A stretch of 55,014 nt of DNA, taken from positions 1 through 55,014 of the forward strand of contig JAMWZR010000017.1 of assembly GCA_024282035.1 (NCBI GenBank). The letters are read 5' to 3'. This stretch comes from Nitrosomonas sp. (GTDB lineage Bacteria; Pseudomonadota; Gammaproteobacteria; Burkholderiales; Nitrosomonadaceae). Under the pieces are notes generated by a model. The model was not told the DNA's origin, made no database searches, and was given only the letters and a program-made list of their open reading frames with translations. How positions within the stretch are numbered: the first letter of the stretch is position 1; each line of letters starts with the position of its first letter. Positions 1 to 55,014 of this stretch are shown in pieces. Made by a program: the position numbers and the translations under genes.

Positions 1-879
1 TTGCCAATAACGATGTCCTTGATCACCATACTGCAGGAATCCGATGTTTTTTTCATTTCATGTGTGACCATCTTCGGACTGATGGTTGGCAGCTTTCTCA
101 ATGTCGTAATTTATCGCCTCCCCGAAATGCTCAGGAGAGACTGGTTAAACCAGTGTGCCGAATTGCAGGGAAATGAATCTGTAGATTCTCACCCCACATT
201 CAATCTGATCGTGCCTCGTTCCTCCTGCCCTCACTGTGGACACAGAATTACTGCTCTCGAAAATATCCCCATCGTCAGCTACTTGTTTCTACGCGGACGT
301 TGCGCTCAGTGTCACCAATCCATCCCCTTGCGTTACCCTATTGTCGAAGCGTTCACCGCTTTGTTAAGCGGGTTTGTGGCATGGCATTTTGGCTTTGGTC
401 TGCATACCCTGATCGCTTTACCCTTTGTATGGGCGCTCATCGCTCTGGCAGTCATCGATCTGAACACGCAACTTCTGCCCGATGATATTACTTTACCTTT
501 ACTGTGGCTGGGATTGCTGGTTAACCTGAATGACGGTTTCACCGATCTACAGTCCGCAGTCATTGGCGCCATGGCGGGATATCTTGCTTTATGGTCTGTG
601 TATTGGTGTTTCAAGGTGAGCACCGGCAAAGAAGGCATGGGTTACGGCGATTTCAAGTTATTGGCGGCAATCGGCGCCTGGCTAGGATGGAGCATGCTGC
701 CATTAGTGATTCTATGCTCATCGCTGGTGGGTGCTGTCAGTGGCATCTTGTTAATCCTCCTGGCAAAACTCAAGAAGAATATTCCGATTCCATTCGGCCC
801 CTACCTGGTTGGCGGCGCATTAATCGCACTGTTTTGGGGGCATCAATTGAATCAAGCGTATCTGGGTTTCATGCAATGA
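1..879 (+). CDS. pilD: Type IV prepilin peptidase / N-methyltransferase PilD
   Basis: Inner-membrane aspartic protease that cleaves the leader of type IV prepilins and type II secretion pseudopilins and N-methylates the new Phe1. The 292-residue product has several hydrophobic segments, a cytoplasmic zinc-type tetracysteine (CPHC at 76-79, CAQC at 101-104), and the two catalytic Asp sites of the family: D153 in VIDLNTQLLPDD and D217 in the GYGD motif (214-217). The frame begins with TTG at base 1, at the window edge; ATG at 13 (residue 5) is the likelier start, although an upstream one outside the window cannot be excluded. The stop overlaps the coaE start by four bases. In related genomes pilB-pilC-pilD-coaE is a common order, so pilBC probably lie just upstream. 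It should also process the pseudopilins encoded at 17684-19580 and 27269-27703. Confidence 0.95.
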   Translation: MPITMSLITILQESDVFFISCVTIFGLMVGSFLNVVIYRLPEMLRRDWLNQCAELQGNESVDSHPTFNLIVPRSSCPHCGHRITALENIPIVSYLFLRGRCAQCHQSIPLRYPIVEAFTALLSGFVAWHFGFGLHTLIALPFVWALIALAVIDLNTQLLPDDITLPLLWLGLLVNLNDGFTDLQSAVIGAMAGYLALWSVYWCFKVSTGKEGMGYGDFKLLAAIGAWLGWSMLPLVILCSSLVGAVSGILLILLAKLKKNIPIPFGPYLVGGALIALFWGHQLNQAYLGFMQ

Positions 880-1505
880 CATTGATCATCGGACTAACCG
901 GTGGAATCGGTTGTGGAAAATCAAGCGTCAGTCAGTTCTTCAGTGAATTGGGCATGGCAGTGATCGATACCGATGTCATCGCACACAGTCTAACTCAATC
1001 CGATGGCTCGGCCATCCCAGCCATCCGAGAATATTTCGGCGATCACTTCATTACCTCGGCAAGCATGCTGGATAGAAACAAAATGCGCGAGCTTGTTTTC
1101 AATGATGACAATGCGCGTACGATGTTAGAGAAAATTCTTCACCCGCTGATCCTTGAGGAAGTTCATCAACTGTTGAAACAAACCGACTCTCCTTACGCCA
1201 TACTTGTCGTTCCATTACTGTTCGAAACGGAAGATTATCAACAAATCGTCGATCGCATTCTGGTAGTCGATTGTGACGAGCAACAACAAATAACAAGAGT
1301 CATGGCACGCAGCCATCTGTCGGAACAGCAAGTCAAGGCCATCATTGCAACACAGACTCCCCGAATCAACCGCTTGCAACATGCAGACGACATCATCGTC
1401 AATAATCAGGACATGGATTATTTGAGAATGCAGGTACTACACCTGCATCACGAATACATGCTACTCACACAGAATCACTCCAACTCATCCCATGAATGCA
1501 ATTAA
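876..1505 (+). CDS. coaE: Dephospho-CoA kinase
   Basis: Catalyses the last step of coenzyme A synthesis, ATP-dependent phosphorylation of the 3'-hydroxyl of dephospho-CoA, in the cytosol. The 209-residue product has the P-loop GLTGGIGCGKS at residues 6-16, followed by the DTDVIAH stretch and LLFE, typical of the family, and has normal length. I chose the ATG at 876 because it overlaps the pilD stop in an ATGA arrangement, implying translational coupling, and because the protein then starts directly with the beta strand leading into the P-loop. A longer open frame upstream only reads through pilD in another frame. Confidence 0.95.
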   Translation: MTLIIGLTGGIGCGKSSVSQFFSELGMAVIDTDVIAHSLTQSDGSAIPAIREYFGDHFITSASMLDRNKMRELVFNDDNARTMLEKILHPLILEEVHQLLKQTDSPYAILVVPLLFETEDYQQIVDRILVVDCDEQQQITRVMARSHLSEQQVKAIIATQTPRINRLQHADDIIVNNQDMDYLRMQVLHLHHEYMLLTQNHSNSSHECN

Positions 1506-1797
1506 ATACGCAATCATCCGGTCATTCGACCCGAGTGACTCACTCACACTTGTTCATAAGCACTTCGCATAAAAGGCACATTAATCTCGGCACAATCTGA
1601 CTCTAACCCAGTCATTTCTTAAAAGAAAAACAGCAGAATCCTACTTTACTAATATCCCCAGCAACCTCACTATCGAGTCGGAAATTCCCCCCAAAAACAG
1701 ATCTTGAAAACAAGAATTTCCAGGCAGCATAGTCGCTGATATTCAATATCTTAGCGATGCATCATTTTCCTGATCACATGAATATAGGGAGGAAAAA
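1506..1797. other. Intergenic leader with nested hairpins
   Basis: 292 bases with no convincing gene. It holds TCTTG-AAAA-CAAGA (1702-1715), nested in a wider GAAATTC/GAATTTC inverted repeat (1681-1687 and 1714-1720). A second stem lies at 1733-1756, TCGCT...AGCGA around GATATT/AATATC. A strong Shine-Dalgarno (AGGGAGGA) sits just before the ATG at 1798. The hairpins may be leader structures of that gene or the end of the pilD-coaE transcript; no clear T-run was seen. Confidence 0.4.
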
Positions 1798-3168
1798 ATG
1801 AAAACGCCGACTCAAGAAACCTTGTTTTACAGAATCAGTAAAAATCTGGGCATTACTGCTATTTGTATGGGATTGCTCATGATTGTCTCCGTTCCATCCA
1901 CCGAAGCCGCTCTCACCGACAAAGGCATTTTGCATCCAACCAATCGTTTCCCCACTTGGTTCTCCGATGCAAACGGTGTAACGCTGCAATTATGTTTGGA
2001 TGGAGATGGCATCACCGGGTTATGCACTTTCGATCCCGTTATCTCCAGCAATCCCACTTCCGTAGCCACAGGATTCGGTGCTGAAGCCTTTTGGTGGTCG
2101 GCAGGCGCCACTATCAACATGAACGGTGGCGGCAAGGCCATTTTAGTGCTTGCACTTGAGGCCGCATACGGACAAGGCGATCCTGCCCCTAATGACCAAT
2201 TCGCCTTCGGCCGGGTACGTATCAGGGTGGACATCCCCGTCGATGGTGAATATAAAATATGGCATCCGGCATTGAATGAAACCAACGGCTGTCAACCAGA
2301 AACTTATATCGCTACGGCAGGCATCAAAGCCATCAACGTTACCCGCGACACAGGGGGTGGAGCACCTTTTGAAACCATGTTAACCGGTGAAGTCGGACCT
2401 TTCTTAACTTGGGATCCTGCCGTTGCTCCTTTGCCACCAGCCGGTTATGTCGGCGATCCCACGGTTGATCACGAAGTTGTGGGCGGACATTGCGGTATCA
2501 ACTATTTCCGCATCGAAGCACCGATCGGAGTCAATCTGGATGGCAGCGGCAATAATTTCGTGCAGACCCAATTGTTCTCGGTACAAGGCAAGATTTACGA
2601 TGAATCAAGTACGCCGCCTGGTATCGAGCCCGTTCGGTCGACTTACTTTCGAACCACAAATGCTTCGACAGGCAAGACCACCGCACGCATCAACTCCTGG
2701 GTCAAAGCACCTGTGCACGCTACCGTAACCTTGAACGATGTCCCGCAAGCCAATCAGAATGGTCCGATGGCACTCGACAGCGAAAACACATTTTTCAGAC
2801 GCGCCACTCTGAATGCCACTTTTGGCCCGAGCGTACCAGCACAATTGACTGTAGTCGCAACCAATAGCAACGGTCAATCAACCACGCAAAATATCAGTGT
2901 TGTCGATCAGATATCCATTCAGTCAGCCGTATGGACACCGGCATCACATACTTTAAAAGTCATTGCATTATCGAGTGACAAAATCGGTGTCAGCACAGGT
3001 CAGAGTCCGGAACTGACACTCAGAGTGGGTGCCAATACCTATCCCATGTTGCAATCGGGTGCTGCCGGTCGCTTTGAATTGACATTGAGCAACATCAATG
3101 TACCCCCCGCACGAGTCACCGTCACCTCCTCCAAAGGCGGCATCGATACGGAAGAAGTTGCAGATTGA
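1798..3168 (+). CDS. Secreted protein of unknown function
   Basis: A 456-residue exported protein that I do not recognise as a named family. Residues 1-37 form a Sec signal peptide: positively charged N-terminus, hydrophobic GITAICMGLLMIVS, and a probable cleavage after SVPSTEA. The mature protein is rich in Gly, Thr, Asn and beta-type sequence, with Cys residues around 46-56, 164 and 233 that could form disulfides. The last 150 or so residues (from about TGKTTARINSWVKAP) read like tandem Ig-like or fibronectin-type beta domains. Start is ATG with an excellent ribosome site. It appears monocistronic, with a hairpin terminator immediately downstream. Similar proteins are common as hypotheticals in Nitrosomonas-like genomes, but that is recollection and not something the sequence shows. 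Confidence 0.8.
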   Translation: MKTPTQETLFYRISKNLGITAICMGLLMIVSVPSTEAALTDKGILHPTNRFPTWFSDANGVTLQLCLDGDGITGLCTFDPVISSNPTSVATGFGAEAFWWSAGATINMNGGGKAILVLALEAAYGQGDPAPNDQFAFGRVRIRVDIPVDGEYKIWHPALNETNGCQPETYIATAGIKAINVTRDTGGGAPFETMLTGEVGPFLTWDPAVAPLPPAGYVGDPTVDHEVVGGHCGINYFRIEAPIGVNLDGSGNNFVQTQLFSVQGKIYDESSTPPGIEPVRSTYFRTTNASTGKTTARINSWVKAPVHATVTLNDVPQANQNGPMALDSENTFFRRATLNATFGPSVPAQLTVVATNSNGQSTTQNISVVDQISIQSAVWTPASHTLKVIALSSDKIGVSTGQSPELTLRVGANTYPMLQSGAAGRFELTLSNINVPPARVTVTSSKGGIDTEEVAD

Positions 3169-3192
3169 TTTTTTCTCGACCGACATGACATA

Positions 3193-3241
3193 TGGCCTAC
3201 GATACCCGATCAACACTTACCCATCGTAGGCCAGTTTTTTT
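3193..3241 (+). terminator. Rho-independent terminator
   Basis: Perfect 11-bp stem TGGCCTACGAT (3193-3203) / ATCGTAGGCCA (3223-3233) followed by a run of seven T (3235-3241), 24 bases after the stop of the 1798-3168 gene. It separates that gene from the convergent porin gene. Confidence 0.9.
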
Positions 3242-3281
3242 AACACCGATTCTCAAAAAATTGCTGCATTGCAGAAACCTG

Positions 3282-4634
3282 TCAGAAAGCCAGTTGCATG
3301 CGTGAAAACAATACTTTCTCCTCCGGACGATTGTCACTACCACTGCTGCCTTGAGTGAAATGGGTTTGACTGTAGTCTAGCTGAAACTTGACATTGCGAT
3401 TCAGGTACCAGTTTATCCCTACTCCCCATTCCTGAGCCTTGCGAATGGATCGGTCAGGATTAAGCAAGCCGTGATCAAAGGCACGCTGATCCAGATTGAG
3501 TTCAGAATACCGGCCCGCTACCTGTACGGCACCGCCACTACCGAGACTGTTCATTGTCATCGGCTCATCCGGCCGAATTCTCCGAAAACTGGCATCCCCA
3601 TTGAACAACACCCAGGACACCTGAAACTGGAACGCATCATGTGTCACTTTATCGGATACCGAGCCCAGTTTGATATTTTGCTGCGAAACGGTATATTCAC
3701 TCATCAAGCCAAGCGGACCATAGTGGTAATACAGTTGTGGCCCGATTCGCTCTCGACTGCCATCGGCGAATGCGCCACGCACATACGATGCAATCAGTTG
3801 CTGCCCCGGAGACAGAAAAGTCGGCAGATGACTCTCACCACGTTCGGCACTCCCCTGTTGCGTTCCATAGCTGTAAGCAGCACCGATGCCCAGTCCTTGC
3901 AACACATCCAAACCGCTCTGTTTGAACGGATGCGAAAAAATCCGGGCGACAAAATCCACACCATTGCTATTCGAGCTGATCACACTGTTACGCAACCCGG
4001 AACTGTTATCCACGCCACCATAAAATATACCCAGTTGATATTCCGTGGTATCCCACAAAACCGTACCAAAAACTTGTCCGCCAATCTCGCGATTGGGCGC
4101 CAGATTGGTTGGGAAAGCACGTTCATTGAAGGCCAGCGCCGTAGCCGATTGCAATCGTTCCAGTCCGAAAGGTGATTTAAACTTGCCCAGTCTCACATTG
4201 AACGGTTTGGCGAATTGACCTTCGAAATACACATCCAGGATACCCGGCGTCGTACCAAAACTGGGCATGATGAAAAAACTGTATGTCTTGTTAAATTTGA
4301 CTTCCAGAGAAGGCTGTATTCTGCGCAGCAAAAAATTGTCCGTACCCCAATCGGCCGGATCATCAAAATAGCTTCGGGTATCGAGCTGCATGAACCCGGC
4401 CAGTCGAATTTCACTCCGCCCTTTGTTCCAGCGATAACCCGTACCCGCATTCCCATAAAAAAAACCAGGTTTGCGCTTTTTTCTTTTCTTCTCCTTGAAA
4501 TTTTTCTTGCGAATGGATTCTTGCGCACGGTCGGATATATCTTCTTGCGCATACCCTGCTGCATTCAGACCAATGCACAAAAACAGACCGCAAACGGTCA
4601 ACTTAAGCTGTCTGCTTAACCTGAAACTCTTCAT
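3282..4634 (-). CDS. Phosphate-selective porin O/P family outer-membrane porin
   Basis: Outer-membrane beta-barrel porin of the OprO/OprP family, about 450 residues. It has an N-terminal signal peptide (MKSFRLSRQLK then a hydrophobic stretch ending near AAGYAQ), a very basic segment (RKKNFKEKKRKKRK) right after, and alternating beta strands. Family-typical pieces are the early strand IRLAGFMQLDTRSYFDD, LLRRIQPSLEV, the loop VRLGKFKSPFGLERLQS, and PNREIGGQVFG. The C-terminus ends in Phe (SRMQLAF), as expected for BAM-dependent barrels. I used ATG at 4634; a TTG four codons upstream is also in frame, and neither has a good ribosome site. Family members take up phosphate, polyphosphate or other anions; the substrate here is unknown. 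No pst or pho genes are adjacent. Confidence 0.88.
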   Translation of the reverse strand: MKSFRLSRQLKLTVCGLFLCIGLNAAGYAQEDISDRAQESIRKKNFKEKKRKKRKPGFFYGNAGTGYRWNKGRSEIRLAGFMQLDTRSYFDDPADWGTDNFLLRRIQPSLEVKFNKTYSFFIMPSFGTTPGILDVYFEGQFAKPFNVRLGKFKSPFGLERLQSATALAFNERAFPTNLAPNREIGGQVFGTVLWDTTEYQLGIFYGGVDNSSGLRNSVISSNSNGVDFVARIFSHPFKQSGLDVLQGLGIGAAYSYGTQQGSAERGESHLPTFLSPGQQLIASYVRGAFADGSRERIGPQLYYHYGPLGLMSEYTVSQQNIKLGSVSDKVTHDAFQFQVSWVLFNGDASFRRIRPDEPMTMNSLGSGGAVQVAGRYSELNLDQRAFDHGLLNPDRSIRKAQEWGVGINWYLNRNVKFQLDYSQTHFTQGSSGSDNRPEEKVLFSRMQLAF

Positions 4635-4691
4635 GACTTGATACAATGGAAAACAAGAGGAATTATGGATAAAAATACTGAAAGCATTGCG

Positions 4692-5606
4692 CTATTGATG
4701 TAATTTCCCTATGGTTACCGCAGCATCGGAGAACAGGAAATCGAATGCTTTCACGCCCATGGATCCACGTCGCATGCTCATTGAAAACGAGTGAGACGAG
4801 CCCGGCAGCAGTTCAAAATGGTATGGCGTCAGCAGTCCATGCTTCCTGGCCTGCGAAGTCATTGACTGAATCCAGCGCCGGCCGCGCTCGATCCGGGTTT
4901 TACCTTGCAAGGCATCGATTCTGGGAGACTGATTCAGTTCGTTGTCACGCTGATCGTCATTTTCCCCCACCAACACACAAACAGGCACTTGGAGAAACTG
5001 TGGCGGCTTGAATTCGATGTCGGTCAAACTCCGAGATACTTTGATTCCCTTGGGAAAGGATTGCGTTGCATCGGGGAAGGTGTACCAACCGGGTGCACCT
5101 AAAACCGCCTTGGCCACCCGTTGCGGATAAGCCAGCATGTAGCGGTGCACAAACTGTGCACCACCGGAATATCCGAACAAATACAGTTTGCTCGAATCGG
5201 CACCCGTCAGATGCGACACTTCTTCGACAATCGTATCGAGCACTTTGTCCGCACGCTTGCCCTTGCGCCCCAGGCGCTGATAGTCAGGATAATCACTTTC
5301 CGGAAAATAGGGCGCTATCATCACCACACCGTAAGTCTCGGCAAAAGCGGAAAATCGCTGTGCGTGTTCGGCTGCATTGCGGGATATGCCATGCACACTG
5401 ATAAAGATTCTAGCCCGAGTCCCAACCCGCTGCGGAATATAGAGAAAATACTGCTGCCGATCATCATGGCGCAAGGTGCGCTGCAACACCACACCCCGCT
5501 CCAGCGGCTTGATGCGTGGCAGCATGTGATCCCACGCACTACCCCAGGTTTCGATCGGAAAAAATTGTGACATCATGGCAAGCATTCCTATAACGATCAG
5601 TTTCAC
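4692..5606 (-). CDS. Exported alpha/beta hydrolase, PHB-depolymerase/esterase-like
   Basis: A 304-residue alpha/beta hydrolase with a hydrophobic N-terminal segment (residues 1-20) suggesting export. The nucleophile elbow GYSGG is at 145-149 (Ser147), the oxyanion strand FISVHGISRN is near 68-77, a likely acid lies in VGENDD (213-218), and the catalytic His is H272 in GSSHSF. This is the arrangement of feruloyl-esterase / poly(3-hydroxybutyrate) depolymerase-like enzymes, but the substrate cannot be read. Its start overlaps the stop of the upstream ABC transporter by four bases, so the two are translationally coupled. A link between exporter and secreted hydrolase is possible but unproven. 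Confidence 0.82.
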   Translation of the reverse strand: MKLIVIGMLAMMSQFFPIETWGSAWDHMLPRIKPLERGVVLQRTLRHDDRQQYFLYIPQRVGTRARIFISVHGISRNAAEHAQRFSAFAETYGVVMIAPYFPESDYPDYQRLGRKGKRADKVLDTIVEEVSHLTGADSSKLYLFGYSGGAQFVHRYMLAYPQRVAKAVLGAPGWYTFPDATQSFPKGIKVSRSLTDIEFKPPQFLQVPVCVLVGENDDQRDNELNQSPRIDALQGKTRIERGRRWIQSMTSQARKHGLLTPYHFELLPGSSHSFSMSMRRGSMGVKAFDFLFSDAAVTIGKLHQ

Positions 5607-7309
5607 ATTGCAAGCGATTCATGGGTTCCAAAAAAACGTGCCGTAGGCCCATTTCCAGCCAATAGTTGTGCAGGTGGTCCCACTTCCAGCAAGCGTCCCG
5701 ATTCGAGGTACCAGACCACATCGGCGGCCATGATGTGATCCATTTGATGTGTCACCATCAGTACCGTACCCGGATATTCCTTCAAGATCCGATCGACTAC
5801 CTTACCCGCCTGCTTGTCGAAATTGGCATCGGCTTCATCCAGCAACAGCAATCCAGGATTACCCAGCAAGGCACGCGCCAGCGCAATTCTCTGGCGTTGA
5901 CCCAGCGACAAACTCAATCCGCCTTCGGCCACGCGAGTTTTCTCCCCTTCGGGAAAATTAGCTAGCATTTCATCGATACCACACAGCGCACGCACACGTG
6001 CTACTTCTTTTTTGGGCGCCTTGCGCCAGCGATACCGCAAATTCCTGTCGATGGTGCCACGCAGCAGCGGCAAATCCGGTCCGGCCATGCCAATGGCATG
6101 ATGCACGGAATCCAGACTGTGTGCAGCCAGATCTTGACCATCCAGCAACACTTTACCGGTATACGGATCGATCAGTCGCGCAGCCAGCATCAGCAACGTC
6201 GATTTTCCGGAACCATTCGGTCCCACCAGTGCCACCACAGTTCCCGGTTCCACCACACCGCTAACCTCATTTAGACTTCCTGCCAGACTGACACCGGTAA
6301 ACTCCAGCCTACCCGATCCGGGAACCAGATCAGGCGCATGGGTATTCTTGGATACCAGTGAAGGGCTATCGATAAAATCCTTGATTCTTTCGCGAGCGAT
6401 ACAGGCACCGTGCCAGTATTCCTGCACGCGTCCCAAGTCCCTTAGCGGCGGCAACAGGATACCGACGATACTGATGGCGGCAATGACTGCACCGACACTC
6501 GCCGTACCTGCTGCTACGGCAATAATACCCGCCAGTAATGTGGTCGCCGAGGTCATCGCCATCGAGAATTCCGTGATGCCGAGGATCTGTCCGGCTACGC
6601 GCGCTCTCGCCACCATTGAATCCTGCAGATATTGTCCCTGGCGAATGATATGTTCACGCTCCCGATCCACTTGTCCGAATACCTGAACGACCGCGATACT
6701 GGTCACTTTCTCATTGACGTTGGCTGCCAGATTCGCAAGACGGCGTCGCGATTCCACTGCGGCAGCGCGCATACGCTTGCCAAACAGATAAGTCAGCCAG
6801 GTCCCGAGCAGCAGTGAAGCGAAAACCGTCAAAGCAAGCTGCCAGTTGATCAAGCTCAACATCAAGAGCGCGGACAGGGTAGAAACACCGGCAACAGTCA
6901 CACGCGCCAATCCCATGCTGACCCAGCGCCGCAGCGATGTCATATCACCCACGAAACGCAACGACACACCACCGCGACTGCGCTGCTGCAATGCTCGCGG
7001 CGTCAAAAAACTCAAGCAGTCATACAATAGAATGCGCACTTCGGCAGCGTAGTGCTGCCCCATCGATTCCGCATCGATCCGCTCGACCATGCGCAACCAA
7101 CTGATGCATCCTGCTGTCACGATCATTCCGATGATCAGCATCAACACCTGCCCATTCAGAACAGGCTGTCCAGATGTCAGGAAGCCATCAAAAATCTCTC
7201 TCACAAGCCACGCCGTACTGATAGCCAATGCAGCCTGCACCAGTCCATTGGCTACCAGACGTATAAACAATGTGCGTCGTTGGCCTTTCAGGATGGAAGG
7301 AATCGTCAT
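5603..7309 (-). CDS. ABC transporter, fused permease and ATPase (exporter type)
   Basis: Half-size ABC exporter of 568 residues: an N-terminal six-helix membrane domain (about 1-310) and a C-terminal nucleotide-binding domain (about 330-568). Walker A is GPNGSGKS (363-370), the signature is LSLGQ (467-471, a variant of LSGGQ), Walker B is LLLLDE (487-492) and the switch His is H521. It should work as a homodimer. The Q-loop region around 405-412 is unusual in lacking an obvious Q. Substrate is unknown; relatives export lipids, peptides or drugs. Coupled by a 4-bp overlap to the downstream hydrolase. The ATG is preceded by no clear ribosome site. Confidence 0.9.
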   Translation of the reverse strand: MTIPSILKGQRRTLFIRLVANGLVQAALAISTAWLVREIFDGFLTSGQPVLNGQVLMLIIGMIVTAGCISWLRMVERIDAESMGQHYAAEVRILLYDCLSFLTPRALQQRSRGGVSLRFVGDMTSLRRWVSMGLARVTVAGVSTLSALLMLSLINWQLALTVFASLLLGTWLTYLFGKRMRAAAVESRRRLANLAANVNEKVTSIAVVQVFGQVDREREHIIRQGQYLQDSMVARARVAGQILGITEFSMAMTSATTLLAGIIAVAAGTASVGAVIAAISIVGILLPPLRDLGRVQEYWHGACIARERIKDFIDSPSLVSKNTHAPDLVPGSGRLEFTGVSLAGSLNEVSGVVEPGTVVALVGPNGSGKSTLLMLAARLIDPYTGKVLLDGQDLAAHSLDSVHHAIGMAGPDLPLLRGTIDRNLRYRWRKAPKKEVARVRALCGIDEMLANFPEGEKTRVAEGGLSLSLGQRQRIALARALLGNPGLLLLDEADANFDKQAGKVVDRILKEYPGTVLMVTHQMDHIMAADVVWYLESGRLLEVGPPAQLLAGNGPTARFFGTHESLAM

Positions 7310-7352
7310 ATTGTGATAATCACTTTTGTACTTGAATTAACTCGTGCAATCT

Positions 7353-8432
7353 CTATTTTGCCGATGCGGACCTTGGACGCATGGCATTCATCCCCAGGGG
7401 AATTTGTAGTGCATCAATCACCGATGGTGAACTGAGTGCGGTCTTATCGAGAACAGGCAATCCAACGGCATTCTCGGTCTCGATGATGGCTAGAGGGGAT
7501 GCAGTCAGTCGACCGCTTACCGCTGCAATCGGCAATTTTTTCTGCTTTAGGCAGCCGACACCGGCAATGGCACCCATCGCATCGCCTGCCGCAAAAATCA
7601 TGCTATCCACAATCTTGGCAAACATTTTGGAATCCAGCAGCGAAGCAGTTTCACGCTGCAACAAACCATCTGCGATTTCAATGACGATGGCATCTACACG
7701 GGCCACGCTCAAATGCGTTACCAATGTTTCCATGATGTGTTCGATTTCATTCGGTTTGACAAGATAGGTAGATGGAAAGCCTGCATGGGTGAAATCCAAT
7801 GTCAGTTTCGATCCGGCATCGGTCATCAGCCAGGTATCTCGACCCGATCCCGTTCCGGTAATCTTCGCCGCACCGACGGTATAACCTGCATTCACCAGTC
7901 CGCGAATGAGCGTTGCTGCCGTCGTGGTTTTACCGGCATTCATCGAGGTACCAGCCACTGCGATGGTATACGGCCGGGACATCAAGCTGGCCAGCTTAGG
8001 CAACGCGGTGTCTTTCAGATTGATTCGTCGATGCTGGCGATCTACCAACAAGCCAACCGGCTCAATCGCTGTCGGCACTTTCACATTGGCGTGGCGATAA
8101 TTCATGCGCGAGGCAATACCGCCTGAGGCGACCAGATCGCACGATCCCAGATCGCCTGGAACCTGTGCCTCAAACTGATCGGGGGCATAGCGATGCCCGT
8201 AACAGACTATGATCTCATCGCCGACAAACAGTGCCGAGCGGCGACCGTGCGCCAGTTCCAGTCCCGAATGGTGACCAATCTTTTTGACCTTGGCCAGTAC
8301 GAAATCGCCGGCTGCCGGTACGACATCATCCCCTTGCAACACAGCAAAAACCGAATCCAGTTTGAGATTCCGCGGTGTGTAAGCAATTTTTGCATTCAGT
8401 AAACGCTCTTGGTGAATCGGTGTTATGTTCAT
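7353..8432 (-). CDS. P-loop NTPase, DUF1611/MobB-like
   Basis: A 359-residue cytosolic protein. Residues 1-130 are beta-rich with no motif I recognise. From about 155 there is a nucleotide-binding domain with P-loop GTSMNAGKTT (161-170), then GAAKITGTGSGRD (187-199) and a Walker-B-like strand IVIEIADGL (249-257). The core resembles the MobB / DUF1611 branch of SIMIBI-type NTPases, which are often linked to cofactor insertion or amidoligase-like chemistry. The real substrate is not deducible and the DUF1611 label is from motif memory only. A good ribosome site (GGAAGAAA) precedes the ATG. The 43-base gap to the ABC transporter downstream makes a shared operon possible. Confidence 0.65.
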   Translation of the reverse strand: MNITPIHQERLLNAKIAYTPRNLKLDSVFAVLQGDDVVPAAGDFVLAKVKKIGHHSGLELAHGRRSALFVGDEIIVCYGHRYAPDQFEAQVPGDLGSCDLVASGGIASRMNYRHANVKVPTAIEPVGLLVDRQHRRINLKDTALPKLASLMSRPYTIAVAGTSMNAGKTTTAATLIRGLVNAGYTVGAAKITGTGSGRDTWLMTDAGSKLTLDFTHAGFPSTYLVKPNEIEHIMETLVTHLSVARVDAIVIEIADGLLQRETASLLDSKMFAKIVDSMIFAAGDAMGAIAGVGCLKQKKLPIAAVSGRLTASPLAIIETENAVGLPVLDKTALSSPSVIDALQIPLGMNAMRPRSASAK

Positions 8433-8582
8433 TGTATTTCTTCCTTTATCGATAAAATGAGGAAGACAATATTCTGATCATCTTCCAGTAAATTCCATTT
8501 AAATTGGGTATAACAACTCTAGCCACTGTTCATGACAGACACGTGACTTATGAAAAAACCAGGGTAAAACAGAGAAGAAGCG

Positions 8583-8605
8583 GAAGGGAGGAGGGTCCCC
8601 CCTTC
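8583..8605 (-). terminator. Hairpin after the RTX-like gene
   Basis: Read on the minus strand, a 9-bp stem with one G-U pair and a 5-base loop (arms 8597-8605 and 8583-8591), ten bases past the stop of the gene at 8616. It is followed by a pyrimidine-rich but not pure T stretch, so the terminator is somewhat weak. Confidence 0.6.
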
Positions 8606-8615
8606 GTTAAGCGGA

Positions 8616-9278
8616 CTAGCTCAAGACCTGAACATCATCCCAGCTGACATCGGCGCCTACGCCGACCAGAGTGATTGTCGCCACATTGTTAACGAATGCG
8701 ACGACCAGATCATCACCATCGTAGTGCACATCGGTGACATAACCTTGCAATTCTTCTTTAGAAGTTAATCCAAAGCCGGTATCAAAAATGATGCTGTTAT
8801 CTTCGCTCGATTTAAAATCGCCTATGCGCAAATCACCCGCTTCGCGTATATAAAAATCGTCGGCACCTTGTCCACCACTGCAATCTTCTCCGGCACGCAC
8901 GGCCATGGAATCATCGCCTTCCGTGGACAAATAATTGAGTTCCCCATCATGCCTAAAATGGGGTCCCGGCGAGTCATCGCTGCCTTGCCAGCTCTCGGAT
9001 ATACGACTGTATAATTTATCACCATCGAAATCGGCATAACGTGTGATCTCTGTACCGAAAGCATTTATTTCGGTTCTGACTACTTCCTCACTTTCCACGG
9101 TATACGTTTCGCCATTATCATCATCGATGGGTTTGGGTTCTTCTATGCCATCCTTGACTTCAAATACTTCTGTAACCTTTCCATCCACAATGGTGAATTT
9201 GAAGGCTTTGCCACCCCCACCACTTCCTGATGAATCGTCAGTTACGTCATTTCCTGAATCGTCTTGTCCTGTACTCAT
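8616..9278 (-). CDS. Small acidic RTX-like protein, possible type I secretion substrate
   Basis: A strongly acidic 220-residue protein with no signal peptide. Residues 1-24 are Asp/Ser/Gly-rich. Residues 119-170 contain one degenerate calcium-binding nonapeptide run (STEGDDSMAVRAGEDCSGG, then QGADDFYIREAGDLRIGDF), closely resembling the last RTX repeat plus capping strands of hemolysin-type proteins. The C-terminus (DVQVLS) is like the uncleaved secretion signals of type I substrates. An excellent ribosome site (GAGGAGA) precedes the ATG. No type I ABC/HlyD/TolC genes are nearby. Calcium binding and secretion are inference; a single GGxG-type repeat is much less than usual for toxins or proteases, and no enzymatic domain is seen. 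Confidence 0.7.
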   Translation of the reverse strand: MSTGQDDSGNDVTDDSSGSGGGGKAFKFTIVDGKVTEVFEVKDGIEEPKPIDDDNGETYTVESEEVVRTEINAFGTEITRYADFDGDKLYSRISESWQGSDDSPGPHFRHDGELNYLSTEGDDSMAVRAGEDCSGGQGADDFYIREAGDLRIGDFKSSEDNSIIFDTGFGLTSKEELQGYVTDVHYDGDDLVVAFVNNVATITLVGVGADVSWDDVQVLS

Positions 9279-9459
9279 TTTTTTCTCCTCGTTGGTTCAA
9301 GCATGGAAAGGAAGCAAACTACTCCGAACCAACTTCCTCTCCATGACTGGTTAAAAAAACAATTTGTTACTACAACTACAGCTCTTACTGCTTATAGAAC
9401 TGCCATCAAAACGATCCATGTAAGTAAATCGTAACGAACCACTCTCGATCGTTTATGGA

Positions 9460-11292
9460 TTAATCAGCCGGTTTTTGTTGCGCTGGTGTCAGTTGATCTT
9501 TCCAGGTACTTGGCAGATTTTGTACCCAACCGTTATAGACCACGGGAATCGGTAAAATTCCCTGACCACCCATACCGGCGTTACCACGAATGGTATCATC
9601 CAGTTTGGTTTCAGCACTGGCAAACAACCCGATGCTTCCTACGACAGCTGCATCTTTAAGATTTCCAGTATTTTTCGGATCGGGATCGACCACGAGCAAT
9701 CGGTTCGAGAATTTACTCGAAACGTAGGCATAGTAGCCGCCTCCTTGCTTGGCACCGTATTGCACGCCGTGACAACCTGGATCACAGCCCAGCATCGCAA
9801 CGATTTCGTCGGTTTTGGTATCCAGTATCGTAATCGTACCCGTCAGGGTATTAGCCGTCACCATGTGCTTGCCATCCGGCGATACCGGTGTTTGAATCGG
9901 CAAAGCACCAACAGGGCCGGTAATGGTTCCTGCCACAGGATCATAATTCTGAATCAAATTGATGTTTTTGATCACCGAATGATCTTTCATATCGATTACG
10001 GTAATCGAACTGTCCAGCAGATTCGCGACATAGTATTTGCTTGCATCGGGCATCATGCCGGTAGCCAAAGGATGACTGAAGGGTAACACACCCGAAGGCA
10101 AAATGGCTTCGATACTATTAGTGTCGAAATTGTACTGCGTGGTATCGCTGGTAAAGACATTGGGAGTGACCATGAACTGTCCATCGTGACTCATCCAGTG
10201 TGCGTGCGGATTACCCCGTCCGATATCGATACGACGCAACACATTGGTGGCAAAGGGAGCCAGTTCCATTACGGAATCGGTACGCGTATCGCCATTGTTG
10301 GTGATGTGCAGTCTGTCGGTTCCATCCGCTAAGGTCATCACGTGCGCTGGTGCCTCACCTACCGAGACATTGCGTATCATCTTGCCTGTCGTGCGATTAT
10401 AAACCGTCAGTTTTTTATCGAACCATTGGGTCACGTAGATCACACTTTGATCTTTGTCAGTCCACATATTGTGTGGATTGTTCATTTCGATGTTAGGCAA
10501 TGCTACCTTGCGAGTTACTTCCCAAGTAGAGCCGTCCACAGCCGAAACTGTACCAGGTTTGGATTTTCCTGCGGTGGTTTCAAACTGGGTAGCAACCCAA
10601 ATTTCTCCCACTGCATTAACCTGTGGTTTAGCCAATGGAGCCAAAGTCACATCATTACCGTAACGCGCATTGAGCACAGTTGGCAGATTCAGAACGAGAT
10701 CTCCACCCAGATTTACATCGACATCGGGATAGGTAATATGCCAAGGCGTGTTGCTGGCATAGTTTTGCCAGTTAGAAGGATTGGTGGCAATGAAGAAGGT
10801 CCTCAACAAACGTGTTGCCAGATCGCTGGTGCTGGGCACGGTAATTCCATTGACTATGCTGAGTGAAGACCCAATGTCCAGTCCTTTGGTAGCAGGATCA
10901 TCCACGATCACAGCGCCAAACATGTAGGGATGAACACTACAGGTAAACACGTACAAACCTGGCGTGGTCAGAGTCAAGCTATCTCCACCTTTTGTTGGCT
11001 CTGTATTAAACGGCATACCCGCAGCGCCAGTAGGAAAAATCAAACTGGTTCTGGTGTGAACCGTATTCGATGCACCATTGAAATTCACTTTGACACCAGG
11101 TGAAGCGATGGCAATCGAACGACTGCCTGCAACATCCACACCGGTATCAAACCAGCTTCCTGGATTGTCCGTCAGTTTGAATTTAACCTCATTATCACCT
11201 GCTGAAACACTGCTAGCGACAAGAGAAGCCAAAATTGCCGACGAACATAAAATCGATCGGGCAATCTTTTTAGACGCGGATACCTCAAACAT
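9460..11292 (-). CDS. Exported cupredoxin-beta-propeller copper protein
   Basis: A 610-residue periplasmic or secreted protein. Residues 1-31 are a Sec signal peptide (cleavage near SVSA). Residues 33-132 form a cupredoxin domain: His79, then Cys118-x2-His121-x2-Met124 (FTCSVHPYM). The 39-residue His-Cys spacing and the C-x2-H-x2-M pattern match amicyanin type 1 copper ligands. Residues about 200-540 are a YncE/YVTN-type beta-propeller (for example ITVIDMKDHSVIKNI, ITILDTKTDEIVAML). His274, His317, His363/His365, His407 and His508 fall at equivalent places roughly 45 residues apart. The C-terminal 70 residues are Gly/Pro-rich. The gene has its own near-consensus promoter and an AGGAGG ribosome site. 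A role in electron transfer or copper handling is inference; catalytic activity is unknown. Confidence 0.85.
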   Translation of the reverse strand: MFEVSASKKIARSILCSSAILASLVASSVSAGDNEVKFKLTDNPGSWFDTGVDVAGSRSIAIASPGVKVNFNGASNTVHTRTSLIFPTGAAGMPFNTEPTKGGDSLTLTTPGLYVFTCSVHPYMFGAVIVDDPATKGLDIGSSLSIVNGITVPSTSDLATRLLRTFFIATNPSNWQNYASNTPWHITYPDVDVNLGGDLVLNLPTVLNARYGNDVTLAPLAKPQVNAVGEIWVATQFETTAGKSKPGTVSAVDGSTWEVTRKVALPNIEMNNPHNMWTDKDQSVIYVTQWFDKKLTVYNRTTGKMIRNVSVGEAPAHVMTLADGTDRLHITNNGDTRTDSVMELAPFATNVLRRIDIGRGNPHAHWMSHDGQFMVTPNVFTSDTTQYNFDTNSIEAILPSGVLPFSHPLATGMMPDASKYYVANLLDSSITVIDMKDHSVIKNINLIQNYDPVAGTITGPVGALPIQTPVSPDGKHMVTANTLTGTITILDTKTDEIVAMLGCDPGCHGVQYGAKQGGGYYAYVSSKFSNRLLVVDPDPKNTGNLKDAAVVGSIGLFASAETKLDDTIRGNAGMGGQGILPIPVVYNGWVQNLPSTWKDQLTPAQQKPAD

Positions 11293-11392
11293 AACCCCTC
11301 CTAACTGTAGATTTAAAAAACTTTCAATAGCGCAGGATCAAACAAACAATACACTTATATATCATTTTGTGTGAATTTTTCCCGCAAGAATA

Positions 11393-11421
11393 ACTATACG
11401 CACCTCGTTGGTTATTGTCAA
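11393..11421 (-). promoter_or_regulatory. Sigma-70 promoter of the cupredoxin-propeller gene
   Basis: On the minus strand, perfect -35 TTGACA (11416-11421), a 17-base spacer and -10 TATAGT (11393-11398, five of six). The start of transcription should fall near 11386, giving a leader of about 95 bases before the ATG at 11292. This is the best-formed promoter in the window and predicts strong expression. Confidence 0.8.
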
Positions 11422-11509
11422 TAAATTTGTGTAATATTTTCCCACAGTGTGCTAAACTGTTTTAAATTCATTGCTTTTTTGTTATGGTTAACTTTTAGAT
11501 TCGATCATC

Positions 11510-12373
11510 ATGCATGGTTCCTGTCCGATAAATTCAACAATCTCACCATTGTTGGTCAACGCACTGCGACGAGTGTTGCGCCCTTTAATCCGGTTAATGC
11601 TGGCAAAAGGCATCACCTACACTTATCTATCCGATTTGTTGAAAAATATTTTCATCGAAGTTGCAGATCGCGACTTCAGAATTGAAAACAAACCATTCAC
11701 TGATAGTCACATGAGCCTGTTGACTGGTATTCACCGTAAGGACATCAAGCGACTACGTCACTGTGCAAATGACAATGTCGAGGCGGTTCCACAAACCGTC
11801 TCATTAGGCGCTCGCCTGATCAGTCTGTGGACCAGCGATACGCGATATCTGGATGAAAATAACCAACCCAAACCTTTGCCACGTTTCATCAAGGATGGAG
11901 GCGATATTTCATTCGAAGGACTTGTCGCCAGTGTCAGTTGCGATATTCGCTCACGTGTCGTGCTGGATGAATGGATGCGACTGGGTGTAGCTCATGTCGA
12001 CAAAAAGAATCAGGTTTGTCTGAATACGGCCGCATTCATTCCCGCCCATGGCTTTGACGAAAAAGTCTACTATTTCAGCCACAATGTCCACGATCATGCC
12101 GCTGCCGCAACCAGCAATTTGTTGGGTGAGAGCCAACCTTTCCTGGAACGCAGTGTGCACTATAACGCTTTGAGCGCACAGTCCATCACAGTTCTGGTCG
12201 AAAAAGCGGAAGCAGCCGGTATGGAGTCGTTACTTGCCATCAACAAAGAAGCACTGGAACTGGAAAAAAGTGATGCATTGCATGATGACGAACCACGTCA
12301 TCGCATGACGTTCGGCATCTATTTTTACCACGAACCGGTTGACCCCGACCATCCTGCGAATTCTGATCAGTAA
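11510..12373 (+). CDS. DUF6502 family protein
   Basis: A 287-residue cytosolic protein matching, from memory, the DUF6502 family. The N-terminal 90 residues carry two helix-turn-helix-like patches (GITYTYLSDLLKNIF and LLTGIHRKDIKRLR), followed by a basic and hydrophobic region and a loosely conserved C-terminal half. There is no signal peptide, unlike its partner. Only six bases separate it from the DUF5666 protein downstream, so the two are one operon. Because of the HTH-like start, a DNA-binding regulator of the partner gene is a reasonable inference, but no target has been identified. ATG at 11510 has only a weak ribosome site. Confidence 0.75.
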   Translation: MHGSCPINSTISPLLVNALRRVLRPLIRLMLAKGITYTYLSDLLKNIFIEVADRDFRIENKPFTDSHMSLLTGIHRKDIKRLRHCANDNVEAVPQTVSLGARLISLWTSDTRYLDENNQPKPLPRFIKDGGDISFEGLVASVSCDIRSRVVLDEWMRLGVAHVDKKNQVCLNTAAFIPAHGFDEKVYYFSHNVHDHAAAATSNLLGESQPFLERSVHYNALSAQSITVLVEKAEAAGMESLLAINKEALELEKSDALHDDEPRHRMTFGIYFYHEPVDPDHPANSDQ

Positions 12374-12379
12374 TCTCTT

Positions 12380-14155
12380 ATGTCATCCACTATGTCACTA
12401 TTGGTCCTTATCAATAAGCGTTCATTGATCAGACTGCCTTCCGGCTTATCGGGGTTGATTCTGTGCTTATTTTTGCTAATTCACTCTGTTTCCGCTCAAG
12501 GCAAGAATAGCTGCGATGGCGCAACTTTGATCAATCCGGCTGCAGTAGCAGCACGATCGGGGATAGGTGGTACAGGATCGGCGGTTTCACATTCTGGAAT
12601 TGGCGGTACGGGCATACAACCACAAGGAATTGGAGGTACCGGTAGCTCAGCCTCAAGCCTGCCACAATCTGGAATTGGTGGCACGGGGGCAAAAATGGCC
12701 TCTGGTGGTGTCGGGGGTACTGGAATTGATGCTGGTGGCATTGGTGGCACAGGCTTCCAGGACAGTGGCATTGGTGGCACAGGTAGCACCGCCCAGCAAG
12801 GCGGCGGTATCGGAGGCACCGGCATTGTCGGAACCATAAGCGGATTCGCCAGTATCTGTGTCAATGGTGTGGAAATTCATTACGATCCCGATACACCGAT
12901 TACCATCGATGGACGTCCCGCTTCGGCACGCGAACTAGCTGCCGGCCAAATCGTCATTGCACGTGCACTGGGTACCGGCGCTGAGCTGACCGCACGCAAT
13001 ATTGCCGTGGTTCATGCAGCCGTTGGGCCTATCAGTCATATCAATCCGGAAACACGGGAATTGCGCGTACTGGGTCAAACCATTCATGCGGGATCGCAAG
13101 CTCATGGCAACTTGTCCGGCCTCAAAGCGGGCGAGTGGGTGCAAATCAGTGGTCACAGACTACCTGATGGCAGTGTTGCAGCATCGCGCATAGAAGGTAT
13201 GCCCGCACATGCCGAAGCCCACATTAGTGGTTACGTAACGCATGTTCATGCATCTAGTTTCGAGATCAATGGCACACGCATTCAGCTTGACCCCCATTCA
13301 CAACCCAGCGGCCTTGCCAAGGGGATGGAAGTCATGGTTGCAGGTCAGTGGGACGGAGACCGCCTGCAGGCTCAACACATTCAAACGGAACCAACGCGCC
13401 ATCAGTTCGGCAATGTCTCGCACGTCGTGATTGAAGGCTATGTACACGGCATCAGAGGCAAGGAACTCAATCTGAGCAACCGTACCGTCACCATTAGCGA
13501 ATCACCGTCTTCGGCCAACAAGGATGAACTCAAACCGGGCCGCCTCGTACAGATGAGCGGACGTATCAGCGAAGACCAACGTGTGGTTGCAGACCGAATC
13601 GAAACCAAGCAGGAATTACCCATTCAGATTCAAGACCGAATCGATCGGGCACCGCTGGAAGGCAATAATCTGGACAGAAGAAATAATGCCGACTCTGAGC
13701 CGGAATTGAAATCCATCAGAAACGATGACAACCGGGGCCGCGACGATTCTCGAGATAATGATTCTTCCAGCGGCAAGGATGGGCGATCCGACCGGAATGA
13801 CGCATCCGGAAGTGGGTCTCGTTCCGATGATAGTGACCGTTCAGGCCGTTCCGATAGTGATCATAAATTGGAACGCAGCGATTCCATCAAGCATGACAGA
13901 GATGGATCCGGCAGTGATCGTCCCGATTCCAAAGACCTTCAGCCTCTGGATAAATTGGATCGACCCGATGAGCGGCATACACCACGCGATAGCGTAGATT
14001 CCTCCCGGGATCACATCCAGGATAAACCGGACTTGCTGCCCGACAGGCGCGATCACAGTGGACACGATGCACGAGCCATTCTGCAAGATGCAATCGACTT
14101 GTCCGATAGAGTCCGCGATCATGGTGGACATCATGATCGGCATTTTGACCGCTAG
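12380..14155 (+). CDS. DUF5666 domain protein with G-I-G-G-T-G repeats
   Basis: A 591-residue exported protein. A signal sequence lies at about 20-40 (GLILCLFLLIHSVSAQ). Residues 61-149 contain eight copies of G[IV]GGTG with short irregular spacers. Residues 150-415 hold about four OB-like beta units of the DUF5666 type (GTISGFASICVNGVEI; GPISHINPETRELRVL; AHISGYVTHVHASSFEI; VVIEGYVHGIRGKEL). From about 430 to the end the protein is extremely Asp/Arg/Ser/His-rich (RNDDNRGRDDSRDNDSSSG and similar) and probably disordered. It is encoded right after DUF6502, as in other genomes. Function is unknown; a cell-surface or periplasmic binding role is only a guess. Confidence 0.8.
   Translation: MSSTMSLLVLINKRSLIRLPSGLSGLILCLFLLIHSVSAQGKNSCDGATLINPAAVAARSGIGGTGSAVSHSGIGGTGIQPQGIGGTGSSASSLPQSGIGGTGAKMASGGVGGTGIDAGGIGGTGFQDSGIGGTGSTAQQGGGIGGTGIVGTISGFASICVNGVEIHYDPDTPITIDGRPASARELAAGQIVIARALGTGAELTARNIAVVHAAVGPISHINPETRELRVLGQTIHAGSQAHGNLSGLKAGEWVQISGHRLPDGSVAASRIEGMPAHAEAHISGYVTHVHASSFEINGTRIQLDPHSQPSGLAKGMEVMVAGQWDGDRLQAQHIQTEPTRHQFGNVSHVVIEGYVHGIRGKELNLSNRTVTISESPSSANKDELKPGRLVQMSGRISEDQRVVADRIETKQELPIQIQDRIDRAPLEGNNLDRRNNADSEPELKSIRNDDNRGRDDSRDNDSSSGKDGRSDRNDASGSGSRSDDSDRSGRSDSDHKLERSDSIKHDRDGSGSDRPDSKDLQPLDKLDRPDERHTPRDSVDSSRDHIQDKPDLLPDRRDHSGHDARAILQDAIDLSDRVRDHGGHHDRHFDR
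12560..12826 (+). repeat. In-frame repeat coding for eight G[IV]GGTG units
   Basis: Eight hexapeptide copies within the DUF5666 protein, with spacers of 4-12 residues. Codon use differs between copies (gga/ggt/ggc alternate), so the peptide pattern is conserved more than the DNA. This points to selection on protein sequence and not to recent slippage. Confidence 0.85.
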
Positions 14156-14290
14156 CAATGTCATGCTACATTCATCGCCAAAAACAATAACTTTCATGCT
14201 TGGTTAAGCAACGCGTGAAGCTCGCCACTACATTTTGTAATCACCTTGAGTCCTAGTACAAAAAGAGCATAAAAATCATATTTTTACTGA

Positions 14291-14319
14291 TTTACTTTCC
14301 GACCCGATGCAATTATATT
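14291..14319 (+). promoter_or_regulatory. Candidate sigma-70 promoter of the repeat barrel protein
   Basis: TTTACT (14291-14296, four of six to -35), a 17-base spacer and TATATT (14314-14319, five of six to -10), about 50 bases before the ATG at 14367. Plausible by sequence only. Confidence 0.45.
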
Positions 14320-14366
14320 AAGAGCCCACTTGTAAGAATTTCCCTTCGATCAATAAAGCTTTTTAA

Positions 14367-15758
14367 ATGCCAAAACATTTGCCGCCAAATACTCAGTCAC
14401 CGTTCATGACGCACAAATTTTTGCCCCAATTATCATTACTCAGAGCTGCTCGATTAACATGCCTCTGCTTTCTGATTAGCGCCCCTACCGTCGCGTCTTC
14501 TGCCGATGGTTTTAGTTTCAGCGCAGCCACCGACTTCACCTCGGGCAAGTACGGTGGCAGCTCATCCACAGATATTTGGTATGTCCCTTTTACTGCTCGT
14601 TATGACAAAGGTCGCGCTTCTTTTCGCCTCATCATCCCCTATCTGAATATAACGGGACCCGGAAACGTACTCGGTCCAGGTATCGGCGGCATTGATGGCC
14701 GCAGTTCAATCATTGGCGGTGTTGAAGGTGGAGGTTCCAGCGGAGGATCGGGAGCAAGCGGCGTTATCATTTGCGACGAACAAACACGGAACTGTCCAAC
14801 CATCATAGCCGGCGGTGGAAACAACTCGGGATCAGGCGGAAACTCTGGATCGGGAGGCGGCAATAGCGGCTCGGGGGGATCCGGCAGTGGCGGTGGCGAC
14901 GACAACGGTGGCAACAACGGAAGCGGCAGCGGTGGCGACGACAACGGCGGCAACAGCGGAAGCGGCGGTGGTGGCGACGACAACGGTGGCAACAGCGGAA
15001 GTGGCGGCGGTGGCGACGACAACGGCGGCAACAGCGGAAGTGGCGGCGGCGGGGGTGATGACAATGGCGGCAACAGCGGAAGCGGTGGCAGTGGCGGCGG
15101 AGGTAGCGACGACAATGGCGGAAGTAGTGGAAGCGGCGGAGGCAGTGGCAGCAACAGTGGTAGTGGCGGGGGTTCCGATGACAACCTTGCACACGCCAAG
15201 CAGAGCAAAGTTAGCGCGTTGGCACTGACGGGCGGCGTCCCGCTGGGCGGTGGTGGCGGATCGTTACCCAGATTCACGCAATCCGGACTCGGAGACATCA
15301 TTGCTGCATTCAGTTACAACCTGTTCGATCACGCACCGACCGGTATCGCATTCGATGTCACGGCCCGTCTGAAGATACCAACCGCCAGCGCAAGCAAAAA
15401 CCTGGGAAGCGGCGCAATCGATTATGCCGTTCAGGGCGATTTATACAAAACGATGTCCAAGTTCATCTTCAACGCCACTTTTGGTTATCGGATACTGGGT
15501 GACCCCTCCGGTGTCACCTTCCATAACGTACTGTATGGCGCAGCGGGTGCAGGATACCGTCTATCTGATACCGTGACCGTCGGTACCAGTTACAACATGG
15601 GACAATCACCAATACGTCTGCAAGACAGCAGGGACCTAACCGTCTATCTGTCGCAACGCGTCAGCAATCATTTCCGGCTCAATATTTTCGGCTTGAAAGG
15701 ATTCTCTGAGCGTAGCCCCGATTGGGGTGGCGGAATCAATTTGCGCTACGTATTCTGA
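14367..15758 (+). CDS. Outer-membrane beta-barrel-like protein with Gly/Ser/Asp repeat insert
   Basis: A 463-residue exported protein. The first ATG is at 14367; a second at 14406 (residue 14) begins directly on the signal peptide MTHKFLPQLSLLRAARL and could be the true start, as neither has a clear ribosome site. After cleavage near APTVASSADG there is a first beta region (50-115), a hinge, then a low-complexity region (about 149-273) built from GSGGGGDDNGGNS-like units. A second beta-rich region (290-463) follows, with strands such as GIAFDVTARLKIPTA and GAAGAGYRLSDTVTVGTSY, ending in Phe (INLRYVF). That terminal Phe and the alternating strands suggest an outer-membrane barrel, and the insert may be a long external loop or linker. 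Family not recognised. Confidence 0.72.
   Translation: MPKHLPPNTQSPFMTHKFLPQLSLLRAARLTCLCFLISAPTVASSADGFSFSAATDFTSGKYGGSSSTDIWYVPFTARYDKGRASFRLIIPYLNITGPGNVLGPGIGGIDGRSSIIGGVEGGGSSGGSGASGVIICDEQTRNCPTIIAGGGNNSGSGGNSGSGGGNSGSGGSGSGGGDDNGGNNGSGSGGDDNGGNSGSGGGGDDNGGNSGSGGGGDDNGGNSGSGGGGGDDNGGNSGSGGSGGGGSDDNGGSSGSGGGSGSNSGSGGGSDDNLAHAKQSKVSALALTGGVPLGGGGGSLPRFTQSGLGDIIAAFSYNLFDHAPTGIAFDVTARLKIPTASASKNLGSGAIDYAVQGDLYKTMSKFIFNATFGYRILGDPSGVTFHNVLYGAAGAGYRLSDTVTVGTSYNMGQSPIRLQDSRDLTVYLSQRVSNHFRLNIFGLKGFSERSPDWGGGINLRYVF
14811..15183 (+). repeat. Tandem Gly/Ser/Asp-coding minisatellite
   Basis: Imperfect in-frame tandem repeat of about 42 bases coding for units like GSGGGGDDNGGNS; six DDNGG motifs are visible. 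It lies within the barrel protein gene. High DNA identity between neighbouring units (gacgacaacggcggcaac recurs) suggests slippage-prone length variation. Confidence 0.85.
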
Positions 15759-15874
15759 TCTCGATCGACATGATGTTGCGATCGCTGCAGGAGAGTAGTT
15801 GGCTCGTAAACAGACACTGAAGCGCTACATTCCGAAGCCCCATAAAACACTCAAACTTGATTTCAATGCAGAAT

Positions 15875-15900
15875 GCATGCATTTAAATGCATGCTTTTTA
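15875..15900. terminator. Palindromic bidirectional terminator candidate
   Basis: A perfect 20-bp palindrome at 15875-15894 (GCATGC, ATTTAAAT, GCATGC) followed by TTTTT, lying between the convergent barrel gene and agmatinase gene. It could serve the + transcript, and weakly the other. Confidence 0.55.
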
Positions 15901-15909
15901 TCGGACTTC

Positions 15910-16887
15910 TCAGCGAATAAGCAAAGACCCCCCTGCCTTGCGTTTTGCATACAGACAAATCAGGTCACACGCGATATGCGCCGCAGCAAGCGCCGTGATT
16001 TGACTCTGATCATAGGCTGGCGCGACTTCAACGATATCCATTCCGACGATATTCAGTTTGCTCAGTCCGCGTAAAATGGATAGCGCCTGCGCAGTGGATA
16101 ATCCCCCGCACACGGGCGTACCCGTACCCGGTGCAAAAGCAGGGTCAAGACAATCAATATCAAAAGTCAGATACGCCGGATGTGACCCGACAATCCGTTC
16201 GATCTCGCCAATTGCAGCCGCGCTGTTGTGTTCGTGCACCCACTGCGCATCCAGAATGTTCACCCCCATGAAATCATCGTTCCAGGTACGGATGCCAATC
16301 TGCACTGAACGTTTGGGATCAATTAGTCCGTCATTGATTGCCTTGAAAAACATCGAACCATGATTCAACGACTCAGCATGATCATCTGGCCAGGTATCAC
16401 AATGTGCATCAAAATGAATGAGAGAAAGTGGCTGCCCAAATTTTTCCGCATGCGCCTTCAGCAGAGGATAAGTAATGTAGTGATCGCCACCAAAAGTCAG
16501 CATGCGCGCACCTGATTGCAAAATATGCTGAGCATGTTGCACGATGGCTGCATGCACCGACATCGGATTATGTACATCCAGAAAGCAATCGCCAAAGTCG
16601 ATGACCGACAAATTCTCGAATGGATCGAATCCCCAAGGATAGGGCTTCAGCGATGCCACTTCGGCCGATGCCTGCCGAATCGCTTGCGGACCCAGCCGGG
16701 CACCGGATCGATAAGTTACGGCCAGATCAAACGGGATACCGCTGATGACAAGCTCTGCACCATTCAGGTCTTTGGTGCTTTTTCTGCGCATGAACGACTG
16801 TACACTGGAGAATGTGGGTTCACGAGACAAGCCATAAGCACTCTCCCGCACCGTCACATCGTTAACTTTGATGGAACTATTACTCAT
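15910..16887 (-). CDS. speB: Agmatinase / ureohydrolase family
   Basis: Manganese-dependent ureohydrolase; agmatinase makes putrescine and urea from agmatine. The 325-residue protein carries all metal ligands: H136 in GGDH (133-136), D160, H162 and D164 in FDAHCD, and D243 and D245 in FDIDCLDPAFAPGTGTP. Length and the GTGTPVCGGLS run fit the agmatinase-like subgroup better than arginase, but arginase, guanidinobutyrase and formimidoglutamase share the fold. No arginine decarboxylase lies next to it. ATG at 16887 has a weak ribosome site. Confidence 0.88.
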   Translation of the reverse strand: MSNSSIKVNDVTVRESAYGLSREPTFSSVQSFMRRKSTKDLNGAELVISGIPFDLAVTYRSGARLGPQAIRQASAEVASLKPYPWGFDPFENLSVIDFGDCFLDVHNPMSVHAAIVQHAQHILQSGARMLTFGGDHYITYPLLKAHAEKFGQPLSLIHFDAHCDTWPDDHAESLNHGSMFFKAINDGLIDPKRSVQIGIRTWNDDFMGVNILDAQWVHEHNSAAAIGEIERIVGSHPAYLTFDIDCLDPAFAPGTGTPVCGGLSTAQALSILRGLSKLNIVGMDIVEVAPAYDQSQITALAAAHIACDLICLYAKRKAGGSLLIR

Positions 16888-17066
16888 TTATGTCTTTGTC
16901 CTTGATAAGCCTGAGTCGCATGAAACGTTTGCCGTTACTGCCCATTCTTTACCGCCTTATTTTGGCACAAACCCGGTCTGCAGTGATCGTACCCTCTTCA
17001 AATATTGACAGACCGGTGCAAGTTATCATTAAATAAGTTCGAATTCAGTTGTTTTAGGTACTCGCT

Positions 17067-17570
17067 ATGTCACATTCAATCTATCGCAAGCGTGTTTTGG
17101 TCTTGCTCATTATCACCGGTTTGTTCAGTGGATGCGCCTCGATGGTTTCCGATACCTCTCGGCATTCGACAGATTCCCGAAAAAGCACACCAAAATCCGG
17201 TAAAGCCTATAACAAGCCCTACAAAGTCAAAGGAGTCACATATTACCCACTGCCATCAGCCAGCGGCTATCGGGAAGTCGGCACAGCTTCCTGGTACGGC
17301 TCGGAATCCGGCAATCGCACAGCCATGGGAACGCGTTTCGTACCACACGGACTGACAGCCGCGCATCGGACATTGCCTTTACCCACAAAAGTTCGCGTCA
17401 CCAATCTACACAACGGGCGGCATGTCGATGTCATTGTCAATGATCGCGGTCCCTTCAAACATGATCGCATCATTGATCTCTCGAAGGGAGCGGCCAAGAA
17501 AATCGGCGTGCAGGGCTTGGCCAAGGTAAAAATCGAATATCTAGATGAAAAGATCAGCCAGAACGACTAG
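17067..17570 (+). CDS. rlpA: RlpA-like septal ring lipoprotein
   Basis: Outer-membrane lipoprotein of the RlpA family, which cleaves denuded glycan strands at the septum in some species. The 167-residue protein has a lipobox LFSGC (lipidated Cys23). Its double-psi beta-barrel spans 72-165 with TASWYG, LTAAHRTLP, VRVTNLHNG, VNDRGPF (124-130) and IIDLSKGAAKKIG. It has no C-terminal SPOR domain, so it is the short form. The usual FHGxxTAxGE stretch appears as SESGNRTAMGTRF, so the catalytic environment is somewhat altered and activity is uncertain. Confidence 0.88.
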   Translation: MSHSIYRKRVLVLLIITGLFSGCASMVSDTSRHSTDSRKSTPKSGKAYNKPYKVKGVTYYPLPSASGYREVGTASWYGSESGNRTAMGTRFVPHGLTAAHRTLPLPTKVRVTNLHNGRHVDVIVNDRGPFKHDRIIDLSKGAAKKIGVQGLAKVKIEYLDEKISQND

Positions 17571-17683
17571 GTTTTGATGCGTTGCAAATCCAATCCATTT
17601 TTTAGCAAAGCATTCACCCCAAAACAATTTCGCCATTCCATCGACACTAACCAACACCCGACACCACTTTCTCTGGCATTTCT

Positions 17684-18649
17684 CTAATCGTCGGATGAGA
17701 ATCCAGCGCCCAGACCTGTTCCCGCTCCACTCGCTCCAGAATTCGCCCCTGATCCGGACCCAGTCGCACCAGATGAAGACTTCGAAGAAAACGGCGAATT
17801 GCTGCTCCCCGAACTGGAGCCCGAATTCGGAGATGACTGTGGAGCAAACGGTGAATTACTAGCGCCGGATTTGGGAGGCTGTTTGGAAGCTGAACCGGAA
17901 TTCGCTCCCCCTTTGTTGTCTCCAGGTTTGTAAATAAATTGCCAATCCTGATAGGTCACAGCCTCCTTAAATTTGGAGTATTGCTCTGGAAAGCGATCTT
18001 TTTTGATCGGCTTTCTTTGCGACAGGCTGTAGACGCCCACAATTCGCTTGCCCGTGCCTGAACTCATGCCTGCAGTGCTGGTACTGGGTGAATTATTTGT
18101 AGCTGTAGTGGCAGTGCTATTGTCACCCGCTACCGAATTGGTATTGACCGGAGAATTGGCATTGGCATTTGCTGATGTGCTGTTATTGGGTGTCAGAGTA
18201 TTGCTCGATGCCGCAGTACCCGAACCACTTTGAGTACTCGAATTCAAATTTTTGTTTGCAGCCGTAGAAGAATTGTTGCTGCTGGAATTACTGGAACCCG
18301 AGCGCTGTGTACTGGATTGATTGGTGACCGGTGGCGCTTCTTCCACCACCCCCCACTCGGCTGTATTCGTTATGGGGTCCAGATAAATTTTCCGAATGTG
18401 GCGTTTGACATTTGGCAAGCGTTCATCTTTCAGCAAATCCTCCAAGGAAGTCGGAAATTGCTTGGTGCCTGTATTGTGGTAAGACATGATGGCCCTGCGA
18501 AATTCCTCTCCGATGAACATCAATTCAGCTTCTTTCTGGCGCTGGGATTTGGTTTGCCACATTTGCGCCGTGCCTGCCATGACAATGCCTGCCAATGCGA
18601 CAGCAAACAACGCCCACAAATAGACAAATCCGCGTTCAGAAAACCTCAT
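17684..18649 (-). CDS. Type II secretion pseudopilin-like protein with low-complexity tail
   Basis: A 321-residue last member of the secretion operon. The N-terminus (ERGFVYLWALFAVALAG) looks like a class III leader plus pilin helix, with Gly7/Phe8 as the processing site. It lacks the usual Glu at +5 (Trp instead), as in GspK-type minor pseudopilins. A pilin-like head follows to about residue 105 (EEFRRAIMSYHNTGTKQFP, LEDLLKDERLPNVKRHIRKIYLDPI). The rest is Ser/Asn/Thr/Gly-rich and probably disordered, with one conserved-looking island around 205-245 (GKRIVGVYSLSQRKP to YQDWQFIY). It ends in Asp-rich SSDD. Likely a tip or minor pseudopilin, by inference. Confidence 0.72.
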   Translation of the reverse strand: MRFSERGFVYLWALFAVALAGIVMAGTAQMWQTKSQRQKEAELMFIGEEFRRAIMSYHNTGTKQFPTSLEDLLKDERLPNVKRHIRKIYLDPITNTAEWGVVEEAPPVTNQSSTQRSGSSNSSSNNSSTAANKNLNSSTQSGSGTAASSNTLTPNNSTSANANANSPVNTNSVAGDNSTATTATNNSPSTSTAGMSSGTGKRIVGVYSLSQRKPIKKDRFPEQYSKFKEAVTYQDWQFIYKPGDNKGGANSGSASKQPPKSGASNSPFAPQSSPNSGSSSGSSNSPFSSKSSSGATGSGSGANSGASGAGTGLGAGFSSDD

Positions 18650-18687
18650 TGCGCTTAGCGAAAAAGAATGTACGAAAGTTTACAGGC

Positions 18688-19077
18688 TTACCATTCCTCA
18701 TAAAAAGTACCATCAATGGCCCGTCCGTTATAGCCGCTGTGCACATCGTACACACCAGCTTCGGTTAGATTCTTGGGAGGTACTTCGATCCAAGTCTTGT
18801 CGCTGTCGGTGAAGGGATCCTTGGGAATACTGCGCATGTATCGTTTGTCGACGAGCTCGACCAAATCTATGGGGTACTTGCCAAAATCGGAATAAAACTG
18901 ATCGATGGCGTTTCGCATGATTCCCAAATCCTGCCGCAACACGGCTTCCTTGGCTTTATCCAGAGAATTGAAGTAGCGAGGCGCAACAATACTGAGCAAG
19001 GTCGCTACAATGGCCATTACCACGAGTAATTCGATCAGGGTGAAACCCTGCTGCTTCATAGTCTTGCGTATAGCCAT
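18688..19077 (-). CDS. Type II secretion pseudopilin, GspG-like
   Basis: A 129-residue pseudopilin. The cleavage motif QQGFTLIELLVVMAI has Gly11/Phe12 and the conserved Glu at +5. The C-terminal head has the family's YPIDLVEL, RYMRSIPKDPFTD and W...P elements near the end (NGRAIDGTFYEEW). I chose ATG at 19077, whose A overlaps the stop of the gene upstream (TGATG); two GTG codons just before are in frame too. It should be processed by PilD and assembled into the pseudopilus. Confidence 0.88.
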   Translation of the reverse strand: MAIRKTMKQQGFTLIELLVVMAIVATLLSIVAPRYFNSLDKAKEAVLRQDLGIMRNAIDQFYSDFGKYPIDLVELVDKRYMRSIPKDPFTDSDKTWIEVPPKNLTEAGVYDVHSGYNGRAIDGTFYEEW

Positions 19078-19580
19078 CACCACTCTCGATAAGGAATGCC
19101 GTTCAGACCAATTTCCTCCGAACGTGAGAACACATCAAAAACATCGTTACCTTCCTTGGGGCTGTCCCAAGGACTTTCATAACTGCGCTTTCCCCATGTA
19201 TCGACTGCCGATGTGACCGGCATACCTGGAGAAATATCCATCTCAACGAACATGGGATCGCGTGGCAAGCGGCGCAAGAAATAGATCACTTTCTTGTCCG
19301 TGCTCTTGGCATCTGGAACACCGATAAATAGCTCTTCCAGTCTGGGAGGGTAACCCGATTCATCCGCTTTTTTGGTAATCTTGCCATCATCCACCGCTTG
19401 CTTGTAAGCATCAATCGCTGTCCGTATCTGCCTTAGTGCAGTGCGTAAATCCTCTTCTTTCTCCCGTTTGACCATCAACTCACGCAATGGCAATGCTGCA
19501 GTAGCCAGAATAGTCATGATTACCAGCACGACTATCAGTTCTATCAGCGTGAAACCACGATTCCTGTTGAAGCTCCGCAA
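19077..19580 (-). CDS. Type II secretion pseudopilin, TTG start
   Basis: A 167-residue pseudopilin with cleavage motif RGFTLIELIVVLVIM (Gly9/Phe10, Glu at +5). The soluble head includes EEDLRTALRQIRTAIDAYKQAVDD, YPPRLEELFIGVP, FLRRLPRDPMFVE, and a C-terminal GLNGIPYREW related to that of the next gene. No ATG precedes the leader; TTG at 19580 is preceded by GAAGGT at good spacing, which settles the start. It lies 18 bases after the secretin stop, so it is co-transcribed. Confidence 0.88.
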   Translation of the reverse strand: MRSFNRNRGFTLIELIVVLVIMTILATAALPLRELMVKREKEEDLRTALRQIRTAIDAYKQAVDDGKITKKADESGYPPRLEELFIGVPDAKSTDKKVIYFLRRLPRDPMFVEMDISPGMPVTSAVDTWGKRSYESPWDSPKEGNDVFDVFSRSEEIGLNGIPYREW

Positions 19581-19598
19581 TGCGATACCTTCAGAACG

Positions 19599-21890
19599 TT
19601 ACTTAAAGTTAATGGTTGTCGGCGGTGGCAACGTCACATCGACAGAATCCCCGTTTTCGATATCCTCACCACTCGCACTTTGTATGCTGACCTCGGTCGA
19701 ACCCGCATTGGCTGCAATGACCTTGAATCGAAGCTGGGTTGCCATACCTGCCGTTTGATCCTTGCCCAATTTGATCGTGCGTGAACCCGATTTGTTTCCT
19801 CCATCGAGTAATTCCAGCACACTGGATTCGTAGCTAAGCTGCAAATCGGTGTTGACCGTGGGTTTTGCACCGACCAGACGCACATTGACCGAGAATTCCT
19901 TGTCCAACCCAACGTTGGTAGGTGCTTGCATGGTCACCGTAGGCGAAGTATTCGCGGCTGCCTTCTCGAAAGAATTGGGAAGACCTCGTTCTTCTCCTGG
20001 AGCGGATGGAGCAAACGCATTACCTCCACCACGAATACTGCCTCCCTGTCCAGCACCTGCCGGAGCAAGTCCGAGAGATTGTGCCGCAGTTTTCTTGATA
20101 GAAACAGGTAATTTACCTGCTTCGCTGGCTGTACCAAAATGGTGTTCTCTTTCGAAACTATCCGCTTTAGGAAGATTACGAATAATCCGTGGCGTAATTA
20201 GTAATACCACCTCACTTTTTTTTCTCTTAACATCTTGGCTTGATGTAAAGCGATCCAGACCAGGGATATTTATCAATCCTGCCAAACCCTTTACTCCCCG
20301 TGTTTCATCATTCTGTATCAGTCCGGCAATAACTTGTGTTTCACCATCTTTGAGCGTCAGCAATGTCTCGGCATTCCTGGTATTAACGATTGGAGCTGTT
20401 GCTTCGCCAGGACCTTTGGCGTCGCCCGTACTATTACTTACTTCTAGCGTCACTTTCAAAGTAACATCATCGTTCAAGCCGATACGTGGTTCGACATCCA
20501 ATTTGATACCCAAATCAATAAAGGTTGGTGTAGAAGTCACAATTGAATTGATACCAGGCTGAACGTTAGCTGTAAAAAACGGCCGCTTTTCACCAATATG
20601 GATTTTGGCTTTCTCTTTATTGCTAACACGAACTCTGGGATTAGCCAATAGATCACCATTAGTAAGATTCTGAGCGAAATCAATTACAGCCTGGTTAGAA
20701 ACAGAGAAACTCTTAAGACCAACACCATTGGCACCAATCTGATTCAAGTATGCCGCACCAGCTACTGGTGCCGCTCCGATAGCTGCCAAACCACTGTAAG
20801 TGACATTTTGCGGAAATTTTGGACCAAGCAAGAAAGTATTCTCACGTGCAATTTCGATAACTACCACATCCAACATTACTTCGGGTTCCGCCAGATCATT
20901 CAGCGAGACTAAACGTTCGGTCAGGCGGATGGCTTCCAACGTATCTCGCATGATGAACAGATTCAACTGCTCATTGACATAAATGTCCTTGGCTTTGACA
21001 ATACCCCTAACCATCGCCACCATTTGCTTGACATCGGTATAGGCCACTTGAAAACTGCGCACCACCAATTCCTGATAATCCTTCTGCTTAGCCGGTGTAT
21101 TCGGGTAGACCAGTATCGAATTACTATTTAGTACCTTAAAAGCCAGTTGGTTGGTAGTCAGGATCAGCTTGAGAATATCCTCAATCGTGTTATTGCGCAC
21201 AAAAATCGAGAGTTTATTGTCTTGCCGGATATCCTTGTCAAAAACGAAATTAATTCCCGCTGTACGCGAAATCAGCTCGAAAACTGTCTTTAGATCGGTA
21301 TCCTTGAATTCCATTGTGACGGTTTTCTTGAACGAGGATTCCAATGCCAGATCAGTTACTTCGGGACGAGACAAATGCGAATTGATCTCGGAAATCAGTT
21401 GACGCGCATAAGATTGTTGCGGATTTTCTTGTAACACTGCTCGTACGATGTTCTCAGCTTTGGTAATCTCTTTGCGAGCCAGCAGCTCCCTTGCGGATTG
21501 AATTGACGCAATATGACGCCGTTCAGTCTTAATAGCTTCAATACCATCTCTTGCGCGCTCATTGGTTGCATGCAGATTCAATACACGTTGATAACTTTTT
21601 TCAGCTTGATCCAGATTACCCGAAAAAACAGCGTTATCGCCTTCCAAAAGAATTCTAGCCATTACATCTTCACGCATCCGTATCTGGACTGCTCGAATTT
21701 CCTTGTTGTCTGGCTCTTCTCGTTGCGCTTGCTCAATCTTTTCCAAACCTTTCTCGAATTCACCGGCTGCGATCAACTTCTGCCCATCGTCAAAAGCAAT
21801 ATTGCGTGTACCGAACGTCTTATTGTTGATTGCACATCCCGCCAATATCGCCAGCAAAATACCAAAGACAAATATTCTCCAGCTTTTCAT
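19599..21890 (-). CDS. Type II secretion secretin (GspD/PilQ-like) with cohesin-like C-terminal domain
   Basis: Outer-membrane channel subunit of 763 residues. It is predicted to be a lipoprotein (lipobox ILAGC, Cys19). Residues 33-165 form TPR-like helices, an unusual N-terminus for a secretin. An N0/STN-type domain spans about 185-260 (VTMEFKDTDLKTVFELI) and an N1-type domain about 265-340. The secretin core spans about 340-580 (DLLANPRVRVSNKEKAKIHIG; LIQNDETRGVKGLAGLINIPG; SEVVLLITPRII). After a Gly/Pro linker, residues about 640-763 form a cohesin-like beta-sandwich (PTVTMQAPTNVGLDKEFSV; LQLSYESSVLELL). Overlaps the upstream PilP-like gene by four bases. Confidence 0.9.
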   Translation of the reverse strand: MKSWRIFVFGILLAILAGCAINNKTFGTRNIAFDDGQKLIAAGEFEKGLEKIEQAQREEPDNKEIRAVQIRMREDVMARILLEGDNAVFSGNLDQAEKSYQRVLNLHATNERARDGIEAIKTERRHIASIQSARELLARKEITKAENIVRAVLQENPQQSYARQLISEINSHLSRPEVTDLALESSFKKTVTMEFKDTDLKTVFELISRTAGINFVFDKDIRQDNKLSIFVRNNTIEDILKLILTTNQLAFKVLNSNSILVYPNTPAKQKDYQELVVRSFQVAYTDVKQMVAMVRGIVKAKDIYVNEQLNLFIMRDTLEAIRLTERLVSLNDLAEPEVMLDVVVIEIARENTFLLGPKFPQNVTYSGLAAIGAAPVAGAAYLNQIGANGVGLKSFSVSNQAVIDFAQNLTNGDLLANPRVRVSNKEKAKIHIGEKRPFFTANVQPGINSIVTSTPTFIDLGIKLDVEPRIGLNDDVTLKVTLEVSNSTGDAKGPGEATAPIVNTRNAETLLTLKDGETQVIAGLIQNDETRGVKGLAGLINIPGLDRFTSSQDVKRKKSEVVLLITPRIIRNLPKADSFEREHHFGTASEAGKLPVSIKKTAAQSLGLAPAGAGQGGSIRGGGNAFAPSAPGEERGLPNSFEKAAANTSPTVTMQAPTNVGLDKEFSVNVRLVGAKPTVNTDLQLSYESSVLELLDGGNKSGSRTIKLGKDQTAGMATQLRFKVIAANAGSTEVSIQSASGEDIENGDSVDVTLPPPTTINFK

Positions 21891-22465
21891 CGCATATTAC
21901 CTGCTAATTTATTATTGATCGTAAGGGTCTGTTTGATATTCAACGGAAGGTAGGTCACTTTTATCTCATTATCGTTAATCGCGTCCAAACGGTATTGCTC
22001 ATTGATTTTTCCACCAATTCTTGCAATGAAATTCTCTCCCGGTTGTGACAAGAATACCCAGGTATCGCTACCCGATATGGCTTTACCAGCATATTTGAAC
22101 TGCAACGGTGGTGCCGTTGGTGCTGGAGGAGGGATGGCTGCCGCTCTCGCCAGTTCTGCCTCTTTTGCAGCCGCTTGTTCCTCTGCCGTGACCTTGGGTT
22201 TCTTGGGCGCCCAATTGGTGGACACAAATAATTCACCCGCAGTGGAATTAAATTTCCTTTGCCCCAGCTTGCTGACATCCAGATACTCAGCGTTGCCTTC
22301 CTGAGCCTTGCTTCTTTCCGGCGCCGACTTCGATGTTTGCACCGGTTCAACCGTGTTGATCACACTGTCTTCGCCTTCATCATCAACCAATGCCACTGCC
22401 AGCAGAGTGACAACCAACGCTCCGCCCAGTAACAATTTCCTTTTTTTCTCAGCAGAATCCATCAT
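21887..22465 (-). CDS. PilP/GspC-like inner-membrane protein of the secretion operon
   Basis: A 192-residue bitopic protein. A short cytosolic start (MMDSAEKKRK) leads into one transmembrane helix (LLLGGALVVTLLAVALV), then a Pro/Ala-rich linker (to about 120) and a small beta-rich domain at the C-terminus (PPLQFKYAGKAISGSDTWVFLSQ to TLTINNKLAGN). That domain resembles the HR domain of PilP/GspC, which docks on the secretin periplasmic domains. Coupled by 4-bp overlaps at both ends. No named family is certain. Confidence 0.65.
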   Translation of the reverse strand: MMDSAEKKRKLLLGGALVVTLLAVALVDDEGEDSVINTVEPVQTSKSAPERSKAQEGNAEYLDVSKLGQRKFNSTAGELFVSTNWAPKKPKVTAEEQAAAKEAELARAAAIPPPAPTAPPLQFKYAGKAISGSDTWVFLSQPGENFIARIGGKINEQYRLDAINDNEIKVTYLPLNIKQTLTINNKLAGNMR

Positions 22466-23058
22466 TTATTCAAATAAAGATTGATCTCAAGTCGCATTTC
22501 GAGTCGGTCGGAAGAAACACTCTCCCGTTTGATGGCAATGGCTGATATGGCCATCGCCGGAACGGCTTCCAGCGCATCGGCAATAAAGGCCCGGATTTCG
22601 GGATAGCGCCCTTTAACCGGCAAAATCATTTCATAACGTGCCAGACGAGCATCTTTCTCATTCACCAGGCGATATTCACTGCTGCTCAACTCTACTTTCT
22701 GTTTCTTGGCCAGCCGTACCAATTCCCGAATCCAGAACGGTGAGGAATCGATGCTCGGAAAGAAATCATAGAAAACCTGCAAGGCTTGATCGCTACTCAT
22801 TTTTTTACCCGTATCGGCATCACCGGATGTTTGCTTTGCATTGGCTTGCACCTGCAATGTTTCAGCACGTTCCTTCAATTTCTGCAGAGCAGAATCCTGC
22901 GGCAGCACGGCCGAAAAGAAATAGATGACAGTGACTACCAGCAACCCCATACCGATTTTTCCCAGCGCTCCCAGTCGGTTGATATGCCAGCGCAGCAATG
23001 GCAGAAACTGGTTCCATTGTGCTTGTGCTATTTGTGTATTCAACTGTTTTAAATCCAT
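22462..23058 (-). CDS. PilO/GspM-like assembly protein
   Basis: A 198-residue bitopic protein with a single membrane helix (GKIGMGLLVVTVIYFFSAVLP), then a coiled-coil-like stretch (LQKLKERAETLQVQANAKQ) and a ferredoxin-like domain (FWIRELVRLAKKQKVELSSSEYRLVNEKDARLA; IKRESVSSDRLEMRLEINLYL). This is the PilO/GspM pattern. It partners with the PilN-like protein encoded immediately upstream, overlapping it by ten bases. Confidence 0.7.
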   Translation of the reverse strand: MDLKQLNTQIAQAQWNQFLPLLRWHINRLGALGKIGMGLLVVTVIYFFSAVLPQDSALQKLKERAETLQVQANAKQTSGDADTGKKMSSDQALQVFYDFFPSIDSSPFWIRELVRLAKKQKVELSSSEYRLVNEKDARLARYEMILPVKGRYPEIRAFIADALEAVPAMAISAIAIKRESVSSDRLEMRLEINLYLNK

Positions 23059-23588
23059 ACGGCTGTCAATAGAAAGACAATCGGACGATGCGGATTGTCT
23101 TGTTTAATCCTGTAATTGATCAAATGAACATTTTCAAAAACCGTTTCCCTCTCAAGAGCCTCTACAAAATCCAGTAACTCAGACATATTTCTTGCCTCGC
23201 CACTAATACGCAGCGTTCGACTGGATACATTAGGTTGCAGAGACAATAGTGCGATTTCATCCGTTGCCGCATGCTCAATGGAATCAAACAGGGCTTCCCA
23301 AGGCAAATTGATCTGATCGAGTACGGCATTGGCTTGTGCCACTTCCTTGCGAATTTCCTGACCAAATTCCCTGATTCGGGCAGTAGAACGGGTACGCGGC
23401 GCGTTTTTCTGTTGTTGCAGCTTCTCCAGTCGCTCGACACGGCTGCTCCAATGATTGACTTCCTCGGTGAGGTGGCGGTATTGCAGCAACACGGCCAGTG
23501 ACACCAGCAATCCGATCAGCAGAATCGTGATATCGACCTGAGGAATCGACTGTTCCCGGTAAGGAAATTTGAGCTTCAGGCGAGACAT
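23049..23588 (-). CDS. PilN-like assembly protein
   Basis: A 179-residue protein with a short cytosolic start (MSRLKLKFPYREQ), a membrane helix (ITILLIGLLVSLAVLLQY), a coiled coil (HLTEEVNHWSSRVERLEKLQ) and a ferredoxin-like periplasmic domain (EIALLSLQPNVSSRTLRISG; MSELLDFVEALERE). This matches PilN or the periplasmic half of GspL. It overlaps the PilM-like gene by 13 bases, so the GspL equivalent is split into two genes here. Confidence 0.7.
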   Translation of the reverse strand: MSRLKLKFPYREQSIPQVDITILLIGLLVSLAVLLQYRHLTEEVNHWSSRVERLEKLQQQKNAPRTRSTARIREFGQEIRKEVAQANAVLDQINLPWEALFDSIEHAATDEIALLSLQPNVSSRTLRISGEARNMSELLDFVEALERETVFENVHLINYRIKQDNPHRPIVFLLTAVWI

Positions 23589-24409
23589 TGATGATTCTCC
23601 GTATCCTGAACGATCGCAACCGGATAATGCGCAGGAACAGACAGCGGCTCATTCGACAACGACAAGAGCCGCCAGCCTGATTCTTGTGGTAACACCAGAT
23701 TGGGGTACTCGGGGGCAAAAACATGCACGCTTTCCTGCGCTTCCTTTCTGCCCACCAGAACGACTTCCTGATCCAGGATGGCAACCAGCTCATCCGTTAT
23801 ACTGCCCACAATGCGCTGATTACGCACGCTCAACCATACGCCATGATCAATGATACCTGCACAAATCCTTCCGGATTCGATCACAACCAGATAAATCCGT
23901 TCCTGACTCAGGATTGAGTGCCAGTAATCGTAAACTGATGCCAAATACGGTTCGACGCTCCTGAGCTTGCAGCGAGTATGCAAGGCCAATTCTTCCAGTT
24001 TCGTCATCAGCGCCAGCGGTATGGCAGCACAGATAGCACCTGTTCGTGGATCCCATTCACTGACACTGAGCACCCAGGAATCGGCGCGGTCGGCATAAAT
24101 CTCACGAACACGAAAGGTAGCGTAAGCTTTGACTTCTTCAGGCGTGGTTATTTCCTCCTGTGGAGGCAGGGTAACATAGCGAACAAATTGATTGGACAGG
24201 GTTACCTCCAGGCTACTTCCTGCATGGTGCAACAATTGCTGCTCCAGTTTTTGCAGGGCCGGCTGCCATGCTGGAATACCTGATTCCGGTGTACAGCATT
24301 CAGTGATGCGTGCATCCTGCACAGGTTTGAATCCCCTTCCAGTCCGAACCAGATCGATTCGATCGGAAGCCAGAAACACCTCGATCCGATCACTCCACGA
24401 TGGTAACAC
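23576..24409 (-). CDS. PilM/GspL-like cytoplasmic assembly protein
   Basis: A 277-residue soluble protein with weak similarity to the actin-like cytoplasmic domain of PilM/GspL. Seen are LEVTLSNQFVRYVTLPPQEE near 70-90 (an actin-fold beta hairpin), RVREIYAD, DPRTGAICAAIPLALMTKLEELA and SVEPYLASVYDYWHS. The full ATP-binding motifs of PilM are not obvious. The start is GTG at 24409, inside the preceding ATPase gene (20-bp overlap). Assigned largely from gene order between the ATPase and the PilN-like gene. Confidence 0.6.
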   Translation of the reverse strand: MLPSWSDRIEVFLASDRIDLVRTGRGFKPVQDARITECCTPESGIPAWQPALQKLEQQLLHHAGSSLEVTLSNQFVRYVTLPPQEEITTPEEVKAYATFRVREIYADRADSWVLSVSEWDPRTGAICAAIPLALMTKLEELALHTRCKLRSVEPYLASVYDYWHSILSQERIYLVVIESGRICAGIIDHGVWLSVRNQRIVGSITDELVAILDQEVVLVGRKEAQESVHVFAPEYPNLVLPQESGWRLLSLSNEPLSVPAHYPVAIVQDTENHQCLA

Positions 24410-26078
24410 GATTGGCTTCCTCCAAACTGGTTAATCCTTGCTTGACCATATCCAAGGCGGCTTCCCGCAAAAAGCGCGTACCATTCATCCGGGCTGCTTC
24501 CTTGATCCGGCGTATAGGCTCCTGCGCCACGATCAGTTCCCGGATCTCATCGTTCAGGATCAGAATCTCAGCAATGGCATTTCTGCCACGATATCCACTG
24601 CCCCGACATTGGCCACATCCCTTGCCACTGCGGAATCGATACTGATTGACCGAATCCATGGCTATGCCCGATTCCGCGATATATTTTTCATCCGGACGCT
24701 CATCGATGGCACAGTGCGGACACAGCAAACGCACCAGCCGCTGCGCAAGAATACCGTTGAGCGCAGAAACGAAACTATAGGGATCCACACCCATATGCGA
24801 GAAGCGGCCGATGACATCAAATACGTTATTGGCATGCACGGTGGTGAATACCAGATGCCCGGTCAATGCCGCCTGAATGGCGATTTGTGCCGTTTCCGCA
24901 TCGCGTATCTCACCCACCATGATCTTGTCCGGATCGTGCCGCAGAATCGATCGTAGACCGCGCGCAAAAGTCAATCCTTTCTTTTCGTTGACAGGAATCT
25001 GTAGAACTCCTGGCAACTGGTACTCGATAGGATCCTCGATGGTAATGATCTTGTCATTGCCTTTGTTGACTTCGGATATCGCTGCATACAGCGACGTCGT
25101 TTTACCACTACCTGTCGGCCCGGTAACCAGCAACATGCCGTAAGGCTCGGAGCTTAGGCGACGAATGGTCGCTATGGATGCTGCACTGAATCCGAGTTGA
25201 TTCAGTGTCAAGCCTTCGATCTGATCGGAGAGCGCTTGCCGATCTAGAATACGCAGAACCGCATCCTCACCAAATATACTGGGCATGATGGAAACCCGGA
25301 AATCAATTTCCCGCCCCTGGATTGAAATTTTGAAGCGGCCATCCTGCGGTACACGGCGTTCGGCAATATCCAGCTCCGACATCACCTTGATCCGGGAAAT
25401 GATCTGCTCAGCCAGATCTGCGCCTTGTATGACGCCGATCGAAGTTAATACGCCATCGATCCGATATTTGATAGCCAGCGAACCCAGCGTCATTTCCAGA
25501 TGAATGTCACTCGCCTGCGATTTATGTGCGTCGTAAAGCGTAGAATGCACCAAACGTACAACCTGACTGGTTCCTTCATTGATACTTTTGAGTGATAAAT
25601 CCTCGATACCACTCTGAATCTTGTCCAACTCGGTGGAGGGCAGAACTTGATCCATGGCACGCATGCTCTTTTCCTGTTGCGCAAAAAAAGCGGCCAAATC
25701 GGCGGGATGCACCAGATGCCAGGTGACCGCGATCTCAAAACGTTCTTCTGCCCATGCCCGTAATTTGCTGGAAAAAGGATTGCTAACTGCCAGCAGGCAT
25801 TCCTGTCCGCGGCGAAATAGCGCACATTCATGCATCATGGCTTCAGCGAAAGGCAATAAGTCAAACGCCGGAGTGAATGCATGAATATCCTTCATTTCCA
25901 ATATCGGCATATGCAATAACTGCCCCAGCCGCTGTGTCAGCTGATCCGGTGTAAAACCACTACCCTCCAGCACCTGCATGACGGAAACGCCCTGCTCGAA
26001 GGCTCTTTTCCTGGCATCTGCCAGATAGCCAATATCAAATGGTTGTTTCTCGGTCGTTTCTGAATTGATGTCGATCAA
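24390..26078 (-). CDS. gspE: Type II secretion / pilus assembly ATPase, GspE/PilB family
   Basis: Hexameric ATPase of 562 residues that powers pseudopilus extension at the inner membrane. An N1-type domain (about 15-130) is followed by the N2 and catalytic domains. Walker A is GPTGSGKT (320-327), an Asp box runs ITIEDPIEYQLPGVLQ (346-361), Walker B is IMVGEIRD (386-393) and a His box follows (LTGHLVFTTVHANN). The zinc tetracysteine is CPHC (453-456) with CGQC (488-491), followed by GYRGRNAIAEIL. All are intact, so it should be active. Overlaps the platform-protein gene upstream by four bases. Confidence 0.95.
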   Translation of the reverse strand: MIDINSETTEKQPFDIGYLADARKRAFEQGVSVMQVLEGSGFTPDQLTQRLGQLLHMPILEMKDIHAFTPAFDLLPFAEAMMHECALFRRGQECLLAVSNPFSSKLRAWAEERFEIAVTWHLVHPADLAAFFAQQEKSMRAMDQVLPSTELDKIQSGIEDLSLKSINEGTSQVVRLVHSTLYDAHKSQASDIHLEMTLGSLAIKYRIDGVLTSIGVIQGADLAEQIISRIKVMSELDIAERRVPQDGRFKISIQGREIDFRVSIMPSIFGEDAVLRILDRQALSDQIEGLTLNQLGFSAASIATIRRLSSEPYGMLLVTGPTGSGKTTSLYAAISEVNKGNDKIITIEDPIEYQLPGVLQIPVNEKKGLTFARGLRSILRHDPDKIMVGEIRDAETAQIAIQAALTGHLVFTTVHANNVFDVIGRFSHMGVDPYSFVSALNGILAQRLVRLLCPHCAIDERPDEKYIAESGIAMDSVNQYRFRSGKGCGQCRGSGYRGRNAIAEILILNDEIRELIVAQEPIRRIKEAARMNGTRFLREAALDMVKQGLTSLEEANRVTIVE

Positions 26079-27259
26079 TTGATGCTTCCCGCCAGTTCAA
26101 AAATAGGCATGTACATAAGAATAATGATGCCGCCAATGATGATACCGATGAACGCCATCAACAAGGGTTCGATCAGCTTGGTCGTCCATTCCACCCAACG
26201 TGCTATTTCTTCATCATGGAAGTTGCCGATCCGTTCCATCATGTCACCCATGAGACCGGTTCTTTCCCCCACACGCAGCATGCGATTGCCCACAGCGGTA
26301 GTCAAACCTTCCTGCTCCATTGCACTGGAAATGGTCTTGCCTTCACGTATATGTTTGGCAGCAGCAGCTACTTTGGGTCGGAAATGCGATTGCAGCAAAC
26401 CACTCACCATCTCCAGAGCCTGGGTGATTGGAATACCGCCGCGCAATAACATACCCAATGTCTTGTAAAAACGGGCCAACTGATAGACACGCATATGTTC
26501 ACCAATGGCAGGAATGCGCCATAGCAACTGCGTTACCTTGCCCCGGAAAGACGGGCGCGTCACGGCATAAACCGTCAATCCCATCAACATCGCTGCAGCA
26601 ATGGCCAGCTCCCAGCCACGCTCCTGCACAAATTGTCCCCATTTGATCAGCAGCATGGATAGCCATGGTAAGTCACTACCCATATCTTCATAGATAGCAC
26701 TGAATTTGGGAACCACGAAAACCAGTAGAAAGATAGACACCAAAAACCCGACAGTCAGCAACAAAACTGGATATATCGACGCCCCCACCAGTTTCTTGCG
26801 TACAAATTCCATCTGTGTCTGGTAAGTGATGAAACGTGTCAGCGCTTCCGGCAAATCTCCGGTGCGTTCACTGGCACGAACCGTTGCAATGTACAAGGGT
26901 GGAAATGCTTGTGGATATTCGCTCAGGGCTTGTGAAAAGGTCACACCTTCGTAGAGACTGGCCAGAATGTTCTGGATGATTTTGCGATTTCCAGCATCCT
27001 GCTCTTTTTCCTGCAATGTTTCGATGCATTCGACCAGACTCAGTCCCGCGACTTGCAGCGACAACAATTCCTGGCTGAAATGCACCAGAGGAAAATGACT
27101 GCGTGATTTGAGGGAGAAGCCGGAAAAGCGCTTGCGCACGCTCAATACCATGCCACCTTGTTCGATGACCTGAAGTCGCGCCTCTTCCTCACTGTTAGCT
27201 TCCAACTCGAGATACACCGTACCTTGACCGGAAAGCACTGCCTTAACCTCAAAACGCAT
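26075..27259 (-). CDS. gspF: Type II secretion platform protein GspF
   Basis: Inner-membrane platform protein of 394 residues. It has two GspF domains (about 60-185 and 265-385), each with the family's FSQELLSLQVAGLSLVECIETL / FYKTLGMLLRGGIPITQALEMV helix, and three membrane segments (VLLLTVGFLVSIFLLVFVVP; LAIAAAMLMGLTVYAV; LLMAFIGIIIGGIIILMYMP). The N-terminal 55 residues form the small cytosolic beta domain. Between the pseudopilin gene and the ATPase gene; order G-F-E. Confidence 0.95.
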   Translation of the reverse strand: MRFEVKAVLSGQGTVYLELEANSEEEARLQVIEQGGMVLSVRKRFSGFSLKSRSHFPLVHFSQELLSLQVAGLSLVECIETLQEKEQDAGNRKIIQNILASLYEGVTFSQALSEYPQAFPPLYIATVRASERTGDLPEALTRFITYQTQMEFVRKKLVGASIYPVLLLTVGFLVSIFLLVFVVPKFSAIYEDMGSDLPWLSMLLIKWGQFVQERGWELAIAAAMLMGLTVYAVTRPSFRGKVTQLLWRIPAIGEHMRVYQLARFYKTLGMLLRGGIPITQALEMVSGLLQSHFRPKVAAAAKHIREGKTISSAMEQEGLTTAVGNRMLRVGERTGLMGDMMERIGNFHDEEIARWVEWTTKLIEPLLMAFIGIIIGGIIILMYMPIFELAGSIN

Positions 27260-27268
27260 GATCAGTTT

Positions 27269-27703
27269 CTACCAGTTTTTAATATCGGCTGCCTCTCCTT
27301 CACCACCCGGTTGACCATCTTTTCCGAGAGAAAGTAAGTCGAATTCGGAACGCTCACCCGGATACTTGTATATGTAAGGACGCCCCCAAGGATCTGCAGG
27401 CGGCATTTTTGCAAGATAAGGTCCTTGCCATCGCGGTTCATTATTGGGTCGCGTCACCAGGGCAGCCAATCCCTGCTCAGTAGCAGGATATCCACCCACA
27501 TCAAGTCGATACTGGTGCAATGCCTTTTCCAGAGCATCAATCTGCGCCTGTGCCATTTTCACTTCGGATTTCCCAACTTGCGAAAAATATTTTGGTCCCA
27601 CGTAGGCGGCCAGCAATCCAATAATCACCATTACCACCAGCAACTCAAGTAAAGTAAACCCACGATTAACGTTTGCCTTTTGTTGCCTTCTCAATTGCAT
27701 CAT
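27269..27703 (-). CDS. gspG: Major type II secretion pseudopilin GspG
   Basis: A 144-residue major pseudopilin and first gene of the operon. The leader cleavage motif NRGFTLLELLVVMVIIG has Gly15/Phe16 and the Glu at +5. The head contains the GspG signatures YRLDVGGYPATEQGLAALV, WQGPYLAKMPPADPWGRPYIY and a C-terminal calcium-site region (LLSLGKDGQPGGEGEAADI). I chose ATG at 27703: it is preceded by AAGAAGGA at about seven bases, while the longer frame to 27784 adds 27 residues without sense and would overlap a candidate promoter. Confidence 0.93.
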   Translation of the reverse strand: MMQLRRQQKANVNRGFTLLELLVVMVIIGLLAAYVGPKYFSQVGKSEVKMAQAQIDALEKALHQYRLDVGGYPATEQGLAALVTRPNNEPRWQGPYLAKMPPADPWGRPYIYKYPGERSEFDLLSLGKDGQPGGEGEAADIKNW

Positions 27704-27782
27704 ATTTATCCTTCTTTCCTTAGCTAAGAAATTGACTGAATATTTTACTGACGAGTTATTGTTTCGAATCATCAAAAAACAC

Positions 27783-27811
27783 ATGGTAAGTTGCTTATAT
27801 TACAGGGTCAA
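27783..27811 (-). promoter_or_regulatory. Candidate promoter of the secretion operon
   Basis: On the minus strand, TTGACC (27806-27811), 17 bases, TACCAT (27783-27788), about 80 bases before the gspG ATG. The -10 is weak (four of six), so this is tentative. Confidence 0.35.
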
Positions 27812-27846
27812 GATTGCATCTATCCCGATGGCTGTATTTTATCAAC

Positions 27847-28530
27847 TTATCGCCGCAAAATGGCCCACCAACGCGCAACATTCACCAGCGACATCAATGA
27901 TGCTGACACATAGGTCCATGCTGCAGCACGCAAAATCTTGCGCGCATGCCACGCATCCCCGGGCAACAAGTGTCCGCCCTGCTTCAGTAATGGCATGGCG
28001 CGCCTGAAACTGGCATGCCACTCCATGGGCAATGTGACCAAATGTACCACCGCAGCCGTACCCATCGTCAACAAGCCACCCAAAAACATCAGCGCACCGG
28101 CACTGGGTGCCCGAGTAATCGCTGTCATGACGGGCGCAATCATCAAAATGGCAGCTCCCAGTTTTTCGGCGGGCGCTGCTATTTCCACCAACCGCGTGCG
28201 CATCTTTAACGGCCAATAACCATCTCTGTCCTGCAAGGCATGTCCAACTTCATGTGCTGCAACTGTAATTGCTGTCAGCGATTTGCCATGAAACTTGTCC
28301 GGACTCAATCGTACGACTTTGGCCAGTGGATCATAATGATCGCCTTGTTCGGTCACTTCAACCCTGACTGATTGCAAATTAGCATCGTCAAGCAAGGTCC
28401 GAGCCAGTTCCGCTCCAGTCCCAGGATAACGGTCATCAGGAAGACTATACCGGGTAAGCGTCTGCTTGACCCAGTATGCGGGCCCTAGAATGATGACCAC
28501 GACAAAAATCACCAAAAGCAGATACAACAT
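27847..28530 (-). CDS. Membrane zinc metallopeptidase, YugP-like
   Basis: A 227-residue integral membrane protein of the YugP-like neutral zinc metallopeptidase family. A membrane helix at 1-19 is followed by a soluble segment, the zinc site HEVGH (93-97), and two or three further membrane helices (AAILMIAPVMTAI; LMFLGGLLTMGTAAVVHLVTLP). Substrates are unknown. ATG start; divergent from the sensor kinase gene. Confidence 0.85.
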   Translation of the reverse strand: MLYLLLVIFVVVIILGPAYWVKQTLTRYSLPDDRYPGTGAELARTLLDDANLQSVRVEVTEQGDHYDPLAKVVRLSPDKFHGKSLTAITVAAHEVGHALQDRDGYWPLKMRTRLVEIAAPAEKLGAAILMIAPVMTAITRAPSAGALMFLGGLLTMGTAAVVHLVTLPMEWHASFRRAMPLLKQGGHLLPGDAWHARKILRAAAWTYVSASLMSLVNVARWWAILRR

Positions 28531-28877
28531 GAATTTTCGCTAACTAAGAAGATTAGGGAGTAGACGGAATCTTGCCCCCAGAAATGAGCATCCTTCATTC
28601 AACACGATACCATGCTCGCCACATTGAGATATGCAACACCGAAGATTGGTTCCATGAAATTGCGAACGTAACAGGTATCAGTGAATATCGCTGTGACTTT
28701 TCCCATATCCTGACACGAGGTAAAACACATTCCCTGTGCCCCAAAGCAATCATTGTTCGCTGCATTCAATTAAGGTATGCTGATTTTATCTCAAACCGGC
28801 CTCTTACCGATTGCTCAAGTAATTTCATTTCAGCCCGCTTTTAATTATTTGCTTAATCCTATTCAACAAGCTGCTCC
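28531..28877. other. Intergenic region, no gene supported
   Basis: 347 bases between divergent genes. The only sizeable open frame (28572-28844, 90 codons) has no recognisable domain and no ribosome site. It should carry the two divergent promoters, but I could not pick convincing boxes. Confidence 0.5.
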
Positions 28878-31800
28878 ATGATGCCCACGGGTCATTCCGC
28901 TTCATTTCTTCGCTACCTGTTTCAGATTCTGGGATTGGCCGCATTATATTTCACCTTTGGTTACATGAGCTTCCTGACCACAGTGACGCACTACATCGTT
29001 ACGCCAGTTTTTTTTGTTGCAGAAGGCATTGCGTTGGCTGCCATCATTCTGCTAGGTGCAAGAGTCTGGCCAGGTATTTTCCTGGGACAACTAGCTCTCG
29101 CGCTGAGTACCGGGCTGGAACTCATACCCTCAACTGTCATTGCCAGCATCAACAGCCTTGAAGCGCTTATCGGCTTCACATTGTTCAAGTACTGGAAGAT
29201 CAACCCTTTATTTCATAAAGTACGCGATCTGACACGCTTGTTCGTGATGATATTTTTTATACTCCAGCCTTTCAGCGCCACATTGGGAACGCTGACACTG
29301 ATGTTTTTTGATGCCATCCGGGAATCCCAGCATTATCTACAGGCTTGGACATACTGGTGGTTCGGCAATTGTCTGGGACAATTTCTGATCACACCATTCA
29401 TGCTGATCGCCTTTTCTTTGTCTGATCGACTCGAAACGATCAAGCAATCGGCACAAGCTTCGATCATTCCGATCATTCTGATTCTGCCCGCCACCTGGCT
29501 AATCTTTGACAACACCGTTTTCAGCACCACCACGCAGGCACTGGTCGTTTATGCTCCACTTCTGATCTGGATTGCTATCAGGAGCGGAACCATCATCGTT
29601 TCTTTCATCTGCAGCGGCATCACGTTCTTGTCACTGTACCAAACGTCGCATGGCGCGGGTCCGTTCGTCGTGGATGGCACGCCGAACATCTTCGACATGA
29701 ATATCTTCGTCCTGGGTATCTCGCTAACCGCTCAGTTTGTCAGCGTATTATTCACCGAACGTAAACTGATCGAAGCGGAATTGCGAAACAATGAAACGCG
29801 ATTATATGCCATCATCGAATCCTCATCGATTCCCAAAGCCATTAATGATGAGCAAGGACGGATCACCTATCTGAACAAGGCATTTACGCAAACCTTTGGT
29901 TACACGCTGGCTGACATTCCCACCCTGACCGAATGGTGGCCCAAAGCCTATCCTGACAAACAATATCGTCGCTGGATCAGAAATATCTGGAACAAGAATT
30001 TAAAAAAAGCCCTACACGACCGAACCGACTTTGAACCCATCGACCTCACCGTTCACTGCTTAAATGGATCCCGGCGCAATGTCATTGCCACCGCCACGAC
30101 GTTGGATTCTCCAGGATTCCATCACCACCATCTGGTAACATTGGTCGACATCACGGTACGCAAGCACTTGGAAAATCAGCTTTTCCAAAGTCACAAGTTT
30201 CTCGAAGATCTGTCCAATAATATCCCGGGGTTCATTTATCAATTCCAGCTTTTCCCCGATGGCCGCAGCTGCATGCCTTTCGCCAGCAAAGGTATAACGG
30301 AAGTCATGGGCCTCGCGCCAGAAACACTTGTACTTGATGCCTCACCCTTACTGAATCTGACCCATCCCGATGACGCGGACAAACTCAATGCTTCCATCGC
30401 CGAATCAGCCTCATCTCTCAACGAGTGGCGCCATGAATTTCGCATCATTACCCCAAAAAAGGAAATCAAATGGATTCAGGGACAATCCAAACCAAACCGA
30501 CAGCCTGATGACAGCATCATCTGGAATGGTCATGCAACCGACATCACTGAATCCAAAAATACCTCGCTAAAATTTGAAACCATGCTGGACTTGGCAAGCG
30601 ACGGTATTCATATTCTGGATGAAAATGGCTTCGTCGTTCAGTTCAGTCGCTCTTTTGCCAACATGCTGGGTTACAGCTATGAAGAAACGGCACGTTTGAA
30701 CGTACTCGACTGGGATGCCCTCATCCCACAAAAAGACCTGATCAATGTGGCACGCGAAATCATCAACACGCCCCGTGTTTTCGAAACACGCCACAAACGC
30801 AAGGACGGCAGCATCTTTGATGTAGAAATCAATGCCAGAGGCATTGAAATTTCCGGCAAAAAATTCATTTATGCTTCCTCACGCGATATTACCAATCGCA
30901 AACTTCATGAACAGGAAATCGAATATCAGCGCATGCGCCTTGCCAACATTATTGAAGGCACTCATATCGGAACCTGGGAGTGGAATGTCCAAAGTGGAAC
31001 GGTCATATTTAACGAACGCTGGGCAGAAATGATCGGCTACAGCCTCGACGAGCTGACTCCCACTTCGATAGAAACCTGGATCCGTTTTGCGCACCCCGAA
31101 GATCTGAAACATTCCAATACACTGCTGAATGAACACTTCACCGGCAACATACCCTATTACGAATGTGAAGCCCGCATGCGCCATCGCGATGGACACTGGA
31201 TCTGGGTACTGGATCGCGGCAAAGTTCTGAGTTGGACCAACGATGGCAAACCCCTGATGATGTTTGGCACTCATCAGGACATTACCGAACGCAAGGAACG
31301 TGAAGTCATGCTAATCGAAGCCCGGCAGCAGGCCGAAACCGCCAATACGGCCAAGACCCGTTTTCTAGCCATGATGTCACATGAAATTCGCACACCGATG
31401 AATGCTGTACTGGGTATGGCTTATCTCCTCAGCAAGACGACACTGGATTCGCGTCAGAGCACGTATTTACGGAACATTGAGGGCTCCTCCAATATCCTGC
31501 TTGGCGTCATCAATGACATTCTGGACTATTCCAAAATCGAAGCCAACAAAATCGAACTCGACAGCATTGCTTTTGACTTGAACAGCAACCTGGAAAATAT
31601 CGCAGCGATCGCTGCCATTGCGGCCAAGGACAAGGCCATCGATGTGATGTTCCATGTCGAACCCAACGTACCGCGTTATTTGGTCGGCGATCCGGTCAGA
31701 CTAAGTCAGATACTCGTCAATCTGATCAATAACGCCATCAAGTTCACCGATCAGGGCGAAGTTATCGTACGCTTCGAGATCGTCGAAACAGATGAACCTC

Positions 31801-32897
31801 TCGCTGTTCTTCTGGCATTTAGCGTTCGCGATAGCGGCATTGGCATGTCTGCGGATCAGATGAAAAATCTTTTTCAAGCATTTTCGCAGGCCGATAGCTC
31901 GATTACCCGACGCTTTGGCGGCACGGGCCTCGGATTATCCATTTCTCATCGTCTGGCACAGCACATGCAAGGCAACATTGAAGTACAAAGTGAATTAGGC
32001 AAGGGCAGTACCTTCCGCTGTGTAGTAAAATTGAATCAGGGTGAATCCAATCAGAAAACCTGGGTACAAATACCCGGTCCATTGCAGTTTCTGCATGTCA
32101 TGATCGTCGACAGTCATGCCACCACTCGTCAGATCATGGTGGAAATAGTGCAGTCCCTTGGCTGGAAAGCCACCACCGTGGACAACGAACACCATGCCAT
32201 CGATAAACTCAACGATGCAAATGCTGCAAGAACCGATCTGTTGGTGTTGATGACAAGAGCTCAGAGCGAGCAGGACCTAGAAATACTGCAATTTCTGGAC
32301 TCGGCAATTCCAATTAACCTCAGTCCTAGAATTTTGCTGATCACCAACAACATGGATCCGATATTTGCCAAGCGCGTCAGCAACCGACAAGCCACCGCAA
32401 TATTGATCAGACCGTTCACCCCCCTCAATTTACTGGATACGGTGTCCAGCCTGTATACCGAGCACGATGACGTAGACACTCATCCGGATCACCTACACGA
32501 ATCCGCTAAAAAACAATTTGCCGGAACACGCATCCTGATTGCGGAAGATAACGAATTTAACCAATTGCTGATTTCCGAATTATTGAGTCACTGGGGCATC
32601 ACTGTCAGTATGGTACAAAATGGCGCCGAATGTCTGGAACAACTCAAAACGAGCCAACAACCTTTCGACCTGATTCTCATGGATATCCAGATGCCGGTGA
32701 TGAATGGTCTCGAAACCACGCAGCGCATTCGCCGGGAAATGAAAATGACCGGCATCCCGATTATTGCCCTGACCGCCAACGTCATGGAGCAGGATCAGAA
32801 AAAATTCCAGAAAGTGGGCATGGATTCCTTCCTGCCCAAACCCTTCGACCCGGAACAGATCTATCACATCTTGCAGCAGTTTATCAAAGGCCGGTAA
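28878..32897 (+). CDS. Membrane hybrid histidine kinase (MASE1-PAS4-HisKA-HATPase-REC2)
   Basis: A 1339-residue sensor kinase. Residues about 10-300 form a MASE1-type membrane sensor with about eight helices. Four PAS domains follow (begin near YAIIESSSIPKAINDE, FLEDLSNNIPGFIYQF, TMLDLASDGIHILDEN and LANIIEGTHIGTWEWN). HisKA has the phosphorylated His835 in MMSHEIRTPMN, and HATPase has the N box (ILVNLINNAIKF), DSGIGM and FGGTGLGLSIS. The first receiver (about 1070-1190) is degenerate, as the place of the phosphoacceptor reads LLVLMTRAQ. The second is intact, with EDNEFN and Asp1269 in LILMDIQMP, and a C-terminal KPF. There is no HPt domain, so a separate HPt protein is needed. The ligand is unknown. 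Confidence 0.93.
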   Translation: MMPTGHSASFLRYLFQILGLAALYFTFGYMSFLTTVTHYIVTPVFFVAEGIALAAIILLGARVWPGIFLGQLALALSTGLELIPSTVIASINSLEALIGFTLFKYWKINPLFHKVRDLTRLFVMIFFILQPFSATLGTLTLMFFDAIRESQHYLQAWTYWWFGNCLGQFLITPFMLIAFSLSDRLETIKQSAQASIIPIILILPATWLIFDNTVFSTTTQALVVYAPLLIWIAIRSGTIIVSFICSGITFLSLYQTSHGAGPFVVDGTPNIFDMNIFVLGISLTAQFVSVLFTERKLIEAELRNNETRLYAIIESSSIPKAINDEQGRITYLNKAFTQTFGYTLADIPTLTEWWPKAYPDKQYRRWIRNIWNKNLKKALHDRTDFEPIDLTVHCLNGSRRNVIATATTLDSPGFHHHHLVTLVDITVRKHLENQLFQSHKFLEDLSNNIPGFIYQFQLFPDGRSCMPFASKGITEVMGLAPETLVLDASPLLNLTHPDDADKLNASIAESASSLNEWRHEFRIITPKKEIKWIQGQSKPNRQPDDSIIWNGHATDITESKNTSLKFETMLDLASDGIHILDENGFVVQFSRSFANMLGYSYEETARLNVLDWDALIPQKDLINVAREIINTPRVFETRHKRKDGSIFDVEINARGIEISGKKFIYASSRDITNRKLHEQEIEYQRMRLANIIEGTHIGTWEWNVQSGTVIFNERWAEMIGYSLDELTPTSIETWIRFAHPEDLKHSNTLLNEHFTGNIPYYECEARMRHRDGHWIWVLDRGKVLSWTNDGKPLMMFGTHQDITERKEREVMLIEARQQAETANTAKTRFLAMMSHEIRTPMNAVLGMAYLLSKTTLDSRQSTYLRNIEGSSNILLGVINDILDYSKIEANKIELDSIAFDLNSNLENIAAIAAIAAKDKAIDVMFHVEPNVPRYLVGDPVRLSQILVNLINNAIKFTDQGEVIVRFEIVETDEPLAVLLAFSVRDSGIGMSADQMKNLFQAFSQADSSITRRFGGTGLGLSISHRLAQHMQGNIEVQSELGKGSTFRCVVKLNQGESNQKTWVQIPGPLQFLHVMIVDSHATTRQIMVEIVQSLGWKATTVDNEHHAIDKLNDANAARTDLLVLMTRAQSEQDLEILQFLDSAIPINLSPRILLITNNMDPIFAKRVSNRQATAILIRPFTPLNLLDTVSSLYTEHDDVDTHPDHLHESAKKQFAGTRILIAEDNEFNQLLISELLSHWGITVSMVQNGAECLEQLKTSQQPFDLILMDIQMPVMNGLETTQRIRREMKMTGIPIIALTANVMEQDQKKFQKVGMDSFLPKPFDPEQIYHILQQFIKGR

Positions 32898-32981
32898 GCA
32901 AGCCTTTTAGCCGAACTACTAAATTAAACATTAAAGAAGGTTATGATTCATTATCATTATTGCATCCCCCTTTGAATGAAC

Positions 32982-33026
32982 TGGCACCCTGAACACGAAT
33001 CGAACGTGCGACCTACCCCTTAGGAG
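32982..33026. repeat. Distal attachment site (att) of the tRNA island
   Basis: 45 bases identical to the tRNA-Arg 3' half (from TGGCACCCTG to CCCCTTAGGAG). It matches the tRNA from the anticodon-loop edge to the encoded CCA. The left flank (ctggc versus ttggc) and the right flank (tcgcc versus ggggt) diverge at once, so the boundaries are sharp. Confidence 0.95.
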
Positions 33027-33430
33027 TCGCCTTTAGTCTCAACAATCCAAACAGTAACTAATTAAATTATAACACTTTCAAGCATTATTATTTACTAAGA
33101 TATATAAACATATACTACAACTGTACCGAAAATGTACTGACAAAAATTAGGGTGACAGATTAAAGAGAAGGGTAGCAGGGGGGACATACCCCTCCCTTAT
33201 CTTAATTGCACTCGGTAAAAATAATTTCTCCAGAAAATGTTGAAGGTCGGGGATGTTGTAAAACTGTATATATAGTATAGCTAAGAAGCTAGACTCAAAG
33301 AAAAACTCTAGTATTTTGTGCTAATGTTTTAGCTTAATTACACGTTAATTTCCAAAATAACTGAACTTTAAAGCTTTGTGAAAATGAACAATCTTCTCTT
33401 TGTCTAATTATATTGACACAATTTAAATAA
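33027..33430. other. AT-rich non-coding end of the island
   Basis: 404 bases without a supported gene. It contains a copy of the arm-site-like repeat (33122-33137), a hairpin AGGGG-GGACAT-ACCCCT type at about 33176-33193, and long A/T runs. It probably serves recombination and transcript ends. Confidence 0.5.
33122..33137. repeat. Putative integrase arm-site repeat, distal copy
   Basis: TGTACCGAAAATGTAC, identical to 37574-37589 at the other end of the island. It includes TGTACCGA/TGTACTGA half-sites spaced by 11 bases. The location near both attachment ends, next to the integrase promoter on one side, fits arm-type sites of tyrosine integrases; this is inference. Confidence 0.6.
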
Positions 33431-33964
33431 CTAAAATAATCTCTCATTTTGTTTAGCACACTTCCCAGTTGACTCGAAATCTGGCAATTCATGACCCGGA
33501 GAATATTTCAATTCTTTATATAATCCCGTAAACCGATCAATAGTTAAGGTGGTTCGCATGTGTGATTCTCTGTCATTTACAAATTCAAAGTATATTGCAC
33601 TATCTTTTACTAAAATTTTACCAACCCAACCCATTTGATTTGGTTCATTTGGTATGTCGTTTATAAAAAAATCGGTTCCGTTACTATTAAATGATAGTTT
33701 ATTGTCAATATACTTAAAAACCAATAATGGTCTTTTAGAACTAGTATTGCGTTCATTTAACCACTCCCGAACTGTCGGATTCAACGCCTCTGTTATTCTT
33801 ACAAATTCAAGATTAATTTCTACACAAACCAAAACAAGATTAGTTGATAGTTGATGGGTCGATTGCGCCCAACCACTACTAGTTAATAAAATCAAAATGA
33901 ATGTCATTAAAGTTTTACTTTTTATTCCCCCACTACTTCTATGACACACAATTTTTTTATTCAT
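33431..33964 (-). CDS. Exported island protein of unknown function
   Basis: A 177-residue protein with a signal peptide: basic start (MNKKIVCHRSSGGIKSK), hydrophobic TLMTFILILLTSSGWAQ, cleavage probably after WAQ. The mature part has two Cys (CVEINLEF near the N-terminus and GKCAKQ at the end) that could pair, and a beta-rich core (LVFKYIDNKLSFN; GKILVKDSAIYFEFV; TTLTIDRFTGLYKEL). The last of these resembles small lipocalin-like or lysozyme-inhibitor-like beta proteins, but no family is recognised. A TTG two codons upstream is an alternative start (GGAG lies 5 bases before TTG, 11 before ATG). Confidence 0.65.
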   Translation of the reverse strand: MNKKIVCHRSSGGIKSKTLMTFILILLTSSGWAQSTHQLSTNLVLVCVEINLEFVRITEALNPTVREWLNERNTSSKRPLLVFKYIDNKLSFNSNGTDFFINDIPNEPNQMGWVGKILVKDSAIYFEFVNDRESHMRTTLTIDRFTGLYKELKYSPGHELPDFESTGKCAKQNERLF

Positions 33965-34179
33965 ACACAAACAGACTCCACAGTAGAAGAGAATTAATAA
34001 AGACTACAAAACTGTAATGGTTCCTCATAATCTCTGTATAAAGCTTAGGTAAAAAAAGATTTTAAAAACAAATACAGATGCTTTATTTAATTTTTTCCTC
34101 TAATACAAAAAAACTTTAACAACTTATAACCCGTCACGGTTACTTCTACCTGTTTTAAAGATAACCTCTTAGTAATGGA

Positions 34180-34197
34180 GGAGGACTGAAATCCTCC
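34180..34197. repeat. Short inverted repeat in island spacer
   Basis: GGAGGA (34180-34185) and TCCTCC (34192-34197) flank a 6-base loop, in the spacer between the polymerase-like gene and the secreted protein gene. It may be a weak terminator of the minus-strand transcript, though no T-run follows. The rest of 33965-34243 is AT-rich without a gene. Confidence 0.4.
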
Positions 34198-34243
34198 CGT
34201 TCTTAGAATATATAAGAAAGAGTAGTATAAATACGAACAAATG

Positions 34244-35518
34244 TTATTTAATTATTGGCTTAAAGTTTAACTTTTCTTGAAAGGTAGACTCCATGGTATT
34301 CCGAAGTTCTAACTCATATCTCTTTGCAACAATAAAACTATCGTGAACAGAAAGGCACACAATGCCTTTCTTTGTTAATCGATTAATAATATTCTCAGCC
34401 AACCAAGAATCTATATTCTGTAAATGTAATCCAAACCCTGGGTTAAAGAATGAATTGCTGATTGCTTCATGTTTCTTCTCTATTTTTAGTAGTAGGGATT
34501 GCGCATTCTTGATATGGAACTCACTTCTAATAGTATTGATAGCATGTTCTCTTGATTTGCAATTAAACAATACTAGAAATGCTTTCTTTACTTCTTTTCT
34601 ATCACAATCTGGAATGGTGTAAGGATCATCGGAAACACTTAGGCCTGTTAATGAATATGCAATGGTTGCATGAAAAGCAGAATAGTCCAATTCGCACACT
34701 TCTTCTCCGTTGATGCGTAACTTTAATCTATCCTCTTTAGGCATATTCATCCAGAAAGCACTGTAGAAACGACCACCACCACTTTCACCATTAAAAATAC
34801 GTTTTACAGTAATGTTAGTTGGATCATATTTATATCGAAGATCAATTCCATCTGTTCCTATATCAGTTTGTCTTAGTAAATTATTATATGCCTTGAGTCC
34901 ATCCCGCATCTGGATAGTAAATCTATCATCAATATAATCAACAATCCTCCCCCCTTCATCTTTCTTAATGATAGTTTCTTCTTCAGGAGCTTCGGGATCA
35001 CGCTCAATCTTTTTGATATCAAAGTTAAGTAAATCTAAAAGCTTCGAAGTAGCTTTTATCCTTGTTTGGCGGCTTTTACCATTTGAATTATGGTAATAAC
35101 TTGAATCTTCTACATATCCTAGAGAAATAAGATCAATCAGAACACTTTTGACCAAATCGTATTTTAGAAATATTTTTCTATATCGAGTGCCTTTTGAGTA
35201 ATCATTTCTATTTAAACTAATTCTTCGCCACGGTGATTTAGAATAATTTGCTGCTACCCATAAATCTAAAACGATAACATCAAGATGTTTCTTAACTCGC
35301 TCAGCTTTTCTTATTTGTCGATGATCTACCTTTCTTAATTGAGCCAACTCAGAATAAATCTCACCTAGCTGTTTATTCATTGGAGGAAAATCTGTTTTTC
35401 TGTGAACCTGAAGGGGAATAGCTTTTTCTAAAACATCTTTTATTGCTTTTGCTTCACCATCTTCACGATTGAAATGTAGATGCACTTGACTTGGAAGTTC
35501 CATTCGATCAGCTAACAC
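34244..35518 (-). CDS. Compact family A DNA polymerase-like protein of the island
   Basis: A 424-residue protein with no signal peptide. I read its C-terminal half as a reduced family A polymerase palm. Motif A-like ELDYSAFHATIAYSLTG (277-292) has Asp278. Motif B-like DRKEVKKAFLVLFN (306-319) has Arg307 and Lys311 at the R-x3-K spacing, but Leu and Asn where Taq polymerase has Phe667 and Tyr671. A Q-helix LHLQNIDSWL (364-373, Gln367) precedes motif C-like SVHDSFIV (390-397), with Asp393. Before motif A, GGGRFYSAFW (247-256) is also conserved-looking. The N-terminal 200 residues are helical and charged and may bind DNA. No exonuclease domain is present. The start is GTG at 35518 or ATG at 35503; neither has a clear ribosome site. 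Role in element replication or repair is inference. Confidence 0.6.
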   Translation of the reverse strand: MLADRMELPSQVHLHFNREDGEAKAIKDVLEKAIPLQVHRKTDFPPMNKQLGEIYSELAQLRKVDHRQIRKAERVKKHLDVIVLDLWVAANYSKSPWRRISLNRNDYSKGTRYRKIFLKYDLVKSVLIDLISLGYVEDSSYYHNSNGKSRQTRIKATSKLLDLLNFDIKKIERDPEAPEEETIIKKDEGGRIVDYIDDRFTIQMRDGLKAYNNLLRQTDIGTDGIDLRYKYDPTNITVKRIFNGESGGGRFYSAFWMNMPKEDRLKLRINGEEVCELDYSAFHATIAYSLTGLSVSDDPYTIPDCDRKEVKKAFLVLFNCKSREHAINTIRSEFHIKNAQSLLLKIEKKHEAISNSFFNPGFGLHLQNIDSWLAENIINRLTKKGIVCLSVHDSFIVAKRYELELRNTMESTFQEKLNFKPIIK

Positions 35519-35701
35519 TAATTAATTTAAGCAAAAAAACAATTCACAATAACATTAATTGTGTATTTCATCTCAAAACCGTTCAGAATACACCATGCTG
35601 GATTATCTCAACACACGACATGGGCAAGTATGGGAAATAAATAATAATGCTTTAGGCATGATTATAGTGCGTTTGGATGGACCCGGGTAATTTAACCCCT
35701 G

Positions 35702-36391
35702 TTAATTACAGATAATGGGTAGTATAGCCTCCTTATCGATCTCCATATCGATCTGCCTCCATTCCGTGGGAGTATTAGTAGAACGAGAAACTAAAATTTC
35801 CCCTGTAGCCATTGGACCTGAGTGAGCAGTCTCGACAAGAAATCTTTTTTTTAATCCTTTGCAGTCATATTCTATTTGGTTTCTTACAGAAAGTGCCCCA
35901 TAGTTCCTGTAGGTGTAATTATACAAAAACCATAGGGTTACAAAGCTCCCTCTCTTACGAGAAGTCACCGAATCAACAAATACTTTCATATCACCTGTAC
36001 TCAGTACTTGCTTCCATTCGTGACATGCTAGATTAAACGTAAATTTTATTGTTGAGTTAGGTAGAATTGGATCCCATTGGGTGGGTTGAGAATATATTGA
36101 AAAAGATTTTCCCGATTGCATATTGCCAGTATAGGCTAAAGCAGCAAGAAATCTTACTTTCTCGTCTTTGCAGTCATATTCAATATGTGCAGCTATAGAT
36201 AGAGCATTTGATCCATTATTTAATTGTTTTGTGTCATCAGTTAATTGCCACACAGATACGAATTTTCCGTTTTTTTGAATTGTCGAGTGATCGATAAATA
36301 GATTTTTCCCATTGGTTACACCAATATTCGACCATTCAGCTCGAGCCGGAATTATAAAAAAGCACAAGGCAGCAATTACAATTTTTTTCAT
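35702..36391 (-). CDS. Exported protein with two tandem surface-adhesin E-like domains
   Basis: A 229-residue protein with a signal peptide (MKKIVIAALCFFIIPARA). It contains two homologous units of about 105 residues, W20-C123 and W126-C228. Each runs W..(I/V)...-G-..FVD...-W.L..-EYDC-K..(R)F.....-G-(M)..G-...-W-...-C; the EYDC cores are at 71-74 and 174-177. The pattern matches, from memory, the surface-adhesin protein E family (Pfam Adhesin_E). I chose ATG at 36391 because it begins the signal peptide; a GTG five codons upstream is also in frame. It lies just downstream of the integrase in the island. An adhesive or surface role is inferred from the family name only. Confidence 0.75.
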   Translation of the reverse strand: MKKIVIAALCFFIIPARAEWSNIGVTNGKNLFIDHSTIQKNGKFVSVWQLTDDTKQLNNGSNALSIAAHIEYDCKDEKVRFLAALAYTGNMQSGKSFSIYSQPTQWDPILPNSTIKFTFNLACHEWKQVLSTGDMKVFVDSVTSRKRGSFVTLWFLYNYTYRNYGALSVRNQIEYDCKGLKKRFLVETAHSGPMATGEILVSRSTNTPTEWRQIDMEIDKEAILPIICN

Positions 36392-36554
36392 AATTGAATC
36401 GTTCACAGATACTTAATACCTATCTTGATACATTGCTTTTGCGAAAGAGATAAGAATCAAAATATTTTTTCAGCAAAAAAACTATTACGATTGATAAATA
36501 TGAGCTTTCCACAATCAAAATATGTGTATGTTTAAAGTGACCGTCTTTTAGAGA

Positions 36555-37556
36555 TTAACCCCAAGTATTCATTTTAGTTACAATATTCTCTGTTTTTAAA
36601 TGAGTATATCTCTTTAATTGTTGAAGCGTCTTGTGTCCGCTGATATGGGCTGTTTCGATGACATTAAATCCTTTTTCAAAGAATCTTGAACAAGCTTCAT
36701 GTCTGAGATCGTGAAATCTTAAATCTTGTATTGTCGTTTTCTTCAGCATTCTACGCCATGTATATTCGAAGCTGTCTGCTCGCTTCCATTTCTAGAATAC
36801 TTTTGGAGTATCAATTTGCCTCGGAATAGCCTGCATTGTTTTAATCGCCTTTTTAGAAAGTGGTACTGCTCTTGATTCACCATTCTTTGTCATGGGCAAC
36901 AAAGCAATTTGTTTCTTTAAATCAATATTGTCCCATTCAAGAGAAAGTAACTCACCGAGCCGCATTCCAGTTTCAATTGCCAATGTAATGATAGGAGCAA
37001 GTAGAGGGGACTTACTATTTCTGGCTGCTTGCAAAAGTATTTGTTCTTCGCCATCCGCAAGCCGTCTATCCCGTCCTCTTGCTTGCTTAGGTTTGCGCAC
37101 TAGCTTTGCAACATTATTTATGAGTGGAATACCCCAATCTTTAATAGATACATCAATTAGGTGTGATAGTGATCCAATTTCTTTTATAACCGTAGAGCCT
37201 TGTTTTCCTTCAGCTAGTCTTTTGTCTCGATAAGTGGCAATATGCTTACTTTGAAGTTGACTGGCTGTGTAATAACCAAAATGGTTTTTTAGAAACAGCA
37301 TTCGCTGTCTGTCATTTTTTGCCGATTTTTTTAATGGAGTAACTTCCTGAATATATCGATCAATTAATTCTCCGATTGTGGTTTTGTCTGCTTCGGTTCG
37401 ATCTACGAAAATACCTCGATCTATTTCAGATTCAAGTAGTCTTGCCCATTTCTGGGCATCTACTTTAGTTTTAAATGTCTTAATTTGTTGGGGAAATCCT
37501 TTTTTTCTGATTAAGACTTTAAATGTATTTGATTGGGTTTTGGTGATAGTAGCCAT
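36555..37556 (-). pseudogene. Tyrosine integrase interrupted by an in-frame amber codon
   Basis: A phage-type tyrosine recombinase of 333 codons, one of which is a stop. ATG at 37556 has a GAGGT ribosome site. The first 254 codons end at TAG (36792-36794, codon 255), and the same frame continues without further stop to TAA at 36555. Catalytic residues are all encoded: Arg199 (TGMRLGELL), Lys224 (MTKNGE), then beyond the stop His282/Arg285 (FHDLRHEA), His308 (ISGHKTL) and Tyr317 (LKRYTHL). The truncated product would lack the nucleophile and be inactive unless the amber codon is suppressed. No other mutation is seen, so the lesion is recent or a sequencing error. Confidence 0.88.
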
Positions 37557-37573
37557 TTATACCTCATTCTTAG

Positions 37574-37589
37574 TGTACCGAAAATGTAC
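37574..37589. repeat. Putative integrase arm-site repeat, proximal copy
   Basis: TGTACCGAAAATGTAC continuing as CGA, so two TGTACCGA half-sites 11 bases apart. It lies between the integrase start and the tRNA. Identical over 16 bases to the copy at the far end. Confidence 0.6.
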
Positions 37590-37639
37590 CGAATGGGTAT
37601 TCAGTGGATAGAAAGCAGGAGCTAAGTTGATGATTCTAT

Positions 37640-37684
37640 TGGCACCCTGAACACGAATCGAACGTGCGACCTACCCCTTAGGAG
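37640..37684. repeat. Proximal attachment site inside tRNA-Arg
   Basis: The 45-bp direct repeat copy that forms the functional 3' part of the tRNA. It ends at tRNA position 32, the first base of the anticodon loop, a typical crossover point for tyrosine integrases. Confidence 0.95.
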
Positions 37685-37715
37685 GGGGTTGCTCTATCCA
37701 CTGAGCTACCAGGGC
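37640..37715 (-). tRNA. tRNA-Arg (anticodon CCU)
   Basis: A 76-base cloverleaf: acceptor GCCCTGG pairs with TCAGGGT, D stem GCTC/GAGC, anticodon stem ACCCC/GGGGT with loop CTCCTAA (anticodon CCU at 37680-37682), T arm GCACG-TTCGATT-CGTGT, and encoded CCA. It decodes AGG. A -10-like TAAAAT lies about ten bases upstream. The 3' half is restored by the inserted element. Confidence 0.97.
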
Positions 37716-37745
37716 GTGGACGGCATTTTACGCTAATATGGCACC

Positions 37746-38972
37746 ATGCATAAACCTGATCATCCAGATTCTTCTTCACAGACCCCCTCCGAGAAACTTC
37801 CTCGCACGGTCGTCGTATTGGGAGTCGTCAGTTTCTTCAACGATTTCGCATCGGATATCGTGGTACCACTCATCCCGATCTTACTGGCCACCGTCTTGTC
37901 CGCCGGACCAATTGCGCTGGGTTTCATCGAAGGAGTAGCCGATGCGTTAGCGTGTTTCCTCAAATTATGGGCAGGACGACATTCGGATATCATGCGTGGT
38001 CGACGCAAAAACCTGGCATTGACAGGGTATACACTGTCCAATCTGGCAAGACCGTTACTTGGATTGGCCGGCTCTTGGCTGACGGTGCTGCTATTACGCA
38101 GCATCGATCGTGTGGGAAAGGGTCTACGTAGCGCACCACGCGATGCCATGGTAGCCGACGCAGCACCGCCACATCGTCGTGGTTATGCTTTTGGCTTCCA
38201 TCGTGCGCTGGATAATGCAGGTGCAGTTGCTGGAGCATTAACCGCAGCGGCGATTCTGGCATGGTCGAACTTCAGTCTGAGTGAAGTCATTCTGTGGTCG
38301 GCCATTCCGGGGTTCATGGCCGTACTGTTATTAGGCTTGGGCATTCGCGAGGAAAAATCTCACCATTCGGATTCCATAGCTCCAGTTCCAGTTCCATCTC
38401 CATTACGCTGGTCAGCGCTGTCATTGTCCATGCAACGCTATTTATGGGTCTTATTTCTGTACACTTTTGCGCGAGCATCTGAAACTTTTATTTTGTTGCT
38501 GGGTCATGAATTAGGCGCAAGTGTTGTTGAGTTACTTCTACTGTGGGCAGCATTGAATCTTGCTAAAGCCTTGACTTCGGCGCATGGCGGTCATCTGGCT
38601 GATCGATTCGGGCGCGGCGCCTTGATCGTCACTGGCTGGGCGGCACTAGCGATTGCTTTCCTGCTGTACAGTCAGGTAACAACCGCCACAGAATTATGGC
38701 TGGTCAGCCTGTTTTATGGTCTGTTGACCGGATTGAGCGAAGGCGCAGAACGCGCACTCATCGGCGATTACGCGACCAGTTCCGAGCGAGGAACGGCTTT
38801 TGGCTGGTATCATTTGATGAGCGGTATTGCAGCCATCCCAGCAGGACTGCTGTTTGGAGTAATATGGCAGGCTTTCAATGCTGCAGCGGCGTTTTCATTT
38901 GCTAGCATGCTGGCAGCGCTCGCCATCGCATCATTGCGACTATGGGCCTGGCCGCAACGTCATCACACATAA
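37746..38972 (+). CDS. MFS transporter
   Basis: A 408-residue major facilitator superfamily permease with twelve predicted membrane helices. The loop 2-3 motif appears as KLWAGRHSDIMRGRRK, and helix 4 as RSIDRVGKGLRSAPRDAMVAD, a signature typical of one branch of uncharacterised MFS proteins near multidrug efflux families. A second-half repeat is AHGGHLADRFGRGALI. Substrate unknown. It starts 30 bases from the tRNA, on the opposite strand. Confidence 0.88.
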   Translation: MHKPDHPDSSSQTPSEKLPRTVVVLGVVSFFNDFASDIVVPLIPILLATVLSAGPIALGFIEGVADALACFLKLWAGRHSDIMRGRRKNLALTGYTLSNLARPLLGLAGSWLTVLLLRSIDRVGKGLRSAPRDAMVADAAPPHRRGYAFGFHRALDNAGAVAGALTAAAILAWSNFSLSEVILWSAIPGFMAVLLLGLGIREEKSHHSDSIAPVPVPSPLRWSALSLSMQRYLWVLFLYTFARASETFILLLGHELGASVVELLLLWAALNLAKALTSAHGGHLADRFGRGALIVTGWAALAIAFLLYSQVTTATELWLVSLFYGLLTGLSEGAERALIGDYATSSERGTAFGWYHLMSGIAAIPAGLLFGVIWQAFNAAAAFSFASMLAALAIASLRLWAWPQRHHT

Positions 38973-38994
38973 AAGATTTAGGATAATCAGAAAT

Positions 38995-39540
38995 ATGGAA
39001 TGGTTTTCTATCGTTTTGTCGGTACTCGCACTGGTTTTTATGTTCTGGTATTTCTCGACGAACAGGAAGTCGCTGGAAGTCGGGCAATCCGCCCCAGATT
39101 TCAAGTTGCCAGATCAGCATGGTCAGATTCGCTCGCTTTCTGAATTTCGCGGTCAATGGCTGGCTTTGTATTTTTATCCCAAGGACGACACACCAGGTTG
39201 CACCAAACAAGCCTGCGCCTTTCGTGATGGACTACAACAACTGTCCGATCTGGGTGCTGCTGTCGTAGGTGTCAGTGTAGACAATACTCAAAGTCATGCC
39301 GATTTTGCGCGCAAGTTTCAACTCCAGTTCCCGCTATTGGCGGACACTACGGCAGAAACCGCAGCACACTACCGATCATTGATCGATTTGGGTTTATTCA
39401 GGTTTGCCAAACGCAACACATTTCTGATCAATCCACAGGGAAAGATTGCACGCATGTATTTGTCAGCCAGTGCAAAACGCAACTCCAGTGACGTTACCGA
39501 GGATTTAAAAACCTTGCAAAACCAAACATTGCCCTCATAA
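38995..39540 (+). CDS. Membrane-anchored peroxiredoxin, Bcp/AhpC-TSA family
   Basis: A 181-residue thiol peroxidase of the Bcp (PrxQ) type with an N-terminal membrane anchor (residues 3-20). The active site is KDDTPGCTKQACAFRD with peroxidatic Cys69 and a second Cys74 five residues later, the intramolecular PrxQ pattern. APDFKLPDQHGQ, LYFYPKDDTPG and the C-terminal GLFRFAKRNTFLI fit the fold. I chose ATG at 38995, with AGGA upstream; the longer frame runs inside the MFS gene. It reduces peroxides, probably facing the periplasm. Confidence 0.88.
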   Translation: MEWFSIVLSVLALVFMFWYFSTNRKSLEVGQSAPDFKLPDQHGQIRSLSEFRGQWLALYFYPKDDTPGCTKQACAFRDGLQQLSDLGAAVVGVSVDNTQSHADFARKFQLQFPLLADTTAETAAHYRSLIDLGLFRFAKRNTFLINPQGKIARMYLSASAKRNSSDVTEDLKTLQNQTLPS

Positions 39541-39577
39541 CCCCCATTCTCATCACAACAAAAAAGACAGGTATATC

Positions 39578-39949
39578 ATGGCTAACTTTACCGACAATCA
39601 ACTGGTGCAGCTCAAAACAGCACTGCAACAACGCTATTTGGAACTGCAAAATGAAGTGCGCAACGAACTCGCCCACACACAGGACATGGAAAACTTCGAT
39701 GTTACGGAATATCTGAACAATATTCCGGATGATATCGATACAGCCCTGGTGGATCGCCAGATCAACGAAATGCGGGAGCTGGAAATGTCGATGAAGTATC
39801 TCAGCGAGCTTGAATTTGGAGATTGTATCGATTGCGGCAACGAAATCGGCTTTGAACGCCTGATTGTCTACCCATCCGCGCAACGCTGTGTGGTCTGCCA
39901 GAGTCAGTACGAAAAAGCTTTCCCGCAAGGATCCAATCCTTCACTGTAG
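39578..39949 (+). CDS. DksA/TraR family zinc-finger protein
   Basis: A 123-residue protein with an N-terminal coiled coil (about 5-75) and a C-terminal C4 zinc finger (GDCIDCG, Cys83/Cys86; RCVVCQ, Cys104/Cys107). Family members bind the RNA polymerase secondary channel; the coiled-coil tip here (NFDVTEYLNNIPDDIDTALVDR) has an acidic turn, as in other short DksA-like proteins. Good ribosome site (AAAGACAGG). Confidence 0.9.
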   Translation: MANFTDNQLVQLKTALQQRYLELQNEVRNELAHTQDMENFDVTEYLNNIPDDIDTALVDRQINEMRELEMSMKYLSELEFGDCIDCGNEIGFERLIVYPSAQRCVVCQSQYEKAFPQGSNPSL

Positions 39950-39983
39950 CGCACGCAAATTCGTGGCGACAGGCGCTTTAAGC

Positions 39984-40544
39984 CTACAAAGCAGTCACAG
40001 AGAGATTCTTCAGCAGAATCAGTAGCGCACCGCCACCGCCATGTTCTGGCTTGGCCTGACAAAAAGCCAGAACATCGGTACGCTGCATCAACCAGTTGCC
40101 AATACGCGTTTTCAGCACGGGCTCACGATTCCTCGAACTTAAACCTTTGCCGTGAATGATGCGCACACAGCGCATGCCCAACTGACTGCACCGATCCAGA
40201 AAAACAATTAATGCCTGCCTCGCTTCGTCACGTGTCAGTCCATGCAGATCCAGTTCGTCCTGAATGCGCCAGTGTCCTCGCCGCAGCCGCTTCAGTGTTT
40301 GCTGCGATATCCCGGATCGCATGAAATTCCAGCTATCGCCGACCTCCAGATCCACTGCGACATGATCTGACAAAGTATCTTGCGTCTCTTCGTCTTCGAA
40401 CTGATTTTGCTGACGCGGAACGGCAAAGACTTCGGTATCGCGAACCACAATTCTGTCCACAGCAGGTAGCGGAGATACATCGCGCATGGCCTCATGAAAC
40501 AGGGTCATGTCTTCTTCCTGTATGAAAGAATCTTTCTTAGTCAT
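39984..40544 (-). CDS. Smr domain protein
   Basis: A 186-residue protein with a charged N-terminal region and a C-terminal Smr domain (about 95-180): LDLHGLTRDEA (98-108), RIIHGKG (128-134) and the GGGGALLILLK end. Smr proteins are small nicking nucleases or RNA/ribosome-rescue factors; the LDxHG and HGxG motifs are intact. Its start is 39 bases from the trxB stop, on the same strand, so co-transcription is likely. Confidence 0.88.
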   Translation of the reverse strand: MTKKDSFIQEEDMTLFHEAMRDVSPLPAVDRIVVRDTEVFAVPRQQNQFEDEETQDTLSDHVAVDLEVGDSWNFMRSGISQQTLKRLRRGHWRIQDELDLHGLTRDEARQALIVFLDRCSQLGMRCVRIIHGKGLSSRNREPVLKTRIGNWLMQRTDVLAFCQAKPEHGGGGALLILLKNLSVTAL

Positions 40545-40583
40545 AACGGGTTACACCACAGTCCACAACTCGGCGCACTCAGT

Positions 40584-41537
<954 letters not shown>

Positions 41538-42194
41538 TTAATCGAGTAAATCAAGAACGATATTGTACTCGTAAATCGGCAAATTGCCTTCCAGCCCTGC
41601 ATGTCGGGCAACCATCGCCAGTTGTTCGGCGGTCGATTTGTTTCGTAGCAACCAATCCGATTGATTGAGCGCTTGATCAGGAAAATACATTTGCGTCGTC
41701 AATGGGCGCAATCCCGCTTTCGATATCTTGAAGTGAATGTGCGGCGGCCTGATCCAGTCTTTATTTGCTGGGTATGCACCCGGCATCACTGTGACAAAAC
41801 GAAAAAAACCAGTTTGGTCGCTATTGATCACCGCCCAACCCTGGAAATTTTCATCCAGTTTTGCGCTGCCAGAATCTCCAGGATGACGGTAACGACCATT
41901 GGCATCCGCCTGCCAGACATCCAATAGCGCATGGGCAATCGGTTTGCCGTTAACTTCCCTGATCTGGCCCTGGACGACAATATGTCGCCCCATCGCCTTA
42001 CGCTTTTTGCCCAAGATATGCGTTAGATCTGCGTCCTTGTCGCTTTGAGTCGTAACGGGATAAAAAGGACCTTCCGTCTCGCTTGGTGTGGGCATCAAAG
42101 CCATCGCCCTGGCAAAGCCATTCTTTATGCCGATACTGCCCAAACCGCCCAGGACGCTCAACTTAAGCAGTTTTCTTCGTGAAAAGTCTTTCAT
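41538..42194 (-). CDS. Tat-exported intradiol ring-cleavage dioxygenase
   Basis: A 218-residue protein with a twin-arginine signal (SRRKLLK at 5-11, hydrophobic to about 30) and an intradiol dioxygenase fold related to protocatechuate 3,4-dioxygenase beta. Likely iron ligands are Tyr102 (GRYRHPGD), Tyr141 (PGAYPAN), His152 and His154 (RPPHIHF). The ATG at 42194 starts the Tat signal; a longer frame upstream lacks sense. No aromatic-degradation pathway is nearby, so the substrate is unclear. Confidence 0.88.
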   Translation of the reverse strand: MKDFSRRKLLKLSVLGGLGSIGIKNGFARAMALMPTPSETEGPFYPVTTQSDKDADLTHILGKKRKAMGRHIVVQGQIREVNGKPIAHALLDVWQADANGRYRHPGDSGSAKLDENFQGWAVINSDQTGFFRFVTVMPGAYPANKDWIRPPHIHFKISKAGLRPLTTQMYFPDQALNQSDWLLRNKSTAEQLAMVARHAGLEGNLPIYEYNIVLDLLD

Positions 42195-42563
42195 GATTAA
42201 CTCACAGTGCATGAACCAAACAACATTCCAGATACTTATCAGCATAAGATGCTGTGCCGCTATCGTACGCCTATCTTCCGATATTTTTTGATGCTTGATT
42301 TGGATAATTGTTCAGATCGAAGCAGGGATGCAGGACAGAATTCGTTCCATTTCGGTATGGGCCAAATTGATTATGCGAAGAAATGATATAACCGGAATGG
42401 GAATATTACAGCTTACAAAAAACAGGAGGGCCTGATGATACTAATTCAATTCTAACCGGGGTGATCTATGGCATGCGAAAGAGACTTAAGACTTGTATTT
42501 TGGCTTGTCGAGACAAATTTGACCGATAACTTGCCCGACAAGTCCGATATTGATCGATAACAC
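42195..42563. other. Intergenic, no gene supported
   Basis: About 370 bases. One hairpin CAGCAT-AAG-ATGCTG (42240-42254) lies about 46 bases before the dioxygenase start. The 79-codon frame at 42466-42705 is a shadow of the zinc-ribbon gene. Confidence 0.45.
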
Positions 42564-42803
42564 TTATTTCAACTTCCCACGAACAGCTCGAACCAATTCG
42601 AGATTCTTGATCGTAAGCTTGCCGTTGCCGCCAACGAGATTGCCACAGGTACAAGCCGATTTGATATAAGGCACCGAATTCAGTACTTCCGTACAATCCA
42701 GGCACTCATAATAAACATCACCCCCTGTTGGCAAATTAGCCGAATCAGGAACAGGCTCAATGGGGTAAAAACTGTAGATCTTACGCATGTCTATTTTCAG
42801 CAT
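42564..42803 (-). CDS. Small zinc-ribbon-like protein
   Basis: A 79-residue protein with Cys34-x2-Cys37 (YECLDCTE) and Cys51-x-Cys53 (SACTCGN), a probable four-Cys zinc site. N-terminal half is rich in Pro/Tyr (IYSFYPIEPVPDSANLP), C-terminal half forms two strands. ATG at 42803 with a very good GAGGAGA ribosome site supports a real gene. No function recognised. Confidence 0.7.
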   Translation of the reverse strand: MLKIDMRKIYSFYPIEPVPDSANLPTGGDVYYECLDCTEVLNSVPYIKSACTCGNLVGGNGKLTIKNLELVRAVRGKLK

Positions 42804-43189
42804 TTCTTCTCCTCAGATAATCATTACATGACCTGTAAGAATTACGGCAGCAATTTTCTAATATAGAGGGTAGCGTACTCAAAAAAATCTCATTGATTTG
42901 AAAATAAAAATTTTTAATCTAGCATAATAGGCGGCATTGTACGACGACACCCTGTAGGCATGCGCCACAGGAACCATTCATCTACGATTCACAATCTCTA
43001 CGATCGGCTGCATCAGCATTGCCAATGTCAATCGCACAACACGATACACGCCTCACTTCCCAGAACATCATGCGAGCATGACATGCCGTGCATTACGGGT
43101 AATTTAAAAAATATCAGTGCAGCGTATGAATTAATTTGGCAAAATTGCGCTTATTTGCTGATAACCTTTCATACACCAAGGAAATAAAC
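42804..43189. other. Leader region upstream of gdhA
   Basis: About 386 bases without a supported gene. An 8-bp hairpin with a one-base bulge lies at 42951-42971 (CCTGT, GGC, ATGC loop, GCC, ACAGG), roughly 220 bases before gdhA. AT-rich stretch at 42890-42930 may hold a promoter. The small open frame here (42960-43187) has no recognisable feature. Confidence 0.4.
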
Positions 43190-44533
43190 ATGAAATATAC
43201 CAATCTTCAGGAGTTCAGTACGCATGTTGCTGAGCGGAATCCTAACCAACCGGAATACATGCAAGCTGTAACTGAAGTGGTAGAAAGTCTGTGGCCTTTC
43301 ATCATGGAACATCCCCGCTATGCCGAGCACGGACTCCTGGATCGGCTGGTCGAGCCAGAGCGGGTTATCATCTTTCGTGTGTGCTGGGTTGATGATCATG
43401 GCGAAGTCCGGGTCAATCGCGGTTACCGCATCCAACACAGCTCATCAATCGGTCCATACAAGGGTGGTATCCGCTTTCACCCCTCGGTCAACCTATCCAT
43501 CCTCAAATTCCTGGCGTTTGAACAAACCTTCAAAAATGCCCTGACTACTCTGCCCATGGGAGGCGGAAAAGGCGGATCGGATTTCGATCCCAAAGGAAAA
43601 AGCCCTGGCGAAATCATGCGTTTCTGTCAGGCATTCATTAGTGAATTGTTCCGCCATATCGGCTCCAATACCGATGTACCGGCGGGCGATATCGGTGTCG
43701 GTGGTCGTGAAGTCGGATTCATGGCTGGCATGATGAAAAAACTATCCAATCGTGCAGACTGTGTCTTCACGGGTAAAGGACTGAGTTTTGGCGGATCACT
43801 GATTCGTCCGGAAGCTACCGGTTACGGTACTGTCTACTTCGCCCAGGAGGTGTTAAAACACGCGGGACGTTCACTCGATGGCATGCGCGTTTCTGTTTCC
43901 GGTTCAGGTAACGTAGCACAGTTTGCGGTGGAAAAAGCTATGTCACAGGGTGCAAAAGTCATCACTGTCTCCGATTCCAGCGGCACGATTGTTGACGAAA
44001 ACGGATTCACTCCCGAAAAACTGGCCATTCTGGCCGAAGTCAAGAACCACCTATATGCCCGACTGGATGAATACGCCAAGCGAGTTAACGTCACCTACCT
44101 GCCTGGCGCCAAACCTTGGCATGTGCCGGTACAAGTAGCCTTACCCTGTGCCACACAGAATGAAATCAATGGCGAAGATGCACAGGTGCTCGTCAAAAAT
44201 GGCGTCATCTGTGTCGCAGAAGGCGCCAATATGCCTTCCACGGCAGATGCCGTGGAGTGTTTCATCCATAACAAGATTCTTTACGCACCGGGCAAAGCCA
44301 GCAATGCCGGTGGTGTTGCCACATCTGGACTGGAAATGAGTCAGAATGCCATGCGCATGTCCTGGTCGCGCGATGAAGTGGATGCCCGCCTGAAAGAAAT
44401 CATGCAGGCCATTCATCAATCCTGTCTGAAATTTGGTACCAACCCAGATGGTAGCGTCAACTATGTCAATGGAGCCAATATTGCAGGCTTCGTCAAGGTC
44501 GCTGATGCAATGTTGGGGCAGGGCGTCATCTAG
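43190..44533 (+). CDS. gdhA: NADP-specific glutamate dehydrogenase
   Basis: Ammonium-assimilating glutamate dehydrogenase, making glutamate from 2-oxoglutarate and ammonia. The 447-residue hexameric-type enzyme has the active-site stretch LPMGGGKGGSDFDPKGKS with Lys127, the substrate-binding PYKGGIRFHPSVN (89-101), and the dinucleotide fold VSGSGNVAQFA. I chose ATG at 43190 with AAGGAA upstream; the extension to 43136 is non-homologous. In an ammonia-using organism it is a main entry for nitrogen. A strong hairpin lies just after the stop. Confidence 0.96.
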   Translation: MKYTNLQEFSTHVAERNPNQPEYMQAVTEVVESLWPFIMEHPRYAEHGLLDRLVEPERVIIFRVCWVDDHGEVRVNRGYRIQHSSSIGPYKGGIRFHPSVNLSILKFLAFEQTFKNALTTLPMGGGKGGSDFDPKGKSPGEIMRFCQAFISELFRHIGSNTDVPAGDIGVGGREVGFMAGMMKKLSNRADCVFTGKGLSFGGSLIRPEATGYGTVYFAQEVLKHAGRSLDGMRVSVSGSGNVAQFAVEKAMSQGAKVITVSDSSGTIVDENGFTPEKLAILAEVKNHLYARLDEYAKRVNVTYLPGAKPWHVPVQVALPCATQNEINGEDAQVLVKNGVICVAEGANMPSTADAVECFIHNKILYAPGKASNAGGVATSGLEMSQNAMRMSWSRDEVDARLKEIMQAIHQSCLKFGTNPDGSVNYVNGANIAGFVKVADAMLGQGVI

Positions 44534-44587
44534 TTCGTATTTACGGACAATTTCCTGGCCGGTAAAATAGCCGGGTAAAATGATACA

Positions 44588-44625
44588 CCGGATAATCTGC
44601 AGAGCAGGTTATCCGGATTTCGTTT
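44588..44625 (+). terminator. Rho-independent terminator after gdhA
   Basis: 13-bp stem: CCGGATAA (44588-44595), one T-G wobble, CTGC, loop AGA (44601-44603), GCAG, then TTATCCGG (44609-44616), followed by ATTTCGTTT. It lies inside the upstream extension of the slt frame, which supports the later slt start. Confidence 0.75.
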
Positions 44626-44666
44626 ATCTGGGCAATACCTATCAATTGCTTTGTGCTTGGACGGCC

Positions 44667-46583
44667 ATGAGAAATTATCTGCTGGGATTACTCTTTTTCA
44701 CTGTTTCAAGTACGTCACTGGCAAATCAGGACAGTGACTTCATCGCCGCAAGGCAGGCATTCCAGACTGGCAATGCCAAGGCACTCGAAAATCATGCCAA
44801 AAAACTGCAACGCCATCCGCTGCGAGCGTATGTCGATTATTACCAGTTGCGCCTCGTTCTACCCACCACCGATTCGGCAACCATCCGCAGCTTTCTGGCC
44901 CGCTACGACGGCAGTCTGGTAGCCGACCGGTTACGCGGAGACTGGCTCAAGGTTCTGGCCAAGAGTCAGCAGTGGCCGCTGTTTGATGGCGAACACCCAG
45001 CCGTGGTCAATAAGGATCCTGAATTGACCTGCTATATCTATCAGCGCCGGCTGGATCTGCAAGATACTGCCGTGATTCCGGATGCGCGTGCACTGTGGTT
45101 TACATCGACCAGTTTGCCGGATAGCTGCACACCGGTCTTTCAGTCGCTCATATTCAAGGGCGAATTACTGATCGAGGATATCTGGACACGAATCAGAATG
45201 ACCCTGGAGGATGGACAAACCAGCGCAGCCATGCAAGCCAGCCGCTACATCTCCGGAGATCAGGGACTGGATCTCGGCAACCTGAATGCAGCGGCAAAAA
45301 ACCCGCTACGCTATCTGGAAGATCAAACCGGTAAGATCCGCACACACAGTGATCGTGAAATCGCGCTGTTTGCACTGTTGCGCCTGCTGCGAAACGATAC
45401 CGATCAGGCCTTTGCACAGTGGCAGAAAATCAAGGACCAACTCACTATCCCGGATCGTTCTTATTTCCTGGCAAAACTGGGTCATCGGGCTGCCATGCGA
45501 CACGATACACGAGCCTTGGGCTGGTTCAAGGAAGCGCAGAATACCACGCAATCCTACCCGCCATCCGATACCGTACTGGGATGGCAAGTACGCGCGGCAT
45601 TGCGGGTTCAGGACTGGAATGAGGTACTGGCCGCCATCAATCGCATGTCGCCAACTGAACAGCAGGTGGATACCTGGCGTTACTGGAAAGCCCGCGCTCT
45701 GTTGGCCACCGGGGATTCCCTGAGTGCAAACAACATACTCATTCCGCTAAGCAAGGAACACAGTTTCTATGGTCAGTTGGCGCGGGAAGAACTGGGCACA
45801 CTGCTGACCATCTCTGATCAAACCTACAAAGTCAGCAACGGTGAAATCGCCGCCATGGAGAAAAAACCCGGCGTACAACGCACCCTGGCGTTGTCCCGAA
45901 TGAATATGCGCATCGAGGCATTGCGCGAGTGGAGCTGGACCATACGCAATTTCACCGATGCCGAACTACTGGCAGCAGCCGAAGTCGCTCGTCGCCAGGG
46001 ACTCTATGACCGCGCCATCAACACCGCTAACCGAACCGTATCGAAGCACGATTTTAACCTGCGTTTCCTGGCACCACATCGCGCCACTGTCAAGAAAGTT
46101 CTTCAACAACATGAGCTTGATGAGGCTTGGGTGTATGGATTGATCCGACAGGAAAGCCGTTTCATTGCCGATATCAAATCCCATGCCGGCGCCATCGGTT
46201 TAATGCAGCTGATGCCGAGCACTGCTGACTGGGTTGCCAAACAGCTTGGCATCAAGAATTTTCGTCTTAGCATCATCAGCGACGTCAATACCAATTTGCG
46301 TCTTGGCACGTATTATCTGAAACATGTACTCAGCACACTGGACAACCAGCCATTGCTGGCCTCGGCTGCCTATAATGCCGGTCCTGGGCGTGCTAAGCGC
46401 TGGCGGGATGATTACCGGGCACTGGAAGGAGCAATTTATGCCGAAACGATCCCTTTCAATGAAACCCGGGACTATGTCAAAAAAGTATTGAAGAACTCAA
46501 TGTACTATGCCAAAGTTCTGAATCATGGAAATGGTGCACCCACACTCAAGGAACGGTTGGGCATCATCGCTCCCAAACCATGA
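44667..46583 (+). CDS. slt: Soluble lytic murein transglycosylase
   Basis: Periplasmic enzyme that cleaves peptidoglycan with 1,6-anhydromuramic product. The 638-residue protein has a signal peptide (MRNYLLGLLFFTVSSTSLA), a long alpha-superhelical U/L region, and a C-terminal lysozyme-like domain. Catalytic Glu496 lies in LIRQESRF, followed by AGAIGLMQLMPSTA and the AAYNAGPGRA and ETIPFNETRDYVKKVL motifs. ATG at 44667 is chosen because it begins the signal peptide; the longer frame runs over the gdhA terminator. Confidence 0.95.
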   Translation: MRNYLLGLLFFTVSSTSLANQDSDFIAARQAFQTGNAKALENHAKKLQRHPLRAYVDYYQLRLVLPTTDSATIRSFLARYDGSLVADRLRGDWLKVLAKSQQWPLFDGEHPAVVNKDPELTCYIYQRRLDLQDTAVIPDARALWFTSTSLPDSCTPVFQSLIFKGELLIEDIWTRIRMTLEDGQTSAAMQASRYISGDQGLDLGNLNAAAKNPLRYLEDQTGKIRTHSDREIALFALLRLLRNDTDQAFAQWQKIKDQLTIPDRSYFLAKLGHRAAMRHDTRALGWFKEAQNTTQSYPPSDTVLGWQVRAALRVQDWNEVLAAINRMSPTEQQVDTWRYWKARALLATGDSLSANNILIPLSKEHSFYGQLAREELGTLLTISDQTYKVSNGEIAAMEKKPGVQRTLALSRMNMRIEALREWSWTIRNFTDAELLAAAEVARRQGLYDRAINTANRTVSKHDFNLRFLAPHRATVKKVLQQHELDEAWVYGLIRQESRFIADIKSHAGAIGLMQLMPSTADWVAKQLGIKNFRLSIISDVNTNLRLGTYYLKHVLSTLDNQPLLASAAYNAGPGRAKRWRDDYRALEGAIYAETIPFNETRDYVKKVLKNSMYYAKVLNHGNGAPTLKERLGIIAPKP

Positions 46584-46694
46584 TCAGCAATTGTCAGTCT
46601 ATAAATATACCTATCGATGCCCGATCGATAAAATCGGGAAGGTACATAAAATTGCAGCCGTAGCATTGGATCAACATTTCAAAGCGGGTAACCT

Positions 46695-47498
46695 ATGCGA
46701 ACACTTGATTCTGACACCAGCACTATGGAAGGCAAAATATTGTTGATCGGTAACCATCCTGTGCACCAGCAGCAGGCATGTGCCATGTTGAAACAGCTTG
46801 GTGCACAAGTCTGTCTGACCACCCATGCACAGGCAGCTGTCGATCAGGTACTGCACCAGCAACCCGATGTTATCCTGATAGATATGCCATTCCCGCTGAG
46901 CGATGAAAACAAAACCGCAATTGCGATTCGGCAATGTAGCGGGCGCCTGAAGCACATTCCCATCATTGCACTGACTGCTGACGAAATGTCGGATACCGAT
47001 CGCAGTCGACTCCGGATTGATGGCATCAGTGATTTCTTATCTCAACCCTTCACAAGCACACAGTTACAGATCGTTCTGAAACGATGGTTAGCCGTATCCC
47101 GGCACGATACCGTGGAAGAAGAGAACACTTCCACTCAGGCAGTGATCGATCTCACGCAGTTGAACGCCCTGCGAAAAATCAATCCAAGCAGTGGAGACAG
47201 TATTCTGAAGAAACTGATTACGATTTATCTCAAATCGTCGCCGGGATTCCTGGCGCAAATCGAGGACGCCATTACGACAACCGACCGCGTCGTTCTGAAA
47301 AGAGCCGCACACACCCTAAAATCGAGTACGGCCAACGTGGGTGCAACCCGACTTGCGGAGTTGTGTAAAAAGATGGAAACCATTGCCGAAACTCAGCAGA
47401 TCACAGACGCTTCGGCAGTATTAAGCGAAATTCAACAGGAATTTCATTTGGTAGCCCGTGCACTGGAAACACTGTTGCAAGAAACGGAACACCCGTGA
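46695..47498 (+). CDS. Receiver-HPt phosphotransfer protein
   Basis: A 267-residue cytosolic protein with an N-terminal receiver domain (about 13-130) and a C-terminal HPt domain (about 165-250). The receiver keeps Asp63 (VILIDMPFP) and Thr/Lys-like later motifs (IIALTA) but lacks the N-terminal acidic pair (KILLIGNHP), so metal binding and phosphorylation are doubtful. HPt has the active His206 in KRAAHTLKSSTANVG. It could accept phosphate from the hybrid kinase at 28878, which has no HPt; that pairing is a guess. Confidence 0.85.
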   Translation: MRTLDSDTSTMEGKILLIGNHPVHQQQACAMLKQLGAQVCLTTHAQAAVDQVLHQQPDVILIDMPFPLSDENKTAIAIRQCSGRLKHIPIIALTADEMSDTDRSRLRIDGISDFLSQPFTSTQLQIVLKRWLAVSRHDTVEEENTSTQAVIDLTQLNALRKINPSSGDSILKKLITIYLKSSPGFLAQIEDAITTTDRVVLKRAAHTLKSSTANVGATRLAELCKKMETIAETQQITDASAVLSEIQQEFHLVARALETLLQETEHP

Positions 47499-47537
47499 TT
47501 ACTATACTCGTTCAATGAAAGCAATCAGGAAAAATTC

Positions 47538-48716
47538 ATGAAAGAAGTGGTCATTTTGAGCGGTGTTCGCACTGCCATTGGTGATTATGGTGGTGCATTG
47601 AAGCAACTTGGTGCATCCGATCTGGCAACCAAAGTAGTGTGCGAAGCCGTGGCACGCGCCAAAATCGATGCTAACGAAGTCGGACACGTAGTTTTTGGTA
47701 ATGTCATCCATGGCGAACCCCGCGACATGTACCTGGCGCGTGTCGCCAGCATCAACGGCGGATTGCCTCGACACACCGCCGCGCTGACTGTCAATCGGCT
47801 ATGCGGTAGTGGCCTGCAGGCTATCATTTCCGCGAGCCAGAATATCCTGCTGGGCGACACCTCAGTGGCTGTGGCTGGCGGCGCCGAATCCATGAGCCGC
47901 GGCGGTTATCTGATCCCGGCACTACGCTGGGGACAGCGCATGCAGGACGGTGGCACCGTGGACATGATGGTTGGAGCACTAACCGATCCGTTTGACAACG
48001 TCCACATGGGCATCACCGCTGAAAACATTGCCACCGAATGGAAAATCAGTCGCGAGGAACAGGATCGCTTTGCAGCCGAAAGTCATCGCCGCGCACTACA
48101 CGCCATCGACAACGATTACTTCAAAGAACAGATCCTGCCGCTCGAAATCAGGCATGGCAAGGAAACTAGGATTTTCGCGACAGATGAACATCCACGCCCC
48201 CAAACTTCGGCGGCACAACTTGCGACATTAAAACCTGTATTCAAGAAAGATGGCACGGTCACCGCTGGCAATGCCTCTGGTATCAATGACTGCGCAGCCG
48301 CACTGGTACTGATGGAAAGCCAGTATGCGGAAAAACACAATCTGCAGCCGATGGCACGCTTGGTGGCTTATGGGCATGCGGGTGTCGATCCCCGCTTGAT
48401 GGGCATGGGACCTGTTCCGGCAGTCAAAAACGCCCTGCATCGCGCCGACCTGACCATCGAAGACATGGATGTCATCGAATCCAACGAGGCTTTTGCAGTT
48501 CAGGCCTGTGCTGTTGCCAAGGAATTGCATTTTGATCCACAAAAAACCAATCCTAACGGTGGTGCAGTTGCACTGGGACACCCCATTGGCGCCACCGGCT
48601 GTATTCTGACGATCAAGGCGCTCTATGAGTTGCAGCGCCGCAATGGTCGCTATGCACTGGTTACCATGTGCATCGGTGGCGGGCAGGGCATTGCAGCAAT
48701 CTTTGAACGCCTTTGA
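47538..48716 (+). CDS. Acetyl-CoA acetyltransferase (thiolase)
   Basis: Biosynthetic thiolase of 392 residues that condenses two acetyl-CoA into acetoacetyl-CoA. Catalytic residues Cys89 (NRLCGSG), His348 (GHPIGATG) and Cys378 (CIGGGQG) fall exactly at the positions known for the PhaA-type enzyme. AtoB/PhaA cannot be separated by sequence here; no phaB or phaC is adjacent. ATG has a good ribosome site (CAGGAAAA). Confidence 0.93.
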   Translation: MKEVVILSGVRTAIGDYGGALKQLGASDLATKVVCEAVARAKIDANEVGHVVFGNVIHGEPRDMYLARVASINGGLPRHTAALTVNRLCGSGLQAIISASQNILLGDTSVAVAGGAESMSRGGYLIPALRWGQRMQDGGTVDMMVGALTDPFDNVHMGITAENIATEWKISREEQDRFAAESHRRALHAIDNDYFKEQILPLEIRHGKETRIFATDEHPRPQTSAAQLATLKPVFKKDGTVTAGNASGINDCAAALVLMESQYAEKHNLQPMARLVAYGHAGVDPRLMGMGPVPAVKNALHRADLTIEDMDVIESNEAFAVQACAVAKELHFDPQKTNPNGGAVALGHPIGATGCILTIKALYELQRRNGRYALVTMCIGGGQGIAAIFERL

Positions 48717-48853
48717 GCAACCCAGGAAACCCCGATAGCGCAAACAGGGAAAATATCCTGTCAGGTATCTTGTGCTCACAACAACATGACAACGCTTGAC
48801 AAGCCAACGCAGCAGCGTAAGGTTATAACCATTTCCATCAGTCCATACTCATC

Positions 48854-49261
48854 ATGCACTATCTAACTTTATTGCTACTTCTCTGTGTGTCTATCGCCTA
48901 CGCTGAACCGGAAACAGCCGATACCGACAAGGCGGCCATGATACAGCAACTGGAAAAAACGCTTTCGCGCGTCACCCAGGAATCCCAGTCCACCTATCAG
49001 CAGTTTTTGATGATTCAGGAGCTGCGACGCAACGAAATGATGGAATCACCCGAAAACATACCGTTGGACTACACCGGCAAAAGCATACCGATTCCCAATT
49101 ATCAGGATCTGATGCGGCGCAGGCTGGAAAAAAAGGAAAGAATCGATCAATACACAGCCGATCTCGATCGGTTATATGCACGTTACAAATCGCTGGAAAG
49201 CGAGAAAGAAACCCTGTTCGAAAAAATCAGAACACTGGAACAGAAAAAATCCGAGAACTAG
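48854..49261 (+). CDS. Exported coiled-coil protein
   Basis: A 135-residue periplasmic protein with a short signal peptide (MHYLTLLLLLCVSIAYA) and a mostly helical, charged mature part (AAMIQQLEKTLSRVTQ; DLMRRRLEKKERIDQYTAD; KSLESEKETLFEKIRTLEQ) of coiled-coil character, interrupted by a short Pro/Tyr segment (LDYTGKSIPIPNYQ). No family recognised. It stands alone after the thiolase. Confidence 0.72.
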   Translation: MHYLTLLLLLCVSIAYAEPETADTDKAAMIQQLEKTLSRVTQESQSTYQQFLMIQELRRNEMMESPENIPLDYTGKSIPIPNYQDLMRRRLEKKERIDQYTADLDRLYARYKSLESEKETLFEKIRTLEQKKSEN

Positions 49262-49335
49262 CAGCAACATTTCCTGCAGAAACATGCTGAAAAGGGTGGT
49301 AGGCATAACCAGCCCTGCAACACTTTCGTGCTTGC

Positions 49336-49806
49336 CTAATGACGATTTTCGTTATCCTGCTTGGCCAGCAATTGCGGCCACAGGCGCTGCATTGCCAGAA
49401 AGGTAAACGACGCCGACCACGTTATGAGCGCCAGTCCGGCCAACCCCTCCACAGCAGTCAATATCCTGATTGCCCCCACTGGCACCAGATCGCCAAATCC
49501 CACCGTGGTAAAAACCACGGATGAGTAATAGATGAAGTCAAAAAAATTACTGCCGGGGATACCGACGATATGTCCCAATCCATGATTGTGGTGGATCACA
49601 CCGTATCCCACGGCAAAAACCATGATTTCTAGGATATGCGCCAGCAGTAAACCCAGCATCACCACCAGCACGCCGATCCGCTTGTGCACATGCAAACCTA
49701 CCGTGCGACTCAGGAAACTCAGCGTTTCATAATGCAGGATCACACAGATGGTTACCGCAACGCCGGCCATCAGAAATACGATCAAATGCGGTACATGTTC
49801 ATTCAT
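49336..49806 (-). CDS. Two-helix potassium channel-like protein
   Basis: A 156-residue membrane protein with an N-terminal membrane segment (LIVFLMAGVAVTICVIL), a second pair of helices, and an Ion_trans_2-type pore: pore helix SSVVFTTVGFGDLVPVGAIR with selectivity filter TVGFGD. This is the voltage-independent channel pattern with four helices rather than two. Start is ATG at 49806; a TTG upstream would extend the frame. No RCK domain is attached. Ion specificity is inferred from the filter. Confidence 0.85.
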   Translation of the reverse strand: MNEHVPHLIVFLMAGVAVTICVILHYETLSFLSRTVGLHVHKRIGVLVVMLGLLLAHILEIMVFAVGYGVIHHNHGLGHIVGIPGSNFFDFIYYSSVVFTTVGFGDLVPVGAIRILTAVEGLAGLALITWSASFTFLAMQRLWPQLLAKQDNENRH

Positions 49807-49979
49807 ATTCACATTTTCTACTGCTCTCGGCGTCGAATCCCCATTAGGCAACGATGTCGAGATTGAAGGTTAAATATGATATTTTGCTCGATTTTTGCTG
49901 CCATGTACTCTAGTATTTCACCGGAAACGAAGCGTGATGCAGGTTTTTCACGATTTTTTACATTTTACGAGACAGAATC

Positions 49980-50792
49980 ATGGGGCATGTCACCGAGTTG
50001 GTCGGACGCGGCCTGGCTCACTTCCTCACCAAGCCTGTGCGGCAAAGCACACAAGTAGCGACCATCAGTCAGGAACAACTCCTGGCCAATTTGCAGCCTG
50101 CTGATGTCTTGCTGGTTGAAGGCAATACACGCATCAGCGTCGCTATCAAATACCTGACCCAATCGACATGGTCGCATGCCGCAATCTATATTGGCCATGC
50201 ACTGCCATCCAGTTCACCCTGGGAGCTGCCGCAAGTGCTGGTCGAAGCGGATCTGAAAGAAGGTGTGCGTGCCATATCGCTGGCGCACTACGCACAGATG
50301 CATACTCGAATCTGCCGCCCGGTGGGATTGAAAGATGAGGATCGTCAGCGCGTAGTGGACTATGTCATTTCGAGAATTGGCCAGCAATACGATCTCAAGC
50401 ACATATTTGATCTGGTGCGCTATCTGCTCCCAACCGCACCAGTCCCTTCACGGTTTCGTCGGCGCTTGTTGGCTCTGGGAAGTGGCGATCCCACTCGGGC
50501 CATCTGCTCGACATTGATCGCCCAAGCCTTTCAATCGGTATACTATCCCATCCTACCGGAAATTCACCGAACCTGGTCGAATAATCCCACGCAAGCGGAC
50601 TGCTACGCCGAGATCTATCACATACGCAATGTCAGTTTATATACACCGCGCGATTTCGACATTTCACCTTATTTCGATATCATCAAACCGGCGATCAAGA
50701 ACGGCTTTGACTACCGCACACTCAACTGGAGCGATGATTCGTCGGAAGAACCCGAATTACCCTGCCAGCAGAAAGATACATATTCGGGTTAA
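49980..50792 (+). CDS. YiiX-like papain-fold (NlpC/P60-related) protein
   Basis: A 270-residue protein similar to the YiiX/YebB permuted papain-like family. Conserved are PADVLLVEGNTRISVAIKYLTQSTWSHAAIYIG with His66, a central acidic stretch (QVLVEADLKEGVR), and Cys176 in TRAICSTLIAQAF. The C-terminal 70 residues are variable. No signal peptide is present, though the N-terminus is amphipathic. Substrate unknown; relatives cleave amide bonds in peptidoglycan or lipids. ATG start has a weak ribosome site. Confidence 0.8.
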   Translation: MGHVTELVGRGLAHFLTKPVRQSTQVATISQEQLLANLQPADVLLVEGNTRISVAIKYLTQSTWSHAAIYIGHALPSSSPWELPQVLVEADLKEGVRAISLAHYAQMHTRICRPVGLKDEDRQRVVDYVISRIGQQYDLKHIFDLVRYLLPTAPVPSRFRRRLLALGSGDPTRAICSTLIAQAFQSVYYPILPEIHRTWSNNPTQADCYAEIYHIRNVSLYTPRDFDISPYFDIIKPAIKNGFDYRTLNWSDDSSEEPELPCQQKDTYSG

Positions 50793-50842
50793 CGCAAACC
50801 TTAGTCTTAGTTACACCACCTGCAAGTAAGCAAGCCGACAGA

Positions 50843-51193
50843 TCACTTGCGCATCCACTGTCCATTGACGTGTATCCACGTTCCGGCTGGAACGGTGTTG
50901 AAGATTTCCTTGGCATATACCTTGCCGACCTGATCGACGCTGACTCCCTGCGCATTTGCCTTTTCCTGATAAATGGATTGTCGCTTCGCATTGATGGTTT
51001 GCGCATCGCCTTGGGCAGATCCCTCTCTAGCCACCACATAGCCAGTAGAACTTTCACCTATGGCGCCGGAAGCACGCAAGGCTTCAAGATTCTCCGCCCA
51101 GGCCGTTCCGATCCCGACAGACAAAAGCAGCAGAACGCCTCGACCAAGATGTGATAAACGTCTGATAACAGTGGATTTGTTTTTATGCCGCAT
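50843..51193 (-). CDS. ydbL: YdbL-like periplasmic protein (DUF1318)
   Basis: A 116-residue exported protein (signal peptide to about AWA, residues 1-32) of the YdbL/DUF1318 family. It has LEALRASGAIGESSTGYVVAR, INAKRQSIYQEKANAQGVSVDQVGKVYAKEIF, and a C-terminal AGTWIHVNGQWMRK. Start is ATG at 51193 with an excellent GAGGAGA site; a longer frame reads over ynbE. Third gene of the ydbH-ynbE-ydbL operon; in E. coli it is reported to help the YdbH-YnbE bridge. Confidence 0.9.
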   Translation of the reverse strand: MRHKNKSTVIRRLSHLGRGVLLLLSVGIGTAWAENLEALRASGAIGESSTGYVVAREGSAQGDAQTINAKRQSIYQEKANAQGVSVDQVGKVYAKEIFNTVPAGTWIHVNGQWMRK

Positions 51194-51218
51194 CGTATTC
51201 TCCTCGATTGGGTTGATT

Positions 51219-51434
51219 TCAGAAAATGCCGGGATGGGCAGCGATATCCTTTTTGGCCTCTTCTTCCAGCTTGACTCGAATGTCTGCGTCCAGCTTGATG
51301 TTGAGATTGATCGTGATTGGTTCCTGCGGGGTTTCCACTTTGACGGTTGGCGCGCACGCAACCATTCCCCAACTACTCAGAATCAGTAATCCAGCAACGA
51401 CTATATTTTTGACTTCTCGGTTCCTAAGACACAT
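51219..51434 (-). CDS. ynbE: YnbE-like outer-membrane lipoprotein
   Basis: A 71-residue lipoprotein. The signal peptide ends in lipobox MVAC (Cys27); the mature part (APTVKVETPQEPITINLNIKLDADIRVKLEEEAKKD) is the conserved YnbE region. AAGGAG before the ATG. In E. coli YnbE pairs with YdbH by beta-strand stacking to make an envelope-spanning bridge. Confidence 0.9.
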   Translation of the reverse strand: MCLRNREVKNIVVAGLLILSSWGMVACAPTVKVETPQEPITINLNIKLDADIRVKLEEEAKKDIAAHPGIF

Positions 51435-51536
51435 GATGGCACTCCTTTATTCATTCTGGAGCCGTATTTGTTTTATGTAGCATGCTAATGAGTATAGCAA
51501 GGAAGGCTCCATGTCTGCACTGTAGGATCACGCAGA

Positions 51537-53990
51537 TTAATGCAGACTGAATGAACCATGCAGCACTCGGGTCGATAAATCGTAACCCTGACTGATGGCA
51601 CGCAAGATTTTATCGATGTTGCTTTCAAGCTTGATATTGAGTCGAAAGGGTTGCCCATCCCTGATAGCCGGATTGTGTCCCAGTAACGAAAGTTGTGCCG
51701 TCAAATCATGAGTCGCCGATTTATCAAGGCGTAACGTCAACTCGCTATACTGAAAATCCTGCAAAGCCAGCATCAGCTGATTCACTTCCTCACCGGCATC
51801 GGCCAGCATTTGAACCGCCTTGTCTGATTTGAATCGTAACGTCCCGGGTGCTGTGGTAGCCAGCTGGCCGTTATGAATGGTCACTTGATCGCGCTCGAGT
51901 GTAATCGGAATATCGCCACTGACATGACCGGTACCGGTCAATCCTTCAACCTGAATCATTTCGAAGAATGTCGCAAGATCGATGGCATTGATGTGAACCA
52001 CAACTTCGGAACGAGGAGCAATTGGATTGATGACAACTGGCTTGAGCGATACCGTTCCCTCCATTATCGAGAACTGCGCCTTATCCAATGCAATCCGGGT
52101 GGATTTGTCGGTTTCGAGTTGGTATGCCATCAATACATTCCTTATTGGCATACCGAAGTCAAGTTCATGAATCGTGATGAGCTGCTGAGGTGGGCTCTGG
52201 AGAGGCATCCAATTCTGCAATGTGAGCGACATGCTCGCATCTTTCAGTGAAACGGCAGGGTGGGTCAAAGACAATTGCTGCACGGTCATCTCACCCTGAC
52301 TACCCCGGATACGCCGATCCGACCATTTGATGCTGGCATGCGCACCGATCAGCCCGCTGACATTGTCCAGTTCCTTCAATGCCGTAAAGAACTGCCCCGG
52401 TTGCACGCCATGTGGAACAAACCGAACGGGACCGATTGCAGCCTTGATGACACCCTGCTCACCATTAGGCGATACCTGCCCTGTTATTTTCAGCACATCC
52501 AGACCGGGCAGCTTGCCGGTCAGATCCAGCACGTACGATTCTTTCGCCGCATCGGACCGGTGACGAATATTGGCTGAAACGGTCAAGGGAGAAAACAGCG
52601 GTTCGGACATAGTATGTTCCACTCGCATGGGATTCAGATCCAGCCACCGATCCTCCTCGCTATCTCCCCAATTCAACGTAGCTGAAACTGGCTGAATTCG
52701 CACATGCCACTGTGGCAGCATGAAAGACCAATCCGTAAGCTGACATTTTCCCTGATACCGTTGTTGTGCATCCAGCTTACCCGTCAAGGCCAATTTGCCT
52801 GGCCACCCCTGCATTGCCACCGAAACCGATTCAGCAGCTTGCACGGACAAATCAAACCGGGCCAGTTGAATAACGACATCATGCGTCAACTCCATGCCGC
52901 CCTGCGCCGAACGGCTCAGATTCACATCAGCGCGTGGAATGGTGAATGCCAGTGGCGTCTGCAAGCGCACGGGAAAAACCGGCTGCTTGATCTGCTCCAG
53001 CTTAATTTGAGCTGCTTCACGCAAGCCGATATGCCAACCACTCCCATTCTGCGTGACTTGCATCGGAAAATGCGCCGACAGGTGTTGCACCGCCAGCGAT
53101 CCGGCATCCAGCCGACCGTTGTCGAGACGTGCATCGAATGAACCCTTCCTCGGCTTACCTTCAACATCCCCACTGAGCACAATACGCTCGATCGTCATAC
53201 CCAATCTTTCGTCGCCCGCTTTGATAAAAGCCGAAGCAGCTGATGCCGGGAGTCGTGCCTGCATGCCTTCCAGCACAACCTGCGTGCGCAACTGTTGGAT
53301 TGTCATTGCCGATAATTTGAATGCCGTTTCTCCGGTAATGCTGGCAATATGGACTTCCGGCAAATCGAGTCGACCCTGTGTCAACTCAATCTTACCCGTA
53401 ATATTGCCCTGTTTGTCCCAATTGGCGCGAATCTGACTCGTACCTTGCCCGAGCACACCAGCCGCCACGGCATCCAAATGCACTCGTTGTGAATCGTCTT
53501 GTCCCTGTTCGACACCCCCGGCAATGCTGATGATTGTCTCACCGGCAGGCAAACGCAGTCGAATCTGTGCATCCCGGATCACAACCACGGGCAGTCCTGG
53601 CAAAATGACGGGAACACGCGTTCCCGAAAATGGCGACGGTATCCTGTCAGGCGTGGCCAGCTGCGGATTCCAGTCGAATACCCCCTTAACACCGGAGACC
53701 TCGATGACGGGCGGTCGTCCCCACAATAAACCGGGCATATCCCAAGTTACATTCAGATGTTGTACACGTAATTCGTTCCGCTTGCCCGCCACCAGGTCTT
53801 GTATGCCTAGGGCTTGCACGGACAATTCCGTTATCATGACGGATTGTAGCGGTAGTCCCTGCTTGCCCAATTGATCGGCAATCAGCATTTCCAGCAGGGC
53901 AACCCGGAATGTATACAATCCGAGACCCATGCACAGCAAGCTCCCGATCACAATCAGGCACGACACTTTCACGAATCTACTCATCGTCAT
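51537..53990 (-). CDS. ydbH: YdbH-like AsmA-family envelope lipid-transport protein
   Basis: A large protein (about 817 residues) anchored by one N-terminal helix (SCLIVIGSLLCMGLGLYTF), with a long repetitive beta-groove periplasmic part. It is the YdbH member of the AsmA-like group (YhdP, TamB, YdbH) that moves phospholipids from inner to outer membrane. C-terminal YdbH domain includes GTGHVSGDIPITLERDQVTI, SDKAVQMLADAGEEVNQLMLAL and a beta-rich end. Start is ATG at 53990; a TTG one codon earlier is less likely. Gene order with ynbE and ydbL is the best proof. Confidence 0.9.
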   Translation of the reverse strand: MTMSRFVKVSCLIVIGSLLCMGLGLYTFRVALLEMLIADQLGKQGLPLQSVMITELSVQALGIQDLVAGKRNELRVQHLNVTWDMPGLLWGRPPVIEVSGVKGVFDWNPQLATPDRIPSPFSGTRVPVILPGLPVVVIRDAQIRLRLPAGETIISIAGGVEQGQDDSQRVHLDAVAAGVLGQGTSQIRANWDKQGNITGKIELTQGRLDLPEVHIASITGETAFKLSAMTIQQLRTQVVLEGMQARLPASAASAFIKAGDERLGMTIERIVLSGDVEGKPRKGSFDARLDNGRLDAGSLAVQHLSAHFPMQVTQNGSGWHIGLREAAQIKLEQIKQPVFPVRLQTPLAFTIPRADVNLSRSAQGGMELTHDVVIQLARFDLSVQAAESVSVAMQGWPGKLALTGKLDAQQRYQGKCQLTDWSFMLPQWHVRIQPVSATLNWGDSEEDRWLDLNPMRVEHTMSEPLFSPLTVSANIRHRSDAAKESYVLDLTGKLPGLDVLKITGQVSPNGEQGVIKAAIGPVRFVPHGVQPGQFFTALKELDNVSGLIGAHASIKWSDRRIRGSQGEMTVQQLSLTHPAVSLKDASMSLTLQNWMPLQSPPQQLITIHELDFGMPIRNVLMAYQLETDKSTRIALDKAQFSIMEGTVSLKPVVINPIAPRSEVVVHINAIDLATFFEMIQVEGLTGTGHVSGDIPITLERDQVTIHNGQLATTAPGTLRFKSDKAVQMLADAGEEVNQLMLALQDFQYSELTLRLDKSATHDLTAQLSLLGHNPAIRDGQPFRLNIKLESNIDKILRAISQGYDLSTRVLHGSFSLH

Positions 53991-54114
53991 CAAAATCCGT
54001 ATTACTCAAGTTGCTCGTAGCTCCAGGCCAGAATAAATCGTCATTCAACGATCATCGCTCTTATATACTATGCAGCATTCAAAAAAGAAATGACTTTCGC
54101 TGGTTCACGACACC

Positions 54115-55014
54115 ATGGATTTACTGACTCAAGGTTTACTTGGCGCCACAATGGCGCAATCGGGTTCAAAACAACAGGAAACGCGCGTTGCTACCGGCAT
54201 CGGCTTTGTGGCCGGTATCGCGGCCGATGTCGATATCCTGATTCAATCTGAAAATGATCCGCTGCTGAATATCGAATTTCACCGGCACTTCACGCACTCC
54301 CTGTTTTTCGTGCCGCTCGGTGCCTTGCTTGTTGCATTTCTGCTCTGGCCCTTTCTACGCAAACGTTTACCGTTTGCCAGGCTGTATCTGTTCACTTTTC
54401 TTGGTTATTGCCTGAGTGGTACGCTCGATGCATTCACCAGTTATGGCACGAATCTGTTATGGCCAGTCAGCGATGCGCGCGTGGCACTCAACATCATTTC
54501 CGTGCTGGACCCGGCCTTTACGCTGATCTTGCTAACGGCAGGCGTGATCGCCTTCAGGAAATTCCGACCCATTGCAGCATGGTTCGGACTACTGCTCGCT
54601 GCCGCCTACCTGTCGCTGGGTTGGACGCAGTTGCAGCGCGCAGAGACGGTGGCCACATCGCTGATTGCCGAACGAGGTCATGCTGCCGAACAACTGTTGG
54701 TAAAACCGACGCTCGCCAATCTGCTGCTATGGCGTTCGATTTACGAACATGAAGGTCGACTGTATGTGGATGCCATTCGCGTCGGCTTCTTCTCCAAACC
54801 GGTCACCTATCCGGGAGAATCGATCGGTAAATTTGTCATGACCCGCGATCTGCCTGAATTACCGCCGTCATCCGTATTGGCGCAAGACATCACTCGCTTT
54901 AGTCATTTCTCGGCAGGACTACTAGCCATTCGTCCCGAGCAACCGAATGTACTGGTCGATGTGCGTTATTCCAATCTGCCGACAACCCTGGCACCGCTCT
55001 GGGGCATCGAAATC
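54115..55014 (+). CDS. YdjM-like metal-dependent membrane hydrolase (3' truncated by window)
   Basis: 300 codons visible, running off the window without a stop. N-terminal MDLLTQGLLGATMAQ, then AGIAADVDILIQ and EFHRHFTHSLFFVPLG are typical of the YdjM/LexA-induced inner-membrane metal-dependent hydrolase family: a likely metal site of Asp and His (ADVD, HRHFTHS). Several membrane helices follow (LLVAFLLWPFL; LYLFTFLGYCLSGTLDAF; ILLTAGVIAF; WFGLLLAAAYLSL). The later 100 residues are soluble. Function is uncharacterised. Confidence 0.85.
   Translation, partial: MDLLTQGLLGATMAQSGSKQQETRVATGIGFVAGIAADVDILIQSENDPLLNIEFHRHFTHSLFFVPLGALLVAFLLWPFLRKRLPFARLYLFTFLGYCLSGTLDAFTSYGTNLLWPVSDARVALNIISVLDPAFTLILLTAGVIAFRKFRPIAAWFGLLLAAAYLSLGWTQLQRAETVATSLIAERGHAAEQLLVKPTLANLLLWRSIYEHEGRLYVDAIRVGFFSKPVTYPGESIGKFVMTRDLPELPPSSVLAQDITRFSHFSAGLLAIRPEQPNVLVDVRYSNLPTTLAPLWGIEI

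Follow-up and report, generated by a model that had tools for sequence, protein, structure and literature searches.

A TV-Pol/divPolA2-type family A polymerase homologue in a small tRNA-Arg-integrated element of Nitrosomonas

The TV-Pols, described in 2008 by Iyer, Abhiman and Aravind (PMC2579912), are polymerases of 400-600 aa without a nuclease that have two palm Asp residues, a hairpin with an absolutely conserved Arg before the palm, a fingers insert with a conserved Asp and RxxxK, and a two-helix coiled-coil thumb, with an extra N-terminal domain in a subset. They are found in mobile elements with a lambda-type integrase or resolvase, and their association with recombinases has been on record since that report. 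CCPol, grouped with the TV-Pols in 2008, strongly prefers dNTPs, and CCPol-MP of SCCmec has been shown to have primase activity and to prime preferentially at a place behind the helicase gene (eLife 2020, PMC7581432); its authors knew in 2020 of no other biochemically characterised TV-Pol. The divPolA2 proteins (Virol J 2024, PMC11348598) have an active-looking palm, no exonuclease, and an N-terminal domain for which the main text gives no known relatives; they are present at several places in some phages, and their authors suggest possible repair or RNA polymerase roles. The main text of that paper names TV-Pol once, in the Background, and no link between divPolA2 and TV-Pol is therefore seen in it. 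Among genomic islands, those in tRNA and tmRNA genes that are moved by phages, such as I55, carry defence cargo (PNAS 2025, PMC12595487).

The window, which is the whole stretch of DNA analysed here (55,014 nucleotides of Nitrosomonas sp. contig JAMWZR010000017.1, assembly GCA_024282035.1), contains a 4.66 kb element between two 45-bp att repeats, with a GC content of 34.1% compared to 49.8% in the rest of the window. The host is probably an ammonia oxidiser. The main ORFs of the element, all on the minus strand, encode a tyrosine integrase split in two, a protein with Adhesin_E domains, a polymerase homologue, and a product of 179 aa. The features of the element are:

37640..37715, minus strand: tRNA-Arg(CCT), the integration target
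37640..37684, unstranded: att repeat within the 3' end of tRNA-Arg(CCT), a 45-bp exact repeat
37574..37592, unstranded: TGTACCGAAAATGTACCGA, possible integrase arm-type site near one end of the element
36792..37556, minus strand: tyrosine integrase, first part (uninterrupted relatives are 333-335 aa)
36555..36749, minus strand: tyrosine integrase, C-terminal part (HDLRH ... Y region) as a separate ORF (PF00589, E 8.3e-10)
35702..36406, minus strand: cargo ORF of 234 aa, encoding two Adhesin_E (PF16747) domains in a protein that is probably exported
34244..35518, minus strand: TV-Pol/divPolA2-type family A polymerase homologue, 424 aa (ORF list; phrog_4756, E 1.6e-57; AlphaFold model and fold matches)
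35003..35371, minus strand: probable winged-helix N-terminal domain, residues ~50-172 (predicted model, moderate confidence)
34247..35002, minus strand: palm and fingers core, residues 173-424
34685-34687 and 34340-34342, minus strand: codons of D278 and D393 of the polymerase
34179..34198, minus strand: GC-rich hairpin directly before the 19-bp block
34161..34179, minus strand: conserved 19-bp block TCCATTACTAAGAGGTTAT, which lies 64 bp past the stop codon of the polymerase and is a candidate origin or priming site
33431..33970, minus strand: cargo ORF of 179 aa, the product of which is probably exported (phrog_19070, a weak match at E 1.4e-5)
33122..33140, unstranded: TGTACCGAAAATGTACTGA, possible integrase arm-type site near the other end of the element
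32982..33026, unstranded: distal copy of the att repeat, all 45 bp matching the 3' end of the tRNA

The repeated tRNA 3' end, the internal integrase, and an empty site in a relative make this element a site-specific tRNA genomic island, as an earlier note made from the letters of this DNA had proposed. The empty site is in a near relative (G298), one of 29 relative loci compared, the kinase-end flank not aligning in the other 28. It has a kinase-end flank matching at 90% over 1215 bp, ~110 bp that are unaligned, a single att, and a tRNA/transporter flank matching at 94% over 460 bp; nothing in this locus matches the element. The integrase frame is broken by an in-frame TAG (36792-36794) and resumes as a second ORF, where the integrases of relatives G280, G303, and G305 read through, so this copy of the element is probably immobile unless a related integrase acts in trans. 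An inner repeat, TGTACCGAAAATGTAC, is present at both element ends, with a like pair in the G305 element and none seen in G280 or G303 using the same pattern; these repeats look like integrase arm sites.

No second polymerase or other replication gene is present among the five main ORFs between the repeats, and to this extent the earlier claim that there is no other replication gene holds. Nor was a helicase seen in family scans of the window ORFs and chosen sister ORFs, or with a P-loop pattern in the sister islands. The Rfam search returned tRNA only. Promoter-like sites are not commoner than in shuffled sequence (13 versus 18.5 +/- 4.9); terminator-like sites are commoner (8 versus 2.6 +/- 1.6), all of them on the plus strand, and the hairpin that follows the polymerase gene is not among them. 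In a DNA-level phage search, the best 20 of 162 records matched at the tRNA end of the query only. The other two Adhesin_E genes of this genome, on contig C15, are amid apparently chromosomal genes, so Adhesin_E is not specific to the island.

Outside of the element, a 1339-aa multi-domain hybrid sensor kinase-like ORF (28878-32897) has its end just beyond the distal att. A second copy of the transporter gene that adjoins the tRNA, 74% identical to it, is at 2181-3329 of contig C84 in the same genome. Among the matches listed, further att copies of 44-49 bp are ~7 to 23 kb from tRNA-Arg(CCT) in G315, G319, G279, G306, G293, and G332, in none of which was the polymerase found in the genus genome search.

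The 424-residue ORF reported earlier is real, running from 35518 to 34244 on the minus strand from a GTG start that is uncertain by a few codons, while the plus-strand reading of the same positions has many stops. It has neither an internal stop nor a loss of motifs and is present once in its own genome. The PHROGs match covers residues 51-414, phrog_4756 being annotated as 'unknown function'. Searches of Pfam, NCBIfam, and PADLOC gave no usable match, with no nuclease domain matched in Pfam or NCBIfam, and the classical DNA polymerase I model PF00476 (DNA_pol_A) matched 0/30 members of profile A1 at E up to 0.1. A match to NLRX1_C in the Pfam/NCBIfam searches (E 0.028) was treated as chance.

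All of the motifs previously named are present in the order claimed: GGGRFY (R250), ELDYSAFHATIAYSLTG (D278), R307-x3-K311, Q367, and VHDSFIV (H392, D393). Their conservation was assessed in 30 aligned rows, including the window copy, for which one ORF was taken from each of 33 loci and three were then dropped (L014, which is marginal and lacks motif C; L035, which is truncated; and L038, an ordinary Pol I-like protein). Outside of this count are L025, with one in-frame stop, the fragment or second-piece loci L007, L008, L013, and L040-L043, and the later-found G766 copy. The picking favoured frames with a GR or HD string, although all 33 loci nonetheless yielded an ORF. R250, R264, D278, Y300, K311, H392, and D393 are invariant in the 30 rows; R307 is kept in 29, the remaining row having a gap; and D298 of the fingers is Asp in 27, with Glu in two and Ala in one. 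Position 367 is Q in 19 rows, M in 10, and H in one, and the glutamine of the Q-helix, although present in the window copy as first read, is therefore not invariant.

That the protein has a family A-type palm and is of the TV-Pol/divPolA2 type is nearly certain. The earlier view of a compact palm protein is supported by the predicted structure and the residue conservation: a palm is predicted, and Asp278 and Asp393, on which that view was made to depend, are kept in all 30 rows. In the model, R250 is on a hairpin of strands 239-243 and 248-252, ahead of which there is a single helix (199-217) in low-confidence surroundings, to be compared with the two-helix coiled-coil thumb of the TV-Pols. 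The N-terminal domain was modelled separately because only fold-match rows of rmsd ~9-11 extended into residues 17-172; with moderate confidence, its model resembles a winged helix. In a profile alignment with Pol I that spans 198 columns, the hairpin Arg, motif A, R-x3-K, and motif C all fall opposite their counterparts, but this is a weak match (E 0.021) from one comparison; with the first profile, the alignment covered the motif A region only (E 0.07). Against PDB chains, profile A1 gave nothing convincing, the best match being ribosomal protein eS19 (E 0.21). There is a weak structural match (E 5.3e-3) to the replication protein of Zamilon virus, a Sputnik-like virophage. In a search run without a positive control, profile A1 found nothing in Ma-LMM01, which has been named as a carrier of TV-Pol.

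On balance, the polymerase is somewhat more probably than otherwise a TV-Pol/divPolA2-type primase-polymerase of the small tRNA-Arg-integrated mobile element, its activity being a prediction. Of the alternatives raised in the earlier note, it is the dedicated replicase or primase-polymerase that is favoured.

Five residues past the motif A Asp, at the position of the sugar gate of Pol I, Glu is present in 0/30 rows (H 16, F 5, G 4, Y 3, M 1, N 1) and in 10/10 aligned rows of DNA polymerase I; the residue next to the HD of motif C is S in 17 rows, A in seven, G in five, and E in one, compared to Glu in 10/10 Pol I rows. As far as these alignments go, it is by these residues that the family can be told from DNA polymerase I. 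The HD followed by S, A, or G in 29/30 rows is like the motif C of T7 RNA polymerase, which reads HDS. Mitochondrial and T7 RNA polymerases are also among the best matches in the fold search with the AlphaFold model, level with Pol I, and it might be proposed that the protein is a single-subunit RNA polymerase of the T7/mitochondrial type that transcribes the element, an option also raised by the divPolA2 authors (PMC11348598). We consider this unlikely. The published divPolA2 representative, AUR84708, which keeps both Asp residues and has Phe in place of His392, carries Glu at both of these positions, although two further phage homologues have the motif C His and HDS. The N-terminal domain model, at moderate confidence, is winged-helix-like and unlike the N-terminal domain of the RNA polymerases, and the dNTP preference of CCPol (PMC7581432) also points away from RNA synthesis.

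Behind the polymerase gene, the 19-bp block is 89-100% identical among five copies (those of G000, which is the window genome, G303, G280, G766, and G278, the last being a gene end at a contig edge only), while in the same copies the 40 bp beyond it are 25-40% identical and the 40 bp before it 23-75%. The polymerase genes differ by 0.61-0.76 per synonymous site among the four full copies. The hairpin is also adjacent to the block in G303 and G278, is weaker in G280, and is not adjacent in G766. A scan of 85 genus genomes for the block with up to 2 mismatches gave 10 matches. The exact matches are in four of the 85 genomes (G000, G303, G766, and G278), all polymerase carriers, and those with one mismatch are in G280, a carrier, and in G341, where the polymerase was not found and the match adjoins an IS110-like ORF. 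The four matches with two mismatches, all in non-carriers, are meaningless, as the reversed pattern, used as a control, matched 21 times under the same mismatch limit (mismatch grades pooled). The block is thus in 5/8 genus carriers and is not seen at the 19-bp length in G305, G283, or the truncated G321. A 12-bp core, CATTACTAAGAG, is present with at most one mismatch 70-255 bp behind the last codon in 6/31 homologue loci (G000, G303, G280, G766, G278, and G305) and absent from the remaining 25, among them G283; mononucleotide shuffling of five such regions gives an expectation of 0.004 per region.

The next gene is in the same direction in G000 and G303 and convergent in G280, G305, and G766, so the block is unlikely to be a promoter for it. 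It is possible that the hairpin and block form a structured mRNA end. The preferred reading is that the block may be an origin or priming site, because the preferred priming site of CCPol-MP is behind a helicase gene.

Matches to the polymerase were found, own genome counted, in 8/85 genomes of the genus, 8/399 of the order, 5/274 of the class, and 25/398 of the phylum, one of the last (L038) being an ordinary Pol I-like protein; phrog_4756 was found in 7/121 relatives, of which one (L014) is spurious. Matches are present in 109 of 50,697 phage records (84 Vibrio phages, 14 Aeromonas phages) and in 3 of 72,556 plasmid records. AUR84708 itself matches phrog_4756 (E 1.8e-91) and scores 111 bits against the profile of the 30 bacterial rows. 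Judged by sequence, the window polymerase is a member of the divPolA2 family, though it is not in a phage.

Some Vibrio and Aeromonas phage records (e.g. OX241576, 19946-21217) have two or three polymerase-matching places. In G321, as in the Nitrosomonas MAG contig JAUXRH010000193.1, there is a truncated match at 68%, and in a Nitrosomonas MAG locus (L002, 1625-3260) the polymerase frame stops after 184 residues, with a transposase-like ORF ~0.5 kb away. On the Thioclava plasmid pTElox9 (L072, 4854-5789) the homologue adjoins a DNA methyltransferase, a DEAD/DEAH helicase-family gene, and IS21. In G283 (L046, 1381-3359), where an integrase is near tRNA-Cys and tRNA-Gly, a distant homologue of 503 aa has ~0.3 kb away, on the opposite strand, a remnant that is 54% identical to window-type residues 26-84; this pair appears to be two generations of such elements in one place.

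Within 5 kb of the polymerase, 35 recombinase candidates were identified from 31 loci; PF00589 matches 20/35 and PF00239 11/35, counts that are pooled over 23 candidates picked as tyrosine type and 12 as serine type and that have no random-neighbourhood baseline. The 20 PF00589 matches presumably fall among the 23 tyrosine candidates, since the other 12 were picked as serine type. A serine-recombinase match in L050 looks like a reverse-frame artefact of the iterative search, and the Pfam counts are safer. That recombinases are common neighbours in bacteria would also suit a polymerase that fills gaps or repairs DNA, aiding recombination or integration or acting in phage infection, without being the element's replicase. 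In barbaviruses that have a homologue, PolB is encoded as well, and divPolA2 gene neighbourhoods are variable (PMC11348598). Such a role is unlikely here, as the constrained block ~65-250 bp behind the gene and the lack of another replication gene among the main ORFs are a better fit to replication of the element.

In G280, G303, and G305 the elements are bounded on each side by the att repeat. They share the integrase (76-82% aa identity when compared with its first piece in the window) and have a polymerase of the same family, with 66-77% identity to the window copy in G280 and G303 and ~35% in G305. The tRNA-Arg(CCT) locus looks like a genus-wide insertion hotspot. Adhesin_E cargo is present in the window genome, G303, and G305, as well as beside the G766 copy; the cargo otherwise includes Sel1 repeats in G280 and a DUF6602/NucC-like (PD-DExK) protein in G303. 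Polymerase dN/dS is 0.08-0.12 in four of six pairs, a rough figure with dS at 1.3-2.8 and two pairs beyond estimation, and the gene is, by this rough measure, under purifying selection. As the cargo varies and the polymerase is under such selection, the integrase, att, and polymerase look like the core of the element and the rest like freight.

The NucC-like/PD-DExK protein in G303, together with PDC-S59, a candidate defence protein with a homologue near the G766 polymerase, might suggest that the polymerase fold is used here for defence or for sensing nucleic acid, as had been one of the earlier suggestions. This is improbable, given that the polymerase has no PADLOC match, keeps its catalytic residues, and is the gene common to the elements while the cargo varies. 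The in-frame stop in the integrase might point to an island in decay, of which the polymerase would be a remnant that has lost catalysis; this is very improbable when both Asp, the R-x3-K, and the hairpin Arg are kept, the window copy has no stop or motif loss, and rough dN/dS is ~0.1 across the copies.

Taking the polymerase as the primase-polymerase of the element, the att sites and the empty site suggest that the integrase would excise the island as a circle. The winged helix of the polymerase may then recognise the conserved block behind its own gene, and the family A palm, on the basis of the family context and of SCCmec CCPol-MP, would start and extend DNA at the block with little or no need of a separate primase; a host helicase and ligase would presumably supply the remaining functions. 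In its fullest and more speculative form, which is considerably less probable, this would be a one-protein replicon in which a winged-helix origin-binding domain joined to a minimal family A polymerase recognises the hairpin and 19-bp block, primes, and copies the excised element. Were this so, a single protein would be Rep, primase, and polymerase, and these islands would be to family A what the pipolins are to family B.

This protein family has been published before, under the name divPolA2 (2024) and, to judge from its features, under that of TV-Pol (2008), and because these papers cover it the polymerase is ordinary in fold and kind. What is new is the anatomy: the element is minimal and has no visible helicase, its polymerase has an N-terminal domain that is likely to bind DNA, and a constrained DNA block follows the gene. 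No earlier description of such islands was found in paper titles and the openings of abstracts, in which subscription journals are thinly covered. By its features the window polymerase fits the TV-Pols (PMC2579912), having two palm Asp, the hairpin Arg, the fingers Asp and RxxxK, no nuclease, and a recombinase context, although none of the founding members was recovered by sequence. It differs in that a D5 helicase is fused to, or encoded next to, some of the TV-Pols, while none was seen here, and in that the TV-Pol N-terminal domain was predicted to be all-helical where the model here looks like a winged helix. It shares with divPolA2 (PMC11348598) the match to phrog_4756, a palm with catalytic residues, an N-terminal domain unlike polymerase thumbs, and no exonuclease; divPolA2, however, is an extra gene in phages with another main polymerase, while the 4.7-kb chromosomal element has no replication-like gene besides that of the window polymerase. 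This ties together two literatures, on TV-Pol elements and on phage divPolA2, and the names may denote one protein family.

CCPol-MP (PMC7581432) and the PolA-SSB primases (PMC10061031) are likewise family A polymerases in mobile elements, but they need a partner protein for priming and are accompanied by a helicase gene and large serine recombinases. Being 4.7 kb long, with a single replication-like gene and a short conserved signal behind it, the window element would be a very small system in which to test whether such enzymes prime and copy DNA alone. The tRNA/tmRNA islands moved by phages, such as I55, also have a tyrosine integrase, direct repeats, and no genes for autonomous transfer, while the main text describing them is without the word 'polymerase' (PMC12595487). 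Pipolins share tRNA integration, a tyrosine recombinase, att repeats, variable cargo, and a polymerase of their own, theirs being the primer-independent family B enzyme piPolB (PMC7385651) and that of the window being family A. By analogy with these systems, the window element may work like that of a TV-Pol primase-polymerase, or like a pipolin with a family A enzyme.
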